This document shows positions 1 through 63,063 of a stretch of DNA of 63,063 bases, piece by piece. The notes below the pieces were generated by a model. The model saw only the letters and a list, made by a program, of their open reading frames with translations, did not search any database and was not told the origin of the DNA. The position numbers were made by a program, and so were the translations under genes. The DNA comes from Armatimonadota bacterium (GTDB lineage: Bacteria > Armatimonadota > Fimbriimonadia > Fimbriimonadales > Fimbriimonadaceae). The stretch is taken from assembly GCA_020161505.1 (NCBI GenBank), contig JAIUNY010000017.1, forward strand, positions 1-63,063, in the 5' to 3' direction. Position 1 is the stretch's first letter. Each line of letters opens with the position of its first letter.

Positions 1-74
1 CTCTTCGCGATTTCGCCCTCAGCAATCCGGCGACACAGCTCTAACTTGAATTCGCGGGTGTGATTACGACGCAT
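1..74 (-). CDS. IS3-type transposase OrfA, N-terminal fragment (runs off the window)
   Basis: On the minus strand an ATG at 74 opens a frame beginning MRRNHTREFKLELCRRIA and stays open to the window edge. This is the usual start of the helix-turn-helix OrfA of IS3-family transposases, which binds the element ends. Only about 24 codons are visible, so neither the OrfA/OrfB frameshift nor the DDE domain can be seen. An IS3-like terminal sequence lies just upstream (about 95-127), which supports the assignment. Family level is fairly sure; the subgroup is not. Confidence 0.7.
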   Translation of the reverse strand, partial: MRRNHTREFKLELCRRIAEGEIAK

Positions 75-94
75 TGGTACACCTCACAAAGTGT

Positions 95-127
95 AGATGA
101 CGTGTCCACAATTTGGGGCGCACTCCA
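95..127 (-). mobile_element. Probable terminal inverted repeat of the IS3-type element
   Basis: Read on the minus strand from 127, the sequence starts TGGAGTGCGCCCCAAATTG and continues with TGGACA. The TG start and the CCCCAAA..TGGACA pattern are typical of IS3-family ends. It lies about 20 to 50 bases upstream of the OrfA start, as expected. The other end and any target duplication are outside the window, so the exact boundary (near 127) is inferred. Confidence 0.55.
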
Positions 128-130
128 TGG

Positions 131-170
131 GGCACCCTCCCCCAAATCGGGAGATTTGGGAGAGGGCGTC
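131..170. repeat. Dispersed palindromic repeat, type I (short copy)
   Basis: CACCCTCCCC, a short variable dyad and GGAGAGGGCGTC form a hairpin. The two arms match those of the 56-bp units at 43546-43601 and 58385-58440. The middle differs (CAAATC/GATTTG here). The IS3-type end at about 127 abuts it, so the insertion sequence may have landed in or next to a longer repeat. Confidence 0.65.
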
Positions 171-207
171 AACGAAGAGTTGCGAAGCAAATCAGACCCC
201 CTGCTCG

Positions 208-501
208 TCACGCTTCCCCGAACCAGAAGAACTCGCGCTGAACCAACCCCGCTTCGTCGAAGTCCACGCCTTCCTTCTCCAAGGCACGACGCTGCTGAAC
301 TGCCAGATCCGGATCGCGCTTGGCGACCAGTAACTCGCCCGTGGCCCCGACGATCCGCCACCACGGGACATCATCCACTTGGGCCATCCATTTCCCGGCG
401 AGAAATCCGCTCACCGGATTCGTGAGAGACCGCCCAAGCCAGCCGTAACTGCTCACTCGGCCCACGGGAACCGAGCTCACCAAGGCCCGCAGCTCGGTCA
501 T
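208..501 (-). CDS. MGMT-fold alkyltransferase-like (ATL) protein
   Basis: A 97-residue protein of the C-terminal DNA-binding fold of O6-alkylguanine-DNA alkyltransferase. It shows the helix-turn-helix start VPVGRVSSYGWLG and the active-site strand VPWWRIVGATGEL. In MGMT the active-site loop is PCHR, and in ATL proteins the Cys is replaced by Trp (PWHR). Here it reads PWWR, so alkyl transfer is not expected. ATL proteins bind alkylated guanine and hand it to nucleotide excision repair (family knowledge). The ATG at 501 has AGGAT 7 nt upstream; an in-frame GTG at 522 would overlap the upstream gene. Confidence 0.75.
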   Translation of the reverse strand: MTELRALVSSVPVGRVSSYGWLGRSLTNPVSGFLAGKWMAQVDDVPWWRIVGATGELLVAKRDPDLAVQQRRALEKEGVDFDEAGLVQREFFWFGEA

Positions 502-506
502 GCGGC

Positions 507-1658
507 TTATCCTGTGATCCACCGAACCACCCCGGGCGATCCTCTCTCGATCAGTTCCTCAGTTGAAAACACGTTTGGCACCTCCACCGCAATGAGCGGT
601 GCGCGGGATCCTGGCCAGAGATCCCATCGGCCCAATCCGATGGAGGCCGCCCCTCCCGTCGTCGCCATCCCCCACACTTGTTCCGGCGAAAGAGCTTTTC
701 CGATCCGGAGCGAGGCATCCACCGCCGACCGCATCTCCGCGAAAAAGTCGACTGGGCCGCTGCTTGCCGCCGAATCCAGACCGAGACCTACCGGAATTCC
801 CCGACGAACCATCTCTAGAACCGGGGCCACGGGGCAGCCGAGGTAGTCGTTGGATCGCGGGCAGTGGGCTACGCTCACACCCCGTTCCGCCATCAAATCC
901 AAATCCGATGACGACACATCGCAGGCATGCACCAACTGGTTACCCGGCTTCAGAAATCCCACTTGATCCAGATACTCGATCACCGACATCCCCAACGCGA
1001 TCGGCTCCAGACCCAAACTGCGCTCCAGTTCGGCGTAGGGGCCCGCGCCGTGGCGGATCAGTTGGTTCTCGTATAGGCTCTCCGCTGCATGGATGCTCAG
1101 CGGAGCTGCCTTTTCCGACAAAGACCGAAGAGTCCCCTCATCCACGCTGTAGGTCGCATGAGGGTTTAACGAGACCTCGTCGCCCAGAATCGCTGTTTGA
1201 TGAGCGGCCTTTCCTCGAACAAAATCAAGTTTCGAGTCGATGTCGTTCATTGACCCTGCCGTAATGACTTCCTGAAAGATGCGACCGCGTAACCCAACCG
1301 CATTCATCGCCGCTGCGGCTCCCACCCGATCTGAGTGCTCGCCAATCCACCCCACGCCCGTCGCCCGATTTTCGTGGGCGGCAACGAGGCAATCCGCCGC
1401 GACTTCCTCGGCCGACTGCGCCGCCTTTACGGGGATCAAACGGCGAATCCACTCAACGAAATCGCCTCCTTCCAGCATCCCCTGCATGCCCCGGTACTCC
1501 AGATGCGAGTGCACGTTGACGAACGCTGGGCTGAGGATGTAGTCGTCCGGCAGCCCCGATTGCGGGCGGACCTCCACAATCCTGCCCTCGTCGAGCACGA
1601 ATTCAGCCCCCATCTGAAATTCGCCATTCGAGATGAAGGCGTAGGGTCGCAGAATCAC
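507..1658 (-). CDS. Amidohydrolase family deaminase/chlorohydrolase-like
   Basis: A 383-residue cytosolic metal-dependent hydrolase of the TIM-barrel amidohydrolase superfamily. Visible motifs in order are VNVHSHLEYRGM (metal HxH, about residue 49), LSIHAAES (metal His, about 190), HCPRSNDYLG (about 275) and GLGLDSAAS (metal Asp, about 295). The layout resembles the SsnA/MqnX/atrazine-chlorohydrolase branch that deaminates or dehalogenates purine-like rings. Substrate cannot be read from sequence; aminodeoxyfutalosine is one candidate. Its ATG overlaps the stop of the preceding prepilin gene by 4 nt (ATGA), so translation is probably coupled. Confidence 0.7.
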   Translation of the reverse strand: MILRPYAFISNGEFQMGAEFVLDEGRIVEVRPQSGLPDDYILSPAFVNVHSHLEYRGMQGMLEGGDFVEWIRRLIPVKAAQSAEEVAADCLVAAHENRATGVGWIGEHSDRVGAAAAMNAVGLRGRIFQEVITAGSMNDIDSKLDFVRGKAAHQTAILGDEVSLNPHATYSVDEGTLRSLSEKAAPLSIHAAESLYENQLIRHGAGPYAELERSLGLEPIALGMSVIEYLDQVGFLKPGNQLVHACDVSSSDLDLMAERGVSVAHCPRSNDYLGCPVAPVLEMVRRGIPVGLGLDSAASSGPVDFFAEMRSAVDASLRIGKALSPEQVWGMATTGGAASIGLGRWDLWPGSRAPLIAVEVPNVFSTEELIERGSPGVVRWITG

Positions 1659-2338
1659 AGGTCAAGCGCCCATGCGGCTTCTAGCTGATCGTTGTTCAGA
1701 CTCTTCACGTGCATGTCTCCGAATAACGTGTTGTACCGGTACTTGCGCTGCTTTTGCGTGTAGTCCCCATTGGCATCGGCGGCGGTCATCGCGCCTCCGC
1801 TCCCATGCCAGTGCCCGGCGGCGTCGAACATGATGTTCACATCGCTCGGGAGCTCAAATCGGGTCTGAGAATACTGACGGAAAGCGATTTCCGTGCGGAA
1901 GAAGTAACTCGTTTGATGGACATGGTGCATCGTGGGCGACGTCACAAAGCCAATCCATGGTCGATCGTCGAGAACTTGGGTGCCCGAATCTGCCGGGCAC
2001 TTGAAGACGCCGATACTTCGCAGGTAGGGCTGAAGCGCATCCTGAATACGCGGCATCTGAGGGATCAGGGCTTGAAACTCCGGCTCCGCTGCCCAGATCT
2101 CCGGAGCCGCTTGATCGATCGGATCAACCGCAAACGGAAACACGTCGTCGTAGTCGCCCATGTAAAGGAGCATCCCGCGACCGACTTGGTTGAGGTTGCT
2201 CAGGCAGGTCGTCTTCTTGGCTGCCGCCTTGGCCTGGGCAAAAACCGGGAAGATAATCGCGGCCAACAGCGCAACAATCGCAATCACCGTCAGCAATTCG
2301 ATGAGGGTGAACGCTTGTCTTGAACCACGAAATTTCAT
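1655..2338 (-). CDS. Prepilin-type N-terminal methylation protein (pseudopilin)
   Basis: A 227-residue type IV pilin-like protein. After a short basic leader comes [19 protein letters not shown], the signature cleaved and N-methylated by prepilin peptidase, followed by the [20 protein letters not shown] helix common in Armatimonadota and Planctomycetes. The C-terminus carries FGDMHVK, matching the G-D-x-H ending of these proteins. The ATG at 2338 is chosen because it puts the leader just before the cleavage site; GGAGG lies about 9 nt upstream. Role is probably surface or periplasmic; the substrate or assembly machine is unknown. Confidence 0.85.
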   Translation of the reverse strand: MKFRGSRQAFTLIELLTVIAIVALLAAIIFPVFAQAKAAAKKTTCLSNLNQVGRGMLLYMGDYDDVFPFAVDPIDQAAPEIWAAEPEFQALIPQMPRIQDALQPYLRSIGVFKCPADSGTQVLDDRPWIGFVTSPTMHHVHQTSYFFRTEIAFRQYSQTRFELPSDVNIMFDAAGHWHGSGGAMTAADANGDYTQKQRKYRYNTLFGDMHVKSLNNDQLEAAWALDL

Positions 2339-2525
2339 GCTGCCATGCCTCCCAGATTGCGACCTTCGCCGCAACCTGCGTTCATCGTACGACAAAAACC
2401 CGGCACCGAGTGCCCAAATGGGAACAACTTGAGCGCGCGTTCAGTTAATAATCACGGAAACAAGGCAGTTTCGAGGCAACTGTTGCCCCGGCAAGCACTT
2501 CTCTTTTTCTGAGCTTCACCACGCA

Positions 2526-3518
2526 ATGGCCAAGCAGCGCAAGACCACGACCCTCGGAGCCCTCCTGCTCGGGATGTTCTATATCGTGTTTCTGAGCTTC
2601 TTTCTCGTCGCGGGAACCCTCGCCGGATGGCTCAACCAGAGCTCTGTGGTTCGGGATGGCTTCTTCGACATGGTTCGTCGAACTCCTCCGCAAGAAGTTT
2701 TCGCCAGTGAAGGCCAAACCACAGGCAGTCTGACGATTCTCATCCTGGGTTGCGATGAGGATCGCTATTACGGCGGCAAGCAGATTCTCAACAACCGAGC
2801 GAGGAGCGACATGATGATGGTCGCCCGCTTGGACTTCGACCGCCAGACGGTCGGAGCGGTCAGCATCCCTCGCGACACCTGGGTGGATCTTCCTGGATAC
2901 GATCCCGGCAAGATCAACAAGTACCACGCCATCGGCGGCCCAGAGCTCTCGATCCGAGCGGTCAACGAGGTTCTGCCAACCGTCACCATCGACCGGGCTG
3001 TTGTCCTGAACTTTGAAGCCTTCAAAGAGGTCGTCGACATGCTCGGCGGCGTCGAAGTCTATATCCCCAAGGACATGATCTACAAAGATGTCCGAGGCGG
3101 CCTCGACATTGATCTGAAGAAGGGTCGGCAACACCTCGATGGCGAAGATGCGATGGGGTTCGTTCGGTTCCGAAAAGGCAAGAACGGGGCTTCGGATAGC
3201 GATTTTGAACGCCAGAAGCGCCAAAAAGACTTGATGATGGCCCTGAAAGATCAGATGCTCAAGAATTGGCAATCTGGCCCCAAGGTGCTCGACAAATCAG
3301 TGCAGCTCTCGGGCGAGTCGTTCAGCTCGCGAGAGATCGCCGCTCTGCTCATGTTCATGCAGCGCGTGGACAATGAGAACATCAAGATGGGCCAAATCCC
3401 GGTGACCGATATCCCCGGAACCTACAATCTAGCCGTGGATCGCACCAAGCTCGAAGAAACCCTGCGCGAGTACCGCGTTGTGCCGACCGAGCCGGTCTAC
3501 GCAAGGACATCGGAATGA
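2526..3518 (+). CDS. LytR-CpsA-Psr (LCP) family cell-wall ligase
   Basis: A 330-residue membrane-anchored LCP protein: one N-terminal transmembrane segment (about 9-32), then the extracytoplasmic LCP domain. The conserved blocks are visible: TILILGCDED, RSDMMMVARLD, VSIPRDTWVDLPG, KINKYHAIGG, NFEAFKEVVDMLGGVEV and FVRFRKG followed by DFERQKRQ. The arginines in these blocks bind the polyprenyl pyrophosphate substrate in the family. LCP enzymes attach anionic glycopolymers to peptidoglycan or related acceptors. The downstream pseudopilin-like gene starts inside its stop codon (ATGA). Confidence 0.88.
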   Translation: MAKQRKTTTLGALLLGMFYIVFLSFFLVAGTLAGWLNQSSVVRDGFFDMVRRTPPQEVFASEGQTTGSLTILILGCDEDRYYGGKQILNNRARSDMMMVARLDFDRQTVGAVSIPRDTWVDLPGYDPGKINKYHAIGGPELSIRAVNEVLPTVTIDRAVVLNFEAFKEVVDMLGGVEVYIPKDMIYKDVRGGLDIDLKKGRQHLDGEDAMGFVRFRKGKNGASDSDFERQKRQKDLMMALKDQMLKNWQSGPKVLDKSVQLSGESFSSREIAALLMFMQRVDNENIKMGQIPVTDIPGTYNLAVDRTKLEETLREYRVVPTEPVYARTSE

Positions 3519-4351
3519 TCTGGCTGGCGGCCTACGAGGCGGACGAACCGGAAGGAAGTAAAGGCGTCAGCGGCCAGTACATGAGCCGCAAGGATGTCTT
3601 CTGGATTGTCGGAATCGTTGCGGTTCTGGCGGTCATGGCGATACCCCTCTACCGCGTGATGAAGGAAGAGAGCGACAAGACCGGATGCAAGCGGAACCTC
3701 AGCGCGATCTCCAAATCGCTGCAGCAGTATGCGGAGGTCTATGACGGACGCTATCCTCCCATCTACACCCCGGGCGAGAATGGCGCACCTTCCCTTTTCG
3801 AAGGCAAGCCAGTGACCTGGGCCAGCGTGATTCCTGAACTCAGCTCGGGAGCAAGCTTCAGGTGCCCCGCCGCCGAAGATATCGAGACCGTGAGGGTCAG
3901 CGGAGCGAGTTTCAAGCGATCGATGTTCCAACCGGAGCCGGAGAGACTCAACTACATCGAGCTCACCTACGGCATGTTCGCGCCCCTTGGCATGCGCGCG
4001 GTGACCGATGTGGCAGTTCCGGCCGACACCGTGATGCTCGCTGATACCGCGAACTTTGGTGCGAAAGGAGTCTACAACCCGCGGCCTTTCACTCTGGAAG
4101 ACGGCACCCCGGTGGAAACCGACGCCTTCTCCATTGGGTTCAATGACTCCGAGCTGAACTCCACGCCCGAATCCACCGCCGTGACACGGCTGGCCTTCTT
4201 CGGAACTTCAGACGGAAACTTCGACAAGGAGTCCATCACCAGCCGCCACAAAGGCCAAGTCTTTGCGATCTTCGCCGATGGTCACTTCGGTGTCCTCTCC
4301 CCGGATCGAGCAACGATTTCGGGCAGTGGCAACACCTGGAAGGTTCGCTAG
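3515..4351 (+). CDS. Membrane-anchored pseudopilin-like protein without a prepilin leader
   Basis: A 278-residue protein with one N-terminal hydrophobic helix (about 27-45, FWIVGIVAVLAVMAIPLY) and then KTGCKRNLSAISKSLQQYAE, which parallels the Cys..LSN..GL..Y region of DUF1559-type pseudopilins. It ends with RHKGQVFAIFADGHFGVLS, the H-x9-DG-like motif of that family. The FTLIELL cleavage motif is missing, so it is probably an uncleaved membrane-anchored relative. The start overlaps the LCP stop by 4 nt; an ATG at 3581 would shorten the N-tail. Function unknown. Confidence 0.6.
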   Translation: MIWLAAYEADEPEGSKGVSGQYMSRKDVFWIVGIVAVLAVMAIPLYRVMKEESDKTGCKRNLSAISKSLQQYAEVYDGRYPPIYTPGENGAPSLFEGKPVTWASVIPELSSGASFRCPAAEDIETVRVSGASFKRSMFQPEPERLNYIELTYGMFAPLGMRAVTDVAVPADTVMLADTANFGAKGVYNPRPFTLEDGTPVETDAFSIGFNDSELNSTPESTAVTRLAFFGTSDGNFDKESITSRHKGQVFAIFADGHFGVLSPDRATISGSGNTWKVR

Positions 4352-4363
4352 TCAGGCGGACGT

Positions 4364-4972
4364 ATGGCTTCTCCTCAAGACATCCTTGCTCGATACGAAA
4401 GGGTGGAGATCACGTCGAGAGCCGAGTGGCGGGCCTGGCTCCAGGAGCACCATACGCAAACGGAGAGCATCTGGCTGGTTCGGTACAAGCAGGCTGTGCG
4501 AGAGAAGTCCGTGAGCTACGACGAGATCGTCGAGGAAGCCCTCTGCTTTGGCTGGATCGATTCTCGCCCTGCCAGACTTGACGATGAGCGAACCATGCTC
4601 CTGATCTCGCCACGCAAGCCCAAGAGCGTCTGGTCTGCCCTCAACAAATCACGCCTCCCGGCCCTCATTGAATCGGGCCTGATGGCAGAGCCTGGTTTTG
4701 CCTCGATTCGAGAAGCGCAAGCAAACGGATCCTGGGATGCCCTTGCTGAGGTTGACGATAAGAATCCTCCCTCTGACCTAATGGATGGATTCAGTGACCA
4801 ACCCGCTGCCCTGACCCAGTTTCAATCATTCCCGCCCTCGGCACAGCGCGGCATTATCCAATGGATCGTGCTCGCTAAGACCTTGGAGACACGGGAAAGG
4901 CGGATCTCCGAGACCGTGCGGCTCGCGGGCCTCGGACTGAAGGCAAATTCTCCTGAATCGCGCGGGAAATAA
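4364..4972 (+). CDS. YdeI/OmpD-associated family protein
   Basis: A 202-residue soluble protein matching the YdeI family layout: SRAEWRAWLQEHHTQTESIWLVRYK near the start, then SYDEIVEEALCFGWIDSRPARLDD, ISPRKPKSVWSALNK, and a C-terminal helical part with ETRERRISETVRLAG. Proteins of this family are widespread and mostly uncharacterised; some are linked to antimicrobial peptide stress. It follows the pseudopilin-like gene by 12 nt in the same frame, separated by a TAG stop. Confidence 0.8.
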   Translation: MASPQDILARYERVEITSRAEWRAWLQEHHTQTESIWLVRYKQAVREKSVSYDEIVEEALCFGWIDSRPARLDDERTMLLISPRKPKSVWSALNKSRLPALIESGLMAEPGFASIREAQANGSWDALAEVDDKNPPSDLMDGFSDQPAALTQFQSFPPSAQRGIIQWIVLAKTLETRERRISETVRLAGLGLKANSPESRGK

Positions 4973-5008
4973 GCCGCATCTCGATTGGAGAGTTCGGCGC
5001 GGCGGCCG

Positions 5009-5251
5009 TTAGCTCCGCATCGTGCAGTCGATCACCACGTCTTTGATTCCGGGCCGGGTGCGAAGAACCTTGGCGATCAGCTCCAATTCGGATCGGACAT
5101 CTTGCGGTCCACCGCGCATCACGCCAATTGAGCCGCGAATGTAGCACACTCCGTGCGTCACCCGGATGTCCGCCCGGGTTGTGTCGAGGTTGCGCTTGCT
5201 GAACTCTTGTCGTGCCGCCTTGTTAGCCGCGACGTCTGCGGGGTTCGCCAT
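5009..5251 (-). CDS. Small BON-like domain protein
   Basis: An 80-residue protein. After an N-terminal helix it has a beta-alpha-beta pattern (RADIRVTHGVCYIRGSIG, then VRSELELIAKVLRTRPGIKDVVIDC) resembling a single BON domain, a phospholipid- or ligand-binding fold. No signal peptide is seen, so it is likely cytosolic. A TAGAAT hexamer lies 6 nt before the ATG with no ribosome-binding site, suggesting a leaderless message. Family assignment is by pattern only. Confidence 0.6.
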   Translation of the reverse strand: MANPADVAANKAARQEFSKRNLDTTRADIRVTHGVCYIRGSIGVMRGGPQDVRSELELIAKVLRTRPGIKDVVIDCTMRS

Positions 5252-5257
5252 ATCTCT

Positions 5258-5263
5258 ATTCTA
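5258..5263 (-). promoter_or_regulatory. -10 element (TAGAAT) set for a leaderless transcript
   Basis: TAGAAT on the minus strand lies exactly 6 nt before the ATG of the BON-like gene. That puts the expected transcription start at or within 1-2 nt of the start codon. No convincing -35 box is visible. The same arrangement recurs at other genes in the window. Confidence 0.45.
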
Positions 5264-5271
5264 AACCCAAA

Positions 5272-5673
5272 TCAGACCGAGACGTTCCGCTTGAGACGCG
5301 TTTTCGCGAAAGCGAACCCGGCAAGACCAATGAGGAAACCCGCGGTCAGGGCAATTTTGCCTAGCCCTGCTACCTCCCGAACCGAGCGAAGTTGCAGCGG
5401 ATAGATTCCCTTTTCCTTCAGAACCTGTTCGTTCAGGAGTGTGGAACCTTCGGGGCCAGGGCCCGCCTCCGCCGACTTATCGTCGATAATCATGAGTTGG
5501 GGGGTACCAATCATCGTCCCCTTCTCGCCGAAGAGCTGAGCCTCCTCGGTGATCTCGATGCGTTGATAGAGTTTCGCCCGAGCGGCCAGTTGGCCCTCGA
5601 CCACAAAGGCCGCGATGAATCCGAGAAGACAGGAAAGTGCGATCAACAGGCTGAGGGCTTTGAGAATTTTCAT
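5272..5673 (-). CDS. Hypothetical two-helix membrane protein
   Basis: A 133-residue protein, family not recognised. It has an N-terminal hydrophobic helix (MKILKALSLLIALSCLLGF...), a central extracytoplasmic stretch of about 75 residues, and a C-terminal helix (KIALTAGFLIGLAGFAF) ending in basic residues. This is a hairpin topology with a periplasmic loop. The ATG at 5673 is only about 15 nt after the T-run of the terminator of the upstream yceI gene, so it is probably read either from its own start or by read-through. A GTG at 5724 would sit inside the terminator and is rejected. Confidence 0.6.
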   Translation of the reverse strand: MKILKALSLLIALSCLLGFIAAFVVEGQLAARAKLYQRIEITEEAQLFGEKGTMIGTPQLMIIDDKSAEAGPGPEGSTLLNEQVLKEKGIYPLQLRSVREVAGLGKIALTAGFLIGLAGFAFAKTRLKRNVSV

Positions 5674-5688
5674 GAGCAGTGGGAAGGT

Positions 5689-5722
5689 AAAAAATGGGCC
5701 CGCCTGGATCATCCGGGCGGGC
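5689..5722 (-). terminator. Intrinsic terminator after the YceI-family gene
   Basis: On the minus strand GCCCGCC and GGCGGGC arms, with an inner GGAT/ATCC pairing, form a strong GC hairpin followed by six T residues. It begins 15 nt after the stop of the YceI-family gene. The next gene on the same strand starts almost directly after it. Confidence 0.8.
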
Positions 5723-5736
5723 ACGAGGAGGGATTC

Positions 5737-6339
5737 TTAGCCCTTGCTTTGACCGTACACCGTCACGCTGATGCGCACCGTGTTGGCCACCTTGTCCTTT
5801 GCTTGCGCTGGGATCTTGATGCCGTAGTCGCTCAGCTTGACGTTGAAGCTGGCCTTGACCTGCAGAACATCGCCCTTGAACCGAGCATTGCGCGTCGCTT
5901 CGCTTTCCTTGATGTGCTTCACCTCAACACGGGTGGTGATCGTCTTCGTCACGCCGTGCATCGTGAACTTGCCCGTCACGTCGTAGCTGTTGCCTTTGAC
6001 ATGCTTCACCTTGCCCACTTCAAAAGTGATCGTTTTGAACTTGTCGGTGTTCAGCCAGCCTTCGCTGCGCATGTGCTCGTCGCGCAGATCGATCCCGGTG
6101 CTGATGCTTGCAGCATCGATCACCAGGCGTCCCGAACCGGTCTTCTTAGTCGGGTCAAAAGAGATCGCTCCGGTGACCTTGTCGGTGCGGCCAGTGAATG
6201 TTTCAAAATCCGTGGCGCTCTCGACCTGCGCGATTTGCTGCGTCGCGTTGCCCGTCCCAACCTTGAAGTTGACGGCTTGGGCGTTCGCGGCAATCGCGAG
6301 AGTGGCGAGGATCAGGGTGGAAAGAGTCTTCAGTTTCAT
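5737..6339 (-). CDS. YceI family periplasmic lipid-binding protein
   Basis: A 200-residue secreted protein: signal peptide (MKLKTLSTLILATLAIAANAQA), then the YceI lipocalin-like beta barrel. Characteristic segments are NFKVGTGNATQQIAQVESATDFETFTG, FDPTKKTGSGRLVIDAASI, DEHMRSEGWLNTDKFKTITF, YDVTGKFTMHGVTKT and a final KVANTVRISVTVYG strand. Family members bind isoprenoid lipids or amphiphiles in the periplasm. It is transcribed alone, ending in a clear terminator at 5689-5722. Confidence 0.92.
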   Translation of the reverse strand: MKLKTLSTLILATLAIAANAQAVNFKVGTGNATQQIAQVESATDFETFTGRTDKVTGAISFDPTKKTGSGRLVIDAASISTGIDLRDEHMRSEGWLNTDKFKTITFEVGKVKHVKGNSYDVTGKFTMHGVTKTITTRVEVKHIKESEATRNARFKGDVLQVKASFNVKLSDYGIKIPAQAKDKVANTVRISVTVYGQSKG

Positions 6340-6524
6340 GCGTGTACTCGTGTCTCTACGTGGTTCTGTACCAATCGTTATCTTGTGGCAATCCGTCCGG
6401 AGCTCATTCAGTTCCCCGTGCTAGGCCAAATCTCTTGACGCCCGATCTTTCCTGATAGTTTCCTGAGCAACCACTTTTAGGACTCCCCCGACAAAAATGA
6501 GCCATCTCTTAACGTTCGAGTTGG

Positions 6525-6530
6525 TAGATT
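6525..6530 (+). promoter_or_regulatory. -10 element (TAGATT) directly before a prepilin start
   Basis: TAGATT is followed by 6 nt and then the ATG of the prepilin gene at 6537; no Shine-Dalgarno sequence is present. The placement fits leaderless initiation, as at several other genes here. Confidence 0.4.
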
Positions 6531-6536
6531 GAGCCT

Positions 6537-7235
6537 ATGCGCCGTCGCGCCTTCACTCTGATAGAGCTGCTCGTGGTCATTGCGATCATCGCGATCCTCG
6601 CCGCGATCCTGTTCCCCGTGTTCGCCCAGGCCAAGCAGTCTGCCAAGCGAGCGGCGTGCCTCTCCAACCTGCGACAGATCGGCCTAGCCAACGAACTTTA
6701 CGTCGCTGATTTCGACGACCTGATGCCCTGGGTTCCCGACACCGAACTCCAACTCACGCCCCCCATCAACTCAGGTGGCCGTCGCTACGCCGCGCTGGGC
6801 TCCTTCCTCCCGCTCTGGCAGCCCTACATGAAATCAGTGGCCCTGCTGAAATCCCCCGCCCTTGGCGGCGACGAGCTCACGGGATGGCGACAGTGGTACG
6901 TGGGAGCCTGGCGCGAAAATGGCGTCGAAACGCCTGCCAAAGGCAAAACCTACTACATCAGCGATCTTCTCGCCGAAACCAATCCGGCAAGTGCCCGATT
7001 CACCCGGGGCAGATCGGCCCTCAGCGTCGCCGACGCCAAGGGACTCTCCGTGAGCGAACAGGAATGGATCATGACCCCGTTCTATGAAGCCAGCTGGTGG
7101 AGCTACTCGCACGGCCTCTGGTCAGTCAATGGATCAACCCCGCCCGCCAGCGGATGGAGCGCCCACGTAGGGGGCCGAAATCAGCTTTACTTCGACATGC
7201 ATGTCAAGTGGATGAAGCGAGATATCCGAAATTAA
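6537..7235 (+). CDS. Prepilin-type N-terminal methylation protein
   Basis: A 232-residue pseudopilin. It opens with a four-residue basic leader and [19 protein letters not shown], cleaved by prepilin peptidase, then [24 protein letters not shown]. The C-terminal part ends in [18 protein letters not shown], the family's F-D-x-H-x-K ending. It is transcribed alone, divergently from the YceI-family gene. Confidence 0.9.
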
Positions 7236-7534
7236 CTATTCCATCGACTTTCGTCGATACAGTTGACTGCAAGAGGGCGGACGCCGGGCCGATTTGAGCC
7301 AATCCAGGATGATCTGCCAGCCTCACTGAACCAGCGACTGACCGGGCTTTTCAGCCTCAACCATACGGATGGGAGTATCTGTGTGGAGCAATTGACCTAT
7401 AGACTTGGGTGCTGGTTCAATCATTCGGCTTCCGCAGGTACAGAGTGCCCTAACGCATCCCCGATTGACAACACATAGGAAGGTATAGTCACGTTGCCCG
7501 CTATGGGTGGAACTCTTTTTCCACCGGACTCTCT
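7236..7534. other. Intergenic stretch without a recognisable gene
   Basis: About 300 bases with no supported coding frame. A TTGACA at about 7457 followed by TATAGT after only 13 nt was noted, but the spacing is too short for a normal housekeeping promoter. It lies upstream of the DUF2779 gene and probably carries that gene's promoter. No repeat or RNA gene was recognised. Confidence 0.4.
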
Positions 7535-9007
7535 GTGACACTTACAAAGGCTGATATCACACGCACCATGCGGTGCTCCAAATACGCATACCTATTCCGA
7601 AACTCCCCGGAACTGGGCGATTCTGAGGCATTCAGGAACGAATCTCTCAAGGATCAAGGTATCGAAGTTGGGCAACTTGCAAAGCAACTCTTCCCGGGCG
7701 GGCACGATCTGGCTTCATCTTTTTCTTTTGAAGAAGCTCAATCACTCACTGCGGAAGCAATGGGTGAAAACACAACTCTTTTCGAGGCGGCATTCGGAAA
7801 CAATCAACTTTCTTGCCGAGTGGATATCCTTCGATCAGAATCGGGCCGGGTGAACATTTACGAAGTAAAGTCCTCCACAAAGAATCGACCGGATTACCTG
7901 ATTGAGCTTGCCTTCCAGTGGCACACGATGGTTGCGTCCGGAACCACGCCCAACGATGCGTTTCTTATTCACATCAATCCCGCTTATCTGCTTTCCGAAG
8001 ACAAAGTCATCAACCCAAGCGACTTCTTCGTCACGGTTCGCCTAACTGATGAGGTTCGTGCATATTTGCCCGTCATTAGAGAGCATATTTCTGGGGTAGC
8101 CGCACTCTTAACCGAAACGTTTCCGCCGATTCAACTCACGGACTCCCGATGTCGCAACCCCTACAAGTGTCCGTTCCATGACCACTGCCACGCTGATGTG
8201 ACTGATACCAACATCCAGTATCTGCCATCGCTCTCCATCGACGATGTTGCCGAATACCGGCGGCGTGGGATTAGCGATATTAGTCAGCTCCCGGAAAGTA
8301 AAGATCTCTCCCTTCAGCAGTCCAAGGTGAGGCAGGTGATCGCCAACGGACAGCCCCACGTCAGCCCCAGGGCTAAGTCGCTGATTCGCCAGCTGCGCTA
8401 TCCCGTAGCGTTTATCGATTTCGAAGCCGCAAACCCCGCTATTCCCTTGATTCCCGGAATGAAGCCATATCAGCCACTTCCGTTCCAATGGAGTTGCCAC
8501 GTTCTCAAGGATCCCCGAAGCGAGCCGATCCACTTCTCTTTCCTCGGCCTGACCCAAACCGATCCTCGCCAGGAATTTGTTGATTTGCTGAACGAGACTC
8601 TCGCGGAAGTCGAGACCATTATCCACTACTCCAACTACGAGGTCACTCTTCTTAATGGGCTTAAAGATCAAGGATTCTCTGTAGCCGGAGATCTTGCCGC
8701 TCGTATGAAGTCTCGTGGCTGCGATCTCCACCGAGTTCTGCGGGAAAACATCTATCTCAAGGAGTTCAAGGGTTCCTTCTCCATCAAAAATGTCCTCCCC
8801 GCCATGGTGCCGTCGGTCAGCTACGACAACCTCGCCATCGGCGATGGCCTCGCCGCATCCGCGGCCTATCTCGCCTATCGGAAGAACCCGTCTGAGGTGG
8901 CTCTTGAGCGAACCACGACCGATCTGCTCGAATACTGTCGGCTCGATACCTGGGCCATGGTTCTCCTGATGCGACGCATCCTTGAGCTCACTCCGAGCCA
9001 GAGCTAA
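7535..9007 (+). CDS. DUF2779 protein: Cas4-like nuclease fused to DEDD-type exonuclease
   Basis: A 490-residue protein of the DUF2779 family. The N-terminal half looks like a PD-(D/E)XK nuclease with an iron-sulphur cluster: Cys14, then RVDIL (about 100) and NIYEVKSST (the ExK motif, about 112), then CRNPYKCPFHDHC (about 205), giving four Cys as in Cas4/AddB. The C-terminal half has an exonuclease-like AFIDFEAANP (D-x-E, about 293) and LEYCRLDTW (about 468). Both catalytic sets look intact. No cas genes are nearby; codon use is more AT-rich than its neighbours, so it may have been acquired. GTG start; role probably DNA repair or defence. Confidence 0.75.
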   Translation: MTLTKADITRTMRCSKYAYLFRNSPELGDSEAFRNESLKDQGIEVGQLAKQLFPGGHDLASSFSFEEAQSLTAEAMGENTTLFEAAFGNNQLSCRVDILRSESGRVNIYEVKSSTKNRPDYLIELAFQWHTMVASGTTPNDAFLIHINPAYLLSEDKVINPSDFFVTVRLTDEVRAYLPVIREHISGVAALLTETFPPIQLTDSRCRNPYKCPFHDHCHADVTDTNIQYLPSLSIDDVAEYRRRGISDISQLPESKDLSLQQSKVRQVIANGQPHVSPRAKSLIRQLRYPVAFIDFEAANPAIPLIPGMKPYQPLPFQWSCHVLKDPRSEPIHFSFLGLTQTDPRQEFVDLLNETLAEVETIIHYSNYEVTLLNGLKDQGFSVAGDLAARMKSRGCDLHRVLRENIYLKEFKGSFSIKNVLPAMVPSVSYDNLAIGDGLAASAAYLAYRKNPSEVALERTTTDLLEYCRLDTWAMVLLMRRILELTPSQS

Positions 9008-9008
9008 C

Positions 9009-9698
9009 TCAAATTAGATGCCGCGCAGGAAGGGTTGAAGTGTTCTGCCCTTCCACCCAAAATGCGGCCCCCGTCGGTGAACAACTCACCACCTCCACCA
9101 GCGACTCATCGCGGAAAAGGCATCCCACTCCCCCATCAATCGCCAAAGTCTTCCCGATCTCGCCCTTCTGGATCATCTCAGCCAGGTGTGGCTTGCGCAG
9201 AGCTTCTTCGTCGTAGTGCGGGCAGCAATTGTGCTCCAGCCAACCCAAACACGGCATGTAGGCCAGATCATCGAAGAAGGAATCCGTGCTGCAGCCCTCG
9301 AACCAACAATTCGCCCCAGCACTCACCCCGCCCAAGGGGATGCCCGCCTCGTACGCCTGACGCAGCACCCCATCAAGGCCCCATGCTCGCCACAGGGCGA
9401 GCATGTTGAAAGTGTTGCCACCGCTGACAAAAATCGCATCGTGCTCCAGCAGGTAGGCCGCCAGATCCGGACCCGGAACTTTGTAGAGCTCCAGGGTGCT
9501 CGGCACCGCTCCAACGGCCACGGCGGCCCGGAAGAATCGGGAAATCCTGAAGATCGAATCCCCCGTCGCGGTCGGAATCAAGCAGATTTTCGGACTCGCC
9601 TTCCCCGTCAGATCCACAAAAAACCGGTCGAGGGCTGTCCGAGAGGGCTGATCGGAATCAAAGCCCCCGCCGCCAATCGCAAAAATCGTTCGGGACAT
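9009..9698 (-). CDS. Peptidase E (S51 family)
   Basis: A 229-residue cytosolic serine peptidase of family S51. It begins IFAIGGGGF, has SPKICLIPTATGD, AIFVSGGNTFNML, the nucleophile elbow GVSAGANCWF (catalytic Ser) and AIDGGVGCLF. S51 enzymes are Asp-specific dipeptidases or cyanophycinase-like. It converges with the DUF2779 gene, with 1 nt between the two stop codons. Confidence 0.85.
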   Translation of the reverse strand: MSRTIFAIGGGGFDSDQPSRTALDRFFVDLTGKASPKICLIPTATGDSIFRISRFFRAAVAVGAVPSTLELYKVPGPDLAAYLLEHDAIFVSGGNTFNMLALWRAWGLDGVLRQAYEAGIPLGGVSAGANCWFEGCSTDSFFDDLAYMPCLGWLEHNCCPHYDEEALRKPHLAEMIQKGEIGKTLAIDGGVGCLFRDESLVEVVSCSPTGAAFWVEGQNTSTLPARHLI

Positions 9699-9761
9699 CC
9701 TGTTACCACCCTCTCCCTTACAAATCGGCCTCGAAACGAGATCAAAGTGAAGGGGAAATGG

Positions 9762-9833
9762 TGGGCGGTGAGGGATTCGAACCCCCGACCCGCTCGGTGT
9801 AAACGAGCCGCTCTACCGCTGAGCTAACCGCCC
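9762..9833 (-). tRNA. tRNA-Val (anticodon UAC)
   Basis: On the minus strand the 72-nt sequence folds as a complete cloverleaf. The acceptor is GGGCGGT/ACCGCCC with discriminator A, the D arm is GCTC..GAGC, and the anticodon stem GCTCG/CGAGC encloses loop TTTACAC with anticodon TAC. The T arm contains TTCGAAT. CCA is not encoded. Confidence 0.95.
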
Positions 9834-9853
9834 ACGAGTCCGCCAGGATACCC

Positions 9854-10432
9854 CTACGATCCAAAATCTTTCAGGTCAGGGATCAGGCAACCCACTGCGT
9901 CAGTTCGAGGGGTCTTCACCGGTTTCCCCGCCACCACCGCCGCAATCGCCTCACGGAGATCTTGTGTTTTGGCTTCCTTCCGCCGCACGCCGATCTCAGG
10001 ATACAAATCGTTGATTCGGCCCTGGTACCTCACTTTTCCCTTGCCATCAATCACAACGGCTTCCGGCGTCACCTTGGGACGAAACTGAGCCACGAGCTTG
10101 TGCTCCCGATCCACGAAGAGCGCATAGCTGATCCTATATTCCTTGGCATGAGCTTTCGCGTCGGCCGCGCTCAGGGTGGGATCTATGTGGACACCAAGCA
10201 CCGCCACTCCATCCTTCGCGAAGTCCTGAGCGAGCCGCCCGAGCGTCGGCTGATAGTCGTTCGCGATGGGGCATTGATGAGTCAGAAAAACCAGAACCGT
10301 CGCCGATCGACCGCCCAGCGCAAACGTGCCCCCGTCGACGGTTTTCACCGAGGGCAAAGCCAGCGTTTCCGGCACAATCTGCCCGGCAAGCCCGCTCGCC
10401 AACAGCCCCGCTGCCGCCACCAAACTCATCAT
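9854..10432 (-). CDS. Secreted redoxin-domain (thioredoxin-like) protein
   Basis: A 192-residue exported protein: short signal peptide, then an AhpC/TSA-type thioredoxin fold (TVLVFLTHQCPIANDYQPTLGRLAQ, VAVLGVHIDPTLS, AVVIDGKGKVRYQGRIND). Only one Cys sits in the redox helix (HQCPIAN), as in the CPxxN redoxins of Planctomycetes and Armatimonadota. A second Cys lies in a C-terminal VGCLIP motif typical of the same group. It may couple thiol chemistry to envelope enzymes; the partner is unknown. Divergent from the DUF2087 gene. Confidence 0.75.
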   Translation of the reverse strand: MMSLVAAAGLLASGLAGQIVPETLALPSVKTVDGGTFALGGRSATVLVFLTHQCPIANDYQPTLGRLAQDFAKDGVAVLGVHIDPTLSAADAKAHAKEYRISYALFVDREHKLVAQFRPKVTPEAVVIDGKGKVRYQGRINDLYPEIGVRRKEAKTQDLREAIAAVVAGKPVKTPRTDAVGCLIPDLKDFGS

Positions 10433-10474
10433 CTATTCAACCAGACGCCCGATGCTCCCGTACAGTTTGCCAAC

Positions 10475-10759
10475 ATGGGACAGATTGAGAACTATTTGGA
10501 CAGCGAGGGCCGAGTCTTCGCTTGGCCCAGCCGGAAGCGGCGGGAAGCCCAGCTCGATGTGCTCCGCTACATTGCCGGCCGATTCGATCTCGACCGGGAT
10601 TACACCGAGAAGGAAGTCAACGCCGTGATTCTCGACACCATCTTGATTTCAGATTACTGCCTGGTGCGACGTGAACTGTTTGAAGCCGGATTGATCGGGC
10701 GGCTCCGAGATGGACGGCGCTACTGGCGCACCATGCCGGCGTCCGATGAGTCACAATGA
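10475..10759 (+). CDS. DUF2087 domain protein
   Basis: A 94-residue protein that is almost entirely a DUF2087 domain: LDSEGRVFAWPSRKRREAQLDVLRYIAGRF, then YTEKEVNAVI, then YCLVRRELFEAGLIGRLRDGRRYWR. It is a winged-helix-like fold often attached to ArsR or MarR regulators, and a nucleic-acid-binding role is likely. The ATG at 10475 is chosen because homology begins right after it; an upstream extension would run through the divergent redoxin gene. Confidence 0.85.
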   Translation: MGQIENYLDSEGRVFAWPSRKRREAQLDVLRYIAGRFDLDRDYTEKEVNAVILDTILISDYCLVRRELFEAGLIGRLRDGRRYWRTMPASDESQ

Positions 10760-10814
10760 ACAGCGGGTGTTCCGGTGACGTCCTATGTGCCGACCGGCCC
10801 TGCGTTAAAGAATG

Positions 10815-10824
10815 TTAACAATTC
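10815..10824 (+). promoter_or_regulatory. Candidate Pho-box-like site upstream of pstB
   Basis: TTAACAATTC, set inside the near-palindrome GAATGTTAACAATTC, lies about 30 nt before pstB. The same ten bases occur at 17221-17230 upstream of phoX. A TGATAC hexamer just downstream could serve as the -10 element. Shared placement before two phosphate genes suggests a PhoB/PhoP-type operator; not proven. Confidence 0.35.
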
Positions 10825-10845
10825 TGTGATACGCTCCCAGAATCA

Positions 10846-11658
10846 ATGGATGTCCACGCCGTGATTGAGGAAACCCTTCCCCAAACTGAACCTGTCGACG
10901 AGGGTCGCGGGCTGATCTCTGCGGAGAATGTGGACTTCTATTACAGCGCGTTCCAGGCGCTCAAAAAGGTCAATCTCGTCATGCGGCCCAAGATGGTGAC
11001 CGCACTGATCGGCCCCTCAGGATGCGGCAAGTCCACCTTCCTTCGCTGTCTGAATCGGATGAACGACCTGATCGACGGCACCCGCCTGGAAGGCAAAGTC
11101 GCCATTGACGGGCAAGACATCTATGCTCCTGCTGTCGATGTGGTCGAGCTCCGTAAAGCCGTAGGAATGGTCTTCCAAAAGCCCAACCCCTTCCCGATGT
11201 CGATCTTCGACAACATTGCCTACGGCCCCCGCATCCACGGCACAAAACGAAAGAGCGATTTGGTCGACATTGTCGAAGCCTGCCTGACCCGCGCTTATCT
11301 TTGGGATGAAGTCAAAGACAAGCTGCACCAGAGTGCGCTGGGACTCTCAGGCGGTCAGCAACAGCGACTCTGCATCGCCCGAACCATCGCGGTCAACCCC
11401 GAAATCATCCTCATGGATGAACCGTGCTCCGCCCTCGACCCCGTCGCCACGGCAAAGATCGAGGATCTGATCTTTGAGCTTAAGGAGCAGTTCACCATCG
11501 TTATCGTGACCCATAACATGCAGCAAGCTCAGCGCGCGAGCGACATCACCGCTTTCTTCATGCATGGCGAAATCGTGGAAACCAATACCACCGAAGAAAT
11601 CTTCCTTCGTCCGAAAGAAAAACGCACCGAAGATTACATCTCGGGCCGATTCGGTTGA
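10846..11658 (+). CDS. pstB: Phosphate ABC transporter ATP-binding protein PstB
   Basis: A 270-residue ATPase that energises high-affinity phosphate uptake through PstCA. Walker [20 protein letters not shown], the PstB-typical [13 protein letters not shown]-loop, signature [16 protein letters not shown], Walker [15 protein letters not shown] and the H-loop VTHNMQQA are all present. The NRMNDL and KPNPFPMSI segments distinguish PstB from other ABC ATPases. No pstS, pstC, pstA or phoU is adjacent, so the transporter genes must lie elsewhere. A possible Pho-type site lies upstream. Confidence 0.93.
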
Positions 11659-11938
11659 TTCGGGGTTCCTGGATCATGGGTTGCCGGACGGATTTTCCAT
11701 CTACGGGCTTGCAGCTCTGAAGCGGCTGGCATCCGCTAAGCCCACTGATCCCGGGTCGATTGAGCAACCAGTCGACGAAAATCGATCCATTCTTGACCTA
11801 GCCACCGCAAGAATCCCCCGCATTTATGCGAGAATTCCCTCGTAATAGGTCGGGTTTTTGGAGAGGATGGAGTTTACGGCCCCCGCATTGAGTCCACAGT
11901 GGAGAAGCGTGCGCGCGAACACCATGGCGGAGGGACAG
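11659..11938. other. Intergenic stretch with nested dyads
   Basis: No gene was recognised. A GGGCTT/AAGCCC stem (11705-11710 with 11738-11743) encloses an AGCGG/CCGCT hairpin (11721-11725 with 11733-11737). All of this lies within a GGTTG/CAACC closure (about 11679 and 11765). It could be a structured 3' or 5' untranslated region. No known riboswitch class was recognised. Confidence 0.35.
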
Positions 11939-12745
11939 ATGGAATATCGAACGTTGCTGGCCCGGGTGCGCCAGGAGCTCGAGGCGGCCACCGGGCGACC
12001 GGTTGACGGCCTGCTCCTCGTCGATTCCGATCTTCGCGTTTCGCTCCTCGATGCCCGAGCCGCCGCCAAGCTCTCCGTCGATCCTCTGCAAGCACTCAAA
12101 GCCTCTGCGCTCGACCTTGCCGAAGTCCACACTCAGAGCGCCTGGGGACGATTCCTCGTCTCCGCCTCCGCTTCCCGAGAACCGATGTCCACCACCTTGG
12201 TTCCCGCCAGCGGCGATCCTGTGGAACTCGTTGCTCATGCCGAAGGAGAGGATGTCGTCATCGCTTTCCTCGCAAGCAAAGCGGTTCTCCCCGCGGCAAA
12301 TCACGGAGCGAGTCCCGCGCCGATCCAAGATTGGCTCGACTTCTCCGCCGCCCTGTGTAGCGCGGAAAACCTCGTGGAACTCGGCAATCTCCTCGCCGAG
12401 TGGCTCCCGTGCCTAGCTCCCTCCAGCCGGGGTGCCCTCGCCACCAAGTCCGGGCAAAGTTTCGTGGCCCTCGTTGGATGGCCCGGCAGCCAGGCTCTTG
12501 CCATCAAGATCCGGTTCGAGGCCGAGTCCGTTCGCGCCTTTCGCACGGGCCGACCGGTGACCGTGAATCCGTTCACCTCTGGTCGGGAAAACTACGTGCT
12601 CTTGACCGGAGAGACATCCGTGATCCCGCTCTTCGCGATGGGGCAAGTCGAGGGTCTTCTCATTTGGCAAGGCGCACCGGAGGAGGCCGAGTTCCTGGTG
12701 ACCGCCCTGACCCCGCACCTCAGCCGACTGCGAGTGCGTTCCTAA
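11939..12745 (+). CDS. Hypothetical GAF/PAS-like protein
   Basis: A 268-residue soluble protein, family not recognised. The first half (GLLLVDSDLRVSLLDARAAAKLSVDPLQAL) resembles a PAS fold. The second half (SAENLVELGNLLAEWLPCLAPSSRGALA, then VIPLFAMGQVEGLLIWQG) resembles a GAF domain. No kinase, cyclase or other output domain follows. The ATG at 11939 is preferred for its GGAGG five nt upstream; an ATG at 11858 is possible. The 3' end overlaps convergent cutC by 26 bp. Confidence 0.55.
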   Translation: MEYRTLLARVRQELEAATGRPVDGLLLVDSDLRVSLLDARAAAKLSVDPLQALKASALDLAEVHTQSAWGRFLVSASASREPMSTTLVPASGDPVELVAHAEGEDVVIAFLASKAVLPAANHGASPAPIQDWLDFSAALCSAENLVELGNLLAEWLPCLAPSSRGALATKSGQSFVALVGWPGSQALAIKIRFEAESVRAFRTGRPVTVNPFTSGRENYVLLTGETSVIPLFAMGQVEGLLIWQGAPEEAEFLVTALTPHLSRLRVRS

Positions 12746-13424
12746 CCGCCGCGACCCGCTCCGGATGAAGCGTCCATTCCGCCGCAGCTCCCGGTTTCGT
12801 CGCTGGCTTTGCGGCGCGAAGAGAAAAGTGGAGCTCGCTCGCCCCGCTCGCCTTCAGAACGCTTACCGCATTCTCGGCCCGAACCCCTCCGCCGGGCAGC
12901 AGGGCCAGACCCTCCGGCAAATTGGCCCTCAGCATCGCCAGCCCCTCGATTCCCTTGCTCACATCGGGCGCGTGTCCCGAGGTCAGGAGCCGGGCAAAGC
13001 CCAGATCGCCAATCTGCGCGAGTGCCACCAGAGCATCCGGAGTGAGGTCAAAGGCGCGGTGGAACGTACACGGCAACCCCTGCGAGGCCTCGATTAGCCG
13101 AGCATTTCGGTCTAAATCGACGGAGAAATCGTCGTTAAGCAGCCCGAAAACCAGCCCATCCGCCCCGTTTTGTGCGAACCAGCGGGCATCTCTGAGCATG
13201 GCCTGAAACTCATCTTCGCACGGCGTGAAGCCGTTTTCCGCCCCCAGGATCATCGCGAAGACAGGTCCGTCGGTGGACTCCCGCACGCTCAAGAACGCGC
13301 CCGGGCTTGGCGTCACACCTTGCGTGGAAAGAGCGGCACAGATCTCCACGCGATCAATCCCGTGGGCCAATGCCAGCCGCGCTTCCTCCACCGTCCCACA
13401 ACTCGCCTCCAGCACCACTGCCAT
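12720..13424 (-). CDS. cutC: CutC family protein
   Basis: A 234-residue TIM-barrel protein of the CutC family: LEASCGTVEEARLALAHGIDRVEICAAL at the start, GVTPSPGAFLSVRE, DGLVFGLLNDDFSVD, CTFHRAFDLTPD, FARLLTSGHAPD and LLPGGGVRAENA. Early work linked CutC to copper homeostasis, but the biochemical role is unsettled; some animal homologues bind copper. GGAGAG precedes the ATG. Confidence 0.9.
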   Translation of the reverse strand: MAVVLEASCGTVEEARLALAHGIDRVEICAALSTQGVTPSPGAFLSVRESTDGPVFAMILGAENGFTPCEDEFQAMLRDARWFAQNGADGLVFGLLNDDFSVDLDRNARLIEASQGLPCTFHRAFDLTPDALVALAQIGDLGFARLLTSGHAPDVSKGIEGLAMLRANLPEGLALLPGGGVRAENAVSVLKASGASELHFSLRAAKPATKPGAAAEWTLHPERVAAVRNALAVG

Positions 13425-13563
13425 CTCTCCAGCATGACCCAGGACATACGCAGCCCGCTACCTATCCCGGGACAGCATCCTTGGGTAGTCTCCAATCAAG
13501 CGATCAACGAAGACCGCCCAGCGGTGCTTTCAATCAACGAAGATCACAAAAGCGGAACCGACT

Positions 13564-15087
13564 ATGCTCTCCACTGAACCTTTCGATCTGTCGAAGTCTT
13601 CTCAGGTTTTCATTAACCTTTCTGCCGACGAGCTCATCCAACATGCCCTGGAAAACGGTGAAGGAACCCTCGCCGCAAGCGGAGCTCTCGTCGCCCGAAC
13701 CGGAAAGTACACCGGACGCACCCCCAAGGACAAATGCGTCGTCCGAGAACCGAGCAGCGAAGACCATATCTGGTGGGACAACAACGCTGAAATTAGCCTC
13801 GACCACTTCAACGATCTGCGCAAGAAAGCCCAAGGAAAGTTGGACGGAAAGAAGCTCTACGTCGTGGATACCTACGGCGGGGCCGATCCCACCCACCGCA
13901 TCAAGGCCCGATTCATTGTCGAAAAAGCTTGGCATGCCCTGTTCATCCGAACCCTTCTGATCCGCCCCTCGGCCGAGGAACTCAAGACGTTCACCCCAGA
14001 CTGGACGATCCTCGATCTCTCTACCGAATCGCTTGATCCAGCCGTCGACAAGACTCGCGGCGACGCGGTCATCGCACTGAACTTCGCCGAGCAAATGGTG
14101 CTGATCATGGGCACCCAGTACGCAGGAGAAATGAAGAAGTCGGTCTTCACCATCCTCAACTACCTGCTCCCGCTGAAGGGCGTGATGAGCATGCACTGCT
14201 CCGCCAACGTCGGCCCGGCGGGCGACACGGCCCTCTTCTTCGGCTTGAGCGGCACCGGCAAAACCACCCTCTCCGCCGACCCCGAGCGATTCCTGATCGG
14301 CGACGATGAGCATGGCTGGAGCGAAGACGGTATCTTCAACTTTGAAGGCGGATGTTATGCAAAATGCATCAACCTGACCGAGGAAGGTGAGCCTCAAATC
14401 TACCGGGCCATTCGCCACGGATCAGTGCTCGAAAACGTGATCATGCACGATGGCGTGCCCGACTACACCGACTCGACGATCACCGAAAACACTCGCTGCG
14501 CCTACCCGGTGGACTTCATTGATGGAGCAGTGATCCCCAGCGTGGGCGGCCACCCGAAGAACATCGTCTTCTTGACCTGCGATGCCTACGGCGTTCTACC
14601 TCCGATCAGCCGCCTGACCCCTGAGCAGACGATGTACCACTTCCTCAACGGCTATACCGCCAAGGTGGCGGGAACAGAAGCCGGCGTCAAAGAGCCGCAA
14701 GCAACCTTCTCGACCTGCTTTGGCGCACCGTTCCTGCCGTTGCGACCCAAGGTCTACGCCGAATTGCTTCGCGAGAAGATCGAAAAGCATGGGGCCAAGG
14801 TGTGGCTGGTCAACACCGGCTGGTCGGGTGGCGGATATGGTGAAGGCGAGCGCATGAAACTTGCTTACACCCGCGCCCTACTCCGCGCTGCGCTGAGTGG
14901 AGAGCTCGATTCCGTCGAGTTCGTCACGGAGCCGATTTTCGGACTCTCCATCCCCACCGAGTGCCCGGGCGTCCCGGCGGAAATCTTGAACCCGCGCCAA
15001 ACCTGGCGAGACCCCTCGGCCTACGACGCTAAAGCCACCGAACTCCGCAACATGTTCGAGGCAAACTTTAAGAAGTTCACCGACTGA
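13564..15087 (+). CDS. pckA: Phosphoenolpyruvate carboxykinase (ATP)
   Basis: A 507-residue cytosolic enzyme converting oxaloacetate and ATP to phosphoenolpyruvate, ADP and CO2, the entry step of gluconeogenesis. Motifs are RTGKYTGRTPKDKCVV (oxaloacetate binding), MHCSANVG, the kinase loop FFGLSGTGKTTLSADP, LIGDDEHGWSEDGIFNFEGGCYAK, and the C-terminal NTGWSGGGYGEGERM. It is somewhat shorter than the E. coli enzyme but all blocks are present. Monocistronic, closed by a strong hairpin at 15128-15171. Confidence 0.96.
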   Translation: MLSTEPFDLSKSSQVFINLSADELIQHALENGEGTLAASGALVARTGKYTGRTPKDKCVVREPSSEDHIWWDNNAEISLDHFNDLRKKAQGKLDGKKLYVVDTYGGADPTHRIKARFIVEKAWHALFIRTLLIRPSAEELKTFTPDWTILDLSTESLDPAVDKTRGDAVIALNFAEQMVLIMGTQYAGEMKKSVFTILNYLLPLKGVMSMHCSANVGPAGDTALFFGLSGTGKTTLSADPERFLIGDDEHGWSEDGIFNFEGGCYAKCINLTEEGEPQIYRAIRHGSVLENVIMHDGVPDYTDSTITENTRCAYPVDFIDGAVIPSVGGHPKNIVFLTCDAYGVLPPISRLTPEQTMYHFLNGYTAKVAGTEAGVKEPQATFSTCFGAPFLPLRPKVYAELLREKIEKHGAKVWLVNTGWSGGGYGEGERMKLAYTRALLRAALSGELDSVEFVTEPIFGLSIPTECPGVPAEILNPRQTWRDPSAYDAKATELRNMFEANFKKFTD

Positions 15088-15127
15088 TCTTCTCTGGCCG
15101 GTGTCGGCGCGCATTCTGGCCCGGCGT

Positions 15128-15171
15128 CAACCAAACAGCCCTGATCTGAACAGATCAGGGCTGTTTGGTTG
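15128..15171. terminator. Bidirectional hairpin terminator between pckA and phoX
   Basis: A perfect 21-bp inverted repeat (arms 15128-15148 and 15151-15171, separated by AA) lies between two convergent genes. The tip will open into a small TGAACA loop. Outer A- and T-rich pairs (AACCAAACAG / CTGTTTGGTT) give U-rich tails in both directions. Confidence 0.75.
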
Positions 15172-15211
15172 GGCGAGAATGCCGGAGCGTCCCCAGCCGT
15201 CGTAACCCGAC

Positions 15212-17152
15212 CTACCCCCGAGAACCGATCACTCCGCCGTTCTTCGCTCGGATCGCGATCACGCTCGGACGCGGAACCCCGCTCCCATCCGGAAAACTCG
15301 TCGAGGGAGCCGTGAAGAGCGAACCCTCCCCCGGATGCTGGATGGCCAGGAACGCGGTCTTCCCGTCGGGGGTGAACTCCGGCCCGCAGACTTCGCTGCC
15401 CGGAACAGACGCCATAAACTGCTTCAACTTCCCGCGCTCCGGACCGTCCGTCGGGACGGCAAAGAACCCGTCGCGCAGCTTCATGCTCTTCTCCATGCCA
15501 TCTGTCGCGATCCACAGATTCCCCAGGGCATCAAAGCAGATGTTGTCCGGGCAAGAGATCGGACTGAGTTCGGTCTTGTCGTAGCCCGCGAAGAATGTGG
15601 CTTCGTCTTCAGGATCGCCGCAGACCATGAAGAGCTCCCAGATAAAAGTTGTGGCGCGGTGGTCGTTGGCGCGCTCCATCAGCTCAATGATGTGCCCGTG
15701 GCGGTTCTCCGCTCGAGGATTGGAAGCATCCGGCTCTGCCTTGCCGGCCGTGCCGCGATCCACGTTGTTGGTGCACACAATGTAGACCTTTTCATTGACC
15801 GGATTCACTTCAATGTCCTCCGGTCGATCCATCTTGGTCGCTCCCACCAGATCCGCCGCAATCCGCACATCAATCACCACATCGGCTTGATTTCGGAAGC
15901 CATTTTTTGCCGTCAGAGGCCCGACGCCGTGAACGAGAGGAAGCCATTCCCCGCTCCCATCCGCATTGAACTTGGCGACGAAAAGCGTCCCGTGATCCAT
16001 CAAATCTCGGTTCTTTTTGCGATCCTTGGCATGGTAGTGATCGCGCGACACGAACTTGTAAACGTACTCAAACCGCGAGTCATCCCCGGTGTACATCACC
16101 ACGTGGCCCGATCTTGTGACATGGGTCGTCGCAGCTTCGTGGCGGCACCGACCCAGGGCCGTGCGCTTGCGCGGAGCCCACTCCGGGTCAAACGGGTCAA
16201 TCTCCACCACCCATCCGAGGTGGTTGGCGTCGCAAGCCTTGCTCCGGCAGTCAAAGCGATCGTAACTTTTCTCCCAGGCGTATTCCGAATCTTTCTTTGA
16301 AAGACCATAGCGTTCCGCACTGCGCTTTTCCGCCGGATCGGTGATCGTTTCCGCGTAAGCGTACATGTCCTGGAAGTTTTCTTCCCCGCTCAAGACCGTT
16401 CCCCAAGGCGTTTTTCCGGCGGAGCAGTTGGCAAAGGTGCCGGTGGCTGTCGTTCCTGTCGGATGCTCCGAGGTTTTCATCCGCGAATCTCCGCGAGCCG
16501 GGCCACTGATTTCCATTTTCGAGAATGCTGTCCAGCGCTTGTTGAATTTGCTCGCCCGAATCGGTCGCCATTTCCCTTCTACCAGTTCGATTTCCGTCAC
16601 CGAAAAGCCCACGGCATTCATCACGACATCGGTCTGCTCTTTCGATTGCTCCGAAGGGTTCTTGATCGGGAACATCAATTCTGGATTGACATACTCATGG
16701 TTCACCGCGAGCAAACCGCGCGCCGAATTGTCACTGCCATAGGGCAGGGGCAGATACCCGACAAAGTCGTTGTTGTAGCCGAAGCTCTTCGCCTGGGCCT
16801 CCGGCGTAATGGATCCCGCCACGAAGCCTGGAACGCCGCGAGCCATGGGATCGCCCCAGCGCAGCACAACTTCGGCTTCATATCCCGCTGAGACCATGAG
16901 AGTCTCCGCCGTCGAAGGAGCAATCGGCTCAAAGTCGAGGCCCGTCGGGGAAAGGGGAGTCTTGGGCGTCGCCTTTGCAGGCTCACAGGCCATCAGCCCG
17001 GTTCCAACGCCTGCGATCAGCCCGGCTTTCAGCAGTCCGCGGCGGGACACGCGCTCGCTGACAATGCTGGAGAAAATCGCTCCCTTTCCATCCCCCGATC
17101 GAATCACATCATCTTCGTCGTAGTGGTTGCCGCGCAGATCGCTCATGCTCAT
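15212..17152 (-). CDS. phoX: PhoX-family alkaline phosphatase (DUF839), Tat-exported
   Basis: A 646-residue protein of the PhoX/DUF839 family. The N-terminal SRRGLLKAGLIAGVGTGL is a twin-arginine signal followed by Cys in LMACEP, so it may be a Tat lipoprotein. Family blocks include LLAVNHEYVNPELMFP, NCSAGKTPWGTVLSGEENF, NHLGWVVEIDPFDP, LGRCRHEAATTHVT, VYKFVS, RPEDIEVNP and CPDNICFDALGNLWIATDG. PhoX enzymes are Ca/Fe-dependent phosphomonoesterases induced by phosphate starvation. A TTAACAATTC element shared with pstB lies upstream. The start codon could equally be 17146. Confidence 0.88.
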   Translation of the reverse strand: MSMSDLRGNHYDEDDVIRSGDGKGAIFSSIVSERVSRRGLLKAGLIAGVGTGLMACEPAKATPKTPLSPTGLDFEPIAPSTAETLMVSAGYEAEVVLRWGDPMARGVPGFVAGSITPEAQAKSFGYNNDFVGYLPLPYGSDNSARGLLAVNHEYVNPELMFPIKNPSEQSKEQTDVVMNAVGFSVTEIELVEGKWRPIRASKFNKRWTAFSKMEISGPARGDSRMKTSEHPTGTTATGTFANCSAGKTPWGTVLSGEENFQDMYAYAETITDPAEKRSAERYGLSKKDSEYAWEKSYDRFDCRSKACDANHLGWVVEIDPFDPEWAPRKRTALGRCRHEAATTHVTRSGHVVMYTGDDSRFEYVYKFVSRDHYHAKDRKKNRDLMDHGTLFVAKFNADGSGEWLPLVHGVGPLTAKNGFRNQADVVIDVRIAADLVGATKMDRPEDIEVNPVNEKVYIVCTNNVDRGTAGKAEPDASNPRAENRHGHIIELMERANDHRATTFIWELFMVCGDPEDEATFFAGYDKTELSPISCPDNICFDALGNLWIATDGMEKSMKLRDGFFAVPTDGPERGKLKQFMASVPGSEVCGPEFTPDGKTAFLAIQHPGEGSLFTAPSTSFPDGSGVPRPSVIAIRAKNGGVIGSRG

Positions 17153-17220
17153 ATGATATCTGCGAGACTCCCTTTCTTTCCTCGTCGAGGGCCGATTCGG
17201 ATGCGCTCTTTCATCGGTTC

Positions 17221-17230
17221 TTAACAATTC
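17221..17230 (-). promoter_or_regulatory. Candidate Pho-box-like site between phoX and rpoZ
   Basis: TTAACAATTC on the plus strand, GAATTGTTAA in the phoX direction, lies about 70 nt before phoX. It is identical over ten bases to 10815-10824 before pstB. It is also about 75 nt upstream of divergent rpoZ, so either gene could be its target. Confidence 0.35.
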
Positions 17231-17305
17231 AGCCGGAGGCGCCGTGGCCGATCAGCGGGACCCGGCAATCCTCCTCACCGAATCATGGTAATCTCTTGCA
17301 CTTCC

Positions 17306-17830
17306 ATGAGCGCCCACGAGAAGATCTTCCCTGCGCCTGACATCCTTAACGAAGTCGAATACGGCAAGTTTGTTCTGACAAACCTTGCCGCAAAGCGCGC
17401 TAAGCAGATCAAAGAAGGCGCGCCCCCGCTTGTTCGTATCGATACAAGCCACCCTCTGAGCATTGCTCTGGCGGAAATCGCCGCCGGCAAGATCAAGCCG
17501 ATTCTCGGATCCGACGCGCAAGCAGCGGAGCTCGAAGAAGATTACTCAGCTCTCGACGAACTCGGCCTGGACGACGTCGGCCTGCTCCTTCCCGGAGTGG
17601 ATGACGACGAACTCGACGACGACCTCCTCGGACTCGGTGCCTTTGGCGACGAGGACGAAGAAGAAACCGAAGAGGAAGAAGTCGCTGAGGGCTCTCTCGC
17701 CGATATCCTGGGGGATGCCGACGAAGAGGAAGTCGAAGCGGCTCCGGCGGGCGATGAAAACGAAATGTCTCTCGATGATCTGGCCGAGGAAGAAGAAGCC
17801 GGAAACGACGAAGACGGCAACGACATCTAA
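17306..17830 (+). CDS. rpoZ: RNA polymerase omega subunit with acidic C-terminal extension
   Basis: A 174-residue protein. The first about 70 residues carry the omega fold: LNEVEYGKFVLTNLAAKRAKQIKEG, then HPLSIALAEIAAGKI. Omega assists assembly of the beta-prime subunit. A tail of about 100 residues, mostly Asp and Glu (DDDELDDD, DEDEEETEEEE, DADEEEVE), follows and is not part of ordinary omega, which is about 70-100 residues. It heads an operon with dnaJ (3 nt gap), prmA and rsmE. The ATG at 17306 is preferred over 17285. Confidence 0.78.
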   Translation: MSAHEKIFPAPDILNEVEYGKFVLTNLAAKRAKQIKEGAPPLVRIDTSHPLSIALAEIAAGKIKPILGSDAQAAELEEDYSALDELGLDDVGLLLPGVDDDELDDDLLGLGAFGDEDEEETEEEEVAEGSLADILGDADEEEVEAAPAGDENEMSLDDLAEEEEAGNDEDGNDI

Positions 17831-17833
17831 GCC

Positions 17834-18964
17834 ATGGCCGGATCGGACCCCTACGCCATCTTAGGGGTCGCCCGCGATGCGACCCCCGATCAAATCAAGT
17901 CGGCGTACCGCAAGCTCGCCCGGCAGTACCACCCCGACGTCAATCCCAACGATCCTTCGGCGGAAGAGAAATTCAAGGAAGTCTCAACCGCCTACGCCGT
18001 TCTGAGTGACCCCGAGAAGAAGGCCCGGTACGACCAGTACGGCGTCACGGACGACCAAGCTGGCCCAAGCGGCAACCCAGGAGATTTCTTCGGCGGGGCT
18101 GGAGGATTTGGCGACCTCTTCGAGGCATTCTTTGGCGGGGCCGGAGCCCAACAATCTCGGCGAGCTGGCACCATCCGCGACGGAGACGACATCCGCGCCG
18201 AAGCCGTGGTCAGCCTCCGCGAAGTGCTGGACGGCATCGAAAAGAAAGTTTCCTACCGACGAAGCGTGGTCTGCGACACCTGCGGCGGCATGGGAACCGC
18301 CGATCGATCCACCCCTCCTCGATGCAACGAGTGTAACGGTCGGGGCGTCGTCACTGCCGTCAAACAGACTTTCATCGGCAGTATCCGCACCCAAACCGCT
18401 TGCCCGAAGTGTCGGGGTGAAGGGTTCACCGTTCCGAATCCCTGCGGATCGTGTCAGGGCCAGGGCGTCGTGCCGAAAAGCGAGGAGCTCTTCGTCAGCG
18501 TGCCCGTGGGCGTTGAATCCGGGCAAACCCTGAGGGTCAGTGGACGCGGCTCCGAAGGCATCCGTGGGGGCACTCCTGGCGATCTCTATGTCGTCCTCCA
18601 CGTTGCGGACGATTCCCGTTTCGAGCGGGAAGGCCGGAACCTCGCCACCCAAGCCGACATCAGCTTCGCTCAGGCAGCCCTCGGTGACACCATCCTCATT
18701 GATGGGCTCTCCGGGCAGCTAGAAATCAACATCGAGCCAGGAACCCAGCCCGGCGACACCTTCCGTATCAAAGGCGAGGGACTTCCTCGTCTGGGCGGTG
18801 GATCGCGTGGCGATTTGTTTGTGCAGCTCAACCTCGTGGTTCCGAAGAAAATCAGCGATGCCGAGGCCGCGCTCCTGCGAGAGTTCGCTGAACTTCGGGG
18901 CGAAACGGTGCCGAAAGGAGCCGGAAAGGGCGGCTTCTTCGAGAAAATCTTCAAGAAGCGATGA
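17834..18964 (+). CDS. dnaJ: Chaperone protein DnaJ
   Basis: A 376-residue type I J-protein, co-chaperone of DnaK. The J domain shows DPYAILGVARDATPDQIKSAY and the HPD triad in YHPDVN. The Gly/Phe linker is GDFFGGAGGFGDLFEAFFGG. The zinc domain has all four repeats (CDTCGGMG, CNECNGRG, CPKCRGEG, CGSCQGQG), and the C-terminal substrate-binding barrels end in a basic KIFKKR. No dnaK or grpE is adjacent and no CIRCE operator was found. The last 4 nt overlap prmA. Confidence 0.96.
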   Translation: MAGSDPYAILGVARDATPDQIKSAYRKLARQYHPDVNPNDPSAEEKFKEVSTAYAVLSDPEKKARYDQYGVTDDQAGPSGNPGDFFGGAGGFGDLFEAFFGGAGAQQSRRAGTIRDGDDIRAEAVVSLREVLDGIEKKVSYRRSVVCDTCGGMGTADRSTPPRCNECNGRGVVTAVKQTFIGSIRTQTACPKCRGEGFTVPNPCGSCQGQGVVPKSEELFVSVPVGVESGQTLRVSGRGSEGIRGGTPGDLYVVLHVADDSRFEREGRNLATQADISFAQAALGDTILIDGLSGQLEINIEPGTQPGDTFRIKGEGLPRLGGGSRGDLFVQLNLVVPKKISDAEAALLREFAELRGETVPKGAGKGGFFEKIFKKR

Positions 18965-19800
18965 GCGTGTGGAAGGAAGTCAAGGCGATTCTGCCGCAAG
19001 CCCCCCTCGATTGGTCGACGTGGGACGAAGTGTTTGAGCGCCATGGAATCCATGGAACCGTTCAGACCGACGAACCTCCGACCCTCGCTGGTTTTCTGTC
19101 TCCGGACGACATGGCCAAGTTGCCCGATCTCGATGCCGAACTCCGTGAACTGGGTGCAACCGACGTCGAGCTTCGCGATGTCCCGGAAGTGGACTGGGCC
19201 GAGGCGTGGAAGCAGTTTTTCGTTCCCCGACGCATCGGCGAAAGGTTTGTCGTGGTGCCGAGTTGGGAAGACTACTCGCCCGAGCCGGGCAATTTGGTCA
19301 TCACTCTCGATCCGGGTCAGGCTTTTGGAACGGGCGATCACCCCACCACCAGAGGTTGTTTGGAGCTCCTTGAAAAAGTCGGCTGCGCAGGCAAGGAGAT
19401 CGCTGATATCGGCTGCGGGAGCGGGATTCTTACCGTCGGCGCGGCTCTGCTCGGCGCACGGTCGCTTGTTGCGGTCGATGTCGAGGCGGTCTGCGTCCGC
19501 TCGACACTGGAGAACCTCGAGCGCAATGGAGGGTCTGCAGAGGTCTTCCAGGGCCTCGGGTTTGATCCTCTGCCTTCCTACGCCACGTTTGATCTTGTGG
19601 TCAGCAACATCATCAGCGCGGCCCTCATCGGACTCGCCCCTCAGGCGGCGGGTCGCGTGCGGTCAGGCGGACACTGGATCGTCAGCGGAATCATCCACGA
19701 GAACTGGCCCGATGTCGAGGCAAAGGCCAGAAGCTGCGGCTTCGCGACCGGCGAAGTGTTCCGCGAAGGTGATTGGGTCGCGGCGGTGTTTTCTCGATGA
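18961..19800 (+). CDS. prmA: Ribosomal protein L11 methyltransferase
   Basis: A 279-residue SAM-dependent methyltransferase that trimethylates L11. The N-terminal substrate-binding domain is followed by FFVPRRIGERFVVVPSW, TLDPGQAFGTGDHPTTRGCLE, SAM motif I IADIGCGSGILTVGAALLGA, DVEAVCV and the catalytic-site region LVVSNIISAALIGLAP (NI motif). It is coupled to dnaJ upstream and rsmE downstream by ATGA overlaps. Confidence 0.93.
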   Translation: MSVWKEVKAILPQAPLDWSTWDEVFERHGIHGTVQTDEPPTLAGFLSPDDMAKLPDLDAELRELGATDVELRDVPEVDWAEAWKQFFVPRRIGERFVVVPSWEDYSPEPGNLVITLDPGQAFGTGDHPTTRGCLELLEKVGCAGKEIADIGCGSGILTVGAALLGARSLVAVDVEAVCVRSTLENLERNGGSAEVFQGLGFDPLPSYATFDLVVSNIISAALIGLAPQAAGRVRSGGHWIVSGIIHENWPDVEAKARSCGFATGEVFREGDWVAAVFSR

Positions 19801-20498
19801 AGCCCTTGCCCATTCGAGCGCTCCCCCGTGCTTTCGTTGGCGGAATTGAAGCCGAACTTCCCGAGTCCATCGAGCTGCCGAACGAGGAATTCAAGAAGTT
19901 TCATGACGTGCTCCGGCTCCGATCCGGGGCAGAGGTCGCGATCCTCCCAGGCGACGGAAGATTGATCCGATGCCGCATGGAAGGCCGCTCCGTCGCGCCG
20001 TTAGAGGTCTACCACCCTCAAACCGAAAGCTCGGTTCGGCTGACTCTGGCTTTGGCCTATCCTAAGCCAGACAAGTTAGACGAATCGCTGCGAATGGCGA
20101 CCGAAATGGGGGTTTCCGAGTTTATTTTGTTCCCCTCCCGCAGGAGCGTGGTGAAGTGGGACGAGGAAAAGCTCAAGGCGAAGCAACGCCGATGGGAGGC
20201 GATCATCCGGGAGGCCGCCGAAGTCTCGTTCCGTACCCATCTACCGTCACTGGTTTTTGTCAAAGATTTACCGTCCCTTCTTGTCGCTTTCCCTCATGCC
20301 CAGGTGCTGAGTGAGGTCGAAGGCGTCCCCAAGACTTTTGCCGCCTCCGAGTCGCCGTGTCTCGTGGTTGGCCCGGAGGGGGGATGGGATCCGCGCGAGG
20401 TTGCGGAAATTGGTGACCGAGCCATCACCCTTGGCCCCCGAGTGCTCCGGGTGGATACCGCCGTGGCCGCCGCTTGTTCCCTCGCTCTGCTTGCCTGA
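19797..20498 (+). CDS. rsmE: 16S rRNA (uracil-1498-N3)-methyltransferase RsmE
   Basis: A 233-residue SPOUT methyltransferase acting on 16S rRNA U1498. A PUA-like N-terminal domain (NEEFKKFHDVLRLRSGAEVAILPGDG) precedes the knotted domain: ALAYPKPDKLDESLRMATEMGVSEFILFPSRRSV, RWEAIIREAAEVSFRTHLP, LVVGPEGGWDPREVAE and LGPRVLRVDTAVAAA. The ATG at 19797 overlaps the prmA stop by 4 nt, the natural coupled start. Confidence 0.93.
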   Translation: MKPLPIRALPRAFVGGIEAELPESIELPNEEFKKFHDVLRLRSGAEVAILPGDGRLIRCRMEGRSVAPLEVYHPQTESSVRLTLALAYPKPDKLDESLRMATEMGVSEFILFPSRRSVVKWDEEKLKAKQRRWEAIIREAAEVSFRTHLPSLVFVKDLPSLLVAFPHAQVLSEVEGVPKTFAASESPCLVVGPEGGWDPREVAEIGDRAITLGPRVLRVDTAVAAACSLALLA

Positions 20499-20551
20499 AC
20501 CCAGGCCTCACACACCCGCTCCCGCTCTAGGCTGTTCGTGCTGACCTTTCC

Positions 20552-21247
20552 CTAGTCGAACAACGATCCCGTGCTCGCGCGGGCGATGAGTTCGGGGCCC
20601 TCGTTTCGCGGATTCCCCACCGCAGCACCGACGGGATACATCTCCAGGCTTCCGTTTGGCAAAGATCGAAGCAGCGGAAGCACCTTCGCACTGTCCCGCT
20701 CGAACGGATCTAGCCAGAGATCCCAGTCGCGCTCGTCGAGAATGACCGGCATTCGGTCATGCAGTTCCTGCATTTCCCGATTCGCTTCCGTGGTCAGAAT
20801 GGTCACGGTTTCCAAGTACCCCTCCATCCGCTCCCAGGTCTCGTAGAGCCCGGCGAAGGCCATCACCCGACCCTGCGGTTGATGGATGTAGAAGGCCTGC
20901 TTGTTCCCTTTCGATCCTCGCCATTCGTAGAATCCATCGGCGGGGATCAGGCAGCGTCGGTACTTCAGCGCCCCGCGAAAGCTCGGTTTCTCCGCGGCCG
21001 TCTCGCTCCGGGCATTGATGAGCTTCTGCCCGATACTCGGATCATTCGCCCAACTCGGAATGAGGCCCCACTGATAAAACGACGCCCCGCGAACCCCTTC
21101 GCGAACCGCAATCGCCACCACAGGATCCGTCGGAGCTAAATTGAAACTGCCCGGGTACTCCTCGAAATCAGAGAGACCGGGCAGAGGAACCGCGCCGAAC
21201 TGATCTCGAACGGCGCGGCCATTGACAAACACGAATCGAGCGCACAT
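20552..21247 (-). CDS. SOS response-associated peptidase (SRAP/HMCES family)
   Basis: A 231-residue SRAP protein. Met-Cys at the N-terminus (MCARF) supplies the catalytic Cys2 that forms a thiazolidine crosslink with abasic sites in single-stranded DNA. NLAPTDPVVAI, WGLIPSWAND, INARSETAAEKPSF, RRCLIPADGFYEW (active-site Glu), FAGLYETW and HDRMPVIL (active-site His) are all intact. The start shares one base with the stop of the upstream large gene (TAATG), suggesting coupling. Confidence 0.93.
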   Translation of the reverse strand: MCARFVFVNGRAVRDQFGAVPLPGLSDFEEYPGSFNLAPTDPVVAIAVREGVRGASFYQWGLIPSWANDPSIGQKLINARSETAAEKPSFRGALKYRRCLIPADGFYEWRGSKGNKQAFYIHQPQGRVMAFAGLYETWERMEGYLETVTILTTEANREMQELHDRMPVILDERDWDLWLDPFERDSAKVLPLLRSLPNGSLEMYPVGAAVGNPRNEGPELIARASTGSLFD

Positions 21248-23472
21248 TAGGGCTTGATCGCAGGCGGGCCACCGATGCCCTGGAACCCTTGCATCATCAT
21301 CTGGAAGAATGGATCCTTCTTCATCGCTTCTTCCTGCGCCGCCACCGCATCGGCCATGCCGGGAGGAAGGTTGTTGATGCCGTATTCCGACCGCTTGACG
21401 TTTTGCAGATCCTGGAGCGTGCCAGAGATCGCTTGACCAGGCATCAAAACGGCCTTGACATGGAGCACCGTTCGATCTCCCACCCGCATCTTAGTGAACA
21501 TCGAGGAGAAGTTCTGCATCTCGGCCGCGAACTGCGGCTGAGACATGAACTGTCGGAACAAAGCAGCCTCCATCGGCCCAAAGGCTCCGCCCCCACCCAT
21601 CATCGAGTTCTCATTCGCCAGGAGACAGGGGCCTTGCTCGACGGCGGCAATCAGGTAGCCCTGCGGCGAGAGGCCATTCGCGAGCATCTCGCTCGGTTCA
21701 TCCACGCGAGGTGTCAGGTAGGCCCACGGATTTCCGCCCTCTCCAAACAGAGTTCCGAGAGTTGGGGCCTGCGGCGGCTTTGATTCGTCGTACGTCGCCA
21801 TCACCGGGTTGGCTTGCAGAAGTTCCGCAAGAATGCCCCGGGCTGCTGGGCTCAAGCTCCCCACCGAGACCCGCTCCCCTCGGCGCAGAGTTCCGCGCTG
21901 AGCGGTTGACATGGCGCCATACACTCTCAGCATGTCCCAGCTGGAATCGCCGAACAGGGTTTGGAAGGCTCCGGCCGCGAGGATTTGAAGCCGAGTCTGC
22001 GCCACGCCGTTTTGCTCGGCGGTCGGATTTGCATAGGCAAAAGCTGCCGATTCATCCAGGGTCGGGATTCGACCATTGGCGGTCTGACTCAGGAATTTCG
22101 CCAAGGAAACCCGTTCGATGCGATCCTTCTTGGATTCTCCAATATCAGACGGCGCGATGATCCACCATCCGGCTTCGGCTTCCTCTTCGAAGCTTGCAAC
22201 CTGGCGGCGAATGCTGCGCACATCCTTGAGTTCCTGGTACGAGTAGCTGTAGCCGAAGCTGTCGGGAAGACAGGCCACCAAGTTCTTCCCGCTGGTGCCA
22301 GCAGAAAAGTGGAGGGCTTCTCCGAGAGGATAGGCCAAGGGCTCGTATTGATCCGGCTGGCGCAGGATATCAAGAATCTGGCCGAGACCGGTCGGCTGCG
22401 TCGAGCCGGGGTTGAGCATTTGCTTGGTAAAGGTGACCAATTGCTGACTGATCGGACCCAGTTGGAGTGGCTGCTTGTCGCTCGGCCAAGCAGGGAGCCA
22501 GCTTTCTTCATCTTCGCTCTGCATCTCCTCTGTTGCGGCGACAGCTACCGACCCAGCCGCCGCAGCAGTGGCGGCGCGTGGAGCTCGATCAGGGGAAGGC
22601 AGCCCGTAGTTCTCGCGGATATAGTCGCCGCTCAACGATTCTTCGGCCTGAGCCAGGGTTCGACCTCGGGCATCCAGCACCTTGATGGAGACATTAAAGA
22701 ATCCATCTTCACCACCCGGGTAGGGAGTGATGACCATGATGATCTTGTTGATATTCTTGATCGGCTCTCGTTTCGGGCGCTTGCCATACATCTCCTCCAT
22801 CCGCTCCAGGTACTGCTGATACTCGGGAGAATCGGACATGTCCTCTGAATTGTCGCCGGTAGCATTTTCCTCGGTAATTCCCTCATTCAGCTCGGCAATC
22901 CAAGCATCCAGCAGCCGCCGATCCACGGCTGGGAGCATGCCTTGGCCTCGGTAGGGACTGGTGGAGAGGACGTACCGATCCATGCCCGCTGCGTTGGCAA
23001 AAGCCGCGTAAGGCGCGGTTTGGATCAACCGATTGGTAAAGAGAAATCGAGCATCTGGCTCCCAGTCCCAAGAATCCTCGCCGATGCCCAGCTTTTGAGG
23101 CTTGGTCAGGAGGCCAAGCACGTCTCTGGCCTCCTTGAGGTTGTTCAGCATGCTTTGGCGATCGGCGATCCCTTGCTTCTCTGCCCGTTCGGCATCGTGG
23201 ACGAGGCGGATGGTTCCCGAAGCATCCATCCATTTGTTCCCCGTGACCTGGGCGACCTTGTCCAGGAGCTGGCGCACGCTCACGTCCTTGACATTGATCA
23301 CGACCACCTCGTTTGCCGCGCTCTGATGGACATCAATCGGAATGCCGGAGGATTGGGAAAGCTGCTGCATCGCTCCCTGGACGGTGGTGCCAAAGGTGGT
23401 GAGGCTGACCATCTTGTCCAGGTCGGCGGTCTGCCCGGTCATGAGAAGCGCGGCGATCAAGGCGTTTGTCAT
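21247..23472 (-). CDS. Large exported protein with STN-like domain (paralog A)
   Basis: A 741-residue exported protein, family not named. After a weak signal sequence it has an STN-like (secretin/TonB short N-terminal) domain: FGTTVQGAMQQLSQSSGIPIDV, then VINVKDVSVRQLLDKVAQVTGNKWM. The rest is mixed, with long Gln/Pro/Asp-rich stretches and a conserved MVITPYPGGEDGFFNVSIKVLDARGRTLA strand set. The gene at 23568 has the same plan, so the two are tandem diverged paralogs. AGGA precedes the ATG at 23472. Possibly an outer-membrane or secretion-associated scaffold; not established. Confidence 0.6.
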   Translation of the reverse strand: MTNALIAALLMTGQTADLDKMVSLTTFGTTVQGAMQQLSQSSGIPIDVHQSAANEVVVINVKDVSVRQLLDKVAQVTGNKWMDASGTIRLVHDAERAEKQGIADRQSMLNNLKEARDVLGLLTKPQKLGIGEDSWDWEPDARFLFTNRLIQTAPYAAFANAAGMDRYVLSTSPYRGQGMLPAVDRRLLDAWIAELNEGITEENATGDNSEDMSDSPEYQQYLERMEEMYGKRPKREPIKNINKIIMVITPYPGGEDGFFNVSIKVLDARGRTLAQAEESLSGDYIRENYGLPSPDRAPRAATAAAAGSVAVAATEEMQSEDEESWLPAWPSDKQPLQLGPISQQLVTFTKQMLNPGSTQPTGLGQILDILRQPDQYEPLAYPLGEALHFSAGTSGKNLVACLPDSFGYSYSYQELKDVRSIRRQVASFEEEAEAGWWIIAPSDIGESKKDRIERVSLAKFLSQTANGRIPTLDESAAFAYANPTAEQNGVAQTRLQILAAGAFQTLFGDSSWDMLRVYGAMSTAQRGTLRRGERVSVGSLSPAARGILAELLQANPVMATYDESKPPQAPTLGTLFGEGGNPWAYLTPRVDEPSEMLANGLSPQGYLIAAVEQGPCLLANENSMMGGGGAFGPMEAALFRQFMSQPQFAAEMQNFSSMFTKMRVGDRTVLHVKAVLMPGQAISGTLQDLQNVKRSEYGINNLPPGMADAVAAQEEAMKKDPFFQMMMQGFQGIGGPPAIKP

Positions 23473-23567
23473 AGAGAAATCCTGCTGACTATCGTAACAC
23501 GTAAGGGCCTCACTTTGATCCCACAAACCGAGGCCTTATCCAGATAACGCTGATCCCGCCGGGCGGG

Positions 23568-25616
23568 TTACCGGATGCCTAGACTGAAGGTAGGCGGAGG
23601 CGGGATCTTCTCTCCGTCTTCATCTGGCCAGAGGAGAGGGTTGGCCGAGAGTAGTTCGCGCTCGCGCGCAATCGCCTCCCGGAGCTCTTGAGGGAGTCCA
23701 CCGGTGGATTCGCGGATGTTGAGGACTTCGACGAGAGTGGTTTCTAGGCCATAACCTGGGGCAAGTGTCAGCCTAAAGCGATATTCGCGAATGTCGCAAA
23801 GGTAGCCCTTGGTGAGCGAGTCCTCAAGTTCTTTCGAGGCCGCAGTGCTCCTGTATGACCGCCGGACGAGTTGTTCTGCGATCGCGTAAGCATCAAGAGC
23901 GGCAGGAAATGCAGAGACTTCGCCGGCCTTCAGAAGAAGGCCGGGCTTGACACGACTCACGGCCTGAAGCGTTCCCTGATCGAGGAGCCCTGACGCCTGA
24001 AGCTCTCGAGCGGAACTTGGCACATACTCCTGGATTCCCATATACCCTTCTTCATCGCCACGAGCCCTTTCATTCGTGTTGAGAAACTTGATTTCAGGGG
24101 TGAGGGATTTGGATATGCCGAAGCCGAGTTCCGCCTCCAGAGCCAAACGGGCCCCAGGAGAAAAGTCCGCGATTCGCAGCCGGCCGCCGCGAAAAAGTTG
24201 GGCTCTCTGCTCCCCACTGAGCTCACTTAGGAAAGGCAGCCATTGCTGGTCGCGGCTCGCTTCTTGGAACGAGATCGTGCCTAATCGTGCCCACCGGCGC
24301 ATATTGACGTCCAGCTGGTAGGAGGAACCGTTGGCGGCCGTCGCATCGAGGAGCTGAGCGAGCAATGGTGGTCGGAGCCAGTCGAATCCGAGCAAGAACT
24401 CCTGTTCATTCACACGATCATACGAAGAAGGGGCTGCAACCCGGAAGTAGTCAGGCTTGATGACCCACCATGGTCGTTCGCGGAGTTCGTGTGTGTTGTT
24501 TGAGATTCGTGTGAGGAGTACGGTGGTGGAAAGGCGTGTCCGCCCTGAGAAGGCAGCCGATCCAAGCGCAAATTCTGACGTGAGCAAGTTCATGTCATCC
24601 GTCTTTGCAATCTCCACGAGCCTGTCTCCGATGAGCAGAACAAACGGATCGAAATCTGCGAGACGAGGCAACATATGAAGGAGCCGCGCACGATCTGCCT
24701 CAGGAAAAGATCTCACTCGCGGCGGCCTCAATTCACGGGTGAGACGCGCGTCTTCGGGCTCTTCGTAAACAAGTGAGTCCGAGGGCCAAGGAGGGGCCAA
24801 AGATTGGCGGTTCTCCGCCTGCTGCGCTTCGGTTCCGTACTGAGCCTCATCCACGAGGTAGAAGGTTTCGCTCGCGATTGTGCGAACCCTGCGATCAAGA
24901 ACGAGGATCGTGAGTCGCTCGGCCCGCTGATCAATTTCAAAAACCAACTTAGTTGGGGCTGGCATTGGCTCGGGCTCGGACTCCTTGCCGTAGATGGCTC
25001 GATAGGCGGCCAGAAACCGTCCCCAGTCCGAGTTTTGATCAATCGGCTCCTCAGGTTCCACCACGGGAGCTTCCTGATCCAACCACTTTTGGATCAACAG
25101 CGGATCGATTCGTGGGGCGCGGCGTTGACCGGGGTACGGATCGGTGGAAAAACTGACTTCCCGCCTCGCCGAATCGATGATCTGGTCATCGGTCACCCCG
25201 GCGATGAACTGCCGAAGAACCAGATAGGCGGGCTCGGGCTCCTCGTCTGTTTGCTCGTTGATGAGCCGCCGGAGTTCCGGCAGATAAGCCCGCGTCTCCT
25301 GCCGGGCCGCCTCCTGTCGGGCCTCAAAGGGGCTGATGTCGAAGTCGATCCTCAGCGTGTCTGAAACTTCCACACTCTTCCCCTGCACCACGTTGGCGAG
25401 TCTGGGGAGAACCTCGGAGAGCGGCTGACGATCAATGTGCAAGACCACGATCTCTCGCTCCATCCCCGGCCCGGGCAGGATCTTCACCCCGGTTTGATCC
25501 GAGAGATCCTGGGCCACCTTCGCCAGGGTCGCCCCGGGCGTTACGTAGCTCACCCGAGCCTCCATCCCGTCGCCCGACAGAGCCAGGGCCACCGCCGCAA
25601 CAAAAACCGTCATCAT
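23568..25616 (-). CDS. Large exported protein with STN-like domain (paralog B)
   Basis: A 682-residue exported protein: signal peptide (MTVFVAAVALALSGDG), then an STN-like domain (TPGATLAKVAQDLSDQTGVKI, LHIDRQPLSEVLPRLANVVQG). It shares with the downstream gene the domain order, an Asp-Pro-Tyr-Pro-Gly-Gln type motif, VLDRRVRTIASETF and a region on scoring and area-like repeats of Leu-rich helices. No beta-barrel secretin domain is seen. AGGTGAGG precedes ATGATG (25616/25613). It lies 95 nt upstream of paralog A on the same strand; probably co-transcribed. Confidence 0.6.
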   Translation of the reverse strand: MMTVFVAAVALALSGDGMEARVSYVTPGATLAKVAQDLSDQTGVKILPGPGMEREIVVLHIDRQPLSEVLPRLANVVQGKSVEVSDTLRIDFDISPFEARQEAARQETRAYLPELRRLINEQTDEEPEPAYLVLRQFIAGVTDDQIIDSARREVSFSTDPYPGQRRAPRIDPLLIQKWLDQEAPVVEPEEPIDQNSDWGRFLAAYRAIYGKESEPEPMPAPTKLVFEIDQRAERLTILVLDRRVRTIASETFYLVDEAQYGTEAQQAENRQSLAPPWPSDSLVYEEPEDARLTRELRPPRVRSFPEADRARLLHMLPRLADFDPFVLLIGDRLVEIAKTDDMNLLTSEFALGSAAFSGRTRLSTTVLLTRISNNTHELRERPWWVIKPDYFRVAAPSSYDRVNEQEFLLGFDWLRPPLLAQLLDATAANGSSYQLDVNMRRWARLGTISFQEASRDQQWLPFLSELSGEQRAQLFRGGRLRIADFSPGARLALEAELGFGISKSLTPEIKFLNTNERARGDEEGYMGIQEYVPSSARELQASGLLDQGTLQAVSRVKPGLLLKAGEVSAFPAALDAYAIAEQLVRRSYRSTAASKELEDSLTKGYLCDIREYRFRLTLAPGYGLETTLVEVLNIRESTGGLPQELREAIARERELLSANPLLWPDEDGEKIPPPPTFSLGIR

Positions 25617-25816
25617 CGCCTCACCTATTGCTTCCCTACCATAACACCAATCAGAGTCATTCATCTTCTTCAAGTGGAATTTGACTCCACTGCTCCCCTC
25701 GCGAGCCCGAATACTGACCTATCTGCGCGGTTTTCAGACCTGGTATTCCGTATCCTCTGTTGGTGGTTCGCGATTCTTTGAATCTCGGCCCGATGGCATG
25801 AGCTTGGAGGATCGTG

Positions 25817-28081
25817 ATGAGCGGGATTGAACTGACCCTGTCCCTTGGCCTGGGTGTGGCGGCGTTGGTGCCGGTTCTCGCGAAATCCAATCCCCGATTG
25901 GCCTCTCTAGCGGCGGGGATTTTCGCCGCGCTGGCTTTTGCCCTCGGGCTCTCCTGGTTCAACACCGGCACGCCTGAAGTCATTCGAAACTGGATCGAGC
26001 CGATCGGAATCCACTGGAGCCTGCGAGTCGATGGGCTCGGGCATCTGTTCTGGCTTCTCATCTCCGGCATCGGCACGCTCATTGTCATTTACGCCGACAG
26101 CTACATGCCGCGCGAGAAGCTCGGGACTCTGCTCAGCCCCTTGCTGTGCTTCATGGTCGCGATGCTGGGCCTAGTGAGTGCGGGCAACGCGATCACGCTT
26201 TTTGTGTTTTGGGAAGCGACCAGCATCACCTCGTTCCTGCTCATCGGATTCAAACGCGACGATCCAGCGGCGCGAAGATCGGCCTTACAGGCCCTCGCGA
26301 TCACGGGGCTTGGCGGGCTCGTTCTGCTTGCGGGATTGCTAGTTGCCGGTGCGGAGAACCGGAGTTACGAATTCAATCAGTGGCAGAGCCTCTCGCAGGT
26401 TGCCTTCTGGCTCATCGCTCTGGGTTGCATGACGAAGTCGGCGCAGTTCCCCTTCCATTTCTGGTTGCCCAATGCGATGTCCGCGCCGACTCCGATCAGC
26501 GCCTATCTGCACTCCGCCACCATGGTCAAGGCGGGGGTTTTCCTGCTCGCCAAACTCTCTCCGGTGATGGGGCAGAGGGTTGAGCTCGTCGCCATTGGCG
26601 CGACCACGCTCCTGCTTGGATCCCTGCTGAGCCTGTTTGAGAAGGATCTCAAGCGAATCCTTGCTTGGTCAACGGTGGCCGCGCTCGGGTCGATGGTGAT
26701 GCTGATCGGAGCCGCCACCCACAAGCTGAGCGAGGCTCTGGTGGTCACGATTCTCGCCCACGCGTGCTACAAAGGCGCACTCTTCATGGTCGCGGGGGCG
26801 GTCGATCATGCGGTGGGCACGCGCGATATCACGCTGCTTCGAGGCCTTCGGAAGCCGCTCCCCGGCTTAATGATGGGAGGGCTGCTCGCCGCTCTTTCGT
26901 TGATAGGTTTGCCTCCCTTTCTTGGATTTATCGGAAAGGAGCTCGCGCTCGCCGGGTTTGCTCATCCTGCGATTCTCGGCGTTCTGTTCGTCGCGGGGAT
27001 TACGAATGTTGTTGTCGCGACTCATGTCGTCTTCCGTCCATTCTTCGGCCGGGGCACGCCGAGCGAGGTTCATCACGGAGCAGGGTTCGGGCTGAACTTC
27101 GGGCCAATCGTGCTGGGCGGGCTCGGGCTTTTGTTTGGTCTCGCCGGTGCCCCGCTCTGGCCGAGCTTTGTCGGCTTTCTCGGCTCAGTCGGCTCCGCCG
27201 TCGCAGGGGAAGAGGGCAAGTCGCACATTGCTTTGTGGCACGGATTCGGGTTCCCCGTCATCCTCAGCGGCCTGATTCTACTGTGCGGGTCTGCGCTGGC
27301 GATGGTCAGCATGAAGCTGGTCACGCTCGGGTCAGCGAACTCGGCCCCGAGGCGCCTTTCGATCGAGGGGATTCTGCTGTCGGCGTACCGACTCTTGCCC
27401 AAGGTCGGGAAGGGAGTCACCCAACTCATCGAGCGGCGCTCGATTCGCAGCCATGTGGTCTTTACGGTAACGGCCTTTCTTGTCCTCGTCGGAGGGTTGC
27501 TGGCCTGGCAGCGATTCCCGATTCACGTCTCCGGCGAGCCGCTGTATCTGAACGAAGATGTCTTTCTGGCGGCGGCGATTGCCGCGTCGATTTCAATCTT
27601 CTTCATTCGCTCTCGGATGGCCGCCGTGACCATTTTGGGAGTCGTCGGCATTGCCGTGGCGATGCTCTTTGTCACCTACTCCGCTCCTGATCTCGCCCTG
27701 ACCCAAATTCTAGTTGACGTCCTCACGGTGATTCTTTTCGTCCTCGTCTTCCACTCCCTGCCCCGATTCCAAAACCTGAGCAGCCACCCGAGCAAAGCCC
27801 GAGATGCTTTGCTGGCTGCGCTCTTTGGCGGCACGATGGCCCTGCTCCTCCTGGGAGTCCTCAGCGAGCCGATGATGGCTCCGCTCAACCAATACTTCGC
27901 CCAGATGAGCTATCCCGGTGCGCGAGGGCTTAACGTGGTGAACACGATCATCGTGGACTTTCGAGGGCTGGATACCATGGGAGAGATCACCGTTTTGTGC
28001 ATTGCCGCTCTCGGCGTGCATACACTGATCCGCATGAAGAATCAAGCACCATCAGAAGGAGGCGAGCCATCTACTCCCTGA
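25817..28081 (+). CDS. mnhA: Na+/H+ antiporter subunit A (Mrp complex)
   Basis: A 754-residue polytopic membrane protein, the largest Mrp subunit. The NADH-dehydrogenase ND5-like core is evident: [60 protein letters not shown] and [14 protein letters not shown]. The C-terminal region after about residue 540 is the MrpA-specific extension ([38 protein letters not shown]). The ATG at 25817 has GGAGG 6 nt upstream. First gene of mnhABCDEFG; its stop shares a base with the annotated mnhB start. Confidence 0.93.
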
Positions 28082-28479
28082 TGTTTGCCGTAGCGGCGCG
28101 ATTTTTATCGCCGCTCTTCCTGCTCATCTCCGTGCTCCTGCTGATGCGCGGGCATAACGAGCCGGGCGGAGGATTTGCCGGTGGCCTCGTCGCAGCGGCG
28201 GCCTTGGCGATGCAGATGCTCGCTTTTGGCAAGGAGGAGATGCTCCGCGCCCTGCGCGTTGATCCCCGAGCCCTTGCTGGCTTCGGACTAGTGGTCTCGC
28301 TGCTCAGCGCGTTCTCGTCCCTCCTCGCGGGCAAGCCGTTTTTCACTGGGCTGTGGTGGGTCTGGGAAAGCCCTCTCGGTGTTGCCAAGCTGGGCACGCC
28401 GATGCTCTTTGATCTCGGTGTTTACTTTGTCGTCATCGGCATTGCTGTGAGCTTGATCGATGATCTGGAGGGCGAATGA
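28081..28479 (+). CDS. mnhB: Na+/H+ antiporter subunit B (Mrp complex)
   Basis: About 132 residues, four membrane helices, with the MnhB signature [26 protein letters not shown]. The ATG at 28081 shares one base with the mnhA stop (TGATG). However, the strong AGAAGGAGG at 28054-28062 is 18 nt from that ATG and only 6 nt from an in-frame ATC at 28069, which would give an N-terminus four residues longer. The stop overlaps mnhC by 4 nt. Confidence 0.9.
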
Positions 28480-28838
28480 GCGATCTTGTCATCCCCCTGA
28501 TGATCGGCTTCCTTTTCGCCGTCGGCCTCTACCTGATGCTCAGGCAGAGCCTGATCAAGCTGATTTTTGGACTCGTTCTAGTCGGAAATGCGACGAATCT
28601 GCTGGTCTTCACTGCCTCGCGGCTGGTGAGCGGGGGCACGCCGATCGTTCGGAAAGGGGACAAAGTGCTGCAAACGCCGTTCCCTGATCCTCTCGGTCAG
28701 GCCCTGATTCTCACGGCGATTGTCATCAGCTTTGGCACGTTGGCTTTTGTCATGGTGCTGATCAAGCGGGCGTACGACTATTTCGGCACCGATGACGTCT
28801 GTGCCCTGATCGAGCCAGAGGAGGAGGAAATCGCGTGA
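28476..28838 (+). CDS. mnhC: Na+/H+ antiporter subunit C (Mrp complex)
   Basis: A 120-residue, three-helix protein related to NADH-quinone oxidoreductase subunit [29 protein letters not shown], then [21 protein letters not shown], the region that carries the conserved helix of NuoK. It sits between B and D with 4-nt overlaps on both sides. Confidence 0.93.
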
Positions 28839-30274
28839 TCGTCCTCTCGGTTTTGGTCATCCCTTTGTCCACGGCGGCGATCCTCATGGCTTTGTGGACG
28901 CATCCGGAGGTTCGGCGGGTCATTGCCCTGCTTGGGAGCGTGCTGCACTTGGGGGCGGCGGGATTCTTGCTCCAAGCGGTGGTGGATCGCGGGCCGATCT
29001 CTTTCGCGGTCGGGAGCTGGCCAGCGCCGTTTGGCATCGAATTCCGGGCGGATTTCCTCGGTGCTTCGATGGCACTGGTCACGGCTCTGGTCGGACTCAT
29101 CATCAATCTCTACACCACCAACGATCTGGATGAGCCCCGGCGTCGGTTTGGGTTTCACCCTCTGGTTTTTGTGCTCCTCGCTGGACTCAGCGGGGCCTTC
29201 ACTACGAACGATCTCTTCAACCTTTTCGTTTGGTTCGAGTGCATTTTGCTGTCGAGTTTCGTGCTCCTCTCGCTCGGTGGGGAAAGGCAGCAGATTCGCG
29301 GCGGCATCAACTACGTGGTGCCCAATCTCTTTTCCAGCATGCTTTTCCTAGCTGGTTTGGGGCTGATCTACGGGGCGACCGGCACCCTCAACATGGATCA
29401 TCTCGGGATGCGGACCGGGCTGGTTGAGCCAGGGTTAATGACCGCGATTTCCGCGCTCTTTTTGACAGCCTTTGGGCTCAAAGCTGCACTCTTCCCCTTC
29501 TTCGGGTGGCTCCCGACAAGCTATCACACGCCGCCTTTTGCCGTGAGTGCTCTCTTTGCAGGATTGCTCACGAAAGTTGGCGTTTTCGCACTGATCCGGT
29601 TCTTCACCAAAGTCTGGCCCGATCCGAGCGTGGCGATAACGGGTCTCCTCCTGTGGCTCAGCATGGGAGGGCTGGTGGTCGCCGGTCTCGCCGCGATGCG
29701 CCAAACCACCTTGCGACGGGCACTCGGGTACTTACTCGTCAGTCACATCGGGTTCCTCACCGGCGGCCTTGCGCTGGGATCGCCCACCGCGCTGGCGATG
29801 GTGAACCTTTACATGGCGCACCACATGATCGTGATCTGCGGGCTTTACTTGGTCGCAGGCCTCATCGCCTCAACCGCCGGATCGGAATCGCTGAAGTCGG
29901 CGGGCGGATTGGTGAAGACCCATCCCCTCCTCGCCTGGCTCCTTGGGCTGGGATTCCTCGCGCTGGCCGGCATCCCGCCGCTCAGCGGATTTGCGCCGAA
30001 GGTTGGACTGATCGTCGAAGCCTTCCGGCTCAACCAGCCGGTACTGGTCGCGGGAATGCTTCTCAGCAGTCTCTTCACGATCTTCTGCCTCGCAAAACTT
30101 TGGATGATTTACGCCTGGCGACCGCAACCCGGTGATACGCAAGGAAGCCAACCCGACCGTCTCCGCATCCTCGCGACGACCCTCCTGTGCGCGTGCATGA
30201 TTGGACTGAGTCTGGCCCTCGGGCCTGTGGCCACCTGGGCCAGCGCGGCTCAAACCACGGAGGGAAGACCATGA
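28835..30274 (+). CDS. mnhD: Na+/H+ antiporter subunit D (Mrp complex)
   Basis: A 479-residue polytopic antiporter-type subunit related to NuoM/NuoN. Conserved blocks are FNLFVWFECILLSSFVLLSL, GLKAALFPFFGWLPTSYHTPPF, the Lys-bearing AGLLTKVGVFALIRF, and LRRALGYLLVSHIGFLTGG. Glu in WFECIL and Lys in LLTKVG correspond to the proton-path residues of this family. Overlaps mnhC and mnhE by 4 nt each. Confidence 0.94.
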   Translation: MIVLSVLVIPLSTAAILMALWTHPEVRRVIALLGSVLHLGAAGFLLQAVVDRGPISFAVGSWPAPFGIEFRADFLGASMALVTALVGLIINLYTTNDLDEPRRRFGFHPLVFVLLAGLSGAFTTNDLFNLFVWFECILLSSFVLLSLGGERQQIRGGINYVVPNLFSSMLFLAGLGLIYGATGTLNMDHLGMRTGLVEPGLMTAISALFLTAFGLKAALFPFFGWLPTSYHTPPFAVSALFAGLLTKVGVFALIRFFTKVWPDPSVAITGLLLWLSMGGLVVAGLAAMRQTTLRRALGYLLVSHIGFLTGGLALGSPTALAMVNLYMAHHMIVICGLYLVAGLIASTAGSESLKSAGGLVKTHPLLAWLLGLGFLALAGIPPLSGFAPKVGLIVEAFRLNQPVLVAGMLLSSLFTIFCLAKLWMIYAWRPQPGDTQGSQPDRLRILATTLLCACMIGLSLALGPVATWASAAQTTEGRP

Positions 30275-30756
30275 TCTTTTGGAGCATTCTCCTCATGATC
30301 CTTTGGTGCTGGCTGAACGGCACCTGGGATGTCGCGAATCTCGCGATTGGTTTCGCCCTGGGCTACGGCATTCTCGCTCTCTTGAGGCAGCGCGGAGTCA
30401 TTGAAAAGCAGGAGAAGTTCGTCCTCAAACCGCTCCAGATATTCAAAGCGCTTGGCCTAGCGCTCTACTTTTTCTGGGAGCTTGTCGTCGCCAACATCAT
30501 CCTCGCGGCGAGTCTGCTGAAGCCGAAGTCGAAGCTCAAGCCCGCGATTCTCGCCGTGCCTCTGGATGCCAAAACGGACTTGGAGATCGTTCTCACTGCG
30601 ACCCTCATCACCCTGACCCCTGGCACCTTGAGCATGCACATCAGCGAAGACCGATCGACGATTTACATCCACACCCTGCACGTAGATGACGAAGCCAAAG
30701 CCGTTGCGGCAATCAAAAATGGCTTCGAGGCGAGGGTATTGGGGGTTCTGAGATGA
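30271..30756 (+). CDS. mnhE: Na+/H+ antiporter subunit E (Mrp complex)
   Basis: A 161-residue MnhE protein: two N-terminal membrane helices, LYFFWELVVANIILAASLL, then the cytoplasmic part with ETV-like TATLITLTPGTLSMHIS and IYIHTLHVDD. The ATG at 30271 overlaps the mnhD stop (ATGA) and is preferred to an upstream in-frame start inside mnhD. Confidence 0.92.
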   Translation: MIFWSILLMILWCWLNGTWDVANLAIGFALGYGILALLRQRGVIEKQEKFVLKPLQIFKALGLALYFFWELVVANIILAASLLKPKSKLKPAILAVPLDAKTDLEIVLTATLITLTPGTLSMHISEDRSTIYIHTLHVDDEAKAVAAIKNGFEARVLGVLR

Positions 30757-31031
30757 CGCCGTTTGTGCAGACCGTGACGACGATCAGCTTGTTCTTTCTC
30801 GCTCTCAGCCTTGTGCTGATGCTCATCCGCATTGTGCGTGGGCCGAGCATCGCCGATCGAGTGATTGCCCTGGATCTGGGGGGCATTCTGGTCGCGGGAA
30901 CCATTGGCATCTGGTCGGTGCGCACGAATACGCCCGCCCTGCTTGACGTCGCGGTCGTCCTCGCCATCATTGTGTTCCTCAGCACGGTCGCGTTTGCTCG
31001 CTATCAAGAACGGAGGGCATTGGAAGAATGA
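30753..31031 (+). CDS. mnhF: Na+/H+ antiporter subunit F (Mrp complex)
   Basis: A 92-residue, three-helix protein with the MnhF core LMLIRIVRGPSIADRVIALDLGG, followed by ALLDVAVVLAIIVFLSTVAFARY. The ATG overlaps the end of mnhE by 4 nt and its stop overlaps mnhG. It is a structural subunit of the antiporter. Confidence 0.93.
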   Translation: MTPFVQTVTTISLFFLALSLVLMLIRIVRGPSIADRVIALDLGGILVAGTIGIWSVRTNTPALLDVAVVLAIIVFLSTVAFARYQERRALEE

Positions 31032-31399
31032 TGCACTGGCACTACACGCTGGGGGCGATCCTCATGCTGCTGGGAAGTCTCTTTTGCCTGCTGGGAGCCA
31101 TTGGTTTGCTCAAGATGCCCGACCTCTATTGCCGGATGCAGAGCACGGCGAAGGGCCAAACGCTCGGGATTCTGCTCATCATGCTGGGGGTCGCGATCTC
31201 GTTTTCCGATGCCGTGCCGAGTAGCCGAGCGTTTGCGGTGGTGCTGTTCCTTTTCATCACCGCGCCGGTGGGCGGGCAAATGGTTTCACGGGCGGCCTAC
31301 ATGCTCGGAGTCAAACCGGATGAAACTACGGAAATTGATCGGTTGAAAGGTGAAATCTCGACCCCTTCCCCCGCGACAACCGATGAGCATGCGCACTAA
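31028..31399 (+). CDS. mnhG: Na+/H+ antiporter subunit G (Mrp complex)
   Basis: A 123-residue, three-helix MnhG protein: LGSLFCLLGAIGLLKMPDLYCRMQSTAKGQTLG, then FLFITAPVGGQMVSRAAY. It completes the seven-subunit Mrp complex, which exchanges Na+ or K+ for H+ and supports alkaline and salt tolerance. Last gene of the operon; a short hydrophilic tail rich in Thr, Glu and His follows. Confidence 0.93.
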   Translation: MMHWHYTLGAILMLLGSLFCLLGAIGLLKMPDLYCRMQSTAKGQTLGILLIMLGVAISFSDAVPSSRAFAVVLFLFITAPVGGQMVSRAAYMLGVKPDETTEIDRLKGEISTPSPATTDEHAH

Positions 31400-31408
31400 A
31401 CTGCGGGC

Positions 31409-31705
31409 ATGGTTGTCCTTGTTGCCAACGCCCGGATCAAGCCGGAATTCTTGAACGATTTCATCGCCGCTGCCAACGACATGATCGCCCCGAGCCGCGC
31501 GGAAGCCGCATGCATCACCTACGACTTCTTCACCCGTCCGGGAGACGAAACTCACCTGGTGTTTGTCGAGGAGTGGAAATCGGGCGAAGGCTTGCAGGCG
31601 CACTTCCAGGAGCCGCATTTCTTGCGCTTTGTTGAGGTTACGGGGCCGATGCTCGAAAGTAGCGAGCTCAAGGTCTACACGGTCAGCCAGGTCGATACGC
31701 TGTAG
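31409..31705 (+). CDS. Antibiotic biosynthesis monooxygenase (ABM) domain protein
   Basis: A 98-residue ferredoxin-like single-domain protein: VLVANARIKPEFLNDFIAAANDMIAPSRAEAACITYDFF, then FVEEWKSGEGLQAHFQEPHFLRF. This matches putative quinol monooxygenases of the YgiN type, and a homodimer is expected. Although only 9 nt after mnhG, TAAACT lies 6 nt before its ATG, so it may have its own leaderless start. The gene that follows starts 9 nt later. Confidence 0.85.
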   Translation: MVVLVANARIKPEFLNDFIAAANDMIAPSRAEAACITYDFFTRPGDETHLVFVEEWKSGEGLQAHFQEPHFLRFVEVTGPMLESSELKVYTVSQVDTL

Positions 31706-31714
31706 GATAAAGCT

Positions 31715-33868
31715 ATGTCCCACGTTTGGATCGGCCCGCCGCGAGACTTCGAAGATGTCGGGACGTATGTGTTCCGGCGGACCTTCGCGCGGGCCGATCT
31801 GGGGGATCAGACCTCGATCAAGGTCACGGCGGATCCTCGGTATCGACTGTATCTGAACGGGCAACTCATCAGCATCGGCCCGGCCCGGGGCGATGCGATG
31901 CACTGGCCGATAGGAGAAGTCGATCTTTCTGAGGCTCTCAAGGAGGGACAGAACATCCTCCATGCCGTGGTCTGGAACCACGGGAATCTCGCCGGCTTGG
32001 CCCAGGTCAGCCATCGAACAGGGTTCCTGGTCGAGCATCCCGTCCTCGGGACACCGAGCGAGTGGGAGGTTGCGGTTCTCGTGGGAATCGCTCCCACCGA
32101 AGACACGATCAACTGGCGGCCGACCTACCGCGTCGCGTCGGCCACGATGACGGTGAGAAGCGATGAGAGCGCGTTCGGTGATCTCGCGGATCCAGATCGA
32201 CTCGGGAGCGAGTTGAGCTGGTTTGAGCCAGTGCTGATTTCCATCGCCAAGCGCGATGCCCTCGGCGGCGAGCAAGAATCCGGTTGGTGGCTCATCGACC
32301 GACCGATTCCCGAACCGGTTCGAGTCCCCGGGGCGCCGTGCCTCCTGGTCAACCCAGATGAATCTCGCAGCGAGTGGAGCGTGATCCAGCTGGACGACAA
32401 TTCGGTTTTGCTGGATGCCGGGGTTTATCGCTACGGATATCCGATCCTCAACGTCACAACCGAGGCGGAAGAAGCGTGGCTCCACATTGGCTACGCAGAA
32501 TCCCTCTTCCACGAGGGTTGGGACAAGGGGAACCGAAAGGAGACCGCTGGAAAGACCTTTGTGGGCATCGAAGATTGGTTCCACATGGCCCCGGGGCATC
32601 ATCGATTTGAGCCGCTGGAGCCTCGAGCGTTTCGGTACATACGGCTTGCGTGTGAGGAGAGGGTCGAAATCTGCGGGCTGGAGATCGTCGAGACGCACTA
32701 CCCCCATCCAAAGGGATCGTCTTTCAGTTCACCCAGTGAGGAGATCGACAAGATCTGGGAAGTCGCGCATCGGACATGGACCATCTGCGCGGGAGATAAC
32801 TTTGACTGTCCCTACTACGAGGAGCTTCAATACGCAGGCGACACCCGGCTCCAGACATTGATCGGCTCCTACCTCTCGCCTGATCGCGCCTTCCAGCGCA
32901 ACGCGATTCGGCAGTTCTTCTGGTCCATGACCCCGGAAGGGATCATCTTGGCACGGACGCCTTGTCGGGAAATGCAGATCATCACGCCGTTTTGCTACTG
33001 GTGGATGGCGATGGTGTTTGACAGCCTCCGATACGACCCTGAAAGCCCCTTCGGACCAGGATCGCGGGAATACGAGGCCGCGATGCGGATTCCCGCCAAC
33101 GTCATGCGTCGGCATCAAGAAGGTCGTCCGGGATGGACATTCGGCGATTGGATCGATGAGTGGCACTGGGGTCAGCCTCCGGGCGGGCTTCTTGCCACGA
33201 TGCACCAGGCGACCGAGGTTTATGTCCGGTCGTTGAATCCGTGCCTTTCTCCGGCCGAACGGAAGGATTTGCTCGCGGAGATTCAGGCTCGATTTTTGGT
33301 GGGTCAAGATGGGCTCTATCGGGCGGTGTCTGATCCGGAATTCACGCCCACCGAACATGCGGAGGCTCTGATTCGATTAGCTCTGCACGAACTCGGCGAA
33401 GTTCCCCCCGCTTGGCCTTCCGCTGCGCTCGAAGCAAGCCGCGCGGCAAAGACGACCTTGTACTTCAGCTACTACCGGCTCGCCGCGCAAGCTCTGACCC
33501 AGCCGTATCCTGATCTGCTCGGCCCGTGGCGGGAGGCGTTGGCGCAAGGATTCACCACCTTCCCGGAGAAGATGGGTGAGACCCGATCCGACTGCCACGG
33601 ATGGAGCGCGCATCCCCTGGTCGGGCTTTTCCAGAGCCTGGCGGGAATTTCAAGCGATGCGCTTGGGTGGAGTCGGGTGAAGATTCGGCCTCAGAGTGGA
33701 GGCTTGCCGTCTTACCGCGCGGAGGTTCACCATCCGGCCGGAGTCATTTCGGTGGAGTTTGGTGCGGATGAGGTGAAGGTGTGCTCCCCCGTTTCCGGGG
33801 TTCTGGAATACGGCGGGACGCACCTCTTGGAGCCGGGAACGCCGGTCACTTTGCGCCGTTCGGACTGA
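31715..33868 (+). CDS. Alpha-L-rhamnosidase-like glycoside hydrolase (GH78-type)
   Basis: A 717-residue protein. An N-terminal beta-sandwich (VFRRTFARADLGDQTSIKVTADPRYRLYLNGQ, GPARGD) precedes a second sandwich and an (alpha/alpha)6 barrel. The barrel contains ICAGDNFDCPYYEELQYAGDTRLQ, the D-C-P..E..GD motif of GH78 catalytic acids, then RSDCHGWSAHP. GH78 enzymes release terminal L-rhamnose. No signal peptide is visible, so it would act on internalised oligosaccharides. TAGGAT lies 6 nt before the ATG. Confidence 0.82.
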   Translation: MSHVWIGPPRDFEDVGTYVFRRTFARADLGDQTSIKVTADPRYRLYLNGQLISIGPARGDAMHWPIGEVDLSEALKEGQNILHAVVWNHGNLAGLAQVSHRTGFLVEHPVLGTPSEWEVAVLVGIAPTEDTINWRPTYRVASATMTVRSDESAFGDLADPDRLGSELSWFEPVLISIAKRDALGGEQESGWWLIDRPIPEPVRVPGAPCLLVNPDESRSEWSVIQLDDNSVLLDAGVYRYGYPILNVTTEAEEAWLHIGYAESLFHEGWDKGNRKETAGKTFVGIEDWFHMAPGHHRFEPLEPRAFRYIRLACEERVEICGLEIVETHYPHPKGSSFSSPSEEIDKIWEVAHRTWTICAGDNFDCPYYEELQYAGDTRLQTLIGSYLSPDRAFQRNAIRQFFWSMTPEGIILARTPCREMQIITPFCYWWMAMVFDSLRYDPESPFGPGSREYEAAMRIPANVMRRHQEGRPGWTFGDWIDEWHWGQPPGGLLATMHQATEVYVRSLNPCLSPAERKDLLAEIQARFLVGQDGLYRAVSDPEFTPTEHAEALIRLALHELGEVPPAWPSAALEASRAAKTTLYFSYYRLAAQALTQPYPDLLGPWREALAQGFTTFPEKMGETRSDCHGWSAHPLVGLFQSLAGISSDALGWSRVKIRPQSGGLPSYRAEVHHPAGVISVEFGADEVKVCSPVSGVLEYGGTHLLEPGTPVTLRRSD

Positions 33869-33990
33869 ACGCTGCAAGATTTGGGCCAGATTCACTCGGA
33901 AAAGTGCTGGTTCGTGCATGGAGACTTACTAGGAAAAAGGGATTGCCCTTGGTTTGGCACATAGACAGGATGTACCATTGATTCGTAACC

Positions 33991-34118
33991 AAGAAAAGCC
34001 GGGCGGCGAGAACTCCAGTATCGATTGATCAGGAGAGGACCTCAAAACTTTCTCGACGACCCGGCCCCCAAGAGAACAGTAGCCCTGGCGAGCAAGAACT
34101 CAGCCAGGGCCTTCTTTT
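33991..34118 (+). ncRNA. Candidate structured small RNA ending in a terminator
   Basis: This 272-nt gap has no ORF but a nested long hairpin. GCCGGG (33998-34003) pairs with CCCGGC (34060-34065), CGAGAA (34007-34012) with TTCTCG (34050-34055), and CTCC (34013-34016) with GGAG (34032-34035). A rho-independent terminator at 34082-34118 follows. The 5' end is inferred, and TTGGTT/TACCAT at about 33950-33980 are weak promoter candidates. It could instead be the long 3' untranslated region of the GH78 gene. No known class (6S, SRP RNA, tmRNA) was recognised. Confidence 0.45.
34082..34118 (+). terminator. Intrinsic terminator
   Basis: GCCCTGGC (34082-34089) and GCCAGGGC (34103-34110) form an 8-bp stem with a 13-nt loop, followed by CTTCTTTT. 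It lies 210 nt after the GH78 stop, so it closes either that operon or the small RNA candidate before it. Confidence 0.8.
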
Positions 34119-34140
34119 AGCCAGAAATCCGGTATTCCGG

Positions 34141-34371
34141 TCAGGCCGGTTGCATACGGCTCACGACCACATACATCTTCGGGCCCAACACGGGAGCCTT
34201 TCGGATGAAGAAGGCGGCCACTTCCGGATTCTTGAGGGCATAGTGGATGTCCGCGTCATCCAGGATCAGTTCGCCCAAGCCCGGGAGCTCGACCACGCCA
34301 TTCACACGCGGCTTGCCCAAATCTGCCCAGGTGTACAGATACTTGTCGCCGACCACCGGTTCAATCGCCAT
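34141..34371 (-). CDS. Small hypothetical protein
   Basis: A 76-residue protein, family not recognised. It is mostly beta-like (EPVVGDKYLYTWADLGKPRVNGVVELPGLGELILDDADIHYAL) and ends with GPKMYVVVSRMQPA, without membrane segments. The ATG at 34371 is preferred: TATCCT is 7 nt upstream, in line with other leaderless-type starts here, and the frame upstream of it looks non-coding. Confidence 0.55.
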   Translation of the reverse strand: MAIEPVVGDKYLYTWADLGKPRVNGVVELPGLGELILDDADIHYALKNPEVAAFFIRKAPVLGPKMYVVVSRMQPA

Positions 34372-34408
34372 GTTTTTCAGGATACCTCTGAGGGTTGCCG
34401 GGATGAGA

Positions 34409-34759
34409 CTAGCGCTCGGTGGCGGTGAGTCCAATCACCAGTGGCATGAACATCGTGAAGCACGGGATGATCATGAGCCAGCCATAGAGCGACTTTGATC
34501 CAACCTCTTCAGCGAACTTGGCGTGTGCGTAGGCCATGAATACCCAACCCACGATGGGCACGAAGAGCAAGAGCCACAGCCACGGGCTGAACTTTCCAAC
34601 CTTCGCGATCAAGAGCAGGTTGAGAAGGGGTACGAAAGCGAACCAACTGAACTCCTCCTTCCGCTTACTTGCCGCCAGGTAAAGACCAAGGCTCACCAAG
34701 ATATAGAAAAGAAGCGATCCGCCGAAGTTGACTACGGGGTTAGTCGCGATATTGTCCAT
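34409..34759 (-). CDS. Small integral membrane protein (DUF5684-like)
   Basis: A 116-residue protein with four hydrophobic helices: LLFYILVSLGLYLAA, a WFAFVPLLNLLLIAKVG segment, PWLWLLLFVPIVGWVFMAY, and LYGWLMIIPCFTMFMPLVIG. The FAFVPLLNLL...PWLWLLLFVPIVGW pattern is that of DUF5684 small membrane proteins. Function unknown. TATTAT sits 6 nt before the ATG. Confidence 0.7.
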   Translation of the reverse strand: MDNIATNPVVNFGGSLLFYILVSLGLYLAASKRKEEFSWFAFVPLLNLLLIAKVGKFSPWLWLLLFVPIVGWVFMAYAHAKFAEEVGSKSLYGWLMIIPCFTMFMPLVIGLTATER

Positions 34760-34799
34760 CACCCTATAATACTGATGACAGAGCCGAAAGGTGGCAAGA

Positions 34800-36137
34800 T
34801 TACGAGCTGGTCTGGTAGGCCGAGCCGCTTACGACATACTCCGGGTCGCACTCGTCACAGAAGTCGATCTCGAACGTCGAGCCATCCCCGAGCCGACTGC
34901 GGATCGCGAGCTTGGCACCATGCGCCGCCGCGAGTTCCACCACGACCTTGGAGCCAAGTCCGCTGCCGCTGGCTTGTTCCCAGCTCGATTTCGCCGTGCC
35001 GCTGAGGAGCTGGCGCACGGTTGCCGGAGACATTCCCGGGCCGTCATCGGTCACCTGAAGCACGTGGTGGCCCGCCGCGTGGCGGTACCGCACGAGCACC
35101 TTTCCGTAAAAAACGTCATCCTTCCCGCGATTCTCGATGATCCACTCGGCAGGAATGGTTTCCCGAACCGCCTTGATCGCATTGCCGACCAGATTCTCCA
35201 CGATGCGAATGATGTAGAGATCGTCGAAGGCGAACTCGGGTGCATCGCGCTGGAGATCGTAGTCGATGCGGACGTAGTGCTGCTTCGCCATCGGCTCCAG
35301 ATACTGGGAGGCTTCGAGAACGGTGCTGGCAAAGTCGCGCACGCGCTTGATCGGCACGAGCGGCTTACCGGCAGCAAGATCATTGACGAGCTTGGCGTAG
35401 CGGTAAACGCGCTCCGAATACGGAGCGAAGACGTCTTGGTAAGTGCCTTCCAGCATGTCCAGGTAGAAGCGAGCTTCGCCATCTACCGTGCCTTTTTCCA
35501 GAGACTGCCGGAGTCCGGCAAGGCTTCGCTCGAAGTCGGGCAGGAAGGTGACGAGCACGCCCGCCTTATTGGCAAGGTCGTGCGCCGCCCGGCCCATACC
35601 TTCGAGGGCAGCGACTCGGGTGCTGCGCTCCAGCAAGCGGCTGTTGAGAATCGCCAGCGTGGCAACGTCGCTGATTGATTCCAGCACCGAGATATCGGTG
35701 GAATCGAACGGGCCATCCTTCTTGTTAACCAGCTGCACGATGCCAATCGGGCGCATGCCTTCGATCTGCAAAGGCGTGGTGAGCATCGACTGAACAGTGA
35801 GACCAGTGCGGCGAACAATCGCGCGCCGCTGAGGGTCGCCCGAGTCGCCAAATTCGCTGATGAGGGATCGACCGGTCTGGAAGACCTCGCCGGCGACACC
35901 GTAGTCGTCGGGGATATCGAGGCGTTCAAGTTTGCGCTCGATCTCTTCCGGGAGAACGTGGAGGAATTTCAGGGTCTTGGAGCCTGGTTCGTGAAGATAA
36001 ATCGAACCACCGACTGCGCCGACCGTCTCGACACAGATCGACAGAACCTCGCGCAGAACCACGTTGGTTTCTGCCGTCGAAGCGAGTTTTTGCGCCGCAA
36101 GGTGTACTGCGTCTAAGAGTCGTCGATCTTCAGTCAT
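34800..36137 (-). CDS. GAF-domain sensor histidine kinase
   Basis: A 445-residue cytosolic two-component kinase. The N-terminal GAF domain (about 25-170: GAVGGSIYLHEPGSKTLKFLHV, DYGVAGEVFQTGRSLI, MLTTPLQIEGMRPIGIVQLVNK) is followed by an H-box, GRAAHDLANKAGVL, with the phospho-accepting His. The ATPase domain has the N-box NLVGNAIKAV, G1 DDGPGM and G2 GSGLGSKVVVELA. No transmembrane helix, so it senses an internal signal. No response regulator is adjacent. Confidence 0.87.
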   Translation of the reverse strand: MTEDRRLLDAVHLAAQKLASTAETNVVLREVLSICVETVGAVGGSIYLHEPGSKTLKFLHVLPEEIERKLERLDIPDDYGVAGEVFQTGRSLISEFGDSGDPQRRAIVRRTGLTVQSMLTTPLQIEGMRPIGIVQLVNKKDGPFDSTDISVLESISDVATLAILNSRLLERSTRVAALEGMGRAAHDLANKAGVLVTFLPDFERSLAGLRQSLEKGTVDGEARFYLDMLEGTYQDVFAPYSERVYRYAKLVNDLAAGKPLVPIKRVRDFASTVLEASQYLEPMAKQHYVRIDYDLQRDAPEFAFDDLYIIRIVENLVGNAIKAVRETIPAEWIIENRGKDDVFYGKVLVRYRHAAGHHVLQVTDDGPGMSPATVRQLLSGTAKSSWEQASGSGLGSKVVVELAAAHGAKLAIRSRLGDGSTFEIDFCDECDPEYVVSGSAYQTSS

Positions 36138-36297
36138 GCTACTCGGGTGACCTGCTCACCCGCCGTTGGGGACTTTAGTCCCTCTTTTCAACGCTTATTG
36201 TATCCGCAGAGTTTCCGCTTCTGCACAAAAAATTGCTGATGAATAATATTTGTGTTGCTTTTTCCGCAAATCCTGCCGTGAATGCCTGAAAATTCTC

Positions 36298-37098
36298 TCA
36301 GGCTTCCGAGGATCGACCAGCGCGGCGCAGAACCACGGCCAAGGCGATGCCCCCGATCACGGCGATCACCAGACTCGCGACTTGCCCGTTGGTGAGCGGC
36401 CCGACATAGGTCGTCGCGTGCCGGAAGTGCTCGGTAATCACCCGTAACAAGCCGTACACAAGTACAAAAGCCGCCGCGAGTGCCCCTCGGTTTTGACCCC
36501 ACTTCGTGCGCCCCGCCCACACCAAGACGCCCGCCAAGGCGAAGTGCGAGAGCATTTCGTAAAGCTCGCTTGGATGGCGAAGTTGCCGGTCGCCCGACTG
36601 GGGATAAATCACGCCCCAGCTTGCGTTCGTCGGGACACCCCAGAGCTCGCCATTGATAAAGTTCGCAATCCTACCAATCCCCAGCCCGAGAGCCGCTGGA
36701 AGCGTCGCCACATCTCCCAAATCGGCGAACTTCACCGGCCTTTTCCGCGAGAAAATCACGAGGGCGAGGATCACTCCGGCGAGTCCGCCGAAAAACGCCA
36801 TCCCCCCCTGATTGAGCCGGAAGAAGAACATCGGATCCTTCATCCAGGTATCGAGGTGTTGGAGGCAGTAGCCGAGTCGCCCGCCCAGAACCACACCGCC
36901 GATGATCAGGGTGATCAGGAAATCGAGATCCTTCTCCTCCATCCCGGTGAGCTTGCCGCGCCGGATTCCATTGCGCATGGCCAGGTAGCCCATGACAAAT
37001 CCGATCACGTACGCCAATCCGTACCAGCGGATGCCGACTTCCTGGCCGAACAACTCGGTTCGGAAGAGGAACGGCGATAACTCGTTGACAAACACCAT
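36298..37098 (-). CDS. lgt: Prolipoprotein diacylglyceryl transferase
   Basis: A 266-residue, seven-helix inner-membrane enzyme that moves diacylglycerol from phosphatidylglycerol to the lipobox Cys of prolipoproteins. It has RWYGLAYVIGFVMGY, GGRLGYCL, the gate region MAFFGGLAGV, and the Lgt signature GIGRIANFINGELWG with its catalytic Arg and Asn. The ATG at 37098 matches the family's length; the upstream frame to 37221 lacks similarity. Consistent with several predicted lipoproteins in the window. Confidence 0.94.
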   Translation of the reverse strand: MVFVNELSPFLFRTELFGQEVGIRWYGLAYVIGFVMGYLAMRNGIRRGKLTGMEEKDLDFLITLIIGGVVLGGRLGYCLQHLDTWMKDPMFFFRLNQGGMAFFGGLAGVILALVIFSRKRPVKFADLGDVATLPAALGLGIGRIANFINGELWGVPTNASWGVIYPQSGDRQLRHPSELYEMLSHFALAGVLVWAGRTKWGQNRGALAAAFVLVYGLLRVITEHFRHATTYVGPLTNGQVASLVIAVIGGIALAVVLRRAGRSSEA

Positions 37099-37162
37099 GC
37101 GAAGCCCCGGCAGTTTACTGGAAGAACACCCGATGCCCCCGCCGCACTCCCGAGTCCGCCAG

Positions 37163-37168
37163 TAGAAT
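37163..37168 (+). promoter_or_regulatory. -10 element (TAGAAT) set for a leaderless hsp20 transcript
   Basis: TAGAAT, six nt (AGAGTC), then the ATG of hsp20 at 37175; no ribosome-binding site. The 12-base context closely resembles that of the BON-like gene (TAGAATAGAG in both). Confidence 0.45.
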
Positions 37169-37174
37169 AGAGTC

Positions 37175-37624
37175 ATGCCCAAGCGACATGGCGAGGAGTG
37201 GTTCCTCACAATTTCTCCCATCGTGGCCTCGATGGAAGTAGGAGTGCCCCAAGTCGCCCGTCAGCGCGGCTGGATGCCGCGCATTGACCTTCTGGAATCC
37301 GAGTCTGAGGTGTTGATCCGTGCCGAGCTCGCCGGAGTTGACCCGCAATCTGTGGTCATCAATCTTCACGAGGCGCGCGGGGTGGTTGTGCTCCGAGGCG
37401 AGCGCACCGATGATCTCGCCCAACGCGATCCAACCTATCGCCCCCATTTGCTGGAGATCGAAGAGGGCCCGTTTTTGCGAGAAATTGTCCTGCCCGAGGC
37501 CGAGTTCGATTTCAAGGGCATCCAGGCCCACGCCAAGTGCGGAGTTCTCAGCATCCACGTCCCGAAACGGTCACGCACCACTACCGTCGTGGTCGTAGAA
37601 TCAATTACCCGGCGCAAGCCCTGA
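37175..37624 (+). CDS. Hsp20/alpha-crystallin family small heat-shock protein
   Basis: A 149-residue holdase chaperone. The alpha-crystallin domain spans about 33-135: PRIDLLESESEVLIRAELAGVDP, GVVVLRGERTDD, FLREIVLPEAEFDFKGIQAHAKCGVLSIHVPK, with the A-x-x-x-x-G-V-L motif. It oligomerises and binds unfolding proteins. lon follows within 8 nt, making a heat-stress protease/chaperone pair. Confidence 0.9.
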   Translation: MPKRHGEEWFLTISPIVASMEVGVPQVARQRGWMPRIDLLESESEVLIRAELAGVDPQSVVINLHEARGVVVLRGERTDDLAQRDPTYRPHLLEIEEGPFLREIVLPEAEFDFKGIQAHAKCGVLSIHVPKRSRTTTVVVVESITRRKP

Positions 37625-37632
37625 GAGCACCC

Positions 37633-40134
37633 ATGACGCCGAACCCTTTCTTTTTTATGTCCGATCACGAGATTTCGATCCAAGAAGAGCCCGACCTGGT
37701 GGATGAGTTCCTCCATGCCATCGCCACGGATGACACCAACCCCGAGGAGAATCCTCAGATTCCCGATGAGCTGAATCTGCTGCCGCTTCGCGACAGCGTC
37801 ATCTTCCCCATGCTCATCGCCCCGCTGACGGTGAGTCGGCCGAACTCAATTAAGTTGATTGATGATTCTGTGGTGGGATCTCAGCGCGTGATCGGAGTCG
37901 TAGCCCAGCGCGACGCCCAGACGGACGATCCGGATTTCGATGGCGTCTATGCGGTCGGTTGCGCGGTGGTGATCCGCACGTTGATGAAAGGCACCGATGT
38001 CGTGCGTCTCATCGTCCAGGGCACTCATCGGATCGCGATCACCGAGCCGATCCAGTCGAAGCCCTATCTGCGCGCGAAGATTCAGGTGCTGCCGGAACCG
38101 GCCGTGTGTGAGGAGGAAGCCGAGGAAGTCGAGGCCCTTCGCCGATCCGTGGCCGCGTTGTTTGAGCAAGCAGTTCGTCTGACCCCACAGCTCCCTGATG
38201 ATCTTGCGACGCTCACGCAGTCGATCACCGAGCCGAATGTGATGGCAGATCTGATCACCGCGCACCTTCTGTTCTCCGCCGCCGACAAGCAAAAGATTCT
38301 CGAGACTCTCTCGGTGAAGGAGCGATTGCGCGGACTGCTCGATCTGCTCGGGCGCGAAGTTCGGGTGCTGGAACTCACGAACAAGGTTCACAGCGAGGTT
38401 ACGGCGGAACTCAGCCGGAACCAACGCGAGTTTTATCTGCGCGAGCAGCTCAAGACGATTCAGCGTGAGCTCGGCGAAGTCGATGACGCGACGCTTGAGA
38501 TGGACGAGCTGATCGAAAAGCTCGACAACGCCAGTCTGCCCGACGAAGCCTACAAGGCGGCGTACCGAGAGGTCGAGCGCCTGGGGCGGATCAGTCCGGG
38601 ATCGCCCGAGTACACGGTCAGCCGAACCTATGTCGAGACGATGGCGGCTCTTCCGTGGGCCTTGTTCACCGAGGACAATCTCGATCTCAGCCACGCCCGG
38701 TCGGTGCTTGATTCCCAGCACTCGGGGCTCGATAAGATCAAGGATCGAATTATCGAGTTTCTCGCCGTGCGCAAGGTGAAAACGGATGGCCCGGTTCGTC
38801 AGCCGATTCTCTGTTTCTACGGCCCTCCTGGAGTGGGTAAGACCTCGCTTGGCCAGTCGATTGCCGATGCGATGGGGCGGAAGCTTGTGCGCCTGAGTCT
38901 CGGCGGTGTGCGCGACGAGGCGGAGATCCGAGGTCACCGACGCACCTATATTGGTTCTCTCCCGGGGCAAATCATCCGCAGTCTGCAACGGTGCGAGACG
39001 AACAATCCGGTCTTCGTTCTGGACGAAATAGATAAGCTGGGGAACGATTTTCGGGGCGATCCGGCATCGGCGATGCTGGAGGTGCTCGATCCTCAGCAGA
39101 ACAACGCCTTCCGGGATCACTACCTGGACGTGCCGTTCGACCTCAGCAACGTCTTTTTCATCACGACGGCGAACCGGCTCGACACGATTCCGCCGGCTCT
39201 GCGTGACCGGATGGAGATCATCGAACTCGGCGGCTACACGGAGGAAGAAAAGCTTGCGATTGCCAAGCAGCATCTGGTTCCCCGGCAGATCACCGAGCAT
39301 GGCCTCAAACCCGCCAAGCTGGAGTTCAAGGACGACTCTCTCGTCTCCCTGATCCGCCATTACACACGCGAGGCGGGGGTTCGGAATTTGGAGCGCGAGA
39401 TTGGGTCGGTCGTGCGCAAGGCCACGCTGCAATTCGCCGAAGGCCGAACCGCCAAGCTGACGGTGACGAAGAAGTTTGTACAGGAATCCCTGGGCGCTCC
39501 CCGATTCACGAGCGATCTCGTCGCCGAGCGTAAGATGGAGCCGGGAATCTCGGTGGGATTGGCTTGGACTCCGGTGGGGGGAGATATCCTCTTCATCGAA
39601 TCGAGTAAGTATCCTGGCAAGGGTCTGACGGTGACGGGACAACTCGGCGATGTGATGAAAGAGTCTGTCACCGCCGCGCTCAGTTACATCCGCGCTCATG
39701 CGAAGGAACTCAAGATCGACGCCAAGGAGTTCGAGGAGTCCGCGATCCACGTCCATGTTCCAGCAGGTGCGGTTCCCAAGGATGGCCCGAGCGCGGGGAT
39801 CACGATGCTCACCGCTTTGGTCTCCCTGTTCACCGGGCGACTGGTGAAGGAACGGCTTGCCATGACCGGTGAGATGACTCTCACAGGTCACGTTCTGCCG
39901 ATTGGTGGAGTGAAGGAGAAAGTTCTTGCTGCGTATCGGGCCGGGGTTCGGATCATCTTGCTCCCCAGCGACAACAAGAAGGACTATCTGGAGGAAGTTC
40001 CGGAGGACATCCGGGCTCAGCTTGAGGTTCATTTTGTCGATGGGGCGAAGCAGGTTCTGAGGCTCGCCCTGGTGGAGCCAGAGGCGACGGGCGGCAAGGG
40101 CTCGGCGGCGAAAGCCAAGGCAGCGGGCAGGTAG
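37633..40134 (+). CDS. lon: ATP-dependent protease Lon
   Basis: An 833-residue Lon. The N-terminal LON domain (LNLLPLRDSVIFPMLIAPLTV) and coiled-coil are followed by AAA+ Walker A YGPPGVGKTSLGQSIA, Walker B VFVLDEIDKL, and a Ser-Lys protease domain: PKDGPSAGITM (catalytic Ser) and VLPIGGVKEKVLAA (catalytic Lys). The ATG at 37633 is chosen over 37657. It degrades damaged and regulatory proteins. It is probably co-transcribed with hsp20, and surE starts 13 nt later. Confidence 0.95.
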   Translation: MTPNPFFFMSDHEISIQEEPDLVDEFLHAIATDDTNPEENPQIPDELNLLPLRDSVIFPMLIAPLTVSRPNSIKLIDDSVVGSQRVIGVVAQRDAQTDDPDFDGVYAVGCAVVIRTLMKGTDVVRLIVQGTHRIAITEPIQSKPYLRAKIQVLPEPAVCEEEAEEVEALRRSVAALFEQAVRLTPQLPDDLATLTQSITEPNVMADLITAHLLFSAADKQKILETLSVKERLRGLLDLLGREVRVLELTNKVHSEVTAELSRNQREFYLREQLKTIQRELGEVDDATLEMDELIEKLDNASLPDEAYKAAYREVERLGRISPGSPEYTVSRTYVETMAALPWALFTEDNLDLSHARSVLDSQHSGLDKIKDRIIEFLAVRKVKTDGPVRQPILCFYGPPGVGKTSLGQSIADAMGRKLVRLSLGGVRDEAEIRGHRRTYIGSLPGQIIRSLQRCETNNPVFVLDEIDKLGNDFRGDPASAMLEVLDPQQNNAFRDHYLDVPFDLSNVFFITTANRLDTIPPALRDRMEIIELGGYTEEEKLAIAKQHLVPRQITEHGLKPAKLEFKDDSLVSLIRHYTREAGVRNLEREIGSVVRKATLQFAEGRTAKLTVTKKFVQESLGAPRFTSDLVAERKMEPGISVGLAWTPVGGDILFIESSKYPGKGLTVTGQLGDVMKESVTAALSYIRAHAKELKIDAKEFEESAIHVHVPAGAVPKDGPSAGITMLTALVSLFTGRLVKERLAMTGEMTLTGHVLPIGGVKEKVLAAYRAGVRIILLPSDNKKDYLEEVPEDIRAQLEVHFVDGAKQVLRLALVEPEATGGKGSAAKAKAAGR

Positions 40135-40147
40135 GATCAAGGCTCCG

Positions 40148-40924
40148 ATGAAGATCCTGATCACCAACGACGATGGCGTTCACGCTGAAGGGATTCGCGT
40201 GCTCGCCCGAGTCGCGCGGGAGTTTGGTGAGGTCAAAATCTTCGCTCCGGATCGCGAGCGCAGCGCATGCGGGCACTCGATGACGATGCGCGATCCCCTG
40301 CGTGTAACGGAGCACGAAATCGACGGGATCGAGGCGTACGCGGTGAACGGGGTTCCGGTGGACTGCGTGAATGTCGGCCTGACGATTGGCTATCCCGAAG
40401 ACTGCGATCTCGTGCTGAGCGGGATCAACAACGGGCCGAATCTGGGCTACGATGTCACCTATTCCGGCACCGTCGCGGGGGCGATTGAAGCGTGCATCAA
40501 CGGGATTCGCGGGATCAGTTTCTCGATGGCTTACTTCGCCGATGGCGCGCCGTATCACTTTGAAACCGGCGAGCAATGGATTCGCGAGAATCTGCAAGGG
40601 TTGATTGAGGCGCCGCTCGCGGAACGGACTTTTTTGAATGTGAACATCCCCGCGATTGCCTATCCGGAATTGCAGGGTCATAAGGTCGTCGGCATGGGCC
40701 AGCGTGTCTATGAGGATCGTGTGGAGGCTCGCCAGGATCCCTGGGGGCGGACGTACTACTGGCAAGGGGGCGTTGTGGTGATGCGATCCGATATGCCCGA
40801 CACCGATGTTTGGGCCTGCACGAACGGATTCGTCAGCGTCACACCGGTGAGCATCGACTGGACAGCGCACGAGCAAAAATTGGCGATTGAAGAGTCGCTG
40901 AATCGGGCAGCAGCGCGGCGGTAG
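40148..40924 (+). CDS. surE: 5'/3'-nucleotidase SurE
   Basis: A 258-residue metal-dependent nucleotidase. MKILITNDDGVHAEGIRVLA carries the paired metal-binding Asp residues; PDRERSACGHSMTM, LVLSGINNGPNLG (metal Asn) and YSGTVAGAIEA complete the active site. SurE dephosphorylates nucleoside monophosphates and short polyphosphates and is linked to stress survival. TAGGAT overlaps the lon stop 10 nt before its ATG. Confidence 0.95.
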   Translation: MKILITNDDGVHAEGIRVLARVAREFGEVKIFAPDRERSACGHSMTMRDPLRVTEHEIDGIEAYAVNGVPVDCVNVGLTIGYPEDCDLVLSGINNGPNLGYDVTYSGTVAGAIEACINGIRGISFSMAYFADGAPYHFETGEQWIRENLQGLIEAPLAERTFLNVNIPAIAYPELQGHKVVGMGQRVYEDRVEARQDPWGRTYYWQGGVVVMRSDMPDTDVWACTNGFVSVTPVSIDWTAHEQKLAIEESLNRAAARR

Positions 40925-40938
40925 CTTGGCTCCGTTGT

Positions 40939-40960
40939 CCCGACCCTGAAGAGATCGGGA
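40939..40960. repeat. Dispersed palindromic repeat, type II (single copy)
   Basis: CCCGACCCTGAAGAGATCGGGA is a near-palindrome matching the type II units at 43492-43515, 58329-58349 and 58457-58479 (consensus CCCGATCCYGAAGGGATCGGG). It lies 15 nt after the surE stop and may act as a terminator-like hairpin. A shorter degenerate copy may be at 41779-41798. Confidence 0.55.
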
Positions 40961-40987
40961 TAGTCCGATATCGGGGGTTGTCCGGCT

Positions 40988-41701
40988 TCAGGGCTTCAGG
41001 GGATTGAACAATCCCGCGCCCATCATCAGCGGTTTGATTTCCACCCGGAAGTGACCTCGTTTCAGCAAGGGATCCTCGGCGAGCAGGGCTTCGACCTTGG
41101 CCTTATCATCGGTGGGGAAAATCGAGAGGCCGCGCCATTCCCCGGTGGGATCACCAACCGGGCCGTGGATGCAGGCGGAGCCATCGCGCATCTGGGAGAG
41201 ATTCCGGGTCACATGGGCCACGTTCGCTTTGCTCAATTCCTCCGACACATCCGCCGTCCAATTCGGCCCTTTCAGCCAGCGAACAAGGGAGTAGTTGTGC
41301 ATCTTGAACTCCTCCGACTGTGGCCAAGCGAAGAGCCCCTTGGGCATCATCCACGAATTCACCGTGATCTTCAGGAGCCCCTCCTTGACGAACGGATCCT
41401 GCTCAAATTCGGCGGGAATCTTGTCGAGGGGCATCTGCAGAATCACGATTCCCCGAAACTCGCCGCGCTCCGCAAACGGGCCAGCGGCGGGCGCTTTCTT
41501 CTCGCTAAAGAGCCGCCCCAGATTGCCGATATGGGCCTTCTGCATTTCCTGGAGTTCATCCTGCGAATACTCCCGCTTCCGCTCACCGGCATGGAAAACC
41601 AGGATGGCATTCTGCTCCATCGGAGGCAGTTTGAAGCTCGTTTCGTCGGGAATGGACATGGTGCTCAGGGTGCAAGCAGTCAGAAGTGCCGCGCTCAGCA
41701 T
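40988..41701 (-). CDS. Lipoprotein with two YCII-like domains
   Basis: A 237-residue exported protein. The signal sequence ends in a lipobox-like LLTACTL, so it is a likely lipoprotein. Two YCII ferredoxin-like domains follow: one with ILVFHAGERK, KAHIGNL and DPFVKEG, a second with YSLVRWLKG, AHVTRNL and DPLLKRG. The His and Asp that make the YCII dyad are kept in both. YCII domains are mostly cytosolic and of unclear function, so an exported duplicate is unusual. A perfect TATAAT sits 7 nt before the ATG. Confidence 0.68.
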   Translation of the reverse strand: MLSAALLTACTLSTMSIPDETSFKLPPMEQNAILVFHAGERKREYSQDELQEMQKAHIGNLGRLFSEKKAPAAGPFAERGEFRGIVILQMPLDKIPAEFEQDPFVKEGLLKITVNSWMMPKGLFAWPQSEEFKMHNYSLVRWLKGPNWTADVSEELSKANVAHVTRNLSQMRDGSACIHGPVGDPTGEWRGLSIFPTDDKAKVEALLAEDPLLKRGHFRVEIKPLMMGAGLFNPLKP

Positions 41702-41708
41702 AAAGTTG

Positions 41709-41714
41709 ATTATA
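41709..41714 (-). promoter_or_regulatory. -10 element (TATAAT) set for a leaderless transcript
   Basis: A perfect TATAAT on the minus strand ends 7 nt before the ATG of the YCII doublet gene at 41701. No ribosome-binding site fits in this space, so leaderless translation is inferred. Confidence 0.5.
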
Positions 41715-41808
41715 GAGTTTCCTGCGCAATCGGTTCCCCGTTTTTGCCACGGAACTGGATTTGGCCCCGCCGCGCCCAGACCCTGAAAGGGATCACCAGG
41801 CAGCGGCG

Positions 41809-41814
41809 TAGAAT
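41809..41814 (+). promoter_or_regulatory. -10 element (TAGAAT) before the Mpa-like ATPase
   Basis: TAGAAT ends 9 nt before the ATG at 41824, predicting a leader of 0-3 nt. No Shine-Dalgarno sequence is present. Confidence 0.4.
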
Positions 41815-41823
41815 CTTGTATCC

Positions 41824-43479
41824 ATGCCCACTGAACAAGACGGAACGATTTGGCGAATCCTGGAAAAGCTGGAGGATCTGGCCAAAGATGGCGACCCGAA
41901 AGCGCGCAGCTACGTGAATGCCTTGCGCGAAGAGTTGCAAAAGGAAGAGAGATCGCGCGAGGAGCAGCGTCAGCTCATGGCGAAATATGAGGAGGCATAC
42001 CAAAAGCTCACAAGCCCCGCGAATAAGATTGGGGTGTTCCTCAAGCACTTGGAGGACGGTGAGGTTCTGGTGGTGCATGGCGACGCCGAATATGTCGCTC
42101 TCGTCGATCCCGCAGTGCAATTTGATGATTTAAAGCCCGGTGTCCGCATCAAGCTCAACGAGGCTTATGCGGTGATCGGTGTGATGCCGGAGAGTGAAAC
42201 GGGAGCAATCATCAAGGTCAGCCAGGTGCTTGCCGATGGTCGGTTACGGGTGGGGGCGGATCAGCAGAACTCACAAGGTCGACTCATCACACGGGCCGAT
42301 TCGCTCAGCGAAGCCACGATCAAAACGGGCGATGAGGTTCGACTGGATTCGGCAGGTCGGATCGCGGTGGAGCACTTTGTCCAACAAGCGGCTCAGGATT
42401 ACTTCATCGAAGAAATTCCGGAGACCCCCTGGTCGGCGGTGGGAGGACAAGAGGAAGCGATTTCTTTGGTGAAAGAGACGATCGAGCAACCTCTGCTCTA
42501 CCCCGAACTTTACGCTGCCTACGACAAGAAGCCGGTAAAGGGAATCCTGCTGTACGGCCCTCCGGGATGCGGGAAAACGTTGCTCGGCAAGGCGATTGCC
42601 TACAATCTCGCCAAGGACTACAGCGAGCGCACTGGCAAGCCCACCAAGGAGTGCTTCCTGCACATCAGCGGCCCCAAGATTCTGAATATGTGGCTCGGAG
42701 AAACCGAGCGGATGGTCCGCGAGATCTTTGCCACCGCCCGAGAAAAGGCGAAGGAGGGCAACATCGTTGTCGTCTTCATTGATGAAGCTGAGTCGGTGCT
42801 GCGGACACGATCGAATGGTCGGTGGCTGAACATCAGCAACACCGTCGTTCCGCAGTTCTGCGCCGAAATGGATGGTCTCGTGGAGATGGAGAACGTCGTC
42901 ATCGTCCTCACGAGTAACCGCCCCGACTACATCGACCCCGCGATTCTGCGGCCGGAGCGGATTGACCGGAAGGTGCGGATTCGCCGCCCCGATCAGGATT
43001 CGGCTCGCGCGATTCTCTCGATTTACCTGCATGGTCGATTGCCGCTTGATCCCGCCTTGGTGGCGGAGCACGGCGGCGAGGAATGTGCGCGAAAGGCCCT
43101 CGTTGAGGGGGCAGTTGCGCATCTCTGGAGGGTGCATTCTTCGACCGAGTTTCTTCGGATTCAGACCCGCGCCGGAGGCTCACAGAGCCTCTATTGGAAG
43201 GACTTGGTGTCGGGGGCTCTGCTGAAGTCGATTGTGGACCGAGCAAAGGACACCGCGATTCGACGGGCGATTGCAGATCGTGATGTCCCGACGGGCATCG
43301 GAATGGAAGATCTGCAAGAGGCGATCTCGGCGGAGTATCGCGAGAACGAAATCTTCCCGAAATCCGACGCAGTGGAAGACTGGCTGAAGCTGCTTGATTT
43401 CGAGCCGGAAGCGGTGGTCGGCATCAAGCCGGTCGGCAAGGATCGGGGTCAGGAGATTGTCAAGAAGTCCGTGATCTAG
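41824..43479 (+). CDS. Proteasome-associated AAA+ ATPase (Mpa/ARC-like)
   Basis: A 551-residue hexameric ring ATPase. An N-terminal coiled coil (about 25-60, KARSYVNALREELQKEERSREEQRQLMAKYEE) and tandem OB folds (about 70-195) precede the AAA core: Walker A YGPPGCGKTLLGKAIA, Walker B VVFIDEAESVL, and sensor/second region SNRPDYIDPAILRPERIDRKV. Mpa/ARC unfolds Pup- or UBact-tagged substrates for the 20S proteasome in other bacteria. Here the C-terminus is KKSVI instead of a clear proteasome-docking HbYX-type tail. No prcA, prcB, dop or pafA is adjacent. Confidence 0.87.
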   Translation: MPTEQDGTIWRILEKLEDLAKDGDPKARSYVNALREELQKEERSREEQRQLMAKYEEAYQKLTSPANKIGVFLKHLEDGEVLVVHGDAEYVALVDPAVQFDDLKPGVRIKLNEAYAVIGVMPESETGAIIKVSQVLADGRLRVGADQQNSQGRLITRADSLSEATIKTGDEVRLDSAGRIAVEHFVQQAAQDYFIEEIPETPWSAVGGQEEAISLVKETIEQPLLYPELYAAYDKKPVKGILLYGPPGCGKTLLGKAIAYNLAKDYSERTGKPTKECFLHISGPKILNMWLGETERMVREIFATAREKAKEGNIVVVFIDEAESVLRTRSNGRWLNISNTVVPQFCAEMDGLVEMENVVIVLTSNRPDYIDPAILRPERIDRKVRIRRPDQDSARAILSIYLHGRLPLDPALVAEHGGEECARKALVEGAVAHLWRVHSSTEFLRIQTRAGGSQSLYWKDLVSGALLKSIVDRAKDTAIRRAIADRDVPTGIGMEDLQEAISAEYRENEIFPKSDAVEDWLKLLDFEPEAVVGIKPVGKDRGQEIVKKSVI

Positions 43480-43490
43480 CCCCGGTGCTT

Positions 43491-43705
43491 CGATCCCGTC
43501 AGGGTCGCGATCGGGTTTGATGTGGATCTAAGTGGAGGGGTGTTCGGCCCCTCCCGGCCTCCGATCACTCTCCCCGAGTCAAGCTTGGAGAGGGCGTCGA
43601 TCCTGAGCTCATCGATCCCGACCCTTAAGGCATCGGGGCACCCCGGGGGGCGTTTGATCCTGACCCATCACAGATCGGGGCACCAGGGTTTGAGATACCC
43701 CGATA
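43491..43705. repeat. Cluster of dispersed palindromic repeats (types II-I-II-II)
   Basis: The gap between the Mpa-like gene and gcvT has no gene. It holds a 56-bp type I unit (43546-43601) that matches 58385-58440 at about 49 of 56 positions. Around it are type II units GATCCCGTCAGGGTCGCGATCGG (about 43492), GATCCCGACCCTTAAGGCATCGGGG (about 43615) and GATCCTGACCCATCACAGATCGGGG (about 43656). It lies between two convergent genes, and several hairpins are possible. Confidence 0.75.
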
Positions 43706-43728
43706 GATTCAAGTTTTAGCTTCAATTC

Positions 43729-44808
43729 TTAACCTTTCTTGAGGAATCGCTTGATGACGACGGTAGCAGGCTCCTGTGAGCCTCGAATATCGACAGTACA
43801 GCTCGTGCCGAATTCGACGGCTCGATCCACAAAAGCAAAGGCAATTCCGCACTCCAGAACCGGCGAGTAGACGCCGCTGCAGACTTCCCCGACCGCGTTG
43901 CCCTCCACCGCGACCACGGCACCGATTCCCGGGATTCGTCGACCATTCATCTTCACTCCCACTAACCGACGGGGCGTGCCTTCGGCGCGGGCGGCGTTGA
44001 TGAACTCGCTGCCAATGAATGTCTTGGTTTTGCCGATCACCCAACCCAGGCCAGCAGCGATTGGTGATAGTTCATCCGACAATTCATGTCCATAAAGCGG
44101 CAAGCCTGCCTCGACGCGCAGAGTGTCGCGAGAGCCGAGACCGCAGGGCTCCACCCCTGCCGCGACGAGAGCGTCCCAAAGCGCGACGGCGTCGGACGCG
44201 GCGCAGATCAGCTCGTAGCCATCTTCGCCGGTGTAGCCTGATCGTGGGGCAAAGCAGTCGATCCCTGCGATCTTGGTTTGCACCACCCCGAACATGCCCG
44301 CTGCCCGAATGCCCTCGGGATCATCGCTCAAACCGGCGAGGATCTCCACCGCCTTCGGCCCCTGAACCGCGATCATCGCCGTCTCATCGGTGTGATCCGA
44401 CATCGTCACGGAGCTTGGCAAATGGGCCTTGAGGTGCGCGACATCCTTTGCGTGATTCGAGGCGTTCACCACCATTCTGAACTCGTTTTCGCTCATCCGA
44501 TAGACGATGATGTCGTCGACCAGCCCGCCGGTCGCGTTCGGGAGAAGGCTGTACTGGCCTGTGCCGTCGGTGAGCTTGCTGATGTCGTTGGTGGTCACAT
44601 GCTCCAAGAATTCGATCACGCCCTCACCAACAAAGCTCAGGCGCGCCATGTGGCTCACATCAAACATCCCCGCGCCGTTGCGCACTGCGAGAGCCTCTTG
44701 GATCACGCTTTTGTACTGAACCGGCATGGAGTATCCCGCGAACGGCACCATGCGGGCACCAGCGGCAAGATGGGCGGAGTGGAGCGGAGTGACGGCGTTG
44801 TCGGACAC
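43729..44808 (-). CDS. gcvT: Aminomethyltransferase, glycine cleavage system T protein
   Basis: A 359-residue cytosolic enzyme that transfers the methylene carbon from the aminomethyl-lipoyl H protein to tetrahydrofolate. Landmarks are TPLHSAHLAAGARMVPFAGYSMPVQY, GAGMFDVSHMARL, RSGYTGEDGYEL, GLGSRDTLRVEAGLPLYGHEL and ISPVLECGIAF-like SPVLECGIAFAF near the end. GTG start at 44808 fits the family length, with TATTCT 6 nt upstream. gcvH and gcvP are not in the window. Confidence 0.93.
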   Translation of the reverse strand: MSDNAVTPLHSAHLAAGARMVPFAGYSMPVQYKSVIQEALAVRNGAGMFDVSHMARLSFVGEGVIEFLEHVTTNDISKLTDGTGQYSLLPNATGGLVDDIIVYRMSENEFRMVVNASNHAKDVAHLKAHLPSSVTMSDHTDETAMIAVQGPKAVEILAGLSDDPEGIRAAGMFGVVQTKIAGIDCFAPRSGYTGEDGYELICAASDAVALWDALVAAGVEPCGLGSRDTLRVEAGLPLYGHELSDELSPIAAGLGWVIGKTKTFIGSEFINAARAEGTPRRLVGVKMNGRRIPGIGAVVAVEGNAVGEVCSGVYSPVLECGIAFAFVDRAVEFGTSCTVDIRGSQEPATVVIKRFLKKG

Positions 44809-45021
44809 GAAAGCAGAATACCGAAAGCCCGAAATCCGTGGGAATTCCCGCAGAACTTTAGGCCAACCGGGAAAACCTCTGGCCTCCCCTGAACTTATCA
44901 GTTCCGCCAGGTCGTCCGGGAAATGGGTGCGGGTACAATGCCCAGAAGCGGCTCCTGACAGAGACTCGCTCTTCGTTACGTCTCGGCACGAGACATGCTT
45001 GAATCCCTCCCGAGTGCGGCT

Positions 45022-46239
45022 ATGCGAACGATTTCCTGCGAAAAGTGTGAGACCTCCAACACGGTAGACAGTAAGTTCTGCCGAGCATGCGGTCATGCCT
45101 TGCCCGAGGACGCCGCAGAGCTTCTCCGCCAAGAGAACGTGAAGTTGCTCGAAGATGGTCGACGCCTGCTCGCGGATCATCGGCTGGATGAGGCCAAGTT
45201 GGTCGCTGATTCGATCCTGGAAAGCGACCCGAACAATGTTGACGCTCTCGCTCTCCACGGTGACGTTTTCGAACGAGAAGGCAAGATCGACGAAGCCCTG
45301 GCCACTTACGAGCGAGTGGTGGAACTTCGGCCGGACTCGGCGATTGACCGGATTCGAGTGACGCACCTGCGAAAGGTCGCGGCGCTCCAAGAACTGGAAG
45401 TCGAGGAACCGCGCGATTCCCGTCGCACCCTGACGATGATCGCCCTGGCCGGAGTTGTGCTTCTGACGCTTGGCTCCGCCGCGTTCCTGAGCTTCCCCCC
45501 TGTCACAAGCACAACCGTCGCGACCAACACGACCCAGGGGACAGAAGTCACAGGGTTCCGCAGCTACAGCCCCGCACTTGTTCCGAACGTCAGCGGAAAC
45601 GAAGGCACTGCCACCACGACGAATCCGAACACGGCGACGTCGAATCCGGGAGCAGCGACGGCCGCCTCGGGATCGGAACCGGTGCGTGGGGGGTTCCGAC
45701 TGCCGAACTCAGCCGGTTACACTGGGCCTCTTCGCACGGAGTCTGAATCACAGGTTCCGCCGTTTAATCCTCCGGTGAACATCACGCCGAACCAGCCAAG
45801 CCAAACGAGCCAACCGAATCCTCCGAGCAATCAGGCTCCCGAGCAGCCCGCAGCCTCCGGCGGGAGCGAGGAACCGCAAGAAAACCCTGGCGTGATCGAG
45901 ATTTCTCAGAGCAATTCCGGCGGGGCGGCCTCCCAGGGCTCCGGCGGCGGATCGGCGGAATCGCTGATTCAGCAAGCGCGCAACCTCTACCTGCAAGAAG
46001 ACTACGCAGGGGCGGCTGCGGCCTACGAAAAGGCGATCCAAGCGGGCGGAGGCACCGGCGCGACCTATCAACGGCTGGCGCAATGCTACGAGAAGTTGGG
46101 TCGTCGCGCCGACGCCATTTCGGCTTATCGCAAGGCGATCAACGCCTTTGAAGCACAGGTGCAGCGTGGACAGGGTTCGAGCCGAATCCGCACCGCGATT
46201 GATGCCTGCAAGCGAGCCATCGCCGCTTTGGGAGGCTAA
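45022..46239 (+). CDS. Zinc-ribbon, membrane-anchored TPR protein
   Basis: A 405-residue protein. CEKCETSNTVDSKFCRACG at the N-terminus is a zinc ribbon. Two TPR-like repeats (about 45-115) follow, then a transmembrane helix (TMIALAGVVLLTLGSAAFL, about 140-160), a long Thr/Asn/Pro/Gln/Ser-rich linker, and a C-terminal TPR pair (LIQQARNLYLQEDYAGAAAAYEKAIQAGG, YQRLAQCYEKLGRRADAISAYRKAI). It probably links cytosolic and periplasmic scaffolds. The next TPR gene follows 6 nt later, so the two may work together. Confidence 0.7.
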   Translation: MRTISCEKCETSNTVDSKFCRACGHALPEDAAELLRQENVKLLEDGRRLLADHRLDEAKLVADSILESDPNNVDALALHGDVFEREGKIDEALATYERVVELRPDSAIDRIRVTHLRKVAALQELEVEEPRDSRRTLTMIALAGVVLLTLGSAAFLSFPPVTSTTVATNTTQGTEVTGFRSYSPALVPNVSGNEGTATTTNPNTATSNPGAATAASGSEPVRGGFRLPNSAGYTGPLRTESESQVPPFNPPVNITPNQPSQTSQPNPPSNQAPEQPAASGGSEEPQENPGVIEISQSNSGGAASQGSGGGSAESLIQQARNLYLQEDYAGAAAAYEKAIQAGGGTGATYQRLAQCYEKLGRRADAISAYRKAINAFEAQVQRGQGSSRIRTAIDACKRAIAALGG

Positions 46240-46245
46240 GGCAGC

Positions 46246-47832
46246 GTGAATCGAGCGCTTGCCCTCGTCGCTGCCATCGGGTTTTCGGCACTTGGGTTCG
46301 CCCAAGTGCCGCGTGTCTTTGTTCTCCAACTGCGCGAAGCCCCGATCGATGGCACGGATCGGAACCTCCTGCTCGATTCCTATGTCGCCCAGGCGCTCTT
46401 CGAGGAAGGGCAAGTTGAGCCAGTCATTTGGTCAATGGCGGATCCTGCTTTCCGCAAGGTGGTGGACGCAAACAACATTCCGACCGAGCTTCAATCGCCC
46501 ACCCAGGACAACATCACCAAGGTCGCTCGGCTTGTGAAGCCGGACTACACCCTCGTGGTTTGGGGGCTCAAAACGGGCGAAAGCTGCCGCCCCATCGCGA
46601 CCCTGTATCGGGGAGCGGGGTCTCGGGCCATCTGGAAGTTCGGCAACTGGGATCGACGCATGGTGGATCTGGATCAGGACAGCCTCACCGCAACGAACCC
46701 AGGCGACTTGGATCGGCTTCGCCGGCAGCTTGAAGGCACGGAGCAGCAAGTTGCGACGGTGCTCGTGAATGGCTTGCCGGATTGGGATTCGACTTCTCGA
46801 ACGATTGCGCGGAGCTGGGCCATGATCTTGGGCACGGGTGCCTTCCGCGACCTCCCCCGGCAAAACGTGAATCGACTTCCCGATCCGGGAACTGGAAATT
46901 CTCCGACCGGCGGAGGGGTGCAGATCCCCGCGGCGGATGATCCGCTGGCAAAAGCGGAAGCCTTGATTCGGCAGAACAAGCCGCAGATGGCCGTCCTCGT
47001 GCTCCGCGAGGCGATTGACAAGGATCCGTTCGACGCCCGGCCCCGGGAGATGCTGGCGAATCTGCTAATCCGAATGGGGCTCTACGACGAGGCGGCGGCG
47101 GAAGCAGAGCGTGCGGCCCTGGTGAGCAAAGATTCTCTGCCCATGTGGATGCTGGCGGCACGGGCGTATCTCCTGGCCTGGGATGTCACGAACGCACGAA
47201 ACTGTCTCAATCAGGCACTTGCCCGGGGCGCGCAGGGGCACCAGGCATTTACCCTCCAGGGCGAGATCGCGATTCTGGCCAACGAACCACGAGTTGCACT
47301 CGATGCCTTCACCAGTTCGATTGCCGTTGGCCCGACGCCGCAGGCGGTGATCGGTCGCGCGATGGCGCACTCGCTGATCGGTAACACGGAGGAGTGCCGC
47401 GCCGATCTGGCGAGCCTCGGTGACATCGACCCCGCCACCCTGGGCACCGCCTATCTGGTCGCGACCACTCTGAGCGAGCAGAAGCTGGAGGCGATTGGTC
47501 TTCAGCTGCGGGAGCTCCCGCCGTTGATTCGCTTGCGGCACAGGGATCCCGAATTGATCGCCCGTGCGGCCGCGATTGCCCGTCAAGCCGAAGCCCTCTC
47601 CGCTTTGATCGACTTGCTTCCCACACCCAGTAAATTTACGGGATCTCACACAAAACGTGCACTGGCACACAAATTGATGCTCCAGTCCTCACAAGAGATT
47701 CTTGAGTTTGCTCAAACCGGCAAATCGGAGTCTGGCGACGAGGGAACAGTCAGCCTTGGAGAGGCACTGCGACTGATCCCCACCATACGCGCCGACTTCC
47801 GAGTCGAACAGAACGAACCCGAGAGCCTCTGA
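46246..47832 (+). CDS. Secreted TPR-repeat protein
   Basis: A 528-residue exported protein: signal peptide (NRALALVAAIGFSALGFAQ), a FlgO/CsgG-like region (PRVFVLQLREAPIDGTDRNLLLDSYVAQAL...TLVVWGLKTGE) and then TPR repeats from about 245 (AEALIRQNKPQMAVLVLREAIDKDPFDARPREMLANLLIRMGLYDEAAAEAERAA). Function not known. GTG start at 46246 with GGAGG near the preceding stop; 6 nt after the zinc-ribbon TPR gene, so one operon. Confidence 0.65.
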   Translation: MNRALALVAAIGFSALGFAQVPRVFVLQLREAPIDGTDRNLLLDSYVAQALFEEGQVEPVIWSMADPAFRKVVDANNIPTELQSPTQDNITKVARLVKPDYTLVVWGLKTGESCRPIATLYRGAGSRAIWKFGNWDRRMVDLDQDSLTATNPGDLDRLRRQLEGTEQQVATVLVNGLPDWDSTSRTIARSWAMILGTGAFRDLPRQNVNRLPDPGTGNSPTGGGVQIPAADDPLAKAEALIRQNKPQMAVLVLREAIDKDPFDARPREMLANLLIRMGLYDEAAAEAERAALVSKDSLPMWMLAARAYLLAWDVTNARNCLNQALARGAQGHQAFTLQGEIAILANEPRVALDAFTSSIAVGPTPQAVIGRAMAHSLIGNTEECRADLASLGDIDPATLGTAYLVATTLSEQKLEAIGLQLRELPPLIRLRHRDPELIARAAAIARQAEALSALIDLLPTPSKFTGSHTKRALAHKLMLQSSQEILEFAQTGKSESGDEGTVSLGEALRLIPTIRADFRVEQNEPESL

Positions 47833-47851
47833 ATGTTTGAGGTGAAACAAA

Positions 47852-48529
47852 ATGGTTCTGCAACTACTGCAAATGGTGGGTTTCCTTTCCGTCGTCTTCG
47901 CGGTCTCGATGGCCGTTTCCTACGCGATCACGGCGCGTAACCGGAAGAAACTCGTTCTTGTCCCGATCCCAGAGAACACTCGTGTTCGCATGGTCGGCCC
48001 CGGCGGCGCGTATCGCTGCTACTTCATCCGACAGACCAAGCACGGTCTCGTTTTCTCGGCCCCTCTTCAGCGCGACCACTATGTTCCCGTGCGCGTTGGC
48101 GAAATGGTGATGGTCCAAGCCCCGCTGGCCGACTGCATTGTCACTTTCCGTTCTTCGATTTTGAGCCGCAACGGCGAGACGCATGAGTTCACGGTGGCTC
48201 TTCCCGAGCGACTCCGCCATGTGGATCGCCGGGTGGAGAAGCGCGATTCCTCTCTCAACGGCGCGATTGTCCGCGTGAACGGCGAAGCTGGTCGCTTGGT
48301 GGATCTCTCCGCAAGCGGCGCCAAGCTCATCGTTCCTGGCGATGTCCGGCCCGGCGATACCGTGACGGTTGATCTTCCGATGGAGTTCGGCACCGCCTAC
48401 GGGTGGGCTTTGGAGACTCTTCCGACGGCGTGCGGTCGCACGATCCATCGCGAAGTTCGAGTGAAGTTCGAGGAGCCTCTGAGCGGGCTGAGTTCGCGCA
48501 GTCGGCGCGAGCTCTATCTGGGTCGGTAG
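47852..48529 (+). CDS. PilZ-domain cyclic-di-GMP-binding protein
   Basis: A 225-residue protein. An N-terminal membrane helix (FLSVVFAVSMAVSYAITA) precedes a YcgR-like N domain (VRMVGPGGAYRCYFIRQTKHGLVFSAPLQRDHYVPVRVGEMVMVQ) and a PilZ domain. The PilZ domain has HVDRRVEKRDSS (the R-x-x-x-R type motif) and LVDLSASGAKLIV (the D-x-S-x-x-G motif). Both c-di-GMP contact motifs look intact. It follows the TPR operon by 19 nt with its own AGGTG site, and a GGDEF gene is 0.8 kb downstream. Confidence 0.85.
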   Translation: MVLQLLQMVGFLSVVFAVSMAVSYAITARNRKKLVLVPIPENTRVRMVGPGGAYRCYFIRQTKHGLVFSAPLQRDHYVPVRVGEMVMVQAPLADCIVTFRSSILSRNGETHEFTVALPERLRHVDRRVEKRDSSLNGAIVRVNGEAGRLVDLSASGAKLIVPGDVRPGDTVTVDLPMEFGTAYGWALETLPTACGRTIHREVRVKFEEPLSGLSSRSRRELYLGR

Positions 48530-49017
48530 TATCCGACCCAGGAGAGTTCGCCTTCGCCAAGCCAGAGAGCGGGGATCTCCGTTACTCGGGGCATCAAAAA
48601 CCAACAATCAAGGCTGTGCACTTCCTCGGCTGACGGATGGACGATGAGATCGAATCCATCCGTCAACTTGAGGTGGAGCGATGCGTCCGGGAAGACATTG
48701 ATGCTCTGCAAGATGTGGGTGTGGCCATCTACCTCAGAGTAAAACTGCTCGACGATGGGGTTGTCCTGTGGCCAGTCTGGCTCAAAGAGATCACGGGAGA
48801 CGCTCATACCGTTTCCCCACTCGACTCGCCAGTTGCAGGTCAGACGCAAACTCCAATCAGCCTTCAGGTACTCGACGCCTCGCCTGCTTGTCGTCACGTG
48901 TTGCTCGCCGAACTCGAAGTAACGGCAGCTCAGGTAGCCATTGAAGCCAACAAGCGGCAACCCGATCAGCCGGTCGAACGCGGCTTGAGCTTCAGCGACT
49001 CTCTCCGGCGATAACAC
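48514..49017 (-). CDS. Hypothetical protein
   Basis: A 167-residue soluble protein, family not recognised. It is rich in Trp, with alternating strands (LSCRYFEFGEQHVTTSRRGVEYLKADWSLRLTCNWRVEWGNGMS, LHLKLTDGFDLIVHPS, WFLMPRVTEIPALWLGEGELSW). No signal peptide or membrane segments. GTG start; TAGGAT ends 9 nt upstream. The 3' end overlaps the convergent PilZ gene by 16 bp. Confidence 0.55.
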   Translation of the reverse strand: MLSPERVAEAQAAFDRLIGLPLVGFNGYLSCRYFEFGEQHVTTSRRGVEYLKADWSLRLTCNWRVEWGNGMSVSRDLFEPDWPQDNPIVEQFYSEVDGHTHILQSINVFPDASLHLKLTDGFDLIVHPSAEEVHSLDCWFLMPRVTEIPALWLGEGELSWVGYYRPR

Positions 49018-49313
49018 AATCCCCTCATCCTACCAGCCGAAATTCGCTCCGCCAAACATAAAGCGGCCCCGCCTGGGAGAACGGGGCCTTGGACTGGACG
49101 AGCGGGTCTGGGAACACCCGCCACTTGCGTGTTGAGGAGGATTCGCGTCCACTTATCTGAACGCGCAAAAGCCGCTGGCGCTTCCCATTCATCCAAAAAT
49201 CCCTAGAAAAGTCCCACAAATTCCTACCAGGAATCGAAATCCCCGCAGTTTTGGCACGAAACCTGCAGATTTCCACTTCTTGTGCCGAGGATTCCAACCA
49301 AGGAGCCCGCAGA
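49018..49313. other. Intergenic stretch with several stem-loops
   Basis: No gene was recognised in 296 bases between two divergently placed genes. On the minus strand GCGTTCA/TGGACGC (loop GATAAG), a CAC-GCAA-GTG tetraloop, CGGGT/ACCCG and a GGCCCCG/CGGGGCC hairpin (about 49065-49088) follow one another toward the hypothetical gene at 49017. It may be a structured leader or small RNA. AAGGAG for the GGDEF gene lies at its right end. Confidence 0.4.
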
Positions 49314-50216
49314 GTGACTGTTAAAGCCTTCCGGCGAATCGCCCAACGGTACTGGGATGATCTCCTCCGGGGAGAGATTCTCAATGAAGCCTTTTTGCGC
49401 GCGCTCATCGGCCCGGTTGGCATTGTCATTGGCCTGATGATCGCGGAGCGGCTCTTTGCGCCGATTCTGCCCTACGGTCGCGGCCTGAGCGTGCTCTACG
49501 TTCTGCCGATCTGGTTTGCTGCTAAAACGGGCGGTCGGCTGGTCGGGATCACCACGGTCATCGCCGTGCTCGCGGCCTTCCAGATCACTACTCCGGCGGA
49601 GAAGCCTTTCATGGCGACCCTTCTCCAGTTCGTGATCTTTACGACACTCATGCTCGGATTTGAGGGCATGGAGAAGCGTCTGGAGAGCGTGACGCACCAA
49701 GCGGACACCGATGCGCTCACCGGGCTGCTGAACCGCCGGGCCTTCACGATGCAGGGCCGCAAGGCGCTGGGCAAGTGCATTGCCGAGAAGCAAGACGCCG
49801 CTGTGCTCCTCTTCGACTGCGACAAGTTTAAGCAAATCAACGACATCCACGGCCACAAGGCGGGGGATCAGGCGCTGACCATTTTGGCCCATGCCCTCGA
49901 GCTGTGCGCTCAGGAAGGCGATGTCGTCAGCCGTTTGGGCGGCGATGAGTTCGTGGTCTTGCTCACCGAATCTGATTCGATCGGCACGGGGTTCTATCTC
50001 ACCAACGTTCGCCGCATGCTCGCCGAGGCGTCGCAGAGTCTGCCGTTCGAGATTGCGGTCAGTGTGGGCGTGGCCCGGTTTGGTCACGATGGTCGCTCGC
50101 TCGATGCCCTGATGACCGCCGCCGACGAAGCCATGTTCCGCAACAAGAACGAGGCTCGCGCCGCCGTGACGATCAAGTCGATCGCTGAGAGCCACCGGTC
50201 GCAGAACCTGGGTTGA
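49314..50216 (+). CDS. Membrane GGDEF diguanylate cyclase
   Basis: A 300-residue protein with about three to four N-terminal hydrophobic helices (ALIGPVGIVIGLMIAERLF, LSVLYVLPIWFAAK, ITTVIAVLAAFQI, MATLLQFVIFTTLMLGF), then a full GGDEF domain: DALTGLLNRRAF, LLFDCDKFKQINDIHGHKAGD, and VVSRLGGDEFVVLL with the intact catalytic motif. The residues before the motif do not form an RxxD inhibitory site. It makes c-di-GMP, which the nearby PilZ protein can bind. GTG start with AAGGAG eight nt upstream. Confidence 0.9.
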   Translation: MTVKAFRRIAQRYWDDLLRGEILNEAFLRALIGPVGIVIGLMIAERLFAPILPYGRGLSVLYVLPIWFAAKTGGRLVGITTVIAVLAAFQITTPAEKPFMATLLQFVIFTTLMLGFEGMEKRLESVTHQADTDALTGLLNRRAFTMQGRKALGKCIAEKQDAAVLLFDCDKFKQINDIHGHKAGDQALTILAHALELCAQEGDVVSRLGGDEFVVLLTESDSIGTGFYLTNVRRMLAEASQSLPFEIAVSVGVARFGHDGRSLDALMTAADEAMFRNKNEARAAVTIKSIAESHRSQNLG

Positions 50217-51224
50217 TCAGACCTCGTCCAGGCTCACTTCCCGCCGCTCCGCCGCTGACTGAATCACCGCGAAGACCATCGCAAGACTCTTGATGTTGTC
50301 GTGGCACTCGCCTTGCGGAGTTCCGCCGGTCTCGAGTGCCCACAAGAACTCGTCCAGCGAACCCTCGATTCCCCCACGGAACTGAGGCGGAATCTGCGGC
50401 TCTAGGGCGCGAGTGGGATAGAAGAAGCCCTCGCTCCCCTCCACCACTTCCCCGCTCAGGCCGGAGAAACCATCCCAGCGGGCACCGCCGAGGGAGCCAT
50501 GGGCGCGCCATTCCGATTCCCAGCTCGTCATGCACCCATGCGCCACCCAGCTTCCCCGGTAGTGGAACACGCCGCCATTCGCCATCGTGAACCGGGCTTC
50601 CGCGCTGGAATCGCCTTTCATCCAGCTCCAGCCAGGGTTCCACTCGCGGGCTTCGACACTCACGAAATCCTGCCCGGCGATCTTGCGCGCGGCATCGAAG
50701 GTGTGGATCGCCATATCGAGCACCAGAGGACTCGGCATTTCATCGCGGAATCCGCCGAAGTGGGGGCCCAAATAGAAATCAGCGTTGAGAATGCCGATGT
50801 CGCCGATCTGCCGCACCAGGTCACAAAACGCGACAAGCTCGGCGTTGTACCGGCGACTTTGGCTGACCATGTAGAGCTTGCCGCTCTCCTCGCTCGCCGC
50901 GACCATGGCCCGTGCCGCTTCCATGGAGTGCGCCATCGGCTTCTCGCCTAGCACAGGGACTCCCGCGCGCAGGGCAAGATTCACCACGTCGTGGTGAATC
51001 TCCGGCGGGGTGACATCGACGACGAAATCCGGGCGCACTTGATCGAGGAGGGCGGGGAAATCGGTGCCGATTTCGGGCGTCACACCGATTTCCGCGCAAG
51101 CCGCCTCCAGGCTGGGGAGCGAGACATCGCACCATCCGGCAATCTCGGTCTCGGGGTGGGAGGCCAGATTGCGTCCCCACGTCCGCCCCATCCCTCCGGC
51201 ACCCACAATCAAGGCTCGTTTCAT
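50217..51224 (-). CDS. Gfo/Idh/MocA family oxidoreductase
   Basis: A 335-residue NAD(P)-dependent dehydrogenase. The Rossmann motif RALIVGAGGMGRTWGRNLA, VDVTPPEIHHDVVNLALRAGVPVLGEKPMAHSMEAA (the E-K-P motif with catalytic Lys), MVSQSRRYN and DMAIHTFDAARKI are seen. Family members oxidise sugars, inositols or related compounds; substrate unknown. GACAAT lies 6 nt before the ATG. Confidence 0.88.
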   Translation of the reverse strand: MKRALIVGAGGMGRTWGRNLASHPETEIAGWCDVSLPSLEAACAEIGVTPEIGTDFPALLDQVRPDFVVDVTPPEIHHDVVNLALRAGVPVLGEKPMAHSMEAARAMVAASEESGKLYMVSQSRRYNAELVAFCDLVRQIGDIGILNADFYLGPHFGGFRDEMPSPLVLDMAIHTFDAARKIAGQDFVSVEAREWNPGWSWMKGDSSAEARFTMANGGVFHYRGSWVAHGCMTSWESEWRAHGSLGGARWDGFSGLSGEVVEGSEGFFYPTRALEPQIPPQFRGGIEGSLDEFLWALETGGTPQGECHDNIKSLAMVFAVIQSAAERREVSLDEV

Positions 51225-51327
51225 GGCTCCATTGTCGCAGGTTTGGAAGCGAAGAATCGCGCGTGATCCGCATCTCCGGTACGGGATCTAGGAAGGCGGT
51301 TCAGGCATAATTCTCTCGGAGGCGAAG

Positions 51328-51543
51328 ATGAACACCCCAGTAGAACTTCAATCCGTGCTTGTATCAGATGCGGATACCTTGAGCGGGGCGGTGCGCTTCG
51401 TCTGCACGCGGGTACCCGTTCAGGCGCTCCTGGATTCCCTCCTGCGGAATCATTCGGTGGACTCGTTCCTTGAAGGATTTCCTGGCGTCACGCGCGAGCA
51501 GGTGGAGGCCGTGATATCTCATCCTAGGTTCAGCGGGTTCTAG
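51328..51543 (+). CDS. DUF433 family protein (antitoxin-like), orphan
   Basis: A 71-residue protein matching the DUF433 helix-turn-helix pattern: VLVSDADTLSGAVRFVCTRVPVQALLDSLLRNHSVDSFLEGFPGVTREQVEAVI. DUF433 proteins usually pair with a VapC-like DUF5615 toxin as an antitoxin. No toxin gene is adjacent here, so it is an orphan or has a different role. GGAGG precedes the ATG. Its stop overlaps the convergent sigma-factor gene by 4 nt. Confidence 0.82.
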   Translation: MNTPVELQSVLVSDADTLSGAVRFVCTRVPVQALLDSLLRNHSVDSFLEGFPGVTREQVEAVISHPRFSGF

Positions 51544-52766
51544 CCGAGTTCAAGCCGGCGTCTCATCAGAGCCGCCCGTTCTGCCGCATTGGCGGAGCAT
51601 TCGATCGCCTGATCCAGGGCCGCGACCGCCGCGTCCCGATCTCCTTCGGCAGCAAAGATCTCTGCCCAGAGCGCCGAGTTCATCGGCTCATATCTGCCGG
51701 CAATCTCCTCCGGGATCGACTCCAGGCTTTCCCGCGCCTCCCTGACCAACCCCGCCGCCCACTGAGCCGCCGCAATGCTCATCTGCCCGCCAACTGTCGG
51801 GGCCGAGGATTGTCGGTGATGAAGCGCGACCAGCACGGATTCCCAGTCGATCTCCCCCTTCTCGGCGGAAGCGGCAAGCGTTGCGCCGACCGATGCCTCG
51901 GCGTGATAGACCGTGAGCTCGTCCCCGCCCAGACTCTCCCGAAACCAATAGATGCCCTGGTCGATGAGTTCGCGATCCCACCTTTGCCGGTCCTGATCGC
52001 GGAGCAGAATGGCCCCCATACCCTCGCCGGGCGCCGAGCGCGCCGGGAATCGGCTTGCCTGCAGGAGCATCGTGGCAATGAGAGCCGCCGTCGCGGGATC
52101 CGGCCGCGTGGCGTAGAGCCGACGCGCCAACGAGACCGCACCCAGGCACGTATCGAGGTTGATCAACTCTTCCCCGCTGCTCTGCGAATGGCCTTCGGCG
52201 AACATCAACGAGACCACCTGACGCACCGATTCCACGCGCCGCGCAACATCCTCTTCGCCGAGATCGTGCACTCGGGGAAGCGACTTCGTTCGTAACTTTT
52301 CCTTTGCCCGGGCGAGACGCCGCTCGACCGCTTCGGGCGTTTGGTGCAGCCCGGCCGCGATTTCCCGCACCGAAAAGCCACAGGCAACCTTGAGCGTCAG
52401 GGCGATCTGGCTATCGAGCGGGAGGTCCGGGTCGCAGCAGAGGAAAAGGAGCGCGACCTCATCATCAACCAAGTTGGGGCTGGGGTCAGGGGCGGCCGCC
52501 CATTCCTCCGAGAGAGGCTCCTCACGCTGGCGGCGAAGCTTGTCGAGAGCTCGGTTCCGGGCGACCTTGGTCAGCCATGCCTCTTGATCCAGCGGCAAGC
52601 CGTGGATCGGCCACGTACGGAGGGCGGCAACGAATGCTTCGGAAACCGCATCTTCGCACAGACTCCAGTGCTCGACGCCGAACCTTGAAACCAGCCGCGA
52701 GACCAGGCGGAACGAGACGTCCCGCCAGTCTCGCGACGTCCGGCGATCAATACTCCATTTGCTCAC
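51540..52766 (-). CDS. ECF sigma factor with C-terminal TPR-like extension (ECF42-like)
   Basis: A 408-residue extracytoplasmic-function sigma factor. Region 2 (CEDAVSEAFVAALRTWPIHGLPLDQEAWLTKVARNRALDKLRR) and region 4 (SQIALTLKVACGFSVREIAAGLHQTPEAVERRLARAKEKLR) are followed by about 230 extra residues. These contain VSLMFAEGHSQSSGEELINLD, CLGAVSLARRL and TPR-like helices, typical of the ECF42 group, which is regularly linked to DGPF/YCII proteins. The partner gene here (52747-53094) overlaps its start but is broken. GTG start at 52766. Confidence 0.85.
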   Translation of the reverse strand: MSKWSIDRRTSRDWRDVSFRLVSRLVSRFGVEHWSLCEDAVSEAFVAALRTWPIHGLPLDQEAWLTKVARNRALDKLRRQREEPLSEEWAAAPDPSPNLVDDEVALLFLCCDPDLPLDSQIALTLKVACGFSVREIAAGLHQTPEAVERRLARAKEKLRTKSLPRVHDLGEEDVARRVESVRQVVSLMFAEGHSQSSGEELINLDTCLGAVSLARRLYATRPDPATAALIATMLLQASRFPARSAPGEGMGAILLRDQDRQRWDRELIDQGIYWFRESLGGDELTVYHAEASVGATLAASAEKGEIDWESVLVALHHRQSSAPTVGGQMSIAAAQWAAGLVREARESLESIPEEIAGRYEPMNSALWAEIFAAEGDRDAAVAALDQAIECSANAAERAALMRRRLELG

Positions 52767-53094
52767 GGATTTCCACGAATTCGCCCAGCTGGAGCGCAGG
52801 GCACTCTTCGCAAATCGCTTGGGCTTCGTCGAAGCTGGCGGCGCGGATGACATAGAAGCCGGTCACGATTTCCTTGGCATCTGCCGTGCTGATGTGCTAA
52901 ATCTCCGCTCCGCCGCCTGGGCTGCGCAGAGTCCTCGATTCGGGCGAGAGGCCGTCGGCAGTGACGAACCGGCCTTCGGAATCCAGCTTCCGGGCCCATG
53001 CCGTGTAAAGGGCAACCGCTTCCTGAGCGGCTTGCGGGGAGACATTCGCCGCGCTCTCGGCGGATTCTTTGATGAGGACGAGATAACTTTTCAT
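52747..53094 (-). pseudogene. DGPF/YCII-family protein gene interrupted by an in-frame TAG
   Basis: The frame begins MKSYLVLIKESAESAANVS, runs through ALYTAWARKLDSEGRFVTADGL and meets TAG at 52897-52899. Without any frameshift it continues ISTADAKEIVTGFYVIRAASFDEAQAICEECPALQLGEFVEI to a TGA at 52747. The combined 115 codons are the normal length and fold of a DGPF (YCII-type) protein. A single base change or sequencing error would restore it. The downstream sigma gene overlaps its end. AAGGA lies upstream of the ATG. Confidence 0.8.
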
Positions 53095-53227
53095 CTGGTT
53101 GGTTCCTTCGACAGGCCGTGCATGATGGTCTGTCGAGTGTAGAACGCAGGCGATCCCAGAATTCCGACACTCGTGGAGAAAGAACTGAAAAAATGCCGCC
53201 GGGCGGTATTCTGAAACCCACCCCAAC

Positions 53228-54055
53228 GTGATCCGCGCGACCCAACCCCAATCGCTGATGGCCCTGTGGCGACAGAGCCTGGCGGTCTTCAAGATCTACT
53301 TGCAAGACGGCCTCGCCTATCGCGCCTCGGGGATGATTTGGGTCCTGACGGACGTCGTGAGCGCGGTCACTCTGCCGCTGGTCTGGCTCACCGCCGCCGG
53401 GAGCGGCACGATCCGTGGATTCTCGGGAGCCGATTTTGTTGCTTACTACATGATCATGGTGCTGGTGAGCAACTTTATCACCTGCCATTTTATGTGGGAG
53501 ATCAACGGCGAAATCCGCGAGGGCCAGCTTTCGAGCCAGCTTCTGCGCCCGATGCCCTGGCTTCCCTTCATGTTCATGCGGAATCTCACCTGGCGATTTC
53601 TGCGTGTCGGACTGTTCCTCCCGTGGTTCCTGATCTTCCTGATCGCCTATGGGCAGATCATGAGCGGGGTGCAGTTCCACTTTGGATGGGAGTTTTTCTT
53701 GGCGGTTTTCCTCGGACACTGCCTGAGCTTCCTGGTCGCGATGGCGCTCTCCACCCTCGCCCTGTTCACCGAGGAAGCTCAGTCGATCTTTGAGCTGTAC
53801 TACTTCCCCATGCTCTTTTTGAGCGGGCAGCTCTTCCCGGTCAGCATCCTGCCGGAGTGGGCGCAGATGCTGGCCAAGCTCTTTCCGTTCTTCTATATGA
53901 CCGGGGCTCCTACTGAGATTGCCCTGGGGCAGATGAGTCAAGCCGAGGTTCATGGAGTGCTTATCGGGCAAATCGTGTGGATTGCCATCGCCTACGGCCT
54001 CTTCAAGTTCGCCTGGCCTCGAGGTCTCAAGCGGTACAACGGCGTGGGCCTCTAA
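53228..54055 (+). CDS. ABC-2 type transporter permease
   Basis: A 275-residue membrane protein with six helices in the ABC-2 permease pattern: LAVFKIYLQDGLAYRASGMIWVLTD near the start, DFVAYYMIMVLVSNFITCHFMWEINGEIREGQLSSQLLRPMP, and a C-terminal LFLSGQLFPVSILPEWAQMLAKLFPFFYMTGAPTEIALGQ. This resembles daunorubicin-type or ABC-2 family permeases. No ATPase or second permease is adjacent, which is unusual since they normally form an operon. GTG start. Confidence 0.8.
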   Translation: MIRATQPQSLMALWRQSLAVFKIYLQDGLAYRASGMIWVLTDVVSAVTLPLVWLTAAGSGTIRGFSGADFVAYYMIMVLVSNFITCHFMWEINGEIREGQLSSQLLRPMPWLPFMFMRNLTWRFLRVGLFLPWFLIFLIAYGQIMSGVQFHFGWEFFLAVFLGHCLSFLVAMALSTLALFTEEAQSIFELYYFPMLFLSGQLFPVSILPEWAQMLAKLFPFFYMTGAPTEIALGQMSQAEVHGVLIGQIVWIAIAYGLFKFAWPRGLKRYNGVGL

Positions 54056-54217
54056 CCCTTGAAAACCTGTGAATCTTGCCAAATCGTCAGATGAGTCAAG
54101 TCATCAGTATGAGCAAGTCCATCGAGCCCTTTCAGACTCAGCAAAACCGTCAAAACATCGCCGGAGTCATCAAATTTGTCAACTGGGCCCCGGTTGTCCA
54201 GGTCTGACAATAAGATC

Positions 54218-55030
54218 ATGACTCGACGCGCATTCACTCTCATCGAACTCCTCGTTGTCATCGCCATCATCGCCATCCTGGCGGCCATCCTCTTCCCGGT
54301 CTTCGCAGTGGCGAAGAATTCGGCCAAGAAAACGCAAAGCCTCTCCAACGTGCGACAGATCGGCACCGCGTCGATGCTCTACCTTGCCGACAACGACGAT
54401 GTGACCCCGCCGGTGTTCTGGTTCAACCCGCTTGCCACCAGCTTCCCGACCAGCCAAGGCTTCCATTACTTCCCGCTTCTGCTGATGCCTTACACGAAGA
54501 ACGAGTCGATCTTCCTTTGCCCGAACGACCGATTCACGGATCCTGTTCTCACGGGCCCGGACGGCAAGGGTCGATTCGATACCAGCGGAACATTCCGTTA
54601 CTACTTCCTCGGAGCGAACCCGAGCTACGGCTACAACTACCGCTACCTGAACCAATATCTGGGCATGGCGGTTGTGGGCGGCATGCCGACCCGGCAGTTC
54701 GGTGGCGTTTCCTCCACCTCACTGGGTAGCACCTCGCAGACCGTGATGTTCGCCGAAGCCACGATGAAGAATCTGCGAGGCGTGCAAAGCGCGGTCGGCT
54801 ACTCGCTCATCGAGCCGCCGTTCGCCGTCGCCGGAACCACCTACGCAGGGTGGACGGGCACCTTCCCCGATGCCCGAAGCCAAGGCCAGCTCTGGGGCCG
54901 ATTCGATAAGGATCGCGTGCTCGCCACCTTCATGGACGGTCATGCCAAGTTCACGAGCATCAAGTCTCTGCGCGGACAAGGCACCACGGAGGCCGAGGTC
55001 AACCGATACTGGAACGGCAACGGCGACTAA
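54218..55030 (+). CDS. Prepilin-type N-terminal methylation protein
   Basis: A 270-residue pseudopilin. [18 protein letters not shown] is the cleavage and methylation motif, followed by LFPVFAVAKNSAKKTQSLSNVRQIGTASMLYLADNDD. The C-terminal FMDGHAKFTSIKSL is the DGH ending of the family. The ATG at 54218 has GACAAT six nt upstream. Transcribed alone. Confidence 0.9.
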   Translation: MTRRAFTLIELLVVIAIIAILAAILFPVFAVAKNSAKKTQSLSNVRQIGTASMLYLADNDDVTPPVFWFNPLATSFPTSQGFHYFPLLLMPYTKNESIFLCPNDRFTDPVLTGPDGKGRFDTSGTFRYYFLGANPSYGYNYRYLNQYLGMAVVGGMPTRQFGGVSSTSLGSTSQTVMFAEATMKNLRGVQSAVGYSLIEPPFAVAGTTYAGWTGTFPDARSQGQLWGRFDKDRVLATFMDGHAKFTSIKSLRGQGTTEAEVNRYWNGNGD

Positions 55031-55152
55031 AATCACAGCTTACGTGTCTGTCCCATCCATGGGGCTCCCCATCTTGCGGTCCGGGGGCCCCTTTTTCTTT
55101 TGTCCCGAACCAGCGAGGATCGTGCGCCGTAAGGCCAAAATGAGAACGACCT

Positions 55153-57084
55153 ATGTCTGATCGAATTGCCCAGGCGGCCCGAGCCGCAATCGCCGGATGG
55201 ACTCTTGGTGCGCCGCGACGTGGTCGCCCCGAATTCTCCCGCCTCTCCGGCTGGGATCCCATCCCTTCGCGGATGGTCGCGGCCGCTCCGATCGACGCGT
55301 GGGTTGTGTGGAATGCGGCTCGATCTCGGGGCGTCCGAGCAGAACGGCTCGGGAGCTTCCTCCACGAACACCTGAGCTTGACCGAAGAAGAAAACGCCTA
55401 CGCTGTTCGGAACCTCGCTCTGGGGTTCGACACGCCCCTGTCCGGAGCGTTTGACCAGCCTCTCGGCGATGGCAGCGAGGCTCTTCTGCGCGCGGTCTAC
55501 TGGGGACTGGTTTTCCCGGATCAGCCGGACAAAGCCGCGAAGTGGGCGATGGCGGATGCGAGCATCACCCATCACAAAGAAGGGGCTTGGATGGCGGTTT
55601 TCTTTGCAGTTCTGGCATCGCTCAGTCAGCCCGGGCGCACGTTCGGTGAGATTCTAAAGCCAGCCTTGAGTGTCGTGCCCACGGAGAGCTTGCTCCACAA
55701 GGCGATCCCGGTTATCCTTCCCTCCATTGGCAATCCCGAGGCACCGCGAGAAATTCGCCGATCATTGCCCGAAACTCTGCGCCTGGTGGATCCTCATCAT
55801 GCCGTTCTCACGACGAGCTGGGCTTTGCTCGGCTTGATGCACGGCGGAGGGATGCCCGGGCCATCCATGCTGATCGCGGCAGGATGCGGGGCTTCGAGTG
55901 GTCACAGTGCAGGGCTGGCCGCCGTGATCGGAACGCTCATGATCGGCACACTCGATCAAGAGTGGATCGGCCCCCTGGGCGTGGACTACATTGCCACGCA
56001 CGGCCTTCGAGCCATCGAGCCGTCGAAGGCGATCATGGACTTCGCCCTCGCAGTGGCTGACAGCGTGGAAAAAACCGGGGGCGATCCCGCTGAACCGGAA
56101 GTTCCTTCCGCGCCGGTTGTCGATGTGGTGCCGGTGACCTCAGGTGAGCCGCCCGAAATGGTCGAGGCGTCCGCTGAAACGGTTGTGGAATCCGCGCCGG
56201 AGCCGATCAAGATCCCGGTTCCCCTGCCCGATCCCTCGGTACGGGAAGACCTGCTGAAAGCGCCCGACCGAACGTCGATCGAGATCGGCGGGCTCCTCGC
56301 CACGATGCAGTTCCTGGATCCACCACTGGCTTTGGCGGGCAAGACCACTCGCGCCCAGTTGACCATCCACAACCCGAGTGCCGAGGATCGCACCGTGCAG
56401 ATCGATCTTGGGGCACCCTACGGCTGGGAGCTGGCAAGTCGGGTGCAAAACAGCACCTTGCGCGCGGGCGGAAGTTCAAGCTTTCCCGTCGTGATTCGTC
56501 CGCCTGAGGTTCCCTCGGAGTCCAGCGCGAACGACACCCATTTGCGGCTTCGAGTCGATGGCCTCCAAGCACTGATTCCTCTCGTTGCCCCGACGCCGTG
56601 GCTCATTGTTGGGCCGTTCATCAACATCGAAGGCCAAGGGTACGACAAAGAGCAACTGCCAGAGAAGATCGAGGATCGCGAGGCCGTTTACTCGGGTCGG
56701 AGCGACATGCCTCTGCGCTGGCAGCCCTGGTTGGCTCCTGGTGCCGTGCACGATTTGGAGCCAATCTTCAACAACGGCCCTGGCGTGGCCTACCTCTGGA
56801 TGAAGGCAAAATTTGAACGTGCAGGAGCCTATCGTCTGCAGATCAGCGGGCCTGCTGGCGTCAAGCTTTGGGTGGATAAGTACCGCCGTATCGCCTACCA
56901 CGATCATCGCGCGGTGCCTCTGCGCCAGGATCCCAAAACAGTGGCGGACTTTGAATCTCCCGGCGAAACCACGATTCTGGTGAAGGTGGTTCGGGGGAAC
57001 GACCCGCTTCCGCCGCTCCTCATTGCGCTTTTCAATGACGAAGGCCGCCTGGTTCGGCCCGTAGAGTGCTTACCGATGGGATAA
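55153..57084 (+). CDS. ADP-ribosylglycohydrolase-like protein with C-terminal beta domain
   Basis: A 643-residue protein. Residues 1 to about 290 resemble the all-helical ADP-ribosylglycohydrolase fold (AARAAIAGWTLGAP, MADASITHHKEGAWMAVFFAVLASL, LIAAGCGASSGHSAGLAAVIGTLMIG). In active family members the last block reads like GGDADTIAAI with metal-binding Asp; here those Asp are Ser or other residues, and the N-terminal acidic motif is also lost. After a Glu/Pro/Val linker (about 300-370) a beta-rich, Ig-like region follows. It is probably a non-catalytic binding protein. Confidence 0.65.
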   Translation: MSDRIAQAARAAIAGWTLGAPRRGRPEFSRLSGWDPIPSRMVAAAPIDAWVVWNAARSRGVRAERLGSFLHEHLSLTEEENAYAVRNLALGFDTPLSGAFDQPLGDGSEALLRAVYWGLVFPDQPDKAAKWAMADASITHHKEGAWMAVFFAVLASLSQPGRTFGEILKPALSVVPTESLLHKAIPVILPSIGNPEAPREIRRSLPETLRLVDPHHAVLTTSWALLGLMHGGGMPGPSMLIAAGCGASSGHSAGLAAVIGTLMIGTLDQEWIGPLGVDYIATHGLRAIEPSKAIMDFALAVADSVEKTGGDPAEPEVPSAPVVDVVPVTSGEPPEMVEASAETVVESAPEPIKIPVPLPDPSVREDLLKAPDRTSIEIGGLLATMQFLDPPLALAGKTTRAQLTIHNPSAEDRTVQIDLGAPYGWELASRVQNSTLRAGGSSSFPVVIRPPEVPSESSANDTHLRLRVDGLQALIPLVAPTPWLIVGPFINIEGQGYDKEQLPEKIEDREAVYSGRSDMPLRWQPWLAPGAVHDLEPIFNNGPGVAYLWMKAKFERAGAYRLQISGPAGVKLWVDKYRRIAYHDHRAVPLRQDPKTVADFESPGETTILVKVVRGNDPLPPLLIALFNDEGRLVRPVECLPMG

Positions 57085-57377
57085 CCCGCACCGTTGCTCG
57101 GCAGATATACGGCGGCATGCTTTGGTTGATGCGTCGGCCTTTCATCCGCCGGATGCAGAGGGGATCACTGAATTTGATCCCGGCAAGCCGCCGCGAAAAG
57201 GCTCGGCAGAGCTATTTGCGTCAGGAGCGTTTCGCCCGTCGAATTGGTCTGCCTTTGGTGACATTTGTTGTCGGACTGGCCTTTTTGAGCATCCTGGCAA
57301 CGGCGATGACCATGCTCATTCTTGAGGGGATCAATCAGGGCTGGTTTCTTGTTCCCACAAGGTCTTCTGGGCTCTAG
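57066..57377 (+). CDS. Small basic single-helix membrane protein
   Basis: A 103-residue protein, family not recognised. The first 60 residues are basic (RRPFIRRMQRGSLNLIPASRREKARQSYLRQERFARR), followed by one membrane helix (LPLVTFVVGLAFLSILATAMTMLIL). GTG at 57066 overlaps the previous gene by 19 nt; an ATG at 57117 (86 residues) is equally possible. The 3' end overlaps the mutY tail by 47 bp. Confidence 0.5.
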   Translation: MLTDGITRTVARQIYGGMLWLMRRPFIRRMQRGSLNLIPASRREKARQSYLRQERFARRIGLPLVTFVVGLAFLSILATAMTMLILEGINQGWFLVPTRSSGL

Positions 57378-58620
57378 ATTTCTTCCAGAGGGTGAGCGCT
57401 TTCTGCGAGGGAGCGGGCAGCGCGTACTGAGTCAGCTCCTCTTCAGTAACCCAGATCAGGTCTTGAGTGGGAGTTGCCGCTTCAGCATGGTAGAGATCAA
57501 CCGTAATCTCGTGATTGGTCACCACATGGTTGAACTGACCAAATTGGGAGAGCGTCGCCTCGGTCATCAGATTCAGTCCTTCCAGTGATGCTTCTCGCGG
57601 AAACTCGTAAAGCCCCGCCCACCATCTTCCCTCGGGCACCGGGCGAATCGCAAATTTCCCATCGTGCGTGAGGATGACCACTGAATGGTGGAGAGATTTT
57701 TTCTCCGCCCTTGGTTTGGGTGCCGGATAATCGGCCACTCGGGATTCAGCGAAGGCTTGGCACCACGGCTGAACCGGGCATGCTCTGCAAAGCAGATTCA
57801 CCGGCTTGCACACCGTGGCCCCGAGTTCCATGAGAGCTTGGTTCCAGTCTCCAGGCGACGCTTGCGCTGGGTGGCCTGGGAGGAGCTGACTCTCTGCCCA
57901 CTTCCAGGCGGCATCGGTGAGCGACTTTGCGCTAGCCTGGTTGGCGGTCAGGCGGGAGACGACTCGCTCGACGTTGCCATCCACCAGAGGAGCGGGCTCA
58001 TTCTGGGCAATCGAAGCAATCGCGCCCGCCGTGTAACGGCCGACGCCTGGCACGGCGAGCCATTCCTTTGCGGTTTGGGGGATGCCATTTTGAATGACCC
58101 ATCTAGCCCCCTCGTGGAGCATCCTCGCACGGCGATAGTAGCCGAGTCCTTGCCAGTGGGCAAGAACATCATCGAGCGAGGCTTCGGCGAGAAGCTTGAT
58201 TGTCGGAAATCGGATCAACCATTTGGTGTAGTAGGGGGTGACCGTCGCAACCGTTGTCTGTTGCAGCATGATCTCGCTCACCCAGACTTCGTAGACTCTT
58301 TGTTCAGGATTCTTGAAAGTTGGGTGCCCCGATCCCTTCAGGGTCGGGAGCTCGTGGGGGGTGTAGCCAAGCTCTGTGGTACTCAGCCCCTCCCGGCCTT
58401 CGGCCACCCTCCCCGAGGCAAGCTCGGAGAGGGCGTCGATTGGGGGTTCGGCATTTCCCGATCCTGAAGGGATCGGGGCACCTGAAGTAACCGAGACTCC
58501 CGATCCCGAAGCAATCGGGGCACTCAAGCTGGCAGATCCAGGTGGGACTCGCCACGGCATCGACCGAGCATTCGCCTGGTACCAGCCCAGCAAAGCCTCT
58601 TGAAACTCAGAACTGCTCAC
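57331..58620 (-). CDS. mutY: A/G-specific adenine glycosylase MutY with repeat-derived insertion
   Basis: A 429-residue base-excision repair enzyme that removes A opposite 8-oxoG. SEIMLQQTTVATV (catalytic Glu), VPGVGRYTAGAIASIA (helix-hairpin-helix), PLVDGNVERVVSRL (catalytic Asp), the iron-sulphur Cys set CKPVNLLCRACPVQPWC and a NUDIX-like C-terminal domain are intact. Between MPWR (residue 24) and YEVWVSE (110) there are about 80 extra residues (GSG, APIPSGSG, APIASGSG motifs) where normal MutY has about 6. The extra DNA (about 58309-58545) is a cluster of the dispersed palindromic repeats. It overlaps pyrF by 4 nt. Confidence 0.92.
   Translation of the reverse strand: MSSSEFQEALLGWYQANARSMPWRVPPGSASLSAPIASGSGVSVTSGAPIPSGSGNAEPPIDALSELASGRVAEGREGLSTTELGYTPHELPTLKGSGHPTFKNPEQRVYEVWVSEIMLQQTTVATVTPYYTKWLIRFPTIKLLAEASLDDVLAHWQGLGYYRRARMLHEGARWVIQNGIPQTAKEWLAVPGVGRYTAGAIASIAQNEPAPLVDGNVERVVSRLTANQASAKSLTDAAWKWAESQLLPGHPAQASPGDWNQALMELGATVCKPVNLLCRACPVQPWCQAFAESRVADYPAPKPRAEKKSLHHSVVILTHDGKFAIRPVPEGRWWAGLYEFPREASLEGLNLMTEATLSQFGQFNHVVTNHEITVDLYHAEAATPTQDLIWVTEEELTQYALPAPSQKALTLWKKSRAQKTLWEQETSPD
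58329..58522. repeat. Repeat cluster inside mutY (type II, I, II, II)
   Basis: Type II hairpins at about 58329-58349 (CCCGATCCCTTCAGGGTCGGG), 58457-58480 (CCCGATCCTGAAGGGATCGGGG) and 58499-58521 (CCCGATCCCGAAGCAATCGGGG) flank a 56-bp type I unit at 58385-58440. The cluster is in frame with mutY and codes for its extra segment. The layout parallels the intergenic cluster at 43491-43705. Confidence 0.8.
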
Positions 58621-59336
58621 GCTTCGACCGAATCAACCAGCCGAAGAGACGCCAGAGCGGCCATCGGATCGGAGCTCGCGGTAAGAGCGCGCCCGATCAC
58701 GAGGTAGTCCGCGCCAGCATCCAGTGCGTCCTGACCATCGCCGATCCGAGTTTGATCGTGGGTCTCCCCGCTCACCGACCGAATCCCGGGAGTCACGATC
58801 ACCCCATGCCCAATCTCATGCCGTATCGCCGCTGCTTCATGAACCGAACACACTACGCCATCGAGCCCGCACTCGACGCCGAGCTTGCTCAGGTAGACCA
58901 TGTGGTCTTCGATCGAACGCGTGGAGCCAAGGTGGTCGGTTAAATCGTGCTGGTTCAGGCTGGTGAGCACGGAGACGCCGACAAGCATGGGGCGCTGAAC
59001 AGCACCGTGCGTTTTGGCCTCCTCGACCGCCGCCACCATCATTGCCGGGCCGCCGCTGAGGTGGAGAGTGAGCATCCAAACTCCTCGCTTCGCCGCTTCG
59101 CGAACCCCAATTCCCACGCTGCTCGGAATATCATGGAACTTGAGGTCGAGGAAAATCCGTTCGGCCCCGGCGTCCTGAAGACGGTCGATCACATCCAGGC
59201 CATGCGGCAAGGTCAAGCCGTGCCCGATTTTGAAGGCTCCACAGTAATCCTTGAGTCGGTGGACTGTCGAAATTGCCTCGCTCAAGTCTCCCGTATCGAG
59301 CGCGCAAATCACGCGATGCTTGTTCTTGTGCGGCAT
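58617..59336 (-). CDS. pyrF: Orotidine 5'-phosphate decarboxylase
   Basis: A 239-residue cytosolic TIM-barrel enzyme for the last step of UMP synthesis. VICALDTGDLSEA, FKIGHGLTLPHG, FLDLKFHDIPSSV (the D-x-K-x-x-D catalytic tetrad), VTPGIRS and ADYLVIGRALT (phosphate loop) are all present. TAGAAT ends 10 nt before the ATG. mutY overlaps its end by 4 nt, so the two form an operon. Confidence 0.95.
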   Translation of the reverse strand: MPHKNKHRVICALDTGDLSEAISTVHRLKDYCGAFKIGHGLTLPHGLDVIDRLQDAGAERIFLDLKFHDIPSSVGIGVREAAKRGVWMLTLHLSGGPAMMVAAVEEAKTHGAVQRPMLVGVSVLTSLNQHDLTDHLGSTRSIEDHMVYLSKLGVECGLDGVVCSVHEAAAIRHEIGHGVIVTPGIRSVSGETHDQTRIGDGQDALDAGADYLVIGRALTASSDPMAALASLRLVDSVEA

Positions 59337-59395
59337 ATCTGTTCTGATTCTAGACCATCCCGCGCCTCAGCAGGATGCAGTGCCATGATTCCGTC

Positions 59396-60835
59396 ATGCA
59401 CGCGGAAATTCTGATTGGCGGCGTCTTCTACGGAGGCCCCTGCGACCAGAGCATCGGCAAAACGCGCCACGATAATCCGGTCACCGGACGCATGGTCGGC
59501 AGTGCCGCCGAAGCAGGATGGGCAGAGGTTTCCGCTGCACTGGATGCCACAAAGGAGGCGTTTTCCACGTGGCGGTTTTCCCCTCGCGAGGATCGATCCG
59601 CACTGCTGCTCCGCATCGCCGAGGCGTTGCGGGAGCGACGACAGGAGTTCGCCGAACTTCTGCGCGATGAGCTCGCCAAGCCGATCAGCCTGGCCTACGC
59701 CGAAGTCGATCGAGCCGCGATCACGTTCGAAATCGCCTCGCGGGAGGCTTCGACTTTTGGTCTTCCGGAGCCGGTGGATGTCTCGCTGGATCCCCGCTCG
59801 GACGGGGTGAACGTGATGGTCACGCGCCGCCCGCTTGGCCCGATTCTCGGCATTGTCCCCGCGAACTGGCCGCTGAATCTGGCCGCGCACAAGATCGCGC
59901 CTGCCCTCGCCAGCGGGAACACGATTCTGATCAAGGCCCCCAGCATCGGCACTCTCTCAACTCTGAGGCTCTGCCGATTGATTCACGAAGCCGGCTGCCC
60001 GGATGGAGTGGTCAACGCCATCGGATGCGTCCCCGCGCTTGCACAGAAAGCCGCACAAGATCCCCGAATCGCCAAACTCAGCTTCACCGGATCACCCAAA
60101 GTGGGATGGATGCTCCGCGATCTGTTGCCGCGACTGCCGATGACTCTAGAACTCGGTGGTGATGCGACCGCCGTGGTTGCAGAAGACGCCGATCTCGATT
60201 ATGCGGTTTCCAAACTGATTCCCAGCGCATTCGGTTTTGCCGGTCAAGTGTGCATCAGCACGCAGCATCTTCTTGTGCATCGTTCGGTTTACGATTCTTT
60301 TGTTTCTTCTTTCGTTGCCGCCTCGGAGGCGCTCACCATGAGTGATCCGACCGATTCCGGCTGTCTCTGCGGTCCCCTGATGACTCCAGAAGCCGCCGAG
60401 AAAGTGATGGAGTGGATCGACGAGGCGGAGGCCGCGGGAGCGCGTGTGTTGTGCGGAGGAAACCGGGTCGGCGGCTATGTCGAGCCCACCGTGATGGAAG
60501 GAGTCACCCGAGCGGTTCGACTCGGATGCGACGAAGTTTTCGGGCCTGTGGTGACGATTCAGCCCTACGATGAACCTGAGGCGATCGTGACCTGGGTCAA
60601 TACGAGTCGCTACGGCATCCATGCGGCGGTGTTCTCGTCAAACCACCAACTGATCGACTTGCTTGATTGCGAGCTTCAAGTGGGCGGCTTGATCGTCAAT
60701 GACTCCCCGAGCCTGCGCTTCGACGCCATGCCCTACGGGGGTATCAAGGAATCCGGCATGGGTCGCGAAGGTATCCGCTCCGCCATGCTCTCGATGACCG
60801 AGGTGCACACCGTCGTGACTGGTTGGACAACCTAG
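59396..60835 (+). CDS. Aldehyde dehydrogenase family protein
   Basis: A 479-residue NAD(P)-dependent aldehyde dehydrogenase. RPLGPILGIVPANWPLNLAAHKIAPALASGN, SFTGSPKVGW, LELGGDATAVV (general base Glu) and FGFAGQVCISTQ (catalytic Cys) are all in place, as is the C-terminal EVFGPVVTI and MPYGGIKESGMGREG. Asn in PANWPLN stabilises the thiohemiacetal. Close to succinate-semialdehyde or glyceraldehyde-3-phosphate dehydrogenase-like branches; substrate not predicted. The hairpin GTGAC..GGTTG..CAACC..GTCAC spans its stop (60816-60843) and may stop transcription. Confidence 0.9.
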   Translation: MHAEILIGGVFYGGPCDQSIGKTRHDNPVTGRMVGSAAEAGWAEVSAALDATKEAFSTWRFSPREDRSALLLRIAEALRERRQEFAELLRDELAKPISLAYAEVDRAAITFEIASREASTFGLPEPVDVSLDPRSDGVNVMVTRRPLGPILGIVPANWPLNLAAHKIAPALASGNTILIKAPSIGTLSTLRLCRLIHEAGCPDGVVNAIGCVPALAQKAAQDPRIAKLSFTGSPKVGWMLRDLLPRLPMTLELGGDATAVVAEDADLDYAVSKLIPSAFGFAGQVCISTQHLLVHRSVYDSFVSSFVAASEALTMSDPTDSGCLCGPLMTPEAAEKVMEWIDEAEAAGARVLCGGNRVGGYVEPTVMEGVTRAVRLGCDEVFGPVVTIQPYDEPEAIVTWVNTSRYGIHAAVFSSNHQLIDLLDCELQVGGLIVNDSPSLRFDAMPYGGIKESGMGREGIRSAMLSMTEVHTVVTGWTT

Positions 60836-60865
60836 GGGTCACGAGTCTCTTCGCCCACCCTCCGC

Positions 60866-61219
60866 TCAGACGGAAACCGGATCCGCCTTGCCACTAGAAA
60901 TTGCAGTCAAGACGCAGACGGTGAGGAATGCCAGCAACAGACTAACCGCGAAAACAACGAGTATCTCGTCAACTATCAGTAGATGGTTCGACGCGAACTT
61001 GACCACAACCTATATGGATGCATACAGAGCAAGAGCGATGGCAAGGAGTGCCTTGGCATTCTCACTTCGTATTGGCATGCTGAAGAACGAGAGCAAAAGC
61101 ACGGCAGGTGTACCGAAGCAGAACACTGCAGGAAGGGCAATTAGGGCACCACTACGGTAGGTGAGATAACTTAAGCCGACGAAAAGTGATGCTGAAAAGA
61201 TGCAAATAAAAACCTTCAT
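60866..61219 (-). pseudogene. Small multi-helix membrane protein with in-frame TAG
   Basis: The open part (61010-61219) encodes 69 residues with two to three helices (ICIFSASLFVGLSYL, LIALPAVFCFGTPAVLLLSFF, ALLAIALALYASI) and ends in TAG at 61010-61012. In the same frame 47 more codons follow, including another hydrophobic helix (LLIVDEILVVFAVSLLLAFLTVCVLTAI), to TGA at 60866-60868. The gene may once have been about 117 residues, or the short form may be functional. Its ATG overlaps the stop of the upstream gene (ATGA). Family not recognised. Confidence 0.5.
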
Positions 61220-61605
61220 GTTAAGCCTCGCTCTTTCGAGAGGTGCGTGCCAATGATCAGCCCAATCGGTAACGGCAGGGTAAATACTATCGAGAAAAAC
61301 AAACCGTCAACGACTGAAAACTCGTCAGTGAATCCATTAAGCACCGTGCTGATGAAGAGAAGACAAAGAATAGTCGTTGTTAGAATTGCGATAGCGCTAC
61401 TCTGAGGACTTCTTGCGTACCAGTAGATAGGTGCGGCGAGAACCAGACTGTATATAAAGGCGTCCAGGAAAACTCCAACGCCTCCGACATGCCCCCAATT
61501 GTTTACGAAAGGACTCCGAACAATTGAGACGAAGATATAAGACAGGAAGACGCACGAGACCAGTACTGACCATCGTTTAACTGAACGAAATTTGTCTACT
61601 GACAT
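61216..61605 (-). CDS. Small multi-helix membrane protein
   Basis: A 129-residue protein with four hydrophobic helices: WSVLVSCVFLSYIFVSIV, GVFLDAFIYSLVLAAPIYWYA, AIAILTTTILCLLFISTVL and VDGLFFSIVFTLPLPIGLIIGT. Family not recognised. GGAGA lies 6 nt before the ATG at 61605, one nt after the prepilin stop. Third gene of a tight four-gene minus-strand cluster that is visibly AT-richer than its surroundings. Confidence 0.65.
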   Translation of the reverse strand: MSVDKFRSVKRWSVLVSCVFLSYIFVSIVRSPFVNNWGHVGGVGVFLDAFIYSLVLAAPIYWYARSPQSSAIAILTTTILCLLFISTVLNGFTDEFSVVDGLFFSIVFTLPLPIGLIIGTHLSKERGLT

Positions 61606-61606
61606 G

Positions 61607-62206
61607 CTACTCTCCCCAGTAGTCAGTAAAGTCAATTGTCTGACCATCTTGCCCGCAGCGCGAACCCGCATATCTTTGTTGCACAGATCCATCGAGCTTC
61701 AGTCGGCTCAACTGGCCACAAAACTGTGACTCACCCAATGAAATCGAAGTAGCCCTACCTGGTGAGAACATCCAGGCACTGTTTCCGGGATACATCCTCA
61801 TCCAGTCATCCTGCCTCAGGCCATTGTCGTTTATGGTTGGATAACTGCTCTTGAACTCGTGTGGATCGGCGCTTCGACCGTATTGAGCAAATTTCCGCGC
61901 CCTAAATCGATTTCCCCAACCATCAATTGTGCGATCAAGCGAGGATACAGCAATCGCAGCTGGTACAAGACGCGCGTCGACCAGCGGTCGAATGGACTCA
62001 TCGAATCTGTCGTCATTCAGATCCAGGTACATTTGGCGCGCTAGCCCCATTTGCCTTAGATTTCCAATGTCACTTGTGGCAAATGCCTCGGCTTTTGCTT
62101 TAGTTAGAACAGGAAAGGTGATGGCAGCGATTGCCATCACCACCATCACAACCACAAGTATCTCGACAAGGCTGAATGCAGACTTGTGTAAGTTGTTGCA
62201 CGACAT
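61607..62206 (-). CDS. Atypical prepilin-type protein
   Basis: A 199-residue pseudopilin. After a ten-residue leader (SCNNLHKSA) the motif FSLVEILVVVMVVMAIAAITFPVLTKAKAEAFATSDIGNLRQMGLA follows. It uses F-S-L-V-E in place of the F-T-L-I-E of the other four copies, and is the shortest with a complete motif. The Ser/Val form is still a legitimate cleavage site. It lies 18 nt after the Cys-rich protein gene and 1 nt before the next gene, so all are co-translated. Confidence 0.85.
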   Translation of the reverse strand: MSCNNLHKSAFSLVEILVVVMVVMAIAAITFPVLTKAKAEAFATSDIGNLRQMGLARQMYLDLNDDRFDESIRPLVDARLVPAAIAVSSLDRTIDGWGNRFRARKFAQYGRSADPHEFKSSYPTINDNGLRQDDWMRMYPGNSAWMFSPGRATSISLGESQFCGQLSRLKLDGSVQQRYAGSRCGQDGQTIDFTDYWGE

Positions 62207-62224
62207 ACGTGAGACTCCGACAAT

Positions 62225-62557
62225 CTATGGCGAGCAGCTTCCGGCCGGGCACTGGGGTAGCCCCCCGAAAGCCCAGCAACACTTTCCAGTTAGTGTCCAG
62301 TTTGTGCACTGATAGCTGGTTCCATTGGTATGGCTGAGTGTGATCTTTGTCCGCTGGTATTCAGGGTCGCGCATGAAGGTACTGCATCCATTGTTAGAGT
62401 TTTTGCAAGCAAGCTCTGTTTCTTCGAGCTCGTTCACAACGGCGCCACAGGGTGGCGTTTGGAGCGGCGGCGGGCCGTCCGCTCGCGCACTCTGGGAGGG
62501 GACAACGCCAACAAGGGCTATACTGGCAAGTGTGGCAAGAAAGAGTAAGTTTTTCAT
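62225..62557 (-). CDS. Secreted Cys-rich small protein
   Basis: A 110-residue protein: a signal peptide (MKNLLFLATLASIALVGVV..SARA) and a mature part of about 85 residues with eight Cys (in PPCGAV, LACKN, NGCST, YQCTN, GKCCW, PQCPAG, SCSP). The spacing fits four disulfides. It begins with a Pro-rich segment and ends in CSP. Family not recognised. AAGGAGA lies 7 nt before the ATG at 62557. It is the first gene of the four-gene cluster and has a structured leader upstream. Confidence 0.68.
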   Translation of the reverse strand: MKNLLFLATLASIALVGVVPSQSARADGPPPLQTPPCGAVVNELEETELACKNSNNGCSTFMRDPEYQRTKITLSHTNGTSYQCTNWTLTGKCCWAFGGLPQCPAGSCSP

Positions 62558-62601
62558 ATATCTTCTCCTTACACTCTCTATGCTACACGAAGTTTTGATG
62601 A

Positions 62602-62645
62602 TTGGTACCCCCCCTGACATATCTGGTATTTTTACCGGGTACCAA
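62602..62645 (-). promoter_or_regulatory. Dyad-rich leader or operator of the Cys-rich/prepilin operon
   Basis: TTGGTACCC (62602-62610) and GGGTACCAA (62637-62645) are a perfect 9-bp inverted repeat separated by 26 nt. The spacer holds a second hairpin, GGTA-TTTT-TACC (62625-62636). On the minus strand this lies 45-88 nt before the start of the Cys-rich protein. It may be an operator, a structured RNA leader or a regulatory RNA; no known riboswitch class fits. Confidence 0.5.
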
Positions 62646-62793
62646 CAGTCGGCTCGTCTACGAATCGAATACAGGGAACGGTCGGGGATCCGCGATTTAG
62701 CGAAATCTCCTTCGGTCAATACCCTCCCCGGTGTATGCTTAGAGAATATTCATCTCAGATTTCCGGACACCACCGGCGATCGGCTGCATTCCT

Positions 62794-63063
62794 ATGTCTA
62801 ACCAAGTCCACATCTTCGACACCACCCTCCGCGACGGAGAGCAAAGCCCCGGCGTCCACCTGGACATGGAGCAGAAGCTCAAGATTGGCCATGCCCTGGT
62901 CGATCTTGGCGTCAACATCATCGAAGCAGGCTTCCCGATCTCCTCGCCCGGAGACTTTGAGAGCGTCCACACCCTGGCTCGCGAACTCAAAGGGGTCACG
63001 ATTTGCGCTCTCACCCGGGCCGTGGCGAAAGACATCGAATGCGCCGCCGAAGCTCTGAAACCC
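62794..63063 (+). CDS. leuA: 2-isopropylmalate synthase, N-terminal part (runs off the window)
   Basis: The first 90 codons are visible. [20 protein letters not shown] is the catalytic and metal-binding R-D-G-E-Q motif shared by 2-isopropylmalate, homocitrate and citramalate synthases; [20 protein letters not shown] follows and fits LeuA best. The enzyme condenses acetyl-CoA and 2-oxoisovalerate in leucine synthesis. The ATG at 62794 matches the family start. The regulatory domain and the gene's end are outside the window. Confidence 0.88.

What the first reader, a model, noticed from the sequence alone, without database searches (positions are those of the whole stretch)
58309..58545. Palindromic repeats inserted in frame within mutY
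MutY has about 80 extra residues between MPWR (24) and YEVWVSE (110), where other MutY proteins have about six. The coding DNA of exactly that segment is a cluster of the same hairpin units (types I and II) seen between genes at 43491-43705. All catalytic and iron-sulphur motifs remain. The pattern resembles the Rickettsia palindromic elements, which also enter reading frames without breaking the gene. That a similar element works in an Armatimonadota-like genome appears undescribed. The encoded peptide is low-complexity (Gly, Ser, Pro, Ala), so it may form a tolerated loop.
Basis: partly seen in the sequence, partly recalled or inferred. Interest (0 to 1): 0.75.

Follow-up and report, generated by a model that had tools for sequence, protein, structure and literature searches.

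The report
Hairpin repeats inserted inside mutY
A bacterium of the Armatimonadota carries about 80 copies of a small hairpin-forming DNA repeat, and a cluster of them has landed inside the DNA-repair gene mutY apparently without breaking it, adding an 80-residue floppy loop; the same happened in at least four other genes, a known but uncommon habit of such repeats, here in a lineage where I found no earlier report.

Summary
Confirmed. The only mutY of this genome (3.14 Mb, Fimbriimonadaceae by its MutY neighbours) has 85 codons between PWR and YEVW. In 70 other MutY proteins the gap is 5 (66) or 7 (4). The extra 80 codons are mostly four palindromic units: type I (25 nt, tag GTGC, 8-bp stem with one bulged base) three times, type II once. 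The genome holds about 80 type I units, many as inverted pairs about 100 bp apart. AlphaFold gives an intact MutY body (pLDDT mostly above 90, Z 36 to bacterial MutY) with residues 35-98 disordered.

New here: four more genes with in-frame insertions of the same units: cysteine desulfurase (+51 aa), nitrilase-like hydrolase (+18), DUF5693 membrane protein (+about 63), nucleotidyltransferase (about +10). Relatives lack the first three; the fourth rests on one PDB homologue.

The elements behave like REP/REPIN-type repeats and, inside genes, like Rickettsia palindromic elements (RPE). They carry neither the GTAG nor the CGTC tag, and the genome has no Y1 (RAYT-type) transposase. Of 85 family genomes only this one, plus one with a cousin set, has the family. 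In-frame REPs, also in repair genes and with clusters of 43-82 aa, are published (PMC3733652). So: a new family of a known kind.

The parts
57331..58620 (-). mutY, A/G-specific adenine glycosylase, 429 aa, GTG start overlapping the stop of pyrF (GTGA); single copy in the genome
58294..58548 (-). 85-codon stretch between PWR and YEVW where 70 other MutYs have 5 or 7 codons (inserted length about 240 nt)
58499..58523 (+). type I unit (diverged); read on the minus strand as SAPIASGSG
58457..58481 (+). type I unit (1 mismatch to the pattern); read as GAPIPSGSG
58388..58433 (+). type II double hairpin unit; read on the minus strand as DALSELASGRVAEGREG
58324..58348 (-). type I unit, exact form, inverted relative to the other two; read as LPTLKGSGHP; with 58456-58482 forms 27-nt inverted arms, 96% complementary
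43484..43686 (.). intergenic cluster with the same units (diverged I, II+, I+, diverged I+), directly after the ORF ending at 43476
40939..40959 (+). single type I unit
125..166 (+). diverged type II unit near the contig end

Best explanation
The segment is a cluster of a lineage-specific, REP/REPIN-like palindromic element family that inserted into mutY and is translated. Shown: the units are dispersed genome-wide; relatives lack the segment; the frame stays open; the rest of MutY keeps its conserved residues and predicted fold. Inferred: single units and inverted pairs (GTGC ends outward) move as small non-autonomous elements, perhaps through a single-stranded hairpin intermediate. Most insertions into genes were lost. 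The few that remain landed in loops, with a length divisible by three and in a reading register giving a small Gly/Ser/Pro-rich peptide, which hangs off the protein as a disordered loop. Later insertions next to or inside earlier ones built up clusters such as that in mutY. The loop most likely has no function.
For: Genome-wide family: 116 BLAST pieces, 101 against 5 control, 71 sites mapped. Absence in relatives: MutY gap 5 or 7 in 70 proteins; cysteine desulfurase insert (about 51 aa) absent in all relatives aligned; nitrilase-like insert of 18 aa absent in 15 and DUF5693 insert of about 63 aa absent in 19; nucleotidyltransferase about 10 aa longer than PDB 3pnn at the unit. Intact protein: invariant columns of 40 MutYs kept on both sides of the insert; AlphaFold body pLDDT mostly above 90, residues 35-98 below 50; Z 36.0, rmsd 1.8 over 332 residues to bacterial MutY. 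Hairpin nature: 92% of stem cells paired, covariation score above all 500 shuffles, RNA z -7.0 and DNA z -5.7. About 13 inverted pairs. The register giving APIPSGSG is used in 3 of 3 genes with units in that orientation, and PTLKGSGHP in 3 of 4 in the other (chance 0.04 and 0.31).
Against: No transposition is seen: no strain of the same species with an empty site is held; the nearest MutYs are only about 50% identical. No Y1 transposase in this genome, so the mover is unknown. No consistent target-site duplication was seen in the inverted pairs (inspection). Expression and activity of the enlarged MutY are not tested. The elements are no more stop-free than their composition predicts, so nothing shows adaptation to life inside genes.
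Confidence: 0.85

Rival explanations
1. The loop has been taken over for a function, such as regulating MutY or contacting partners, and is kept by selection.
For: Only MutY in the genome and retained; register bias towards small Gly/Ser/Pro peptides; repair genes are recurrent REP targets in other phyla (PMC3733652).
Against: Predicted disorder; same units in four unrelated genes and in dozens of other sites; no conserved peptide beyond the repeat sequence; register bias can be explained by filtering against harmful peptides.
Confidence: 0.07
2. The insert is transcribed but not in the protein: the ribosome skips it or the RNA is processed, so MutY is made with a normal loop.
For: The insert folds very strongly as RNA (-127.5 kcal/mol, z -7.0); hairpin elements skipped by ribosomes are known from yeast mitochondria (own knowledge).
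Against: All five inserts are in frame and stop-free, which skipping would not need, although I looked only for open frames; nothing of the kind is described in the papers read on these repeats.
Confidence: 0.03
3. Mis-assembly: repeat copies were joined into mutY by the assembler.
For: Some contigs of this genome begin in the repeats (C13:1-174, C28:107-335).
Against: mutY reads through in one frame on both sides and overlaps pyrF by GTGA; four other genes show clean, in-frame insertions.
Confidence: 0.03

Closest known systems
Intragenic REPs (GTAG- and CGTC-tagged palindromic repeats, Di Nocera et al. 2013, PMC3733652)
   Same: Short imperfect palindromes in tens of copies, frequent inverted pairs with spacers of mostly 20-100 bp, some inside ORFs in frame, clusters coding 43-82 aa, DNA repair genes among the targets.
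   Different: Tag is GTGC, not GTAG or CGTC; phylum not among those named in that paper; composite with a second, larger hairpin (type II).
Rickettsia palindromic elements (RPE; reviewed in PMC10969869)
   Same: Palindromic elements that sit in frame in unrelated genes and add a peptide without killing the gene.
   Different: No CGTC tag (RPE-4 and RPE-6 have it); only 5 of 71 mapped sites are verified inside genes; no single conserved peptide, several registers are read; host lineage is not an intracellular one (own knowledge).
REPINs with RAYT transposases (Bertels and Rainey 2011, PMC3116915, known from title and abstract only)
   Same: Inverted pairs of a REP-like unit about 100 bp apart, also found singly.
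   Different: No Y1/RAYT transposase in a 99.94% complete genome; Y1 genes of a relative are flanked by other palindromes.
MITEs
   Same: Small repeats without their own transposase, with 27-nt inverted ends and internal sequence.
   Different: No consistent target-site duplication seen; each inverted end is itself a hairpin and also occurs alone.

Membership tests
GTAG REP (RAYT-linked) | unpaired GTAG tag at one end of the hairpin | tested here: not met
   79 type I units: tag positions 1-4 read GTGC (74, 74, 75 and 72 of 79)
GTAG REP (RAYT-linked) | Y1 (RAYT-type) tyrosine transposase in the genome | tested here: not met
   PF01797 gives no match in G000 while control genomes ring
CGTC REP (includes RPE-4/RPE-6) | unpaired CGTC tag and stem beginning with A-T pairs | tested here: not met
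   type I tag GTGC, stem CCCGA/TCGGG; type II is often followed by CGTC but has a different, longer stem
REP-like repeats in the broad sense | 20-40 nt imperfect palindrome in many dispersed copies | tested here: met
REP-like repeats in the broad sense | inverted pairs (dimers) | tested here: met
   about 13 of 71 sites hold I-...I+ with starts 35-211 bp apart
REP-like repeats in the broad sense | mostly intergenic | tested here: inconclusive
   5 homology-checked intragenic sites of 71; no full gene annotation was available and the codon-usage test is weak
Rickettsia palindromic elements | in-frame insertion into genes whose homologues lack it | tested here: met
   mutY, cysteine desulfurase, nitrilase-like, DUF5693
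Rickettsia palindromic elements | sequence kinship with RPE families | not tested
   RPE sequences were not fetched; the CGTC tag published for RPE-4 and RPE-6 is absent
MITE | target-site duplications | tested here: inconclusive
   flanks of inverted pairs read by eye; one possible 4-bp TTGA repeat (C11:81168-81293), otherwise none

The most novel reading that the evidence does not exclude
A palindromic element family moved by an unidentified, non-Y1 enzyme is reshaping proteins in one Armatimonadota species, with survivors filtered for a particular reading register, so that it works as a lineage-specific generator of disordered protein loops, including in a mutation-avoidance enzyme.
Probability: 0.15. 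Interest if true: 0.65.

Novelty: new member of a known kind. Interest (0 to 1): 0.45.

Why it matters
It extends in-frame palindromic insertions to a phylum where I found no report, with four clean cases (mutY, cysteine desulfurase, nitrilase-like hydrolase, DUF5693) and a fifth weaker one, all in one genome. It also gives a repeat family that has spread to about 80 copies with no Y1 transposase present, which bears on the open question of what moves REP-like repeats that lack a dedicated transposase. Finally it warns annotators: this MutY scores below the NCBI equivalog cut-off, with the match starting only after the insert.

Tried and rejected
Chance similarity of the clusters: rejected (101 against 5 control). 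Segment conserved in homologues: rejected. Repeats specially adapted to be stop-free: not supported; 3.43 open frames per site against 3.51 in shuffles. RAYT association: rejected in this genome; Y1 genes of the cousin genome G079 are flanked by other palindromes. Spread by plasmids or phages: no match, exact type I unit not in viral contigs. Known RNA family: none. Alternative start after the insert: would lose the conserved WY...PWR helix that is intact. Many long ORFs over repeats (for example C31:91455-94007, C33:1505-2497) look antisense or spurious and were not counted. C16:14427 (two type II units near the start of an ORF of more than 990 residues) was left out because the start is uncertain and no Pfam family matched.

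Full report
WHAT IS THERE. The window is contig C3 of a 38-contig, 3.14 Mb genome that is 99.94% complete. Its MutY matches best Fimbriimonadaceae and other Armatimonadota records. ORF 57331-58620 (-) is MutY: HhH-GPD, HHH and NUDIX_4 domains, the only MutY of the genome, with a GTG start overlapping the stop of pyrF. Between PWR and YEVW there are 85 codons. In 70 MutY proteins from relatives and other phyla the same gap is 5 (66) or 7 (4), and the 40-sequence alignment shows one clean insertion with conserved columns on both sides.

WHAT FILLS IT. About 205 of the 240 extra bases are palindromic units and their spacers: type I three times and type II once. Type I is 25 nt: a tag GTGC, a stem CCCGA(T)CCC / GGGTCGGG with one bulged T, and a loop TTCA; conservation falls off sharply outside, apart from GG before and A after. 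Stem pairing holds in 92% of cells of 42 variants, the covariation score exceeds all 500 shuffles, and the cousin genome G079 has a G-C to C-G exchange on both sides of one pair. These shuffles ignore relatedness, so this is moderate evidence. Type II is a larger double hairpin of about 46 nt.

GENOME-WIDE FAMILY. A type I pattern gives 101 places with up to 3 mismatches against 5 for the control, 79 of those listed with at most 2. Profile searches of the window and 60 fetched stretches gave 71 sites. About 13 sites hold type I as an inverted pair with tags outward. Larger composites of about 650-800 bp with further hairpins exist (C11:289129-289930, C25:53096-53741). The intergenic cluster at 43484-43686 aligns with the mutY cluster over 118 nt at 76%.

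OTHER GENES. Sites in open frames with protein homology on both sides: (a) C10 cysteine desulfurase, inverted type I pair, about 51 aa, absent in all aligned relatives, congeners included; (b) C12 nitrilase-like hydrolase, one unit, 18 aa, absent in 15; (c) C16 DUF5693 protein, I+ II- I+, about 63 aa, absent in 19; (d) C7 nucleotidyltransferase, one unit, about 10 aa more than PDB 3pnn. With mutY that makes five. In the GTGC orientation three registers are open, and all three genes use the one that reads APIPSGSG; in the other orientation two are open, and three of four genes use PTLKGSGHP. The numbers are small (0.04 and 0.31 by chance), but the direction fits filtering for small, soluble peptides. 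The elements are not more stop-free than expected from composition.

PROTEIN. AlphaFold with 40 sequences gives pLDDT mostly above 90 outside and below 50 at residues 35-98. The body aligns to bacterial MutY bound to DNA with Z 36.0, rmsd 1.8 over 332 residues. So the insert is predicted to be a disordered loop between the first helix and the helix carrying SEIMLQQT. Activity is not shown.

SPREAD AND MOVER. Among 85 genomes of the family the type I pattern is found 67 times here, 6 times as variants in G079 of another genus, and nowhere else; congeners G005-G007 have only weak pieces. Plasmids, phages and viral contigs have none. The Y1 transposase family is absent here. In G079 it is present but flanked by other palindromes. 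So the mover is unknown: lost, foreign or of another class.

COMPARISON. REPs inside genes, in frame, in pairs or clusters coding 20-82 aa and often in repair genes, are published for several phyla (PMC3733652). RPEs are the extreme case (PMC10969869). This family works the same way but fails the tag and transposase tests of the named REP families, and it sits in a phylum for which I found no report (the library holds only open-licence papers). Verdict: real, well supported, a new family of a known kind, with mutY as a good example and three further clean ones.

Noticed in passing
G000 C25:53096-53741 (L187) and C11:289129-289930 (L166): Large composites of type I, half type II and further hairpins (CCGAATCCTC...GAGGATTCGG, GGGCTAACGCCC) in repeated order, possibly a longer element of about 310 bp of which the small units are parts.
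   Followed up: partly
G079 C36 (L237:980-2030) and C98 (L241:1300-2000): IS200-like Y1 transposase genes embedded in arrays of other palindromes (ACCCTGGAAGGGT, CCCCGGTGTCGAAGACCCGGGG), an arrangement like published RAYT loci, in Fimbriimonadaceae.
   Followed up: partly
G000 C16:14427-17402 (L172): An ORF of more than 990 residues with two type II units near its N-terminus; may be another in-frame case or a misread start.
   Followed up: no
window 2193-2314, 6543-6683, 54224-54364: Repeats of 122-141 nt at 70-78% identity are the shared start of pilin-like proteins ([19 protein letters not shown]), not mobile elements.
   Followed up: yes
window 15128-15171: Perfect 21-bp inverted repeat with a 2-nt gap, perhaps a terminator.
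   Followed up: no
window 58309-58545: The insert RNA near the 5' end of mutY folds at -127.5 kcal/mol, which could slow translation of mutY.
   Followed up: no

Follow-up and report, generated by a model that had tools for sequence, protein, structure and literature searches.

The far end of the window, the 63,063-nucleotide stretch of DNA analysed here as a whole, holds three close-packed genes on the minus strand, followed by a broken fourth gene and preceded by an inverted repeat:

62225-62557, minus: secreted Cys-rich protein, 110 aa (from the sequence; member of the Cys-protein profile family)
61607-62206, minus: atypical prepilin with the motif AFSLVE, 199 aa, cassette partner of the Cys protein (from the sequence; full-length relatives in other cassettes)
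61216-61605, minus: four-TM membrane protein (MP), 129 aa, predicted N-in/C-in (transmembrane prediction)
60866-61219, minus: second membrane-protein gene, interrupted (TAG at 61010-61012; open parts 61013-61219 and 60869-61009)
62602-62645, no strand: inverted repeat TTGGTACCC/GGGTACCAA, 5' of the first gene, a possible operator

Results

Gene layout of the cassette

Genes 1 and 2 are separated by 18 nt, genes 2 and 3 by 1 nt, and genes 3 and 4 share an ATGA overlap. The inverted repeat upstream has perfect 9-nt arms with GGTACC, with 26 nt between them. An earlier, sequence-only reading of this DNA had described a minus-strand operon of four genes, and its gene order, gaps and overlap are as described, but the fourth gene, which it took to reach 60866 intact, is read there through an in-frame stop. 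This gene consists of 69 codons, a TAG (61012-61010), and 47 codons in the same frame up to a TGA ending at 60866; a frameshift is ruled out, since both parts lie in one frame with the TAG between them. Thus, of the two small membrane proteins that had been announced, the one at 61605-61216, with four predicted transmembrane (TM) helices, is intact, and the second is interrupted. Four other cassettes have two MPs in tandem, which share no significant BLAST similarity; this suggests that the broken gene was likewise a second MP. The cassette is a three-gene unit and not a four-gene one, with an extra membrane gene that is found in a minority of cassettes and is broken in the window.

The region 61010-62557 has a GC content of 50.1%, whereas the window as a whole has 59.2%. 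In a GC scan of the window only 4 of 616 steps were equally low or lower, and the minimum before position 60000 was 51.7%, so that the low GC reported earlier for this region is confirmed. The statement that the other three pseudopilin genes of the window have no such partners also agrees with our data, as the Cys-protein profile matches a single place on the contig (C3).

The Cys-rich secreted protein

The product of the first gene (62557-62225) is, as had been proposed, a secreted protein of 110 residues with eight Cys. It has an N-terminal signal peptide, recognised by eye (...SARA/DG), the eight Cys lie in the mature part, and the C-terminal region contains a C-P-x3-C motif. Counted from the first conserved Cys to the end, 24 of 25 proteins contain 6, 8, 10 or 12 Cys, even numbers as expected for disulfide pairs, and one contains 9.

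No Pfam or NCBIfam family scored above its cut-off for the Cys protein, and no PDB chain was matched by profile A5 up to E 10, the solved TcpF and CofJ chains included; within these collections the protein is therefore without a recognised family, as first noted. PHROGs holds no entry matching it, and none of seven proteins matched a PADLOC model of anti-phage defence up to E 0.1. The Shiga toxin A-subunit family was hit by one of 25 Cys proteins (that of G007, with E 0.0039 and 16 bits where 720 are required), which was taken as chance. The predicted structure of the window protein has a pLDDT of 40.8, a level at which fold matches would carry no meaning. A single-sequence search with the Cys protein found no relative in the contigs of its own genome and a match in one of 60 relatives; profiles are required for this family, and the single-sequence result would wrongly imply an orphan.

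The prepilin

Prepilins of type IV filaments carry a class III leader, with a small residue before the cleavage site and a Glu at position +5, followed by a hydrophobic helix. The second gene (62206-61607) encodes such a leader, A-F-S-L-V-E and the helix, in keeping with the F-S-L-V-E prepilin first reported. Scores against known families are low: with N_methyl (Pfam) the window prepilin reaches 12.3 bits, below the cut-off of 21.2, and 4 of 10 cassette relatives lie above it; with GspG (TIGR01710) it reaches 19.1 bits, below the cut-off of 88.85, and 9 of the 10 relatives were matched, none over 37.8 bits. GspG is nonetheless the best or near-best score, below cut-off, for most cassette prepilins. 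DUF1559 (PF07596, cut-off 23.3) was exceeded by one of 10 cassette prepilins and did not match that of the window. With DUF1559/GspG-like pseudopilins the cassette prepilins share the N-terminal helix and the Cys/LRQxG segment after it, but the conserved Cys is missing from the window member and from the type A consensus, and their scores stay below cut-off. Verru_Chthon is another repeated gene cassette with prepilin-type proteins, for which we know of no Cys-rich partner; its models (TIGR02596, TIGR02599) match the cassette prepilins in the N-terminal helix alone, far below cut-off. In the predicted structure (pLDDT 42.6) the N-terminal helix is the only confident part.

In its 3.14 Mb the genome of the window has 75 N_methyl matches, one match to Peptidase_A24 (prepilin peptidase) and four secretin matches. 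PilB, C, D, Q and M and 79 pseudopilin genes are reported for Fimbriimonas ginsengisoli (PMC4072686).

The membrane protein

By the positive-inside rule, all 33 four-TM MPs considered are predicted to be N-in/C-in, which would place the MP C-terminus on the same side as the prepilin leader. In the cassette at 281 kb of contig C6 of the window's genome, MP and prepilin form one open frame of 347 codons (L086 1364-2407), with the prepilin motif placed after the four TM helices. Cassette prepilins are interlinked by BLAST, each to 37-42 of 42 partners, Cys proteins are partly linked and MPs hardly, the MP being the most divergent of the three. DUF2070 (16.6 bits against 30), CbiM and MerC were considered as MP families, and all fell below cut-off.

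Distribution and co-occurrence

Cys profiles were built stepwise (A1, A4, A5). In 101 relatives the search gave 14 places, two of them false; G095 (E 8.8e-4) and G006 (E 0.003), with no prepilin and unmatched by a later profile, were rejected as cassettes. In 85 genomes of the family 26 places were found, and at E <= 0.01 the order yielded 46 places in 29 of 113 genomes. All 46 were inspected, and 43 have a same-strand prepilin in the cluster; the other three (G118:C73, G050 and G054, E 0.0058-0.0084) have neither prepilin nor MP and were counted as misses. An MP is also present in 42 of the 43, the exception (G007:C42) being cut by the contig end. Two near-twin pairs are among the 43 (G073/G025 and G002/G004). 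By arithmetic from the N_methyl genes of the window's genome, the chance of a same-strand prepilin within 1.5 kb downstream is about 2%. In a sample of the phylum, 28 of 291 genomes matched at E <= 0.001, three of them outside the order, and all three outside matches adjoin a prepilin and a membrane protein; in one (L109) the start codon of the Cys gene is not identifiable. One further cassette (L026, G032:C20), seen upstream of another, was unlisted by the profile. We define the family by a Cys protein, a prepilin and a four-TM MP encoded adjacently on the same strand, an arrangement that the window shows.

The converse search used a prepilin profile (A7) built without the N-terminal helix, a long match being one of at least 150 of 182 positions. 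In eight genomes of the genus there were 14 long matches among the matches listed, 13 of which have an adjoining Cys gene, intact in 12 and broken in one (G003, L147); the last has none (G006, L148). Eleven of the 12 cassettes with an intact Cys gene were known from the Cys side, and two of the three new ones have a Cys gene. One of these two is a new cassette, located where contig C11 begins; its Cys gene had been missed by the genome profile search and scores 29.8 bits alone.

Two of these loci show individual features. The Cys gene of the G003 cassette (L147 1312-1713) has an in-frame TAA and the prepilin is open, to be compared with the TAG in the fourth gene of the window. In G006 a full-length cassette-type prepilin (L148 1333-1989) lies by an ATP synthase gene (by eye), with neither Cys gene nor MP.

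The genome of the window itself contains eight strongly diverged cassettes, one on C3 (that of the window), two on C6 (at 281 and 312 kb), three on C11 (at 0.1, 14.7 and 293 kb), and one each on C19 and C29. The Cys protein of a C11 copy is 28% identical to that of the window and is again encoded ahead of a prepilin and a membrane protein. Two gene orders occur among 43 tabulated cassettes: Cys-prepilin-MP, as in the window, in 26 and Cys-MP-prepilin in 17. This table, also used for GC and distances, is without the contig-cut G007:C42 and with the unlisted upstream copy of L026. Three cassettes lie within about 14 kb in G014:C1 (1749054-1763019). The records behind two cassettes are Fimbriimonadaceae MAGs, and the window is taken to come from the same family, in the phylum Armatimonadota.

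Sequence divergence, GC content and genomic sites

Distances between Cys proteins correlate with those between prepilins (Mantel rho 0.32, p 0.001, n=41; c31 and c34, near twins of c30 and c33, were left out), both in gene order A (rho 0.23, p 0.002) and in order B (rho 0.50, p 0.001). For the whole set, with MP alignments that are unreliable, the values are rho 0.07 (p 0.076) between prepilin and MP and rho -0.01 (p 0.58) between Cys protein and MP, and thus lend no support to a lock-and-key fit of the MP with either partner. The one usable dated pair, G002/G004 (dS 0.57-0.95), gives dN/dS of 0.06 for the Cys protein, 0.04 for the prepilin and 0.07 for the MP; in this pair all three genes are under strong purifying selection.

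GC is below that of the flanks in 39 of the 43 cassettes, by 4.9 points in the mean. Cassettes occur in the gap between tuf and rpsJ and beside nuoI-like, atpA, rplI, metG and lysS genes (names partly by eye). One site is orthologous between the genome of the window and G007 (L085, L052). An empty-site test with leuA, neighbour of the window cassette, and bcp, neighbour of the C19 cassette, in eight genomes of the genus found leuA beside a different gene and nuoI not near bcp; synteny is lost in these relatives, and insertion or loss of a cassette is therefore not demonstrable.

Two sites stand out individually. The tuf-rpsJ cassette (L107 1238-4717) lies inside a normally tightly kept ribosomal operon, and an IS3-like element with an integrase core (L025 1912-3029) is found directly upstream of the C29 cassette.

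Discussion

A disulfide-rich cap or cargo delivered by a pseudopilus had been put forward as one possible reading, with co-occurrence in relatives as its test. The genes stand together in 48 inspected cassettes and the Cys protein matches no family in Pfam, NCBIfam or the PDB sequences, which makes a cap or cargo on a pseudopilus the leading reading, now for a unit of three genes rather than four. In its specific form, to which we give moderate confidence, this reading takes the prepilin as a minor pilin dedicated to its Cys-rich partner, which it would display or export via a type IV filament, with the MP as assembly partner. This proposal draws on the co-occurrence, the MP-prepilin fusion, the MP topology and the co-divergence of Cys protein and prepilin, as well as on the even Cys counts, the low dN/dS and the presence of a prepilin peptidase and secretins in the genome.

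In such a scheme the Cys-rich protein, with its signal peptide and even number of Cys, would be exported by Sec and would fold with three to six disulfides. The prepilin, possibly a derived GspG/DUF1559-like pseudopilin, would be cut at its leader motif by the prepilin peptidase encoded in the genome, and would be built into a type IV filament as one of its minor subunits. Its C-terminal domain may bind the Cys protein of the same cassette, as co-divergence suggests, and the growing filament would show this protein at the surface or carry it out, as TcpB does for TcpF. The four-TM MP, with both ends predicted in the cytoplasm, may hold its one prepilin or hand it over before assembly, a role to which the fusion and the predicted topology point. 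Several divergent cassettes per genome would then provide interchangeable tips or cargoes, with binding or adhesive specificities likelier than toxic ones.

TcpF and CofJ attach to the minor pilin trimer by an N-terminal segment. TcpF secretion depends on the pilus via the minor pilin TcpB (PMC9565799), and this pilus-dependent route is the closest mechanism. Like the cassette, the TcpB-TcpF and CofB-CofJ pairs of type IVb pili combine a small secreted protein with a co-encoded minor pilin that presumably exports it (PMC9565799). The cassette differs from them in a Cys protein with no PDB sequence match, and in consisting of the pair and the MP only, repeated several times per genome and outside a pilus operon. 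The MP recalls TfpX, TfpY and TfpZ, since TfpY and its relatives are membrane accessory proteins encoded with pilins and proposed to be chaperones or adapters (PMC11841053); these have three TM helices and, in the periplasm, a C-terminal domain, whereas the MP has four helices and a C-terminus predicted to be cytoplasmic. The Kil/Tad pilus tips of Myxococcus likewise comprise several minor-pilin complexes that can replace one another in a single genome, but these involve Tad/Flp-type minor pilins, and the portion of PMC12075869 available to us describes no separate Cys-rich partner. The cassette merges these three known ideas, a secreted partner of a minor pilin, a membrane accessory protein and interchangeable tips, in one three-gene unit. 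Full-text searches, mainly of non-subscription literature, showed no description of it; it is a previously unnamed cassette, with up to eight copies per genome in a little-studied phylum.

Among other explanations, the one that fares best, unlikely as it is, places the prepilin in a type II secretion pseudopilus and makes the Cys protein merely a substrate, released to the medium as a free exoprotein. Such a system normally serves many substrates with one pseudopilin set, and it would be unusual for every substrate to have its own prepilin. The sub-threshold GspG scores of most cassette prepilins speak for this explanation, together with type II secretion genes reported for the related Fimbriimonas (PMC4072686).

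We consider it distinctly unlikely that the cassette is a toxin-immunity module, in which the prepilin's filament would, on contact, deliver the Cys protein as an antibacterial toxin, and the MP, sometimes duplicated, would be the immunity protein. A small, disulfide-rich secreted protein, a patchy and multi-copy distribution, the high divergence of the MP and its tandem copies in four cassettes, with a broken one in the window, would all fit. Yet the tandem MPs show no significant similarity to each other, Cys and MP distances are uncorrelated, no PADLOC or toxin family scored above cut-off, and the dN/dS of 0.04-0.07 means that there is no diversifying selection in the one informative pair (G002/G004).

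A point against the minor-pilin reading is that the low GC and the scattered sites could reflect shared mobility of the genes and not shared function. A mobile cassette kept together chiefly to spread or to be regulated, with a Cys protein acting independently of the prepilin, is quite improbable. The GC deficit in 39 of 43 cassettes, the sites scattered between core genes and the IS3-like integrase by one copy speak for it; against it, no recombinase was seen in common, the tested pair is under strong purifying selection, an orthologous site is kept between two genomes, and Cys protein and prepilin co-diverge.

Returning to the minor-pilin reading, we know of no explanation for the 79 pseudopilin genes of Fimbriimonas. 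The cassette gives a defined subset of pseudopilin genes concrete, testable partners, namely an unrecognised disulfide-rich family and a membrane protein. A physical pairing would reveal how a single filament machine acquires many specificities, and would make the export of proteins by type IV filaments accessible to genetics in a phylum where molecular work is scarce. More tentatively, the genomes of Armatimonadota may contain whole repertoires of exchangeable type IV filament tips, every cassette supplying its own Cys-rich tip or cargo, minor pilin and membrane chaperone; were this so, a single filament machine would have many surface specificities.

Additional observations

In families f2 and f8 (L079, L080, L081, L110, L111) a sigma-factor-like gene lies directly upstream of the Cys gene; the match to sigma-70 region 4 exceeds the cut-off in L110 and falls short of it in L081, and L079, L080 and L111 were judged by eye. 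Upstream of the G152 cassette (L109 2308-3940) are two genes, judged by eye to be thioredoxin-fold-like, that may bear on disulfide formation. Elsewhere in the window, a mutY-like gene (57331-58620, minus; name by eye) contains an extra in-frame stretch at 58320-58527, bounded by 27-nt inverted repeats, 96% complementary and 106 nt apart, and a further partial copy; this insert resembles a palindromic element placed in a coding gene.
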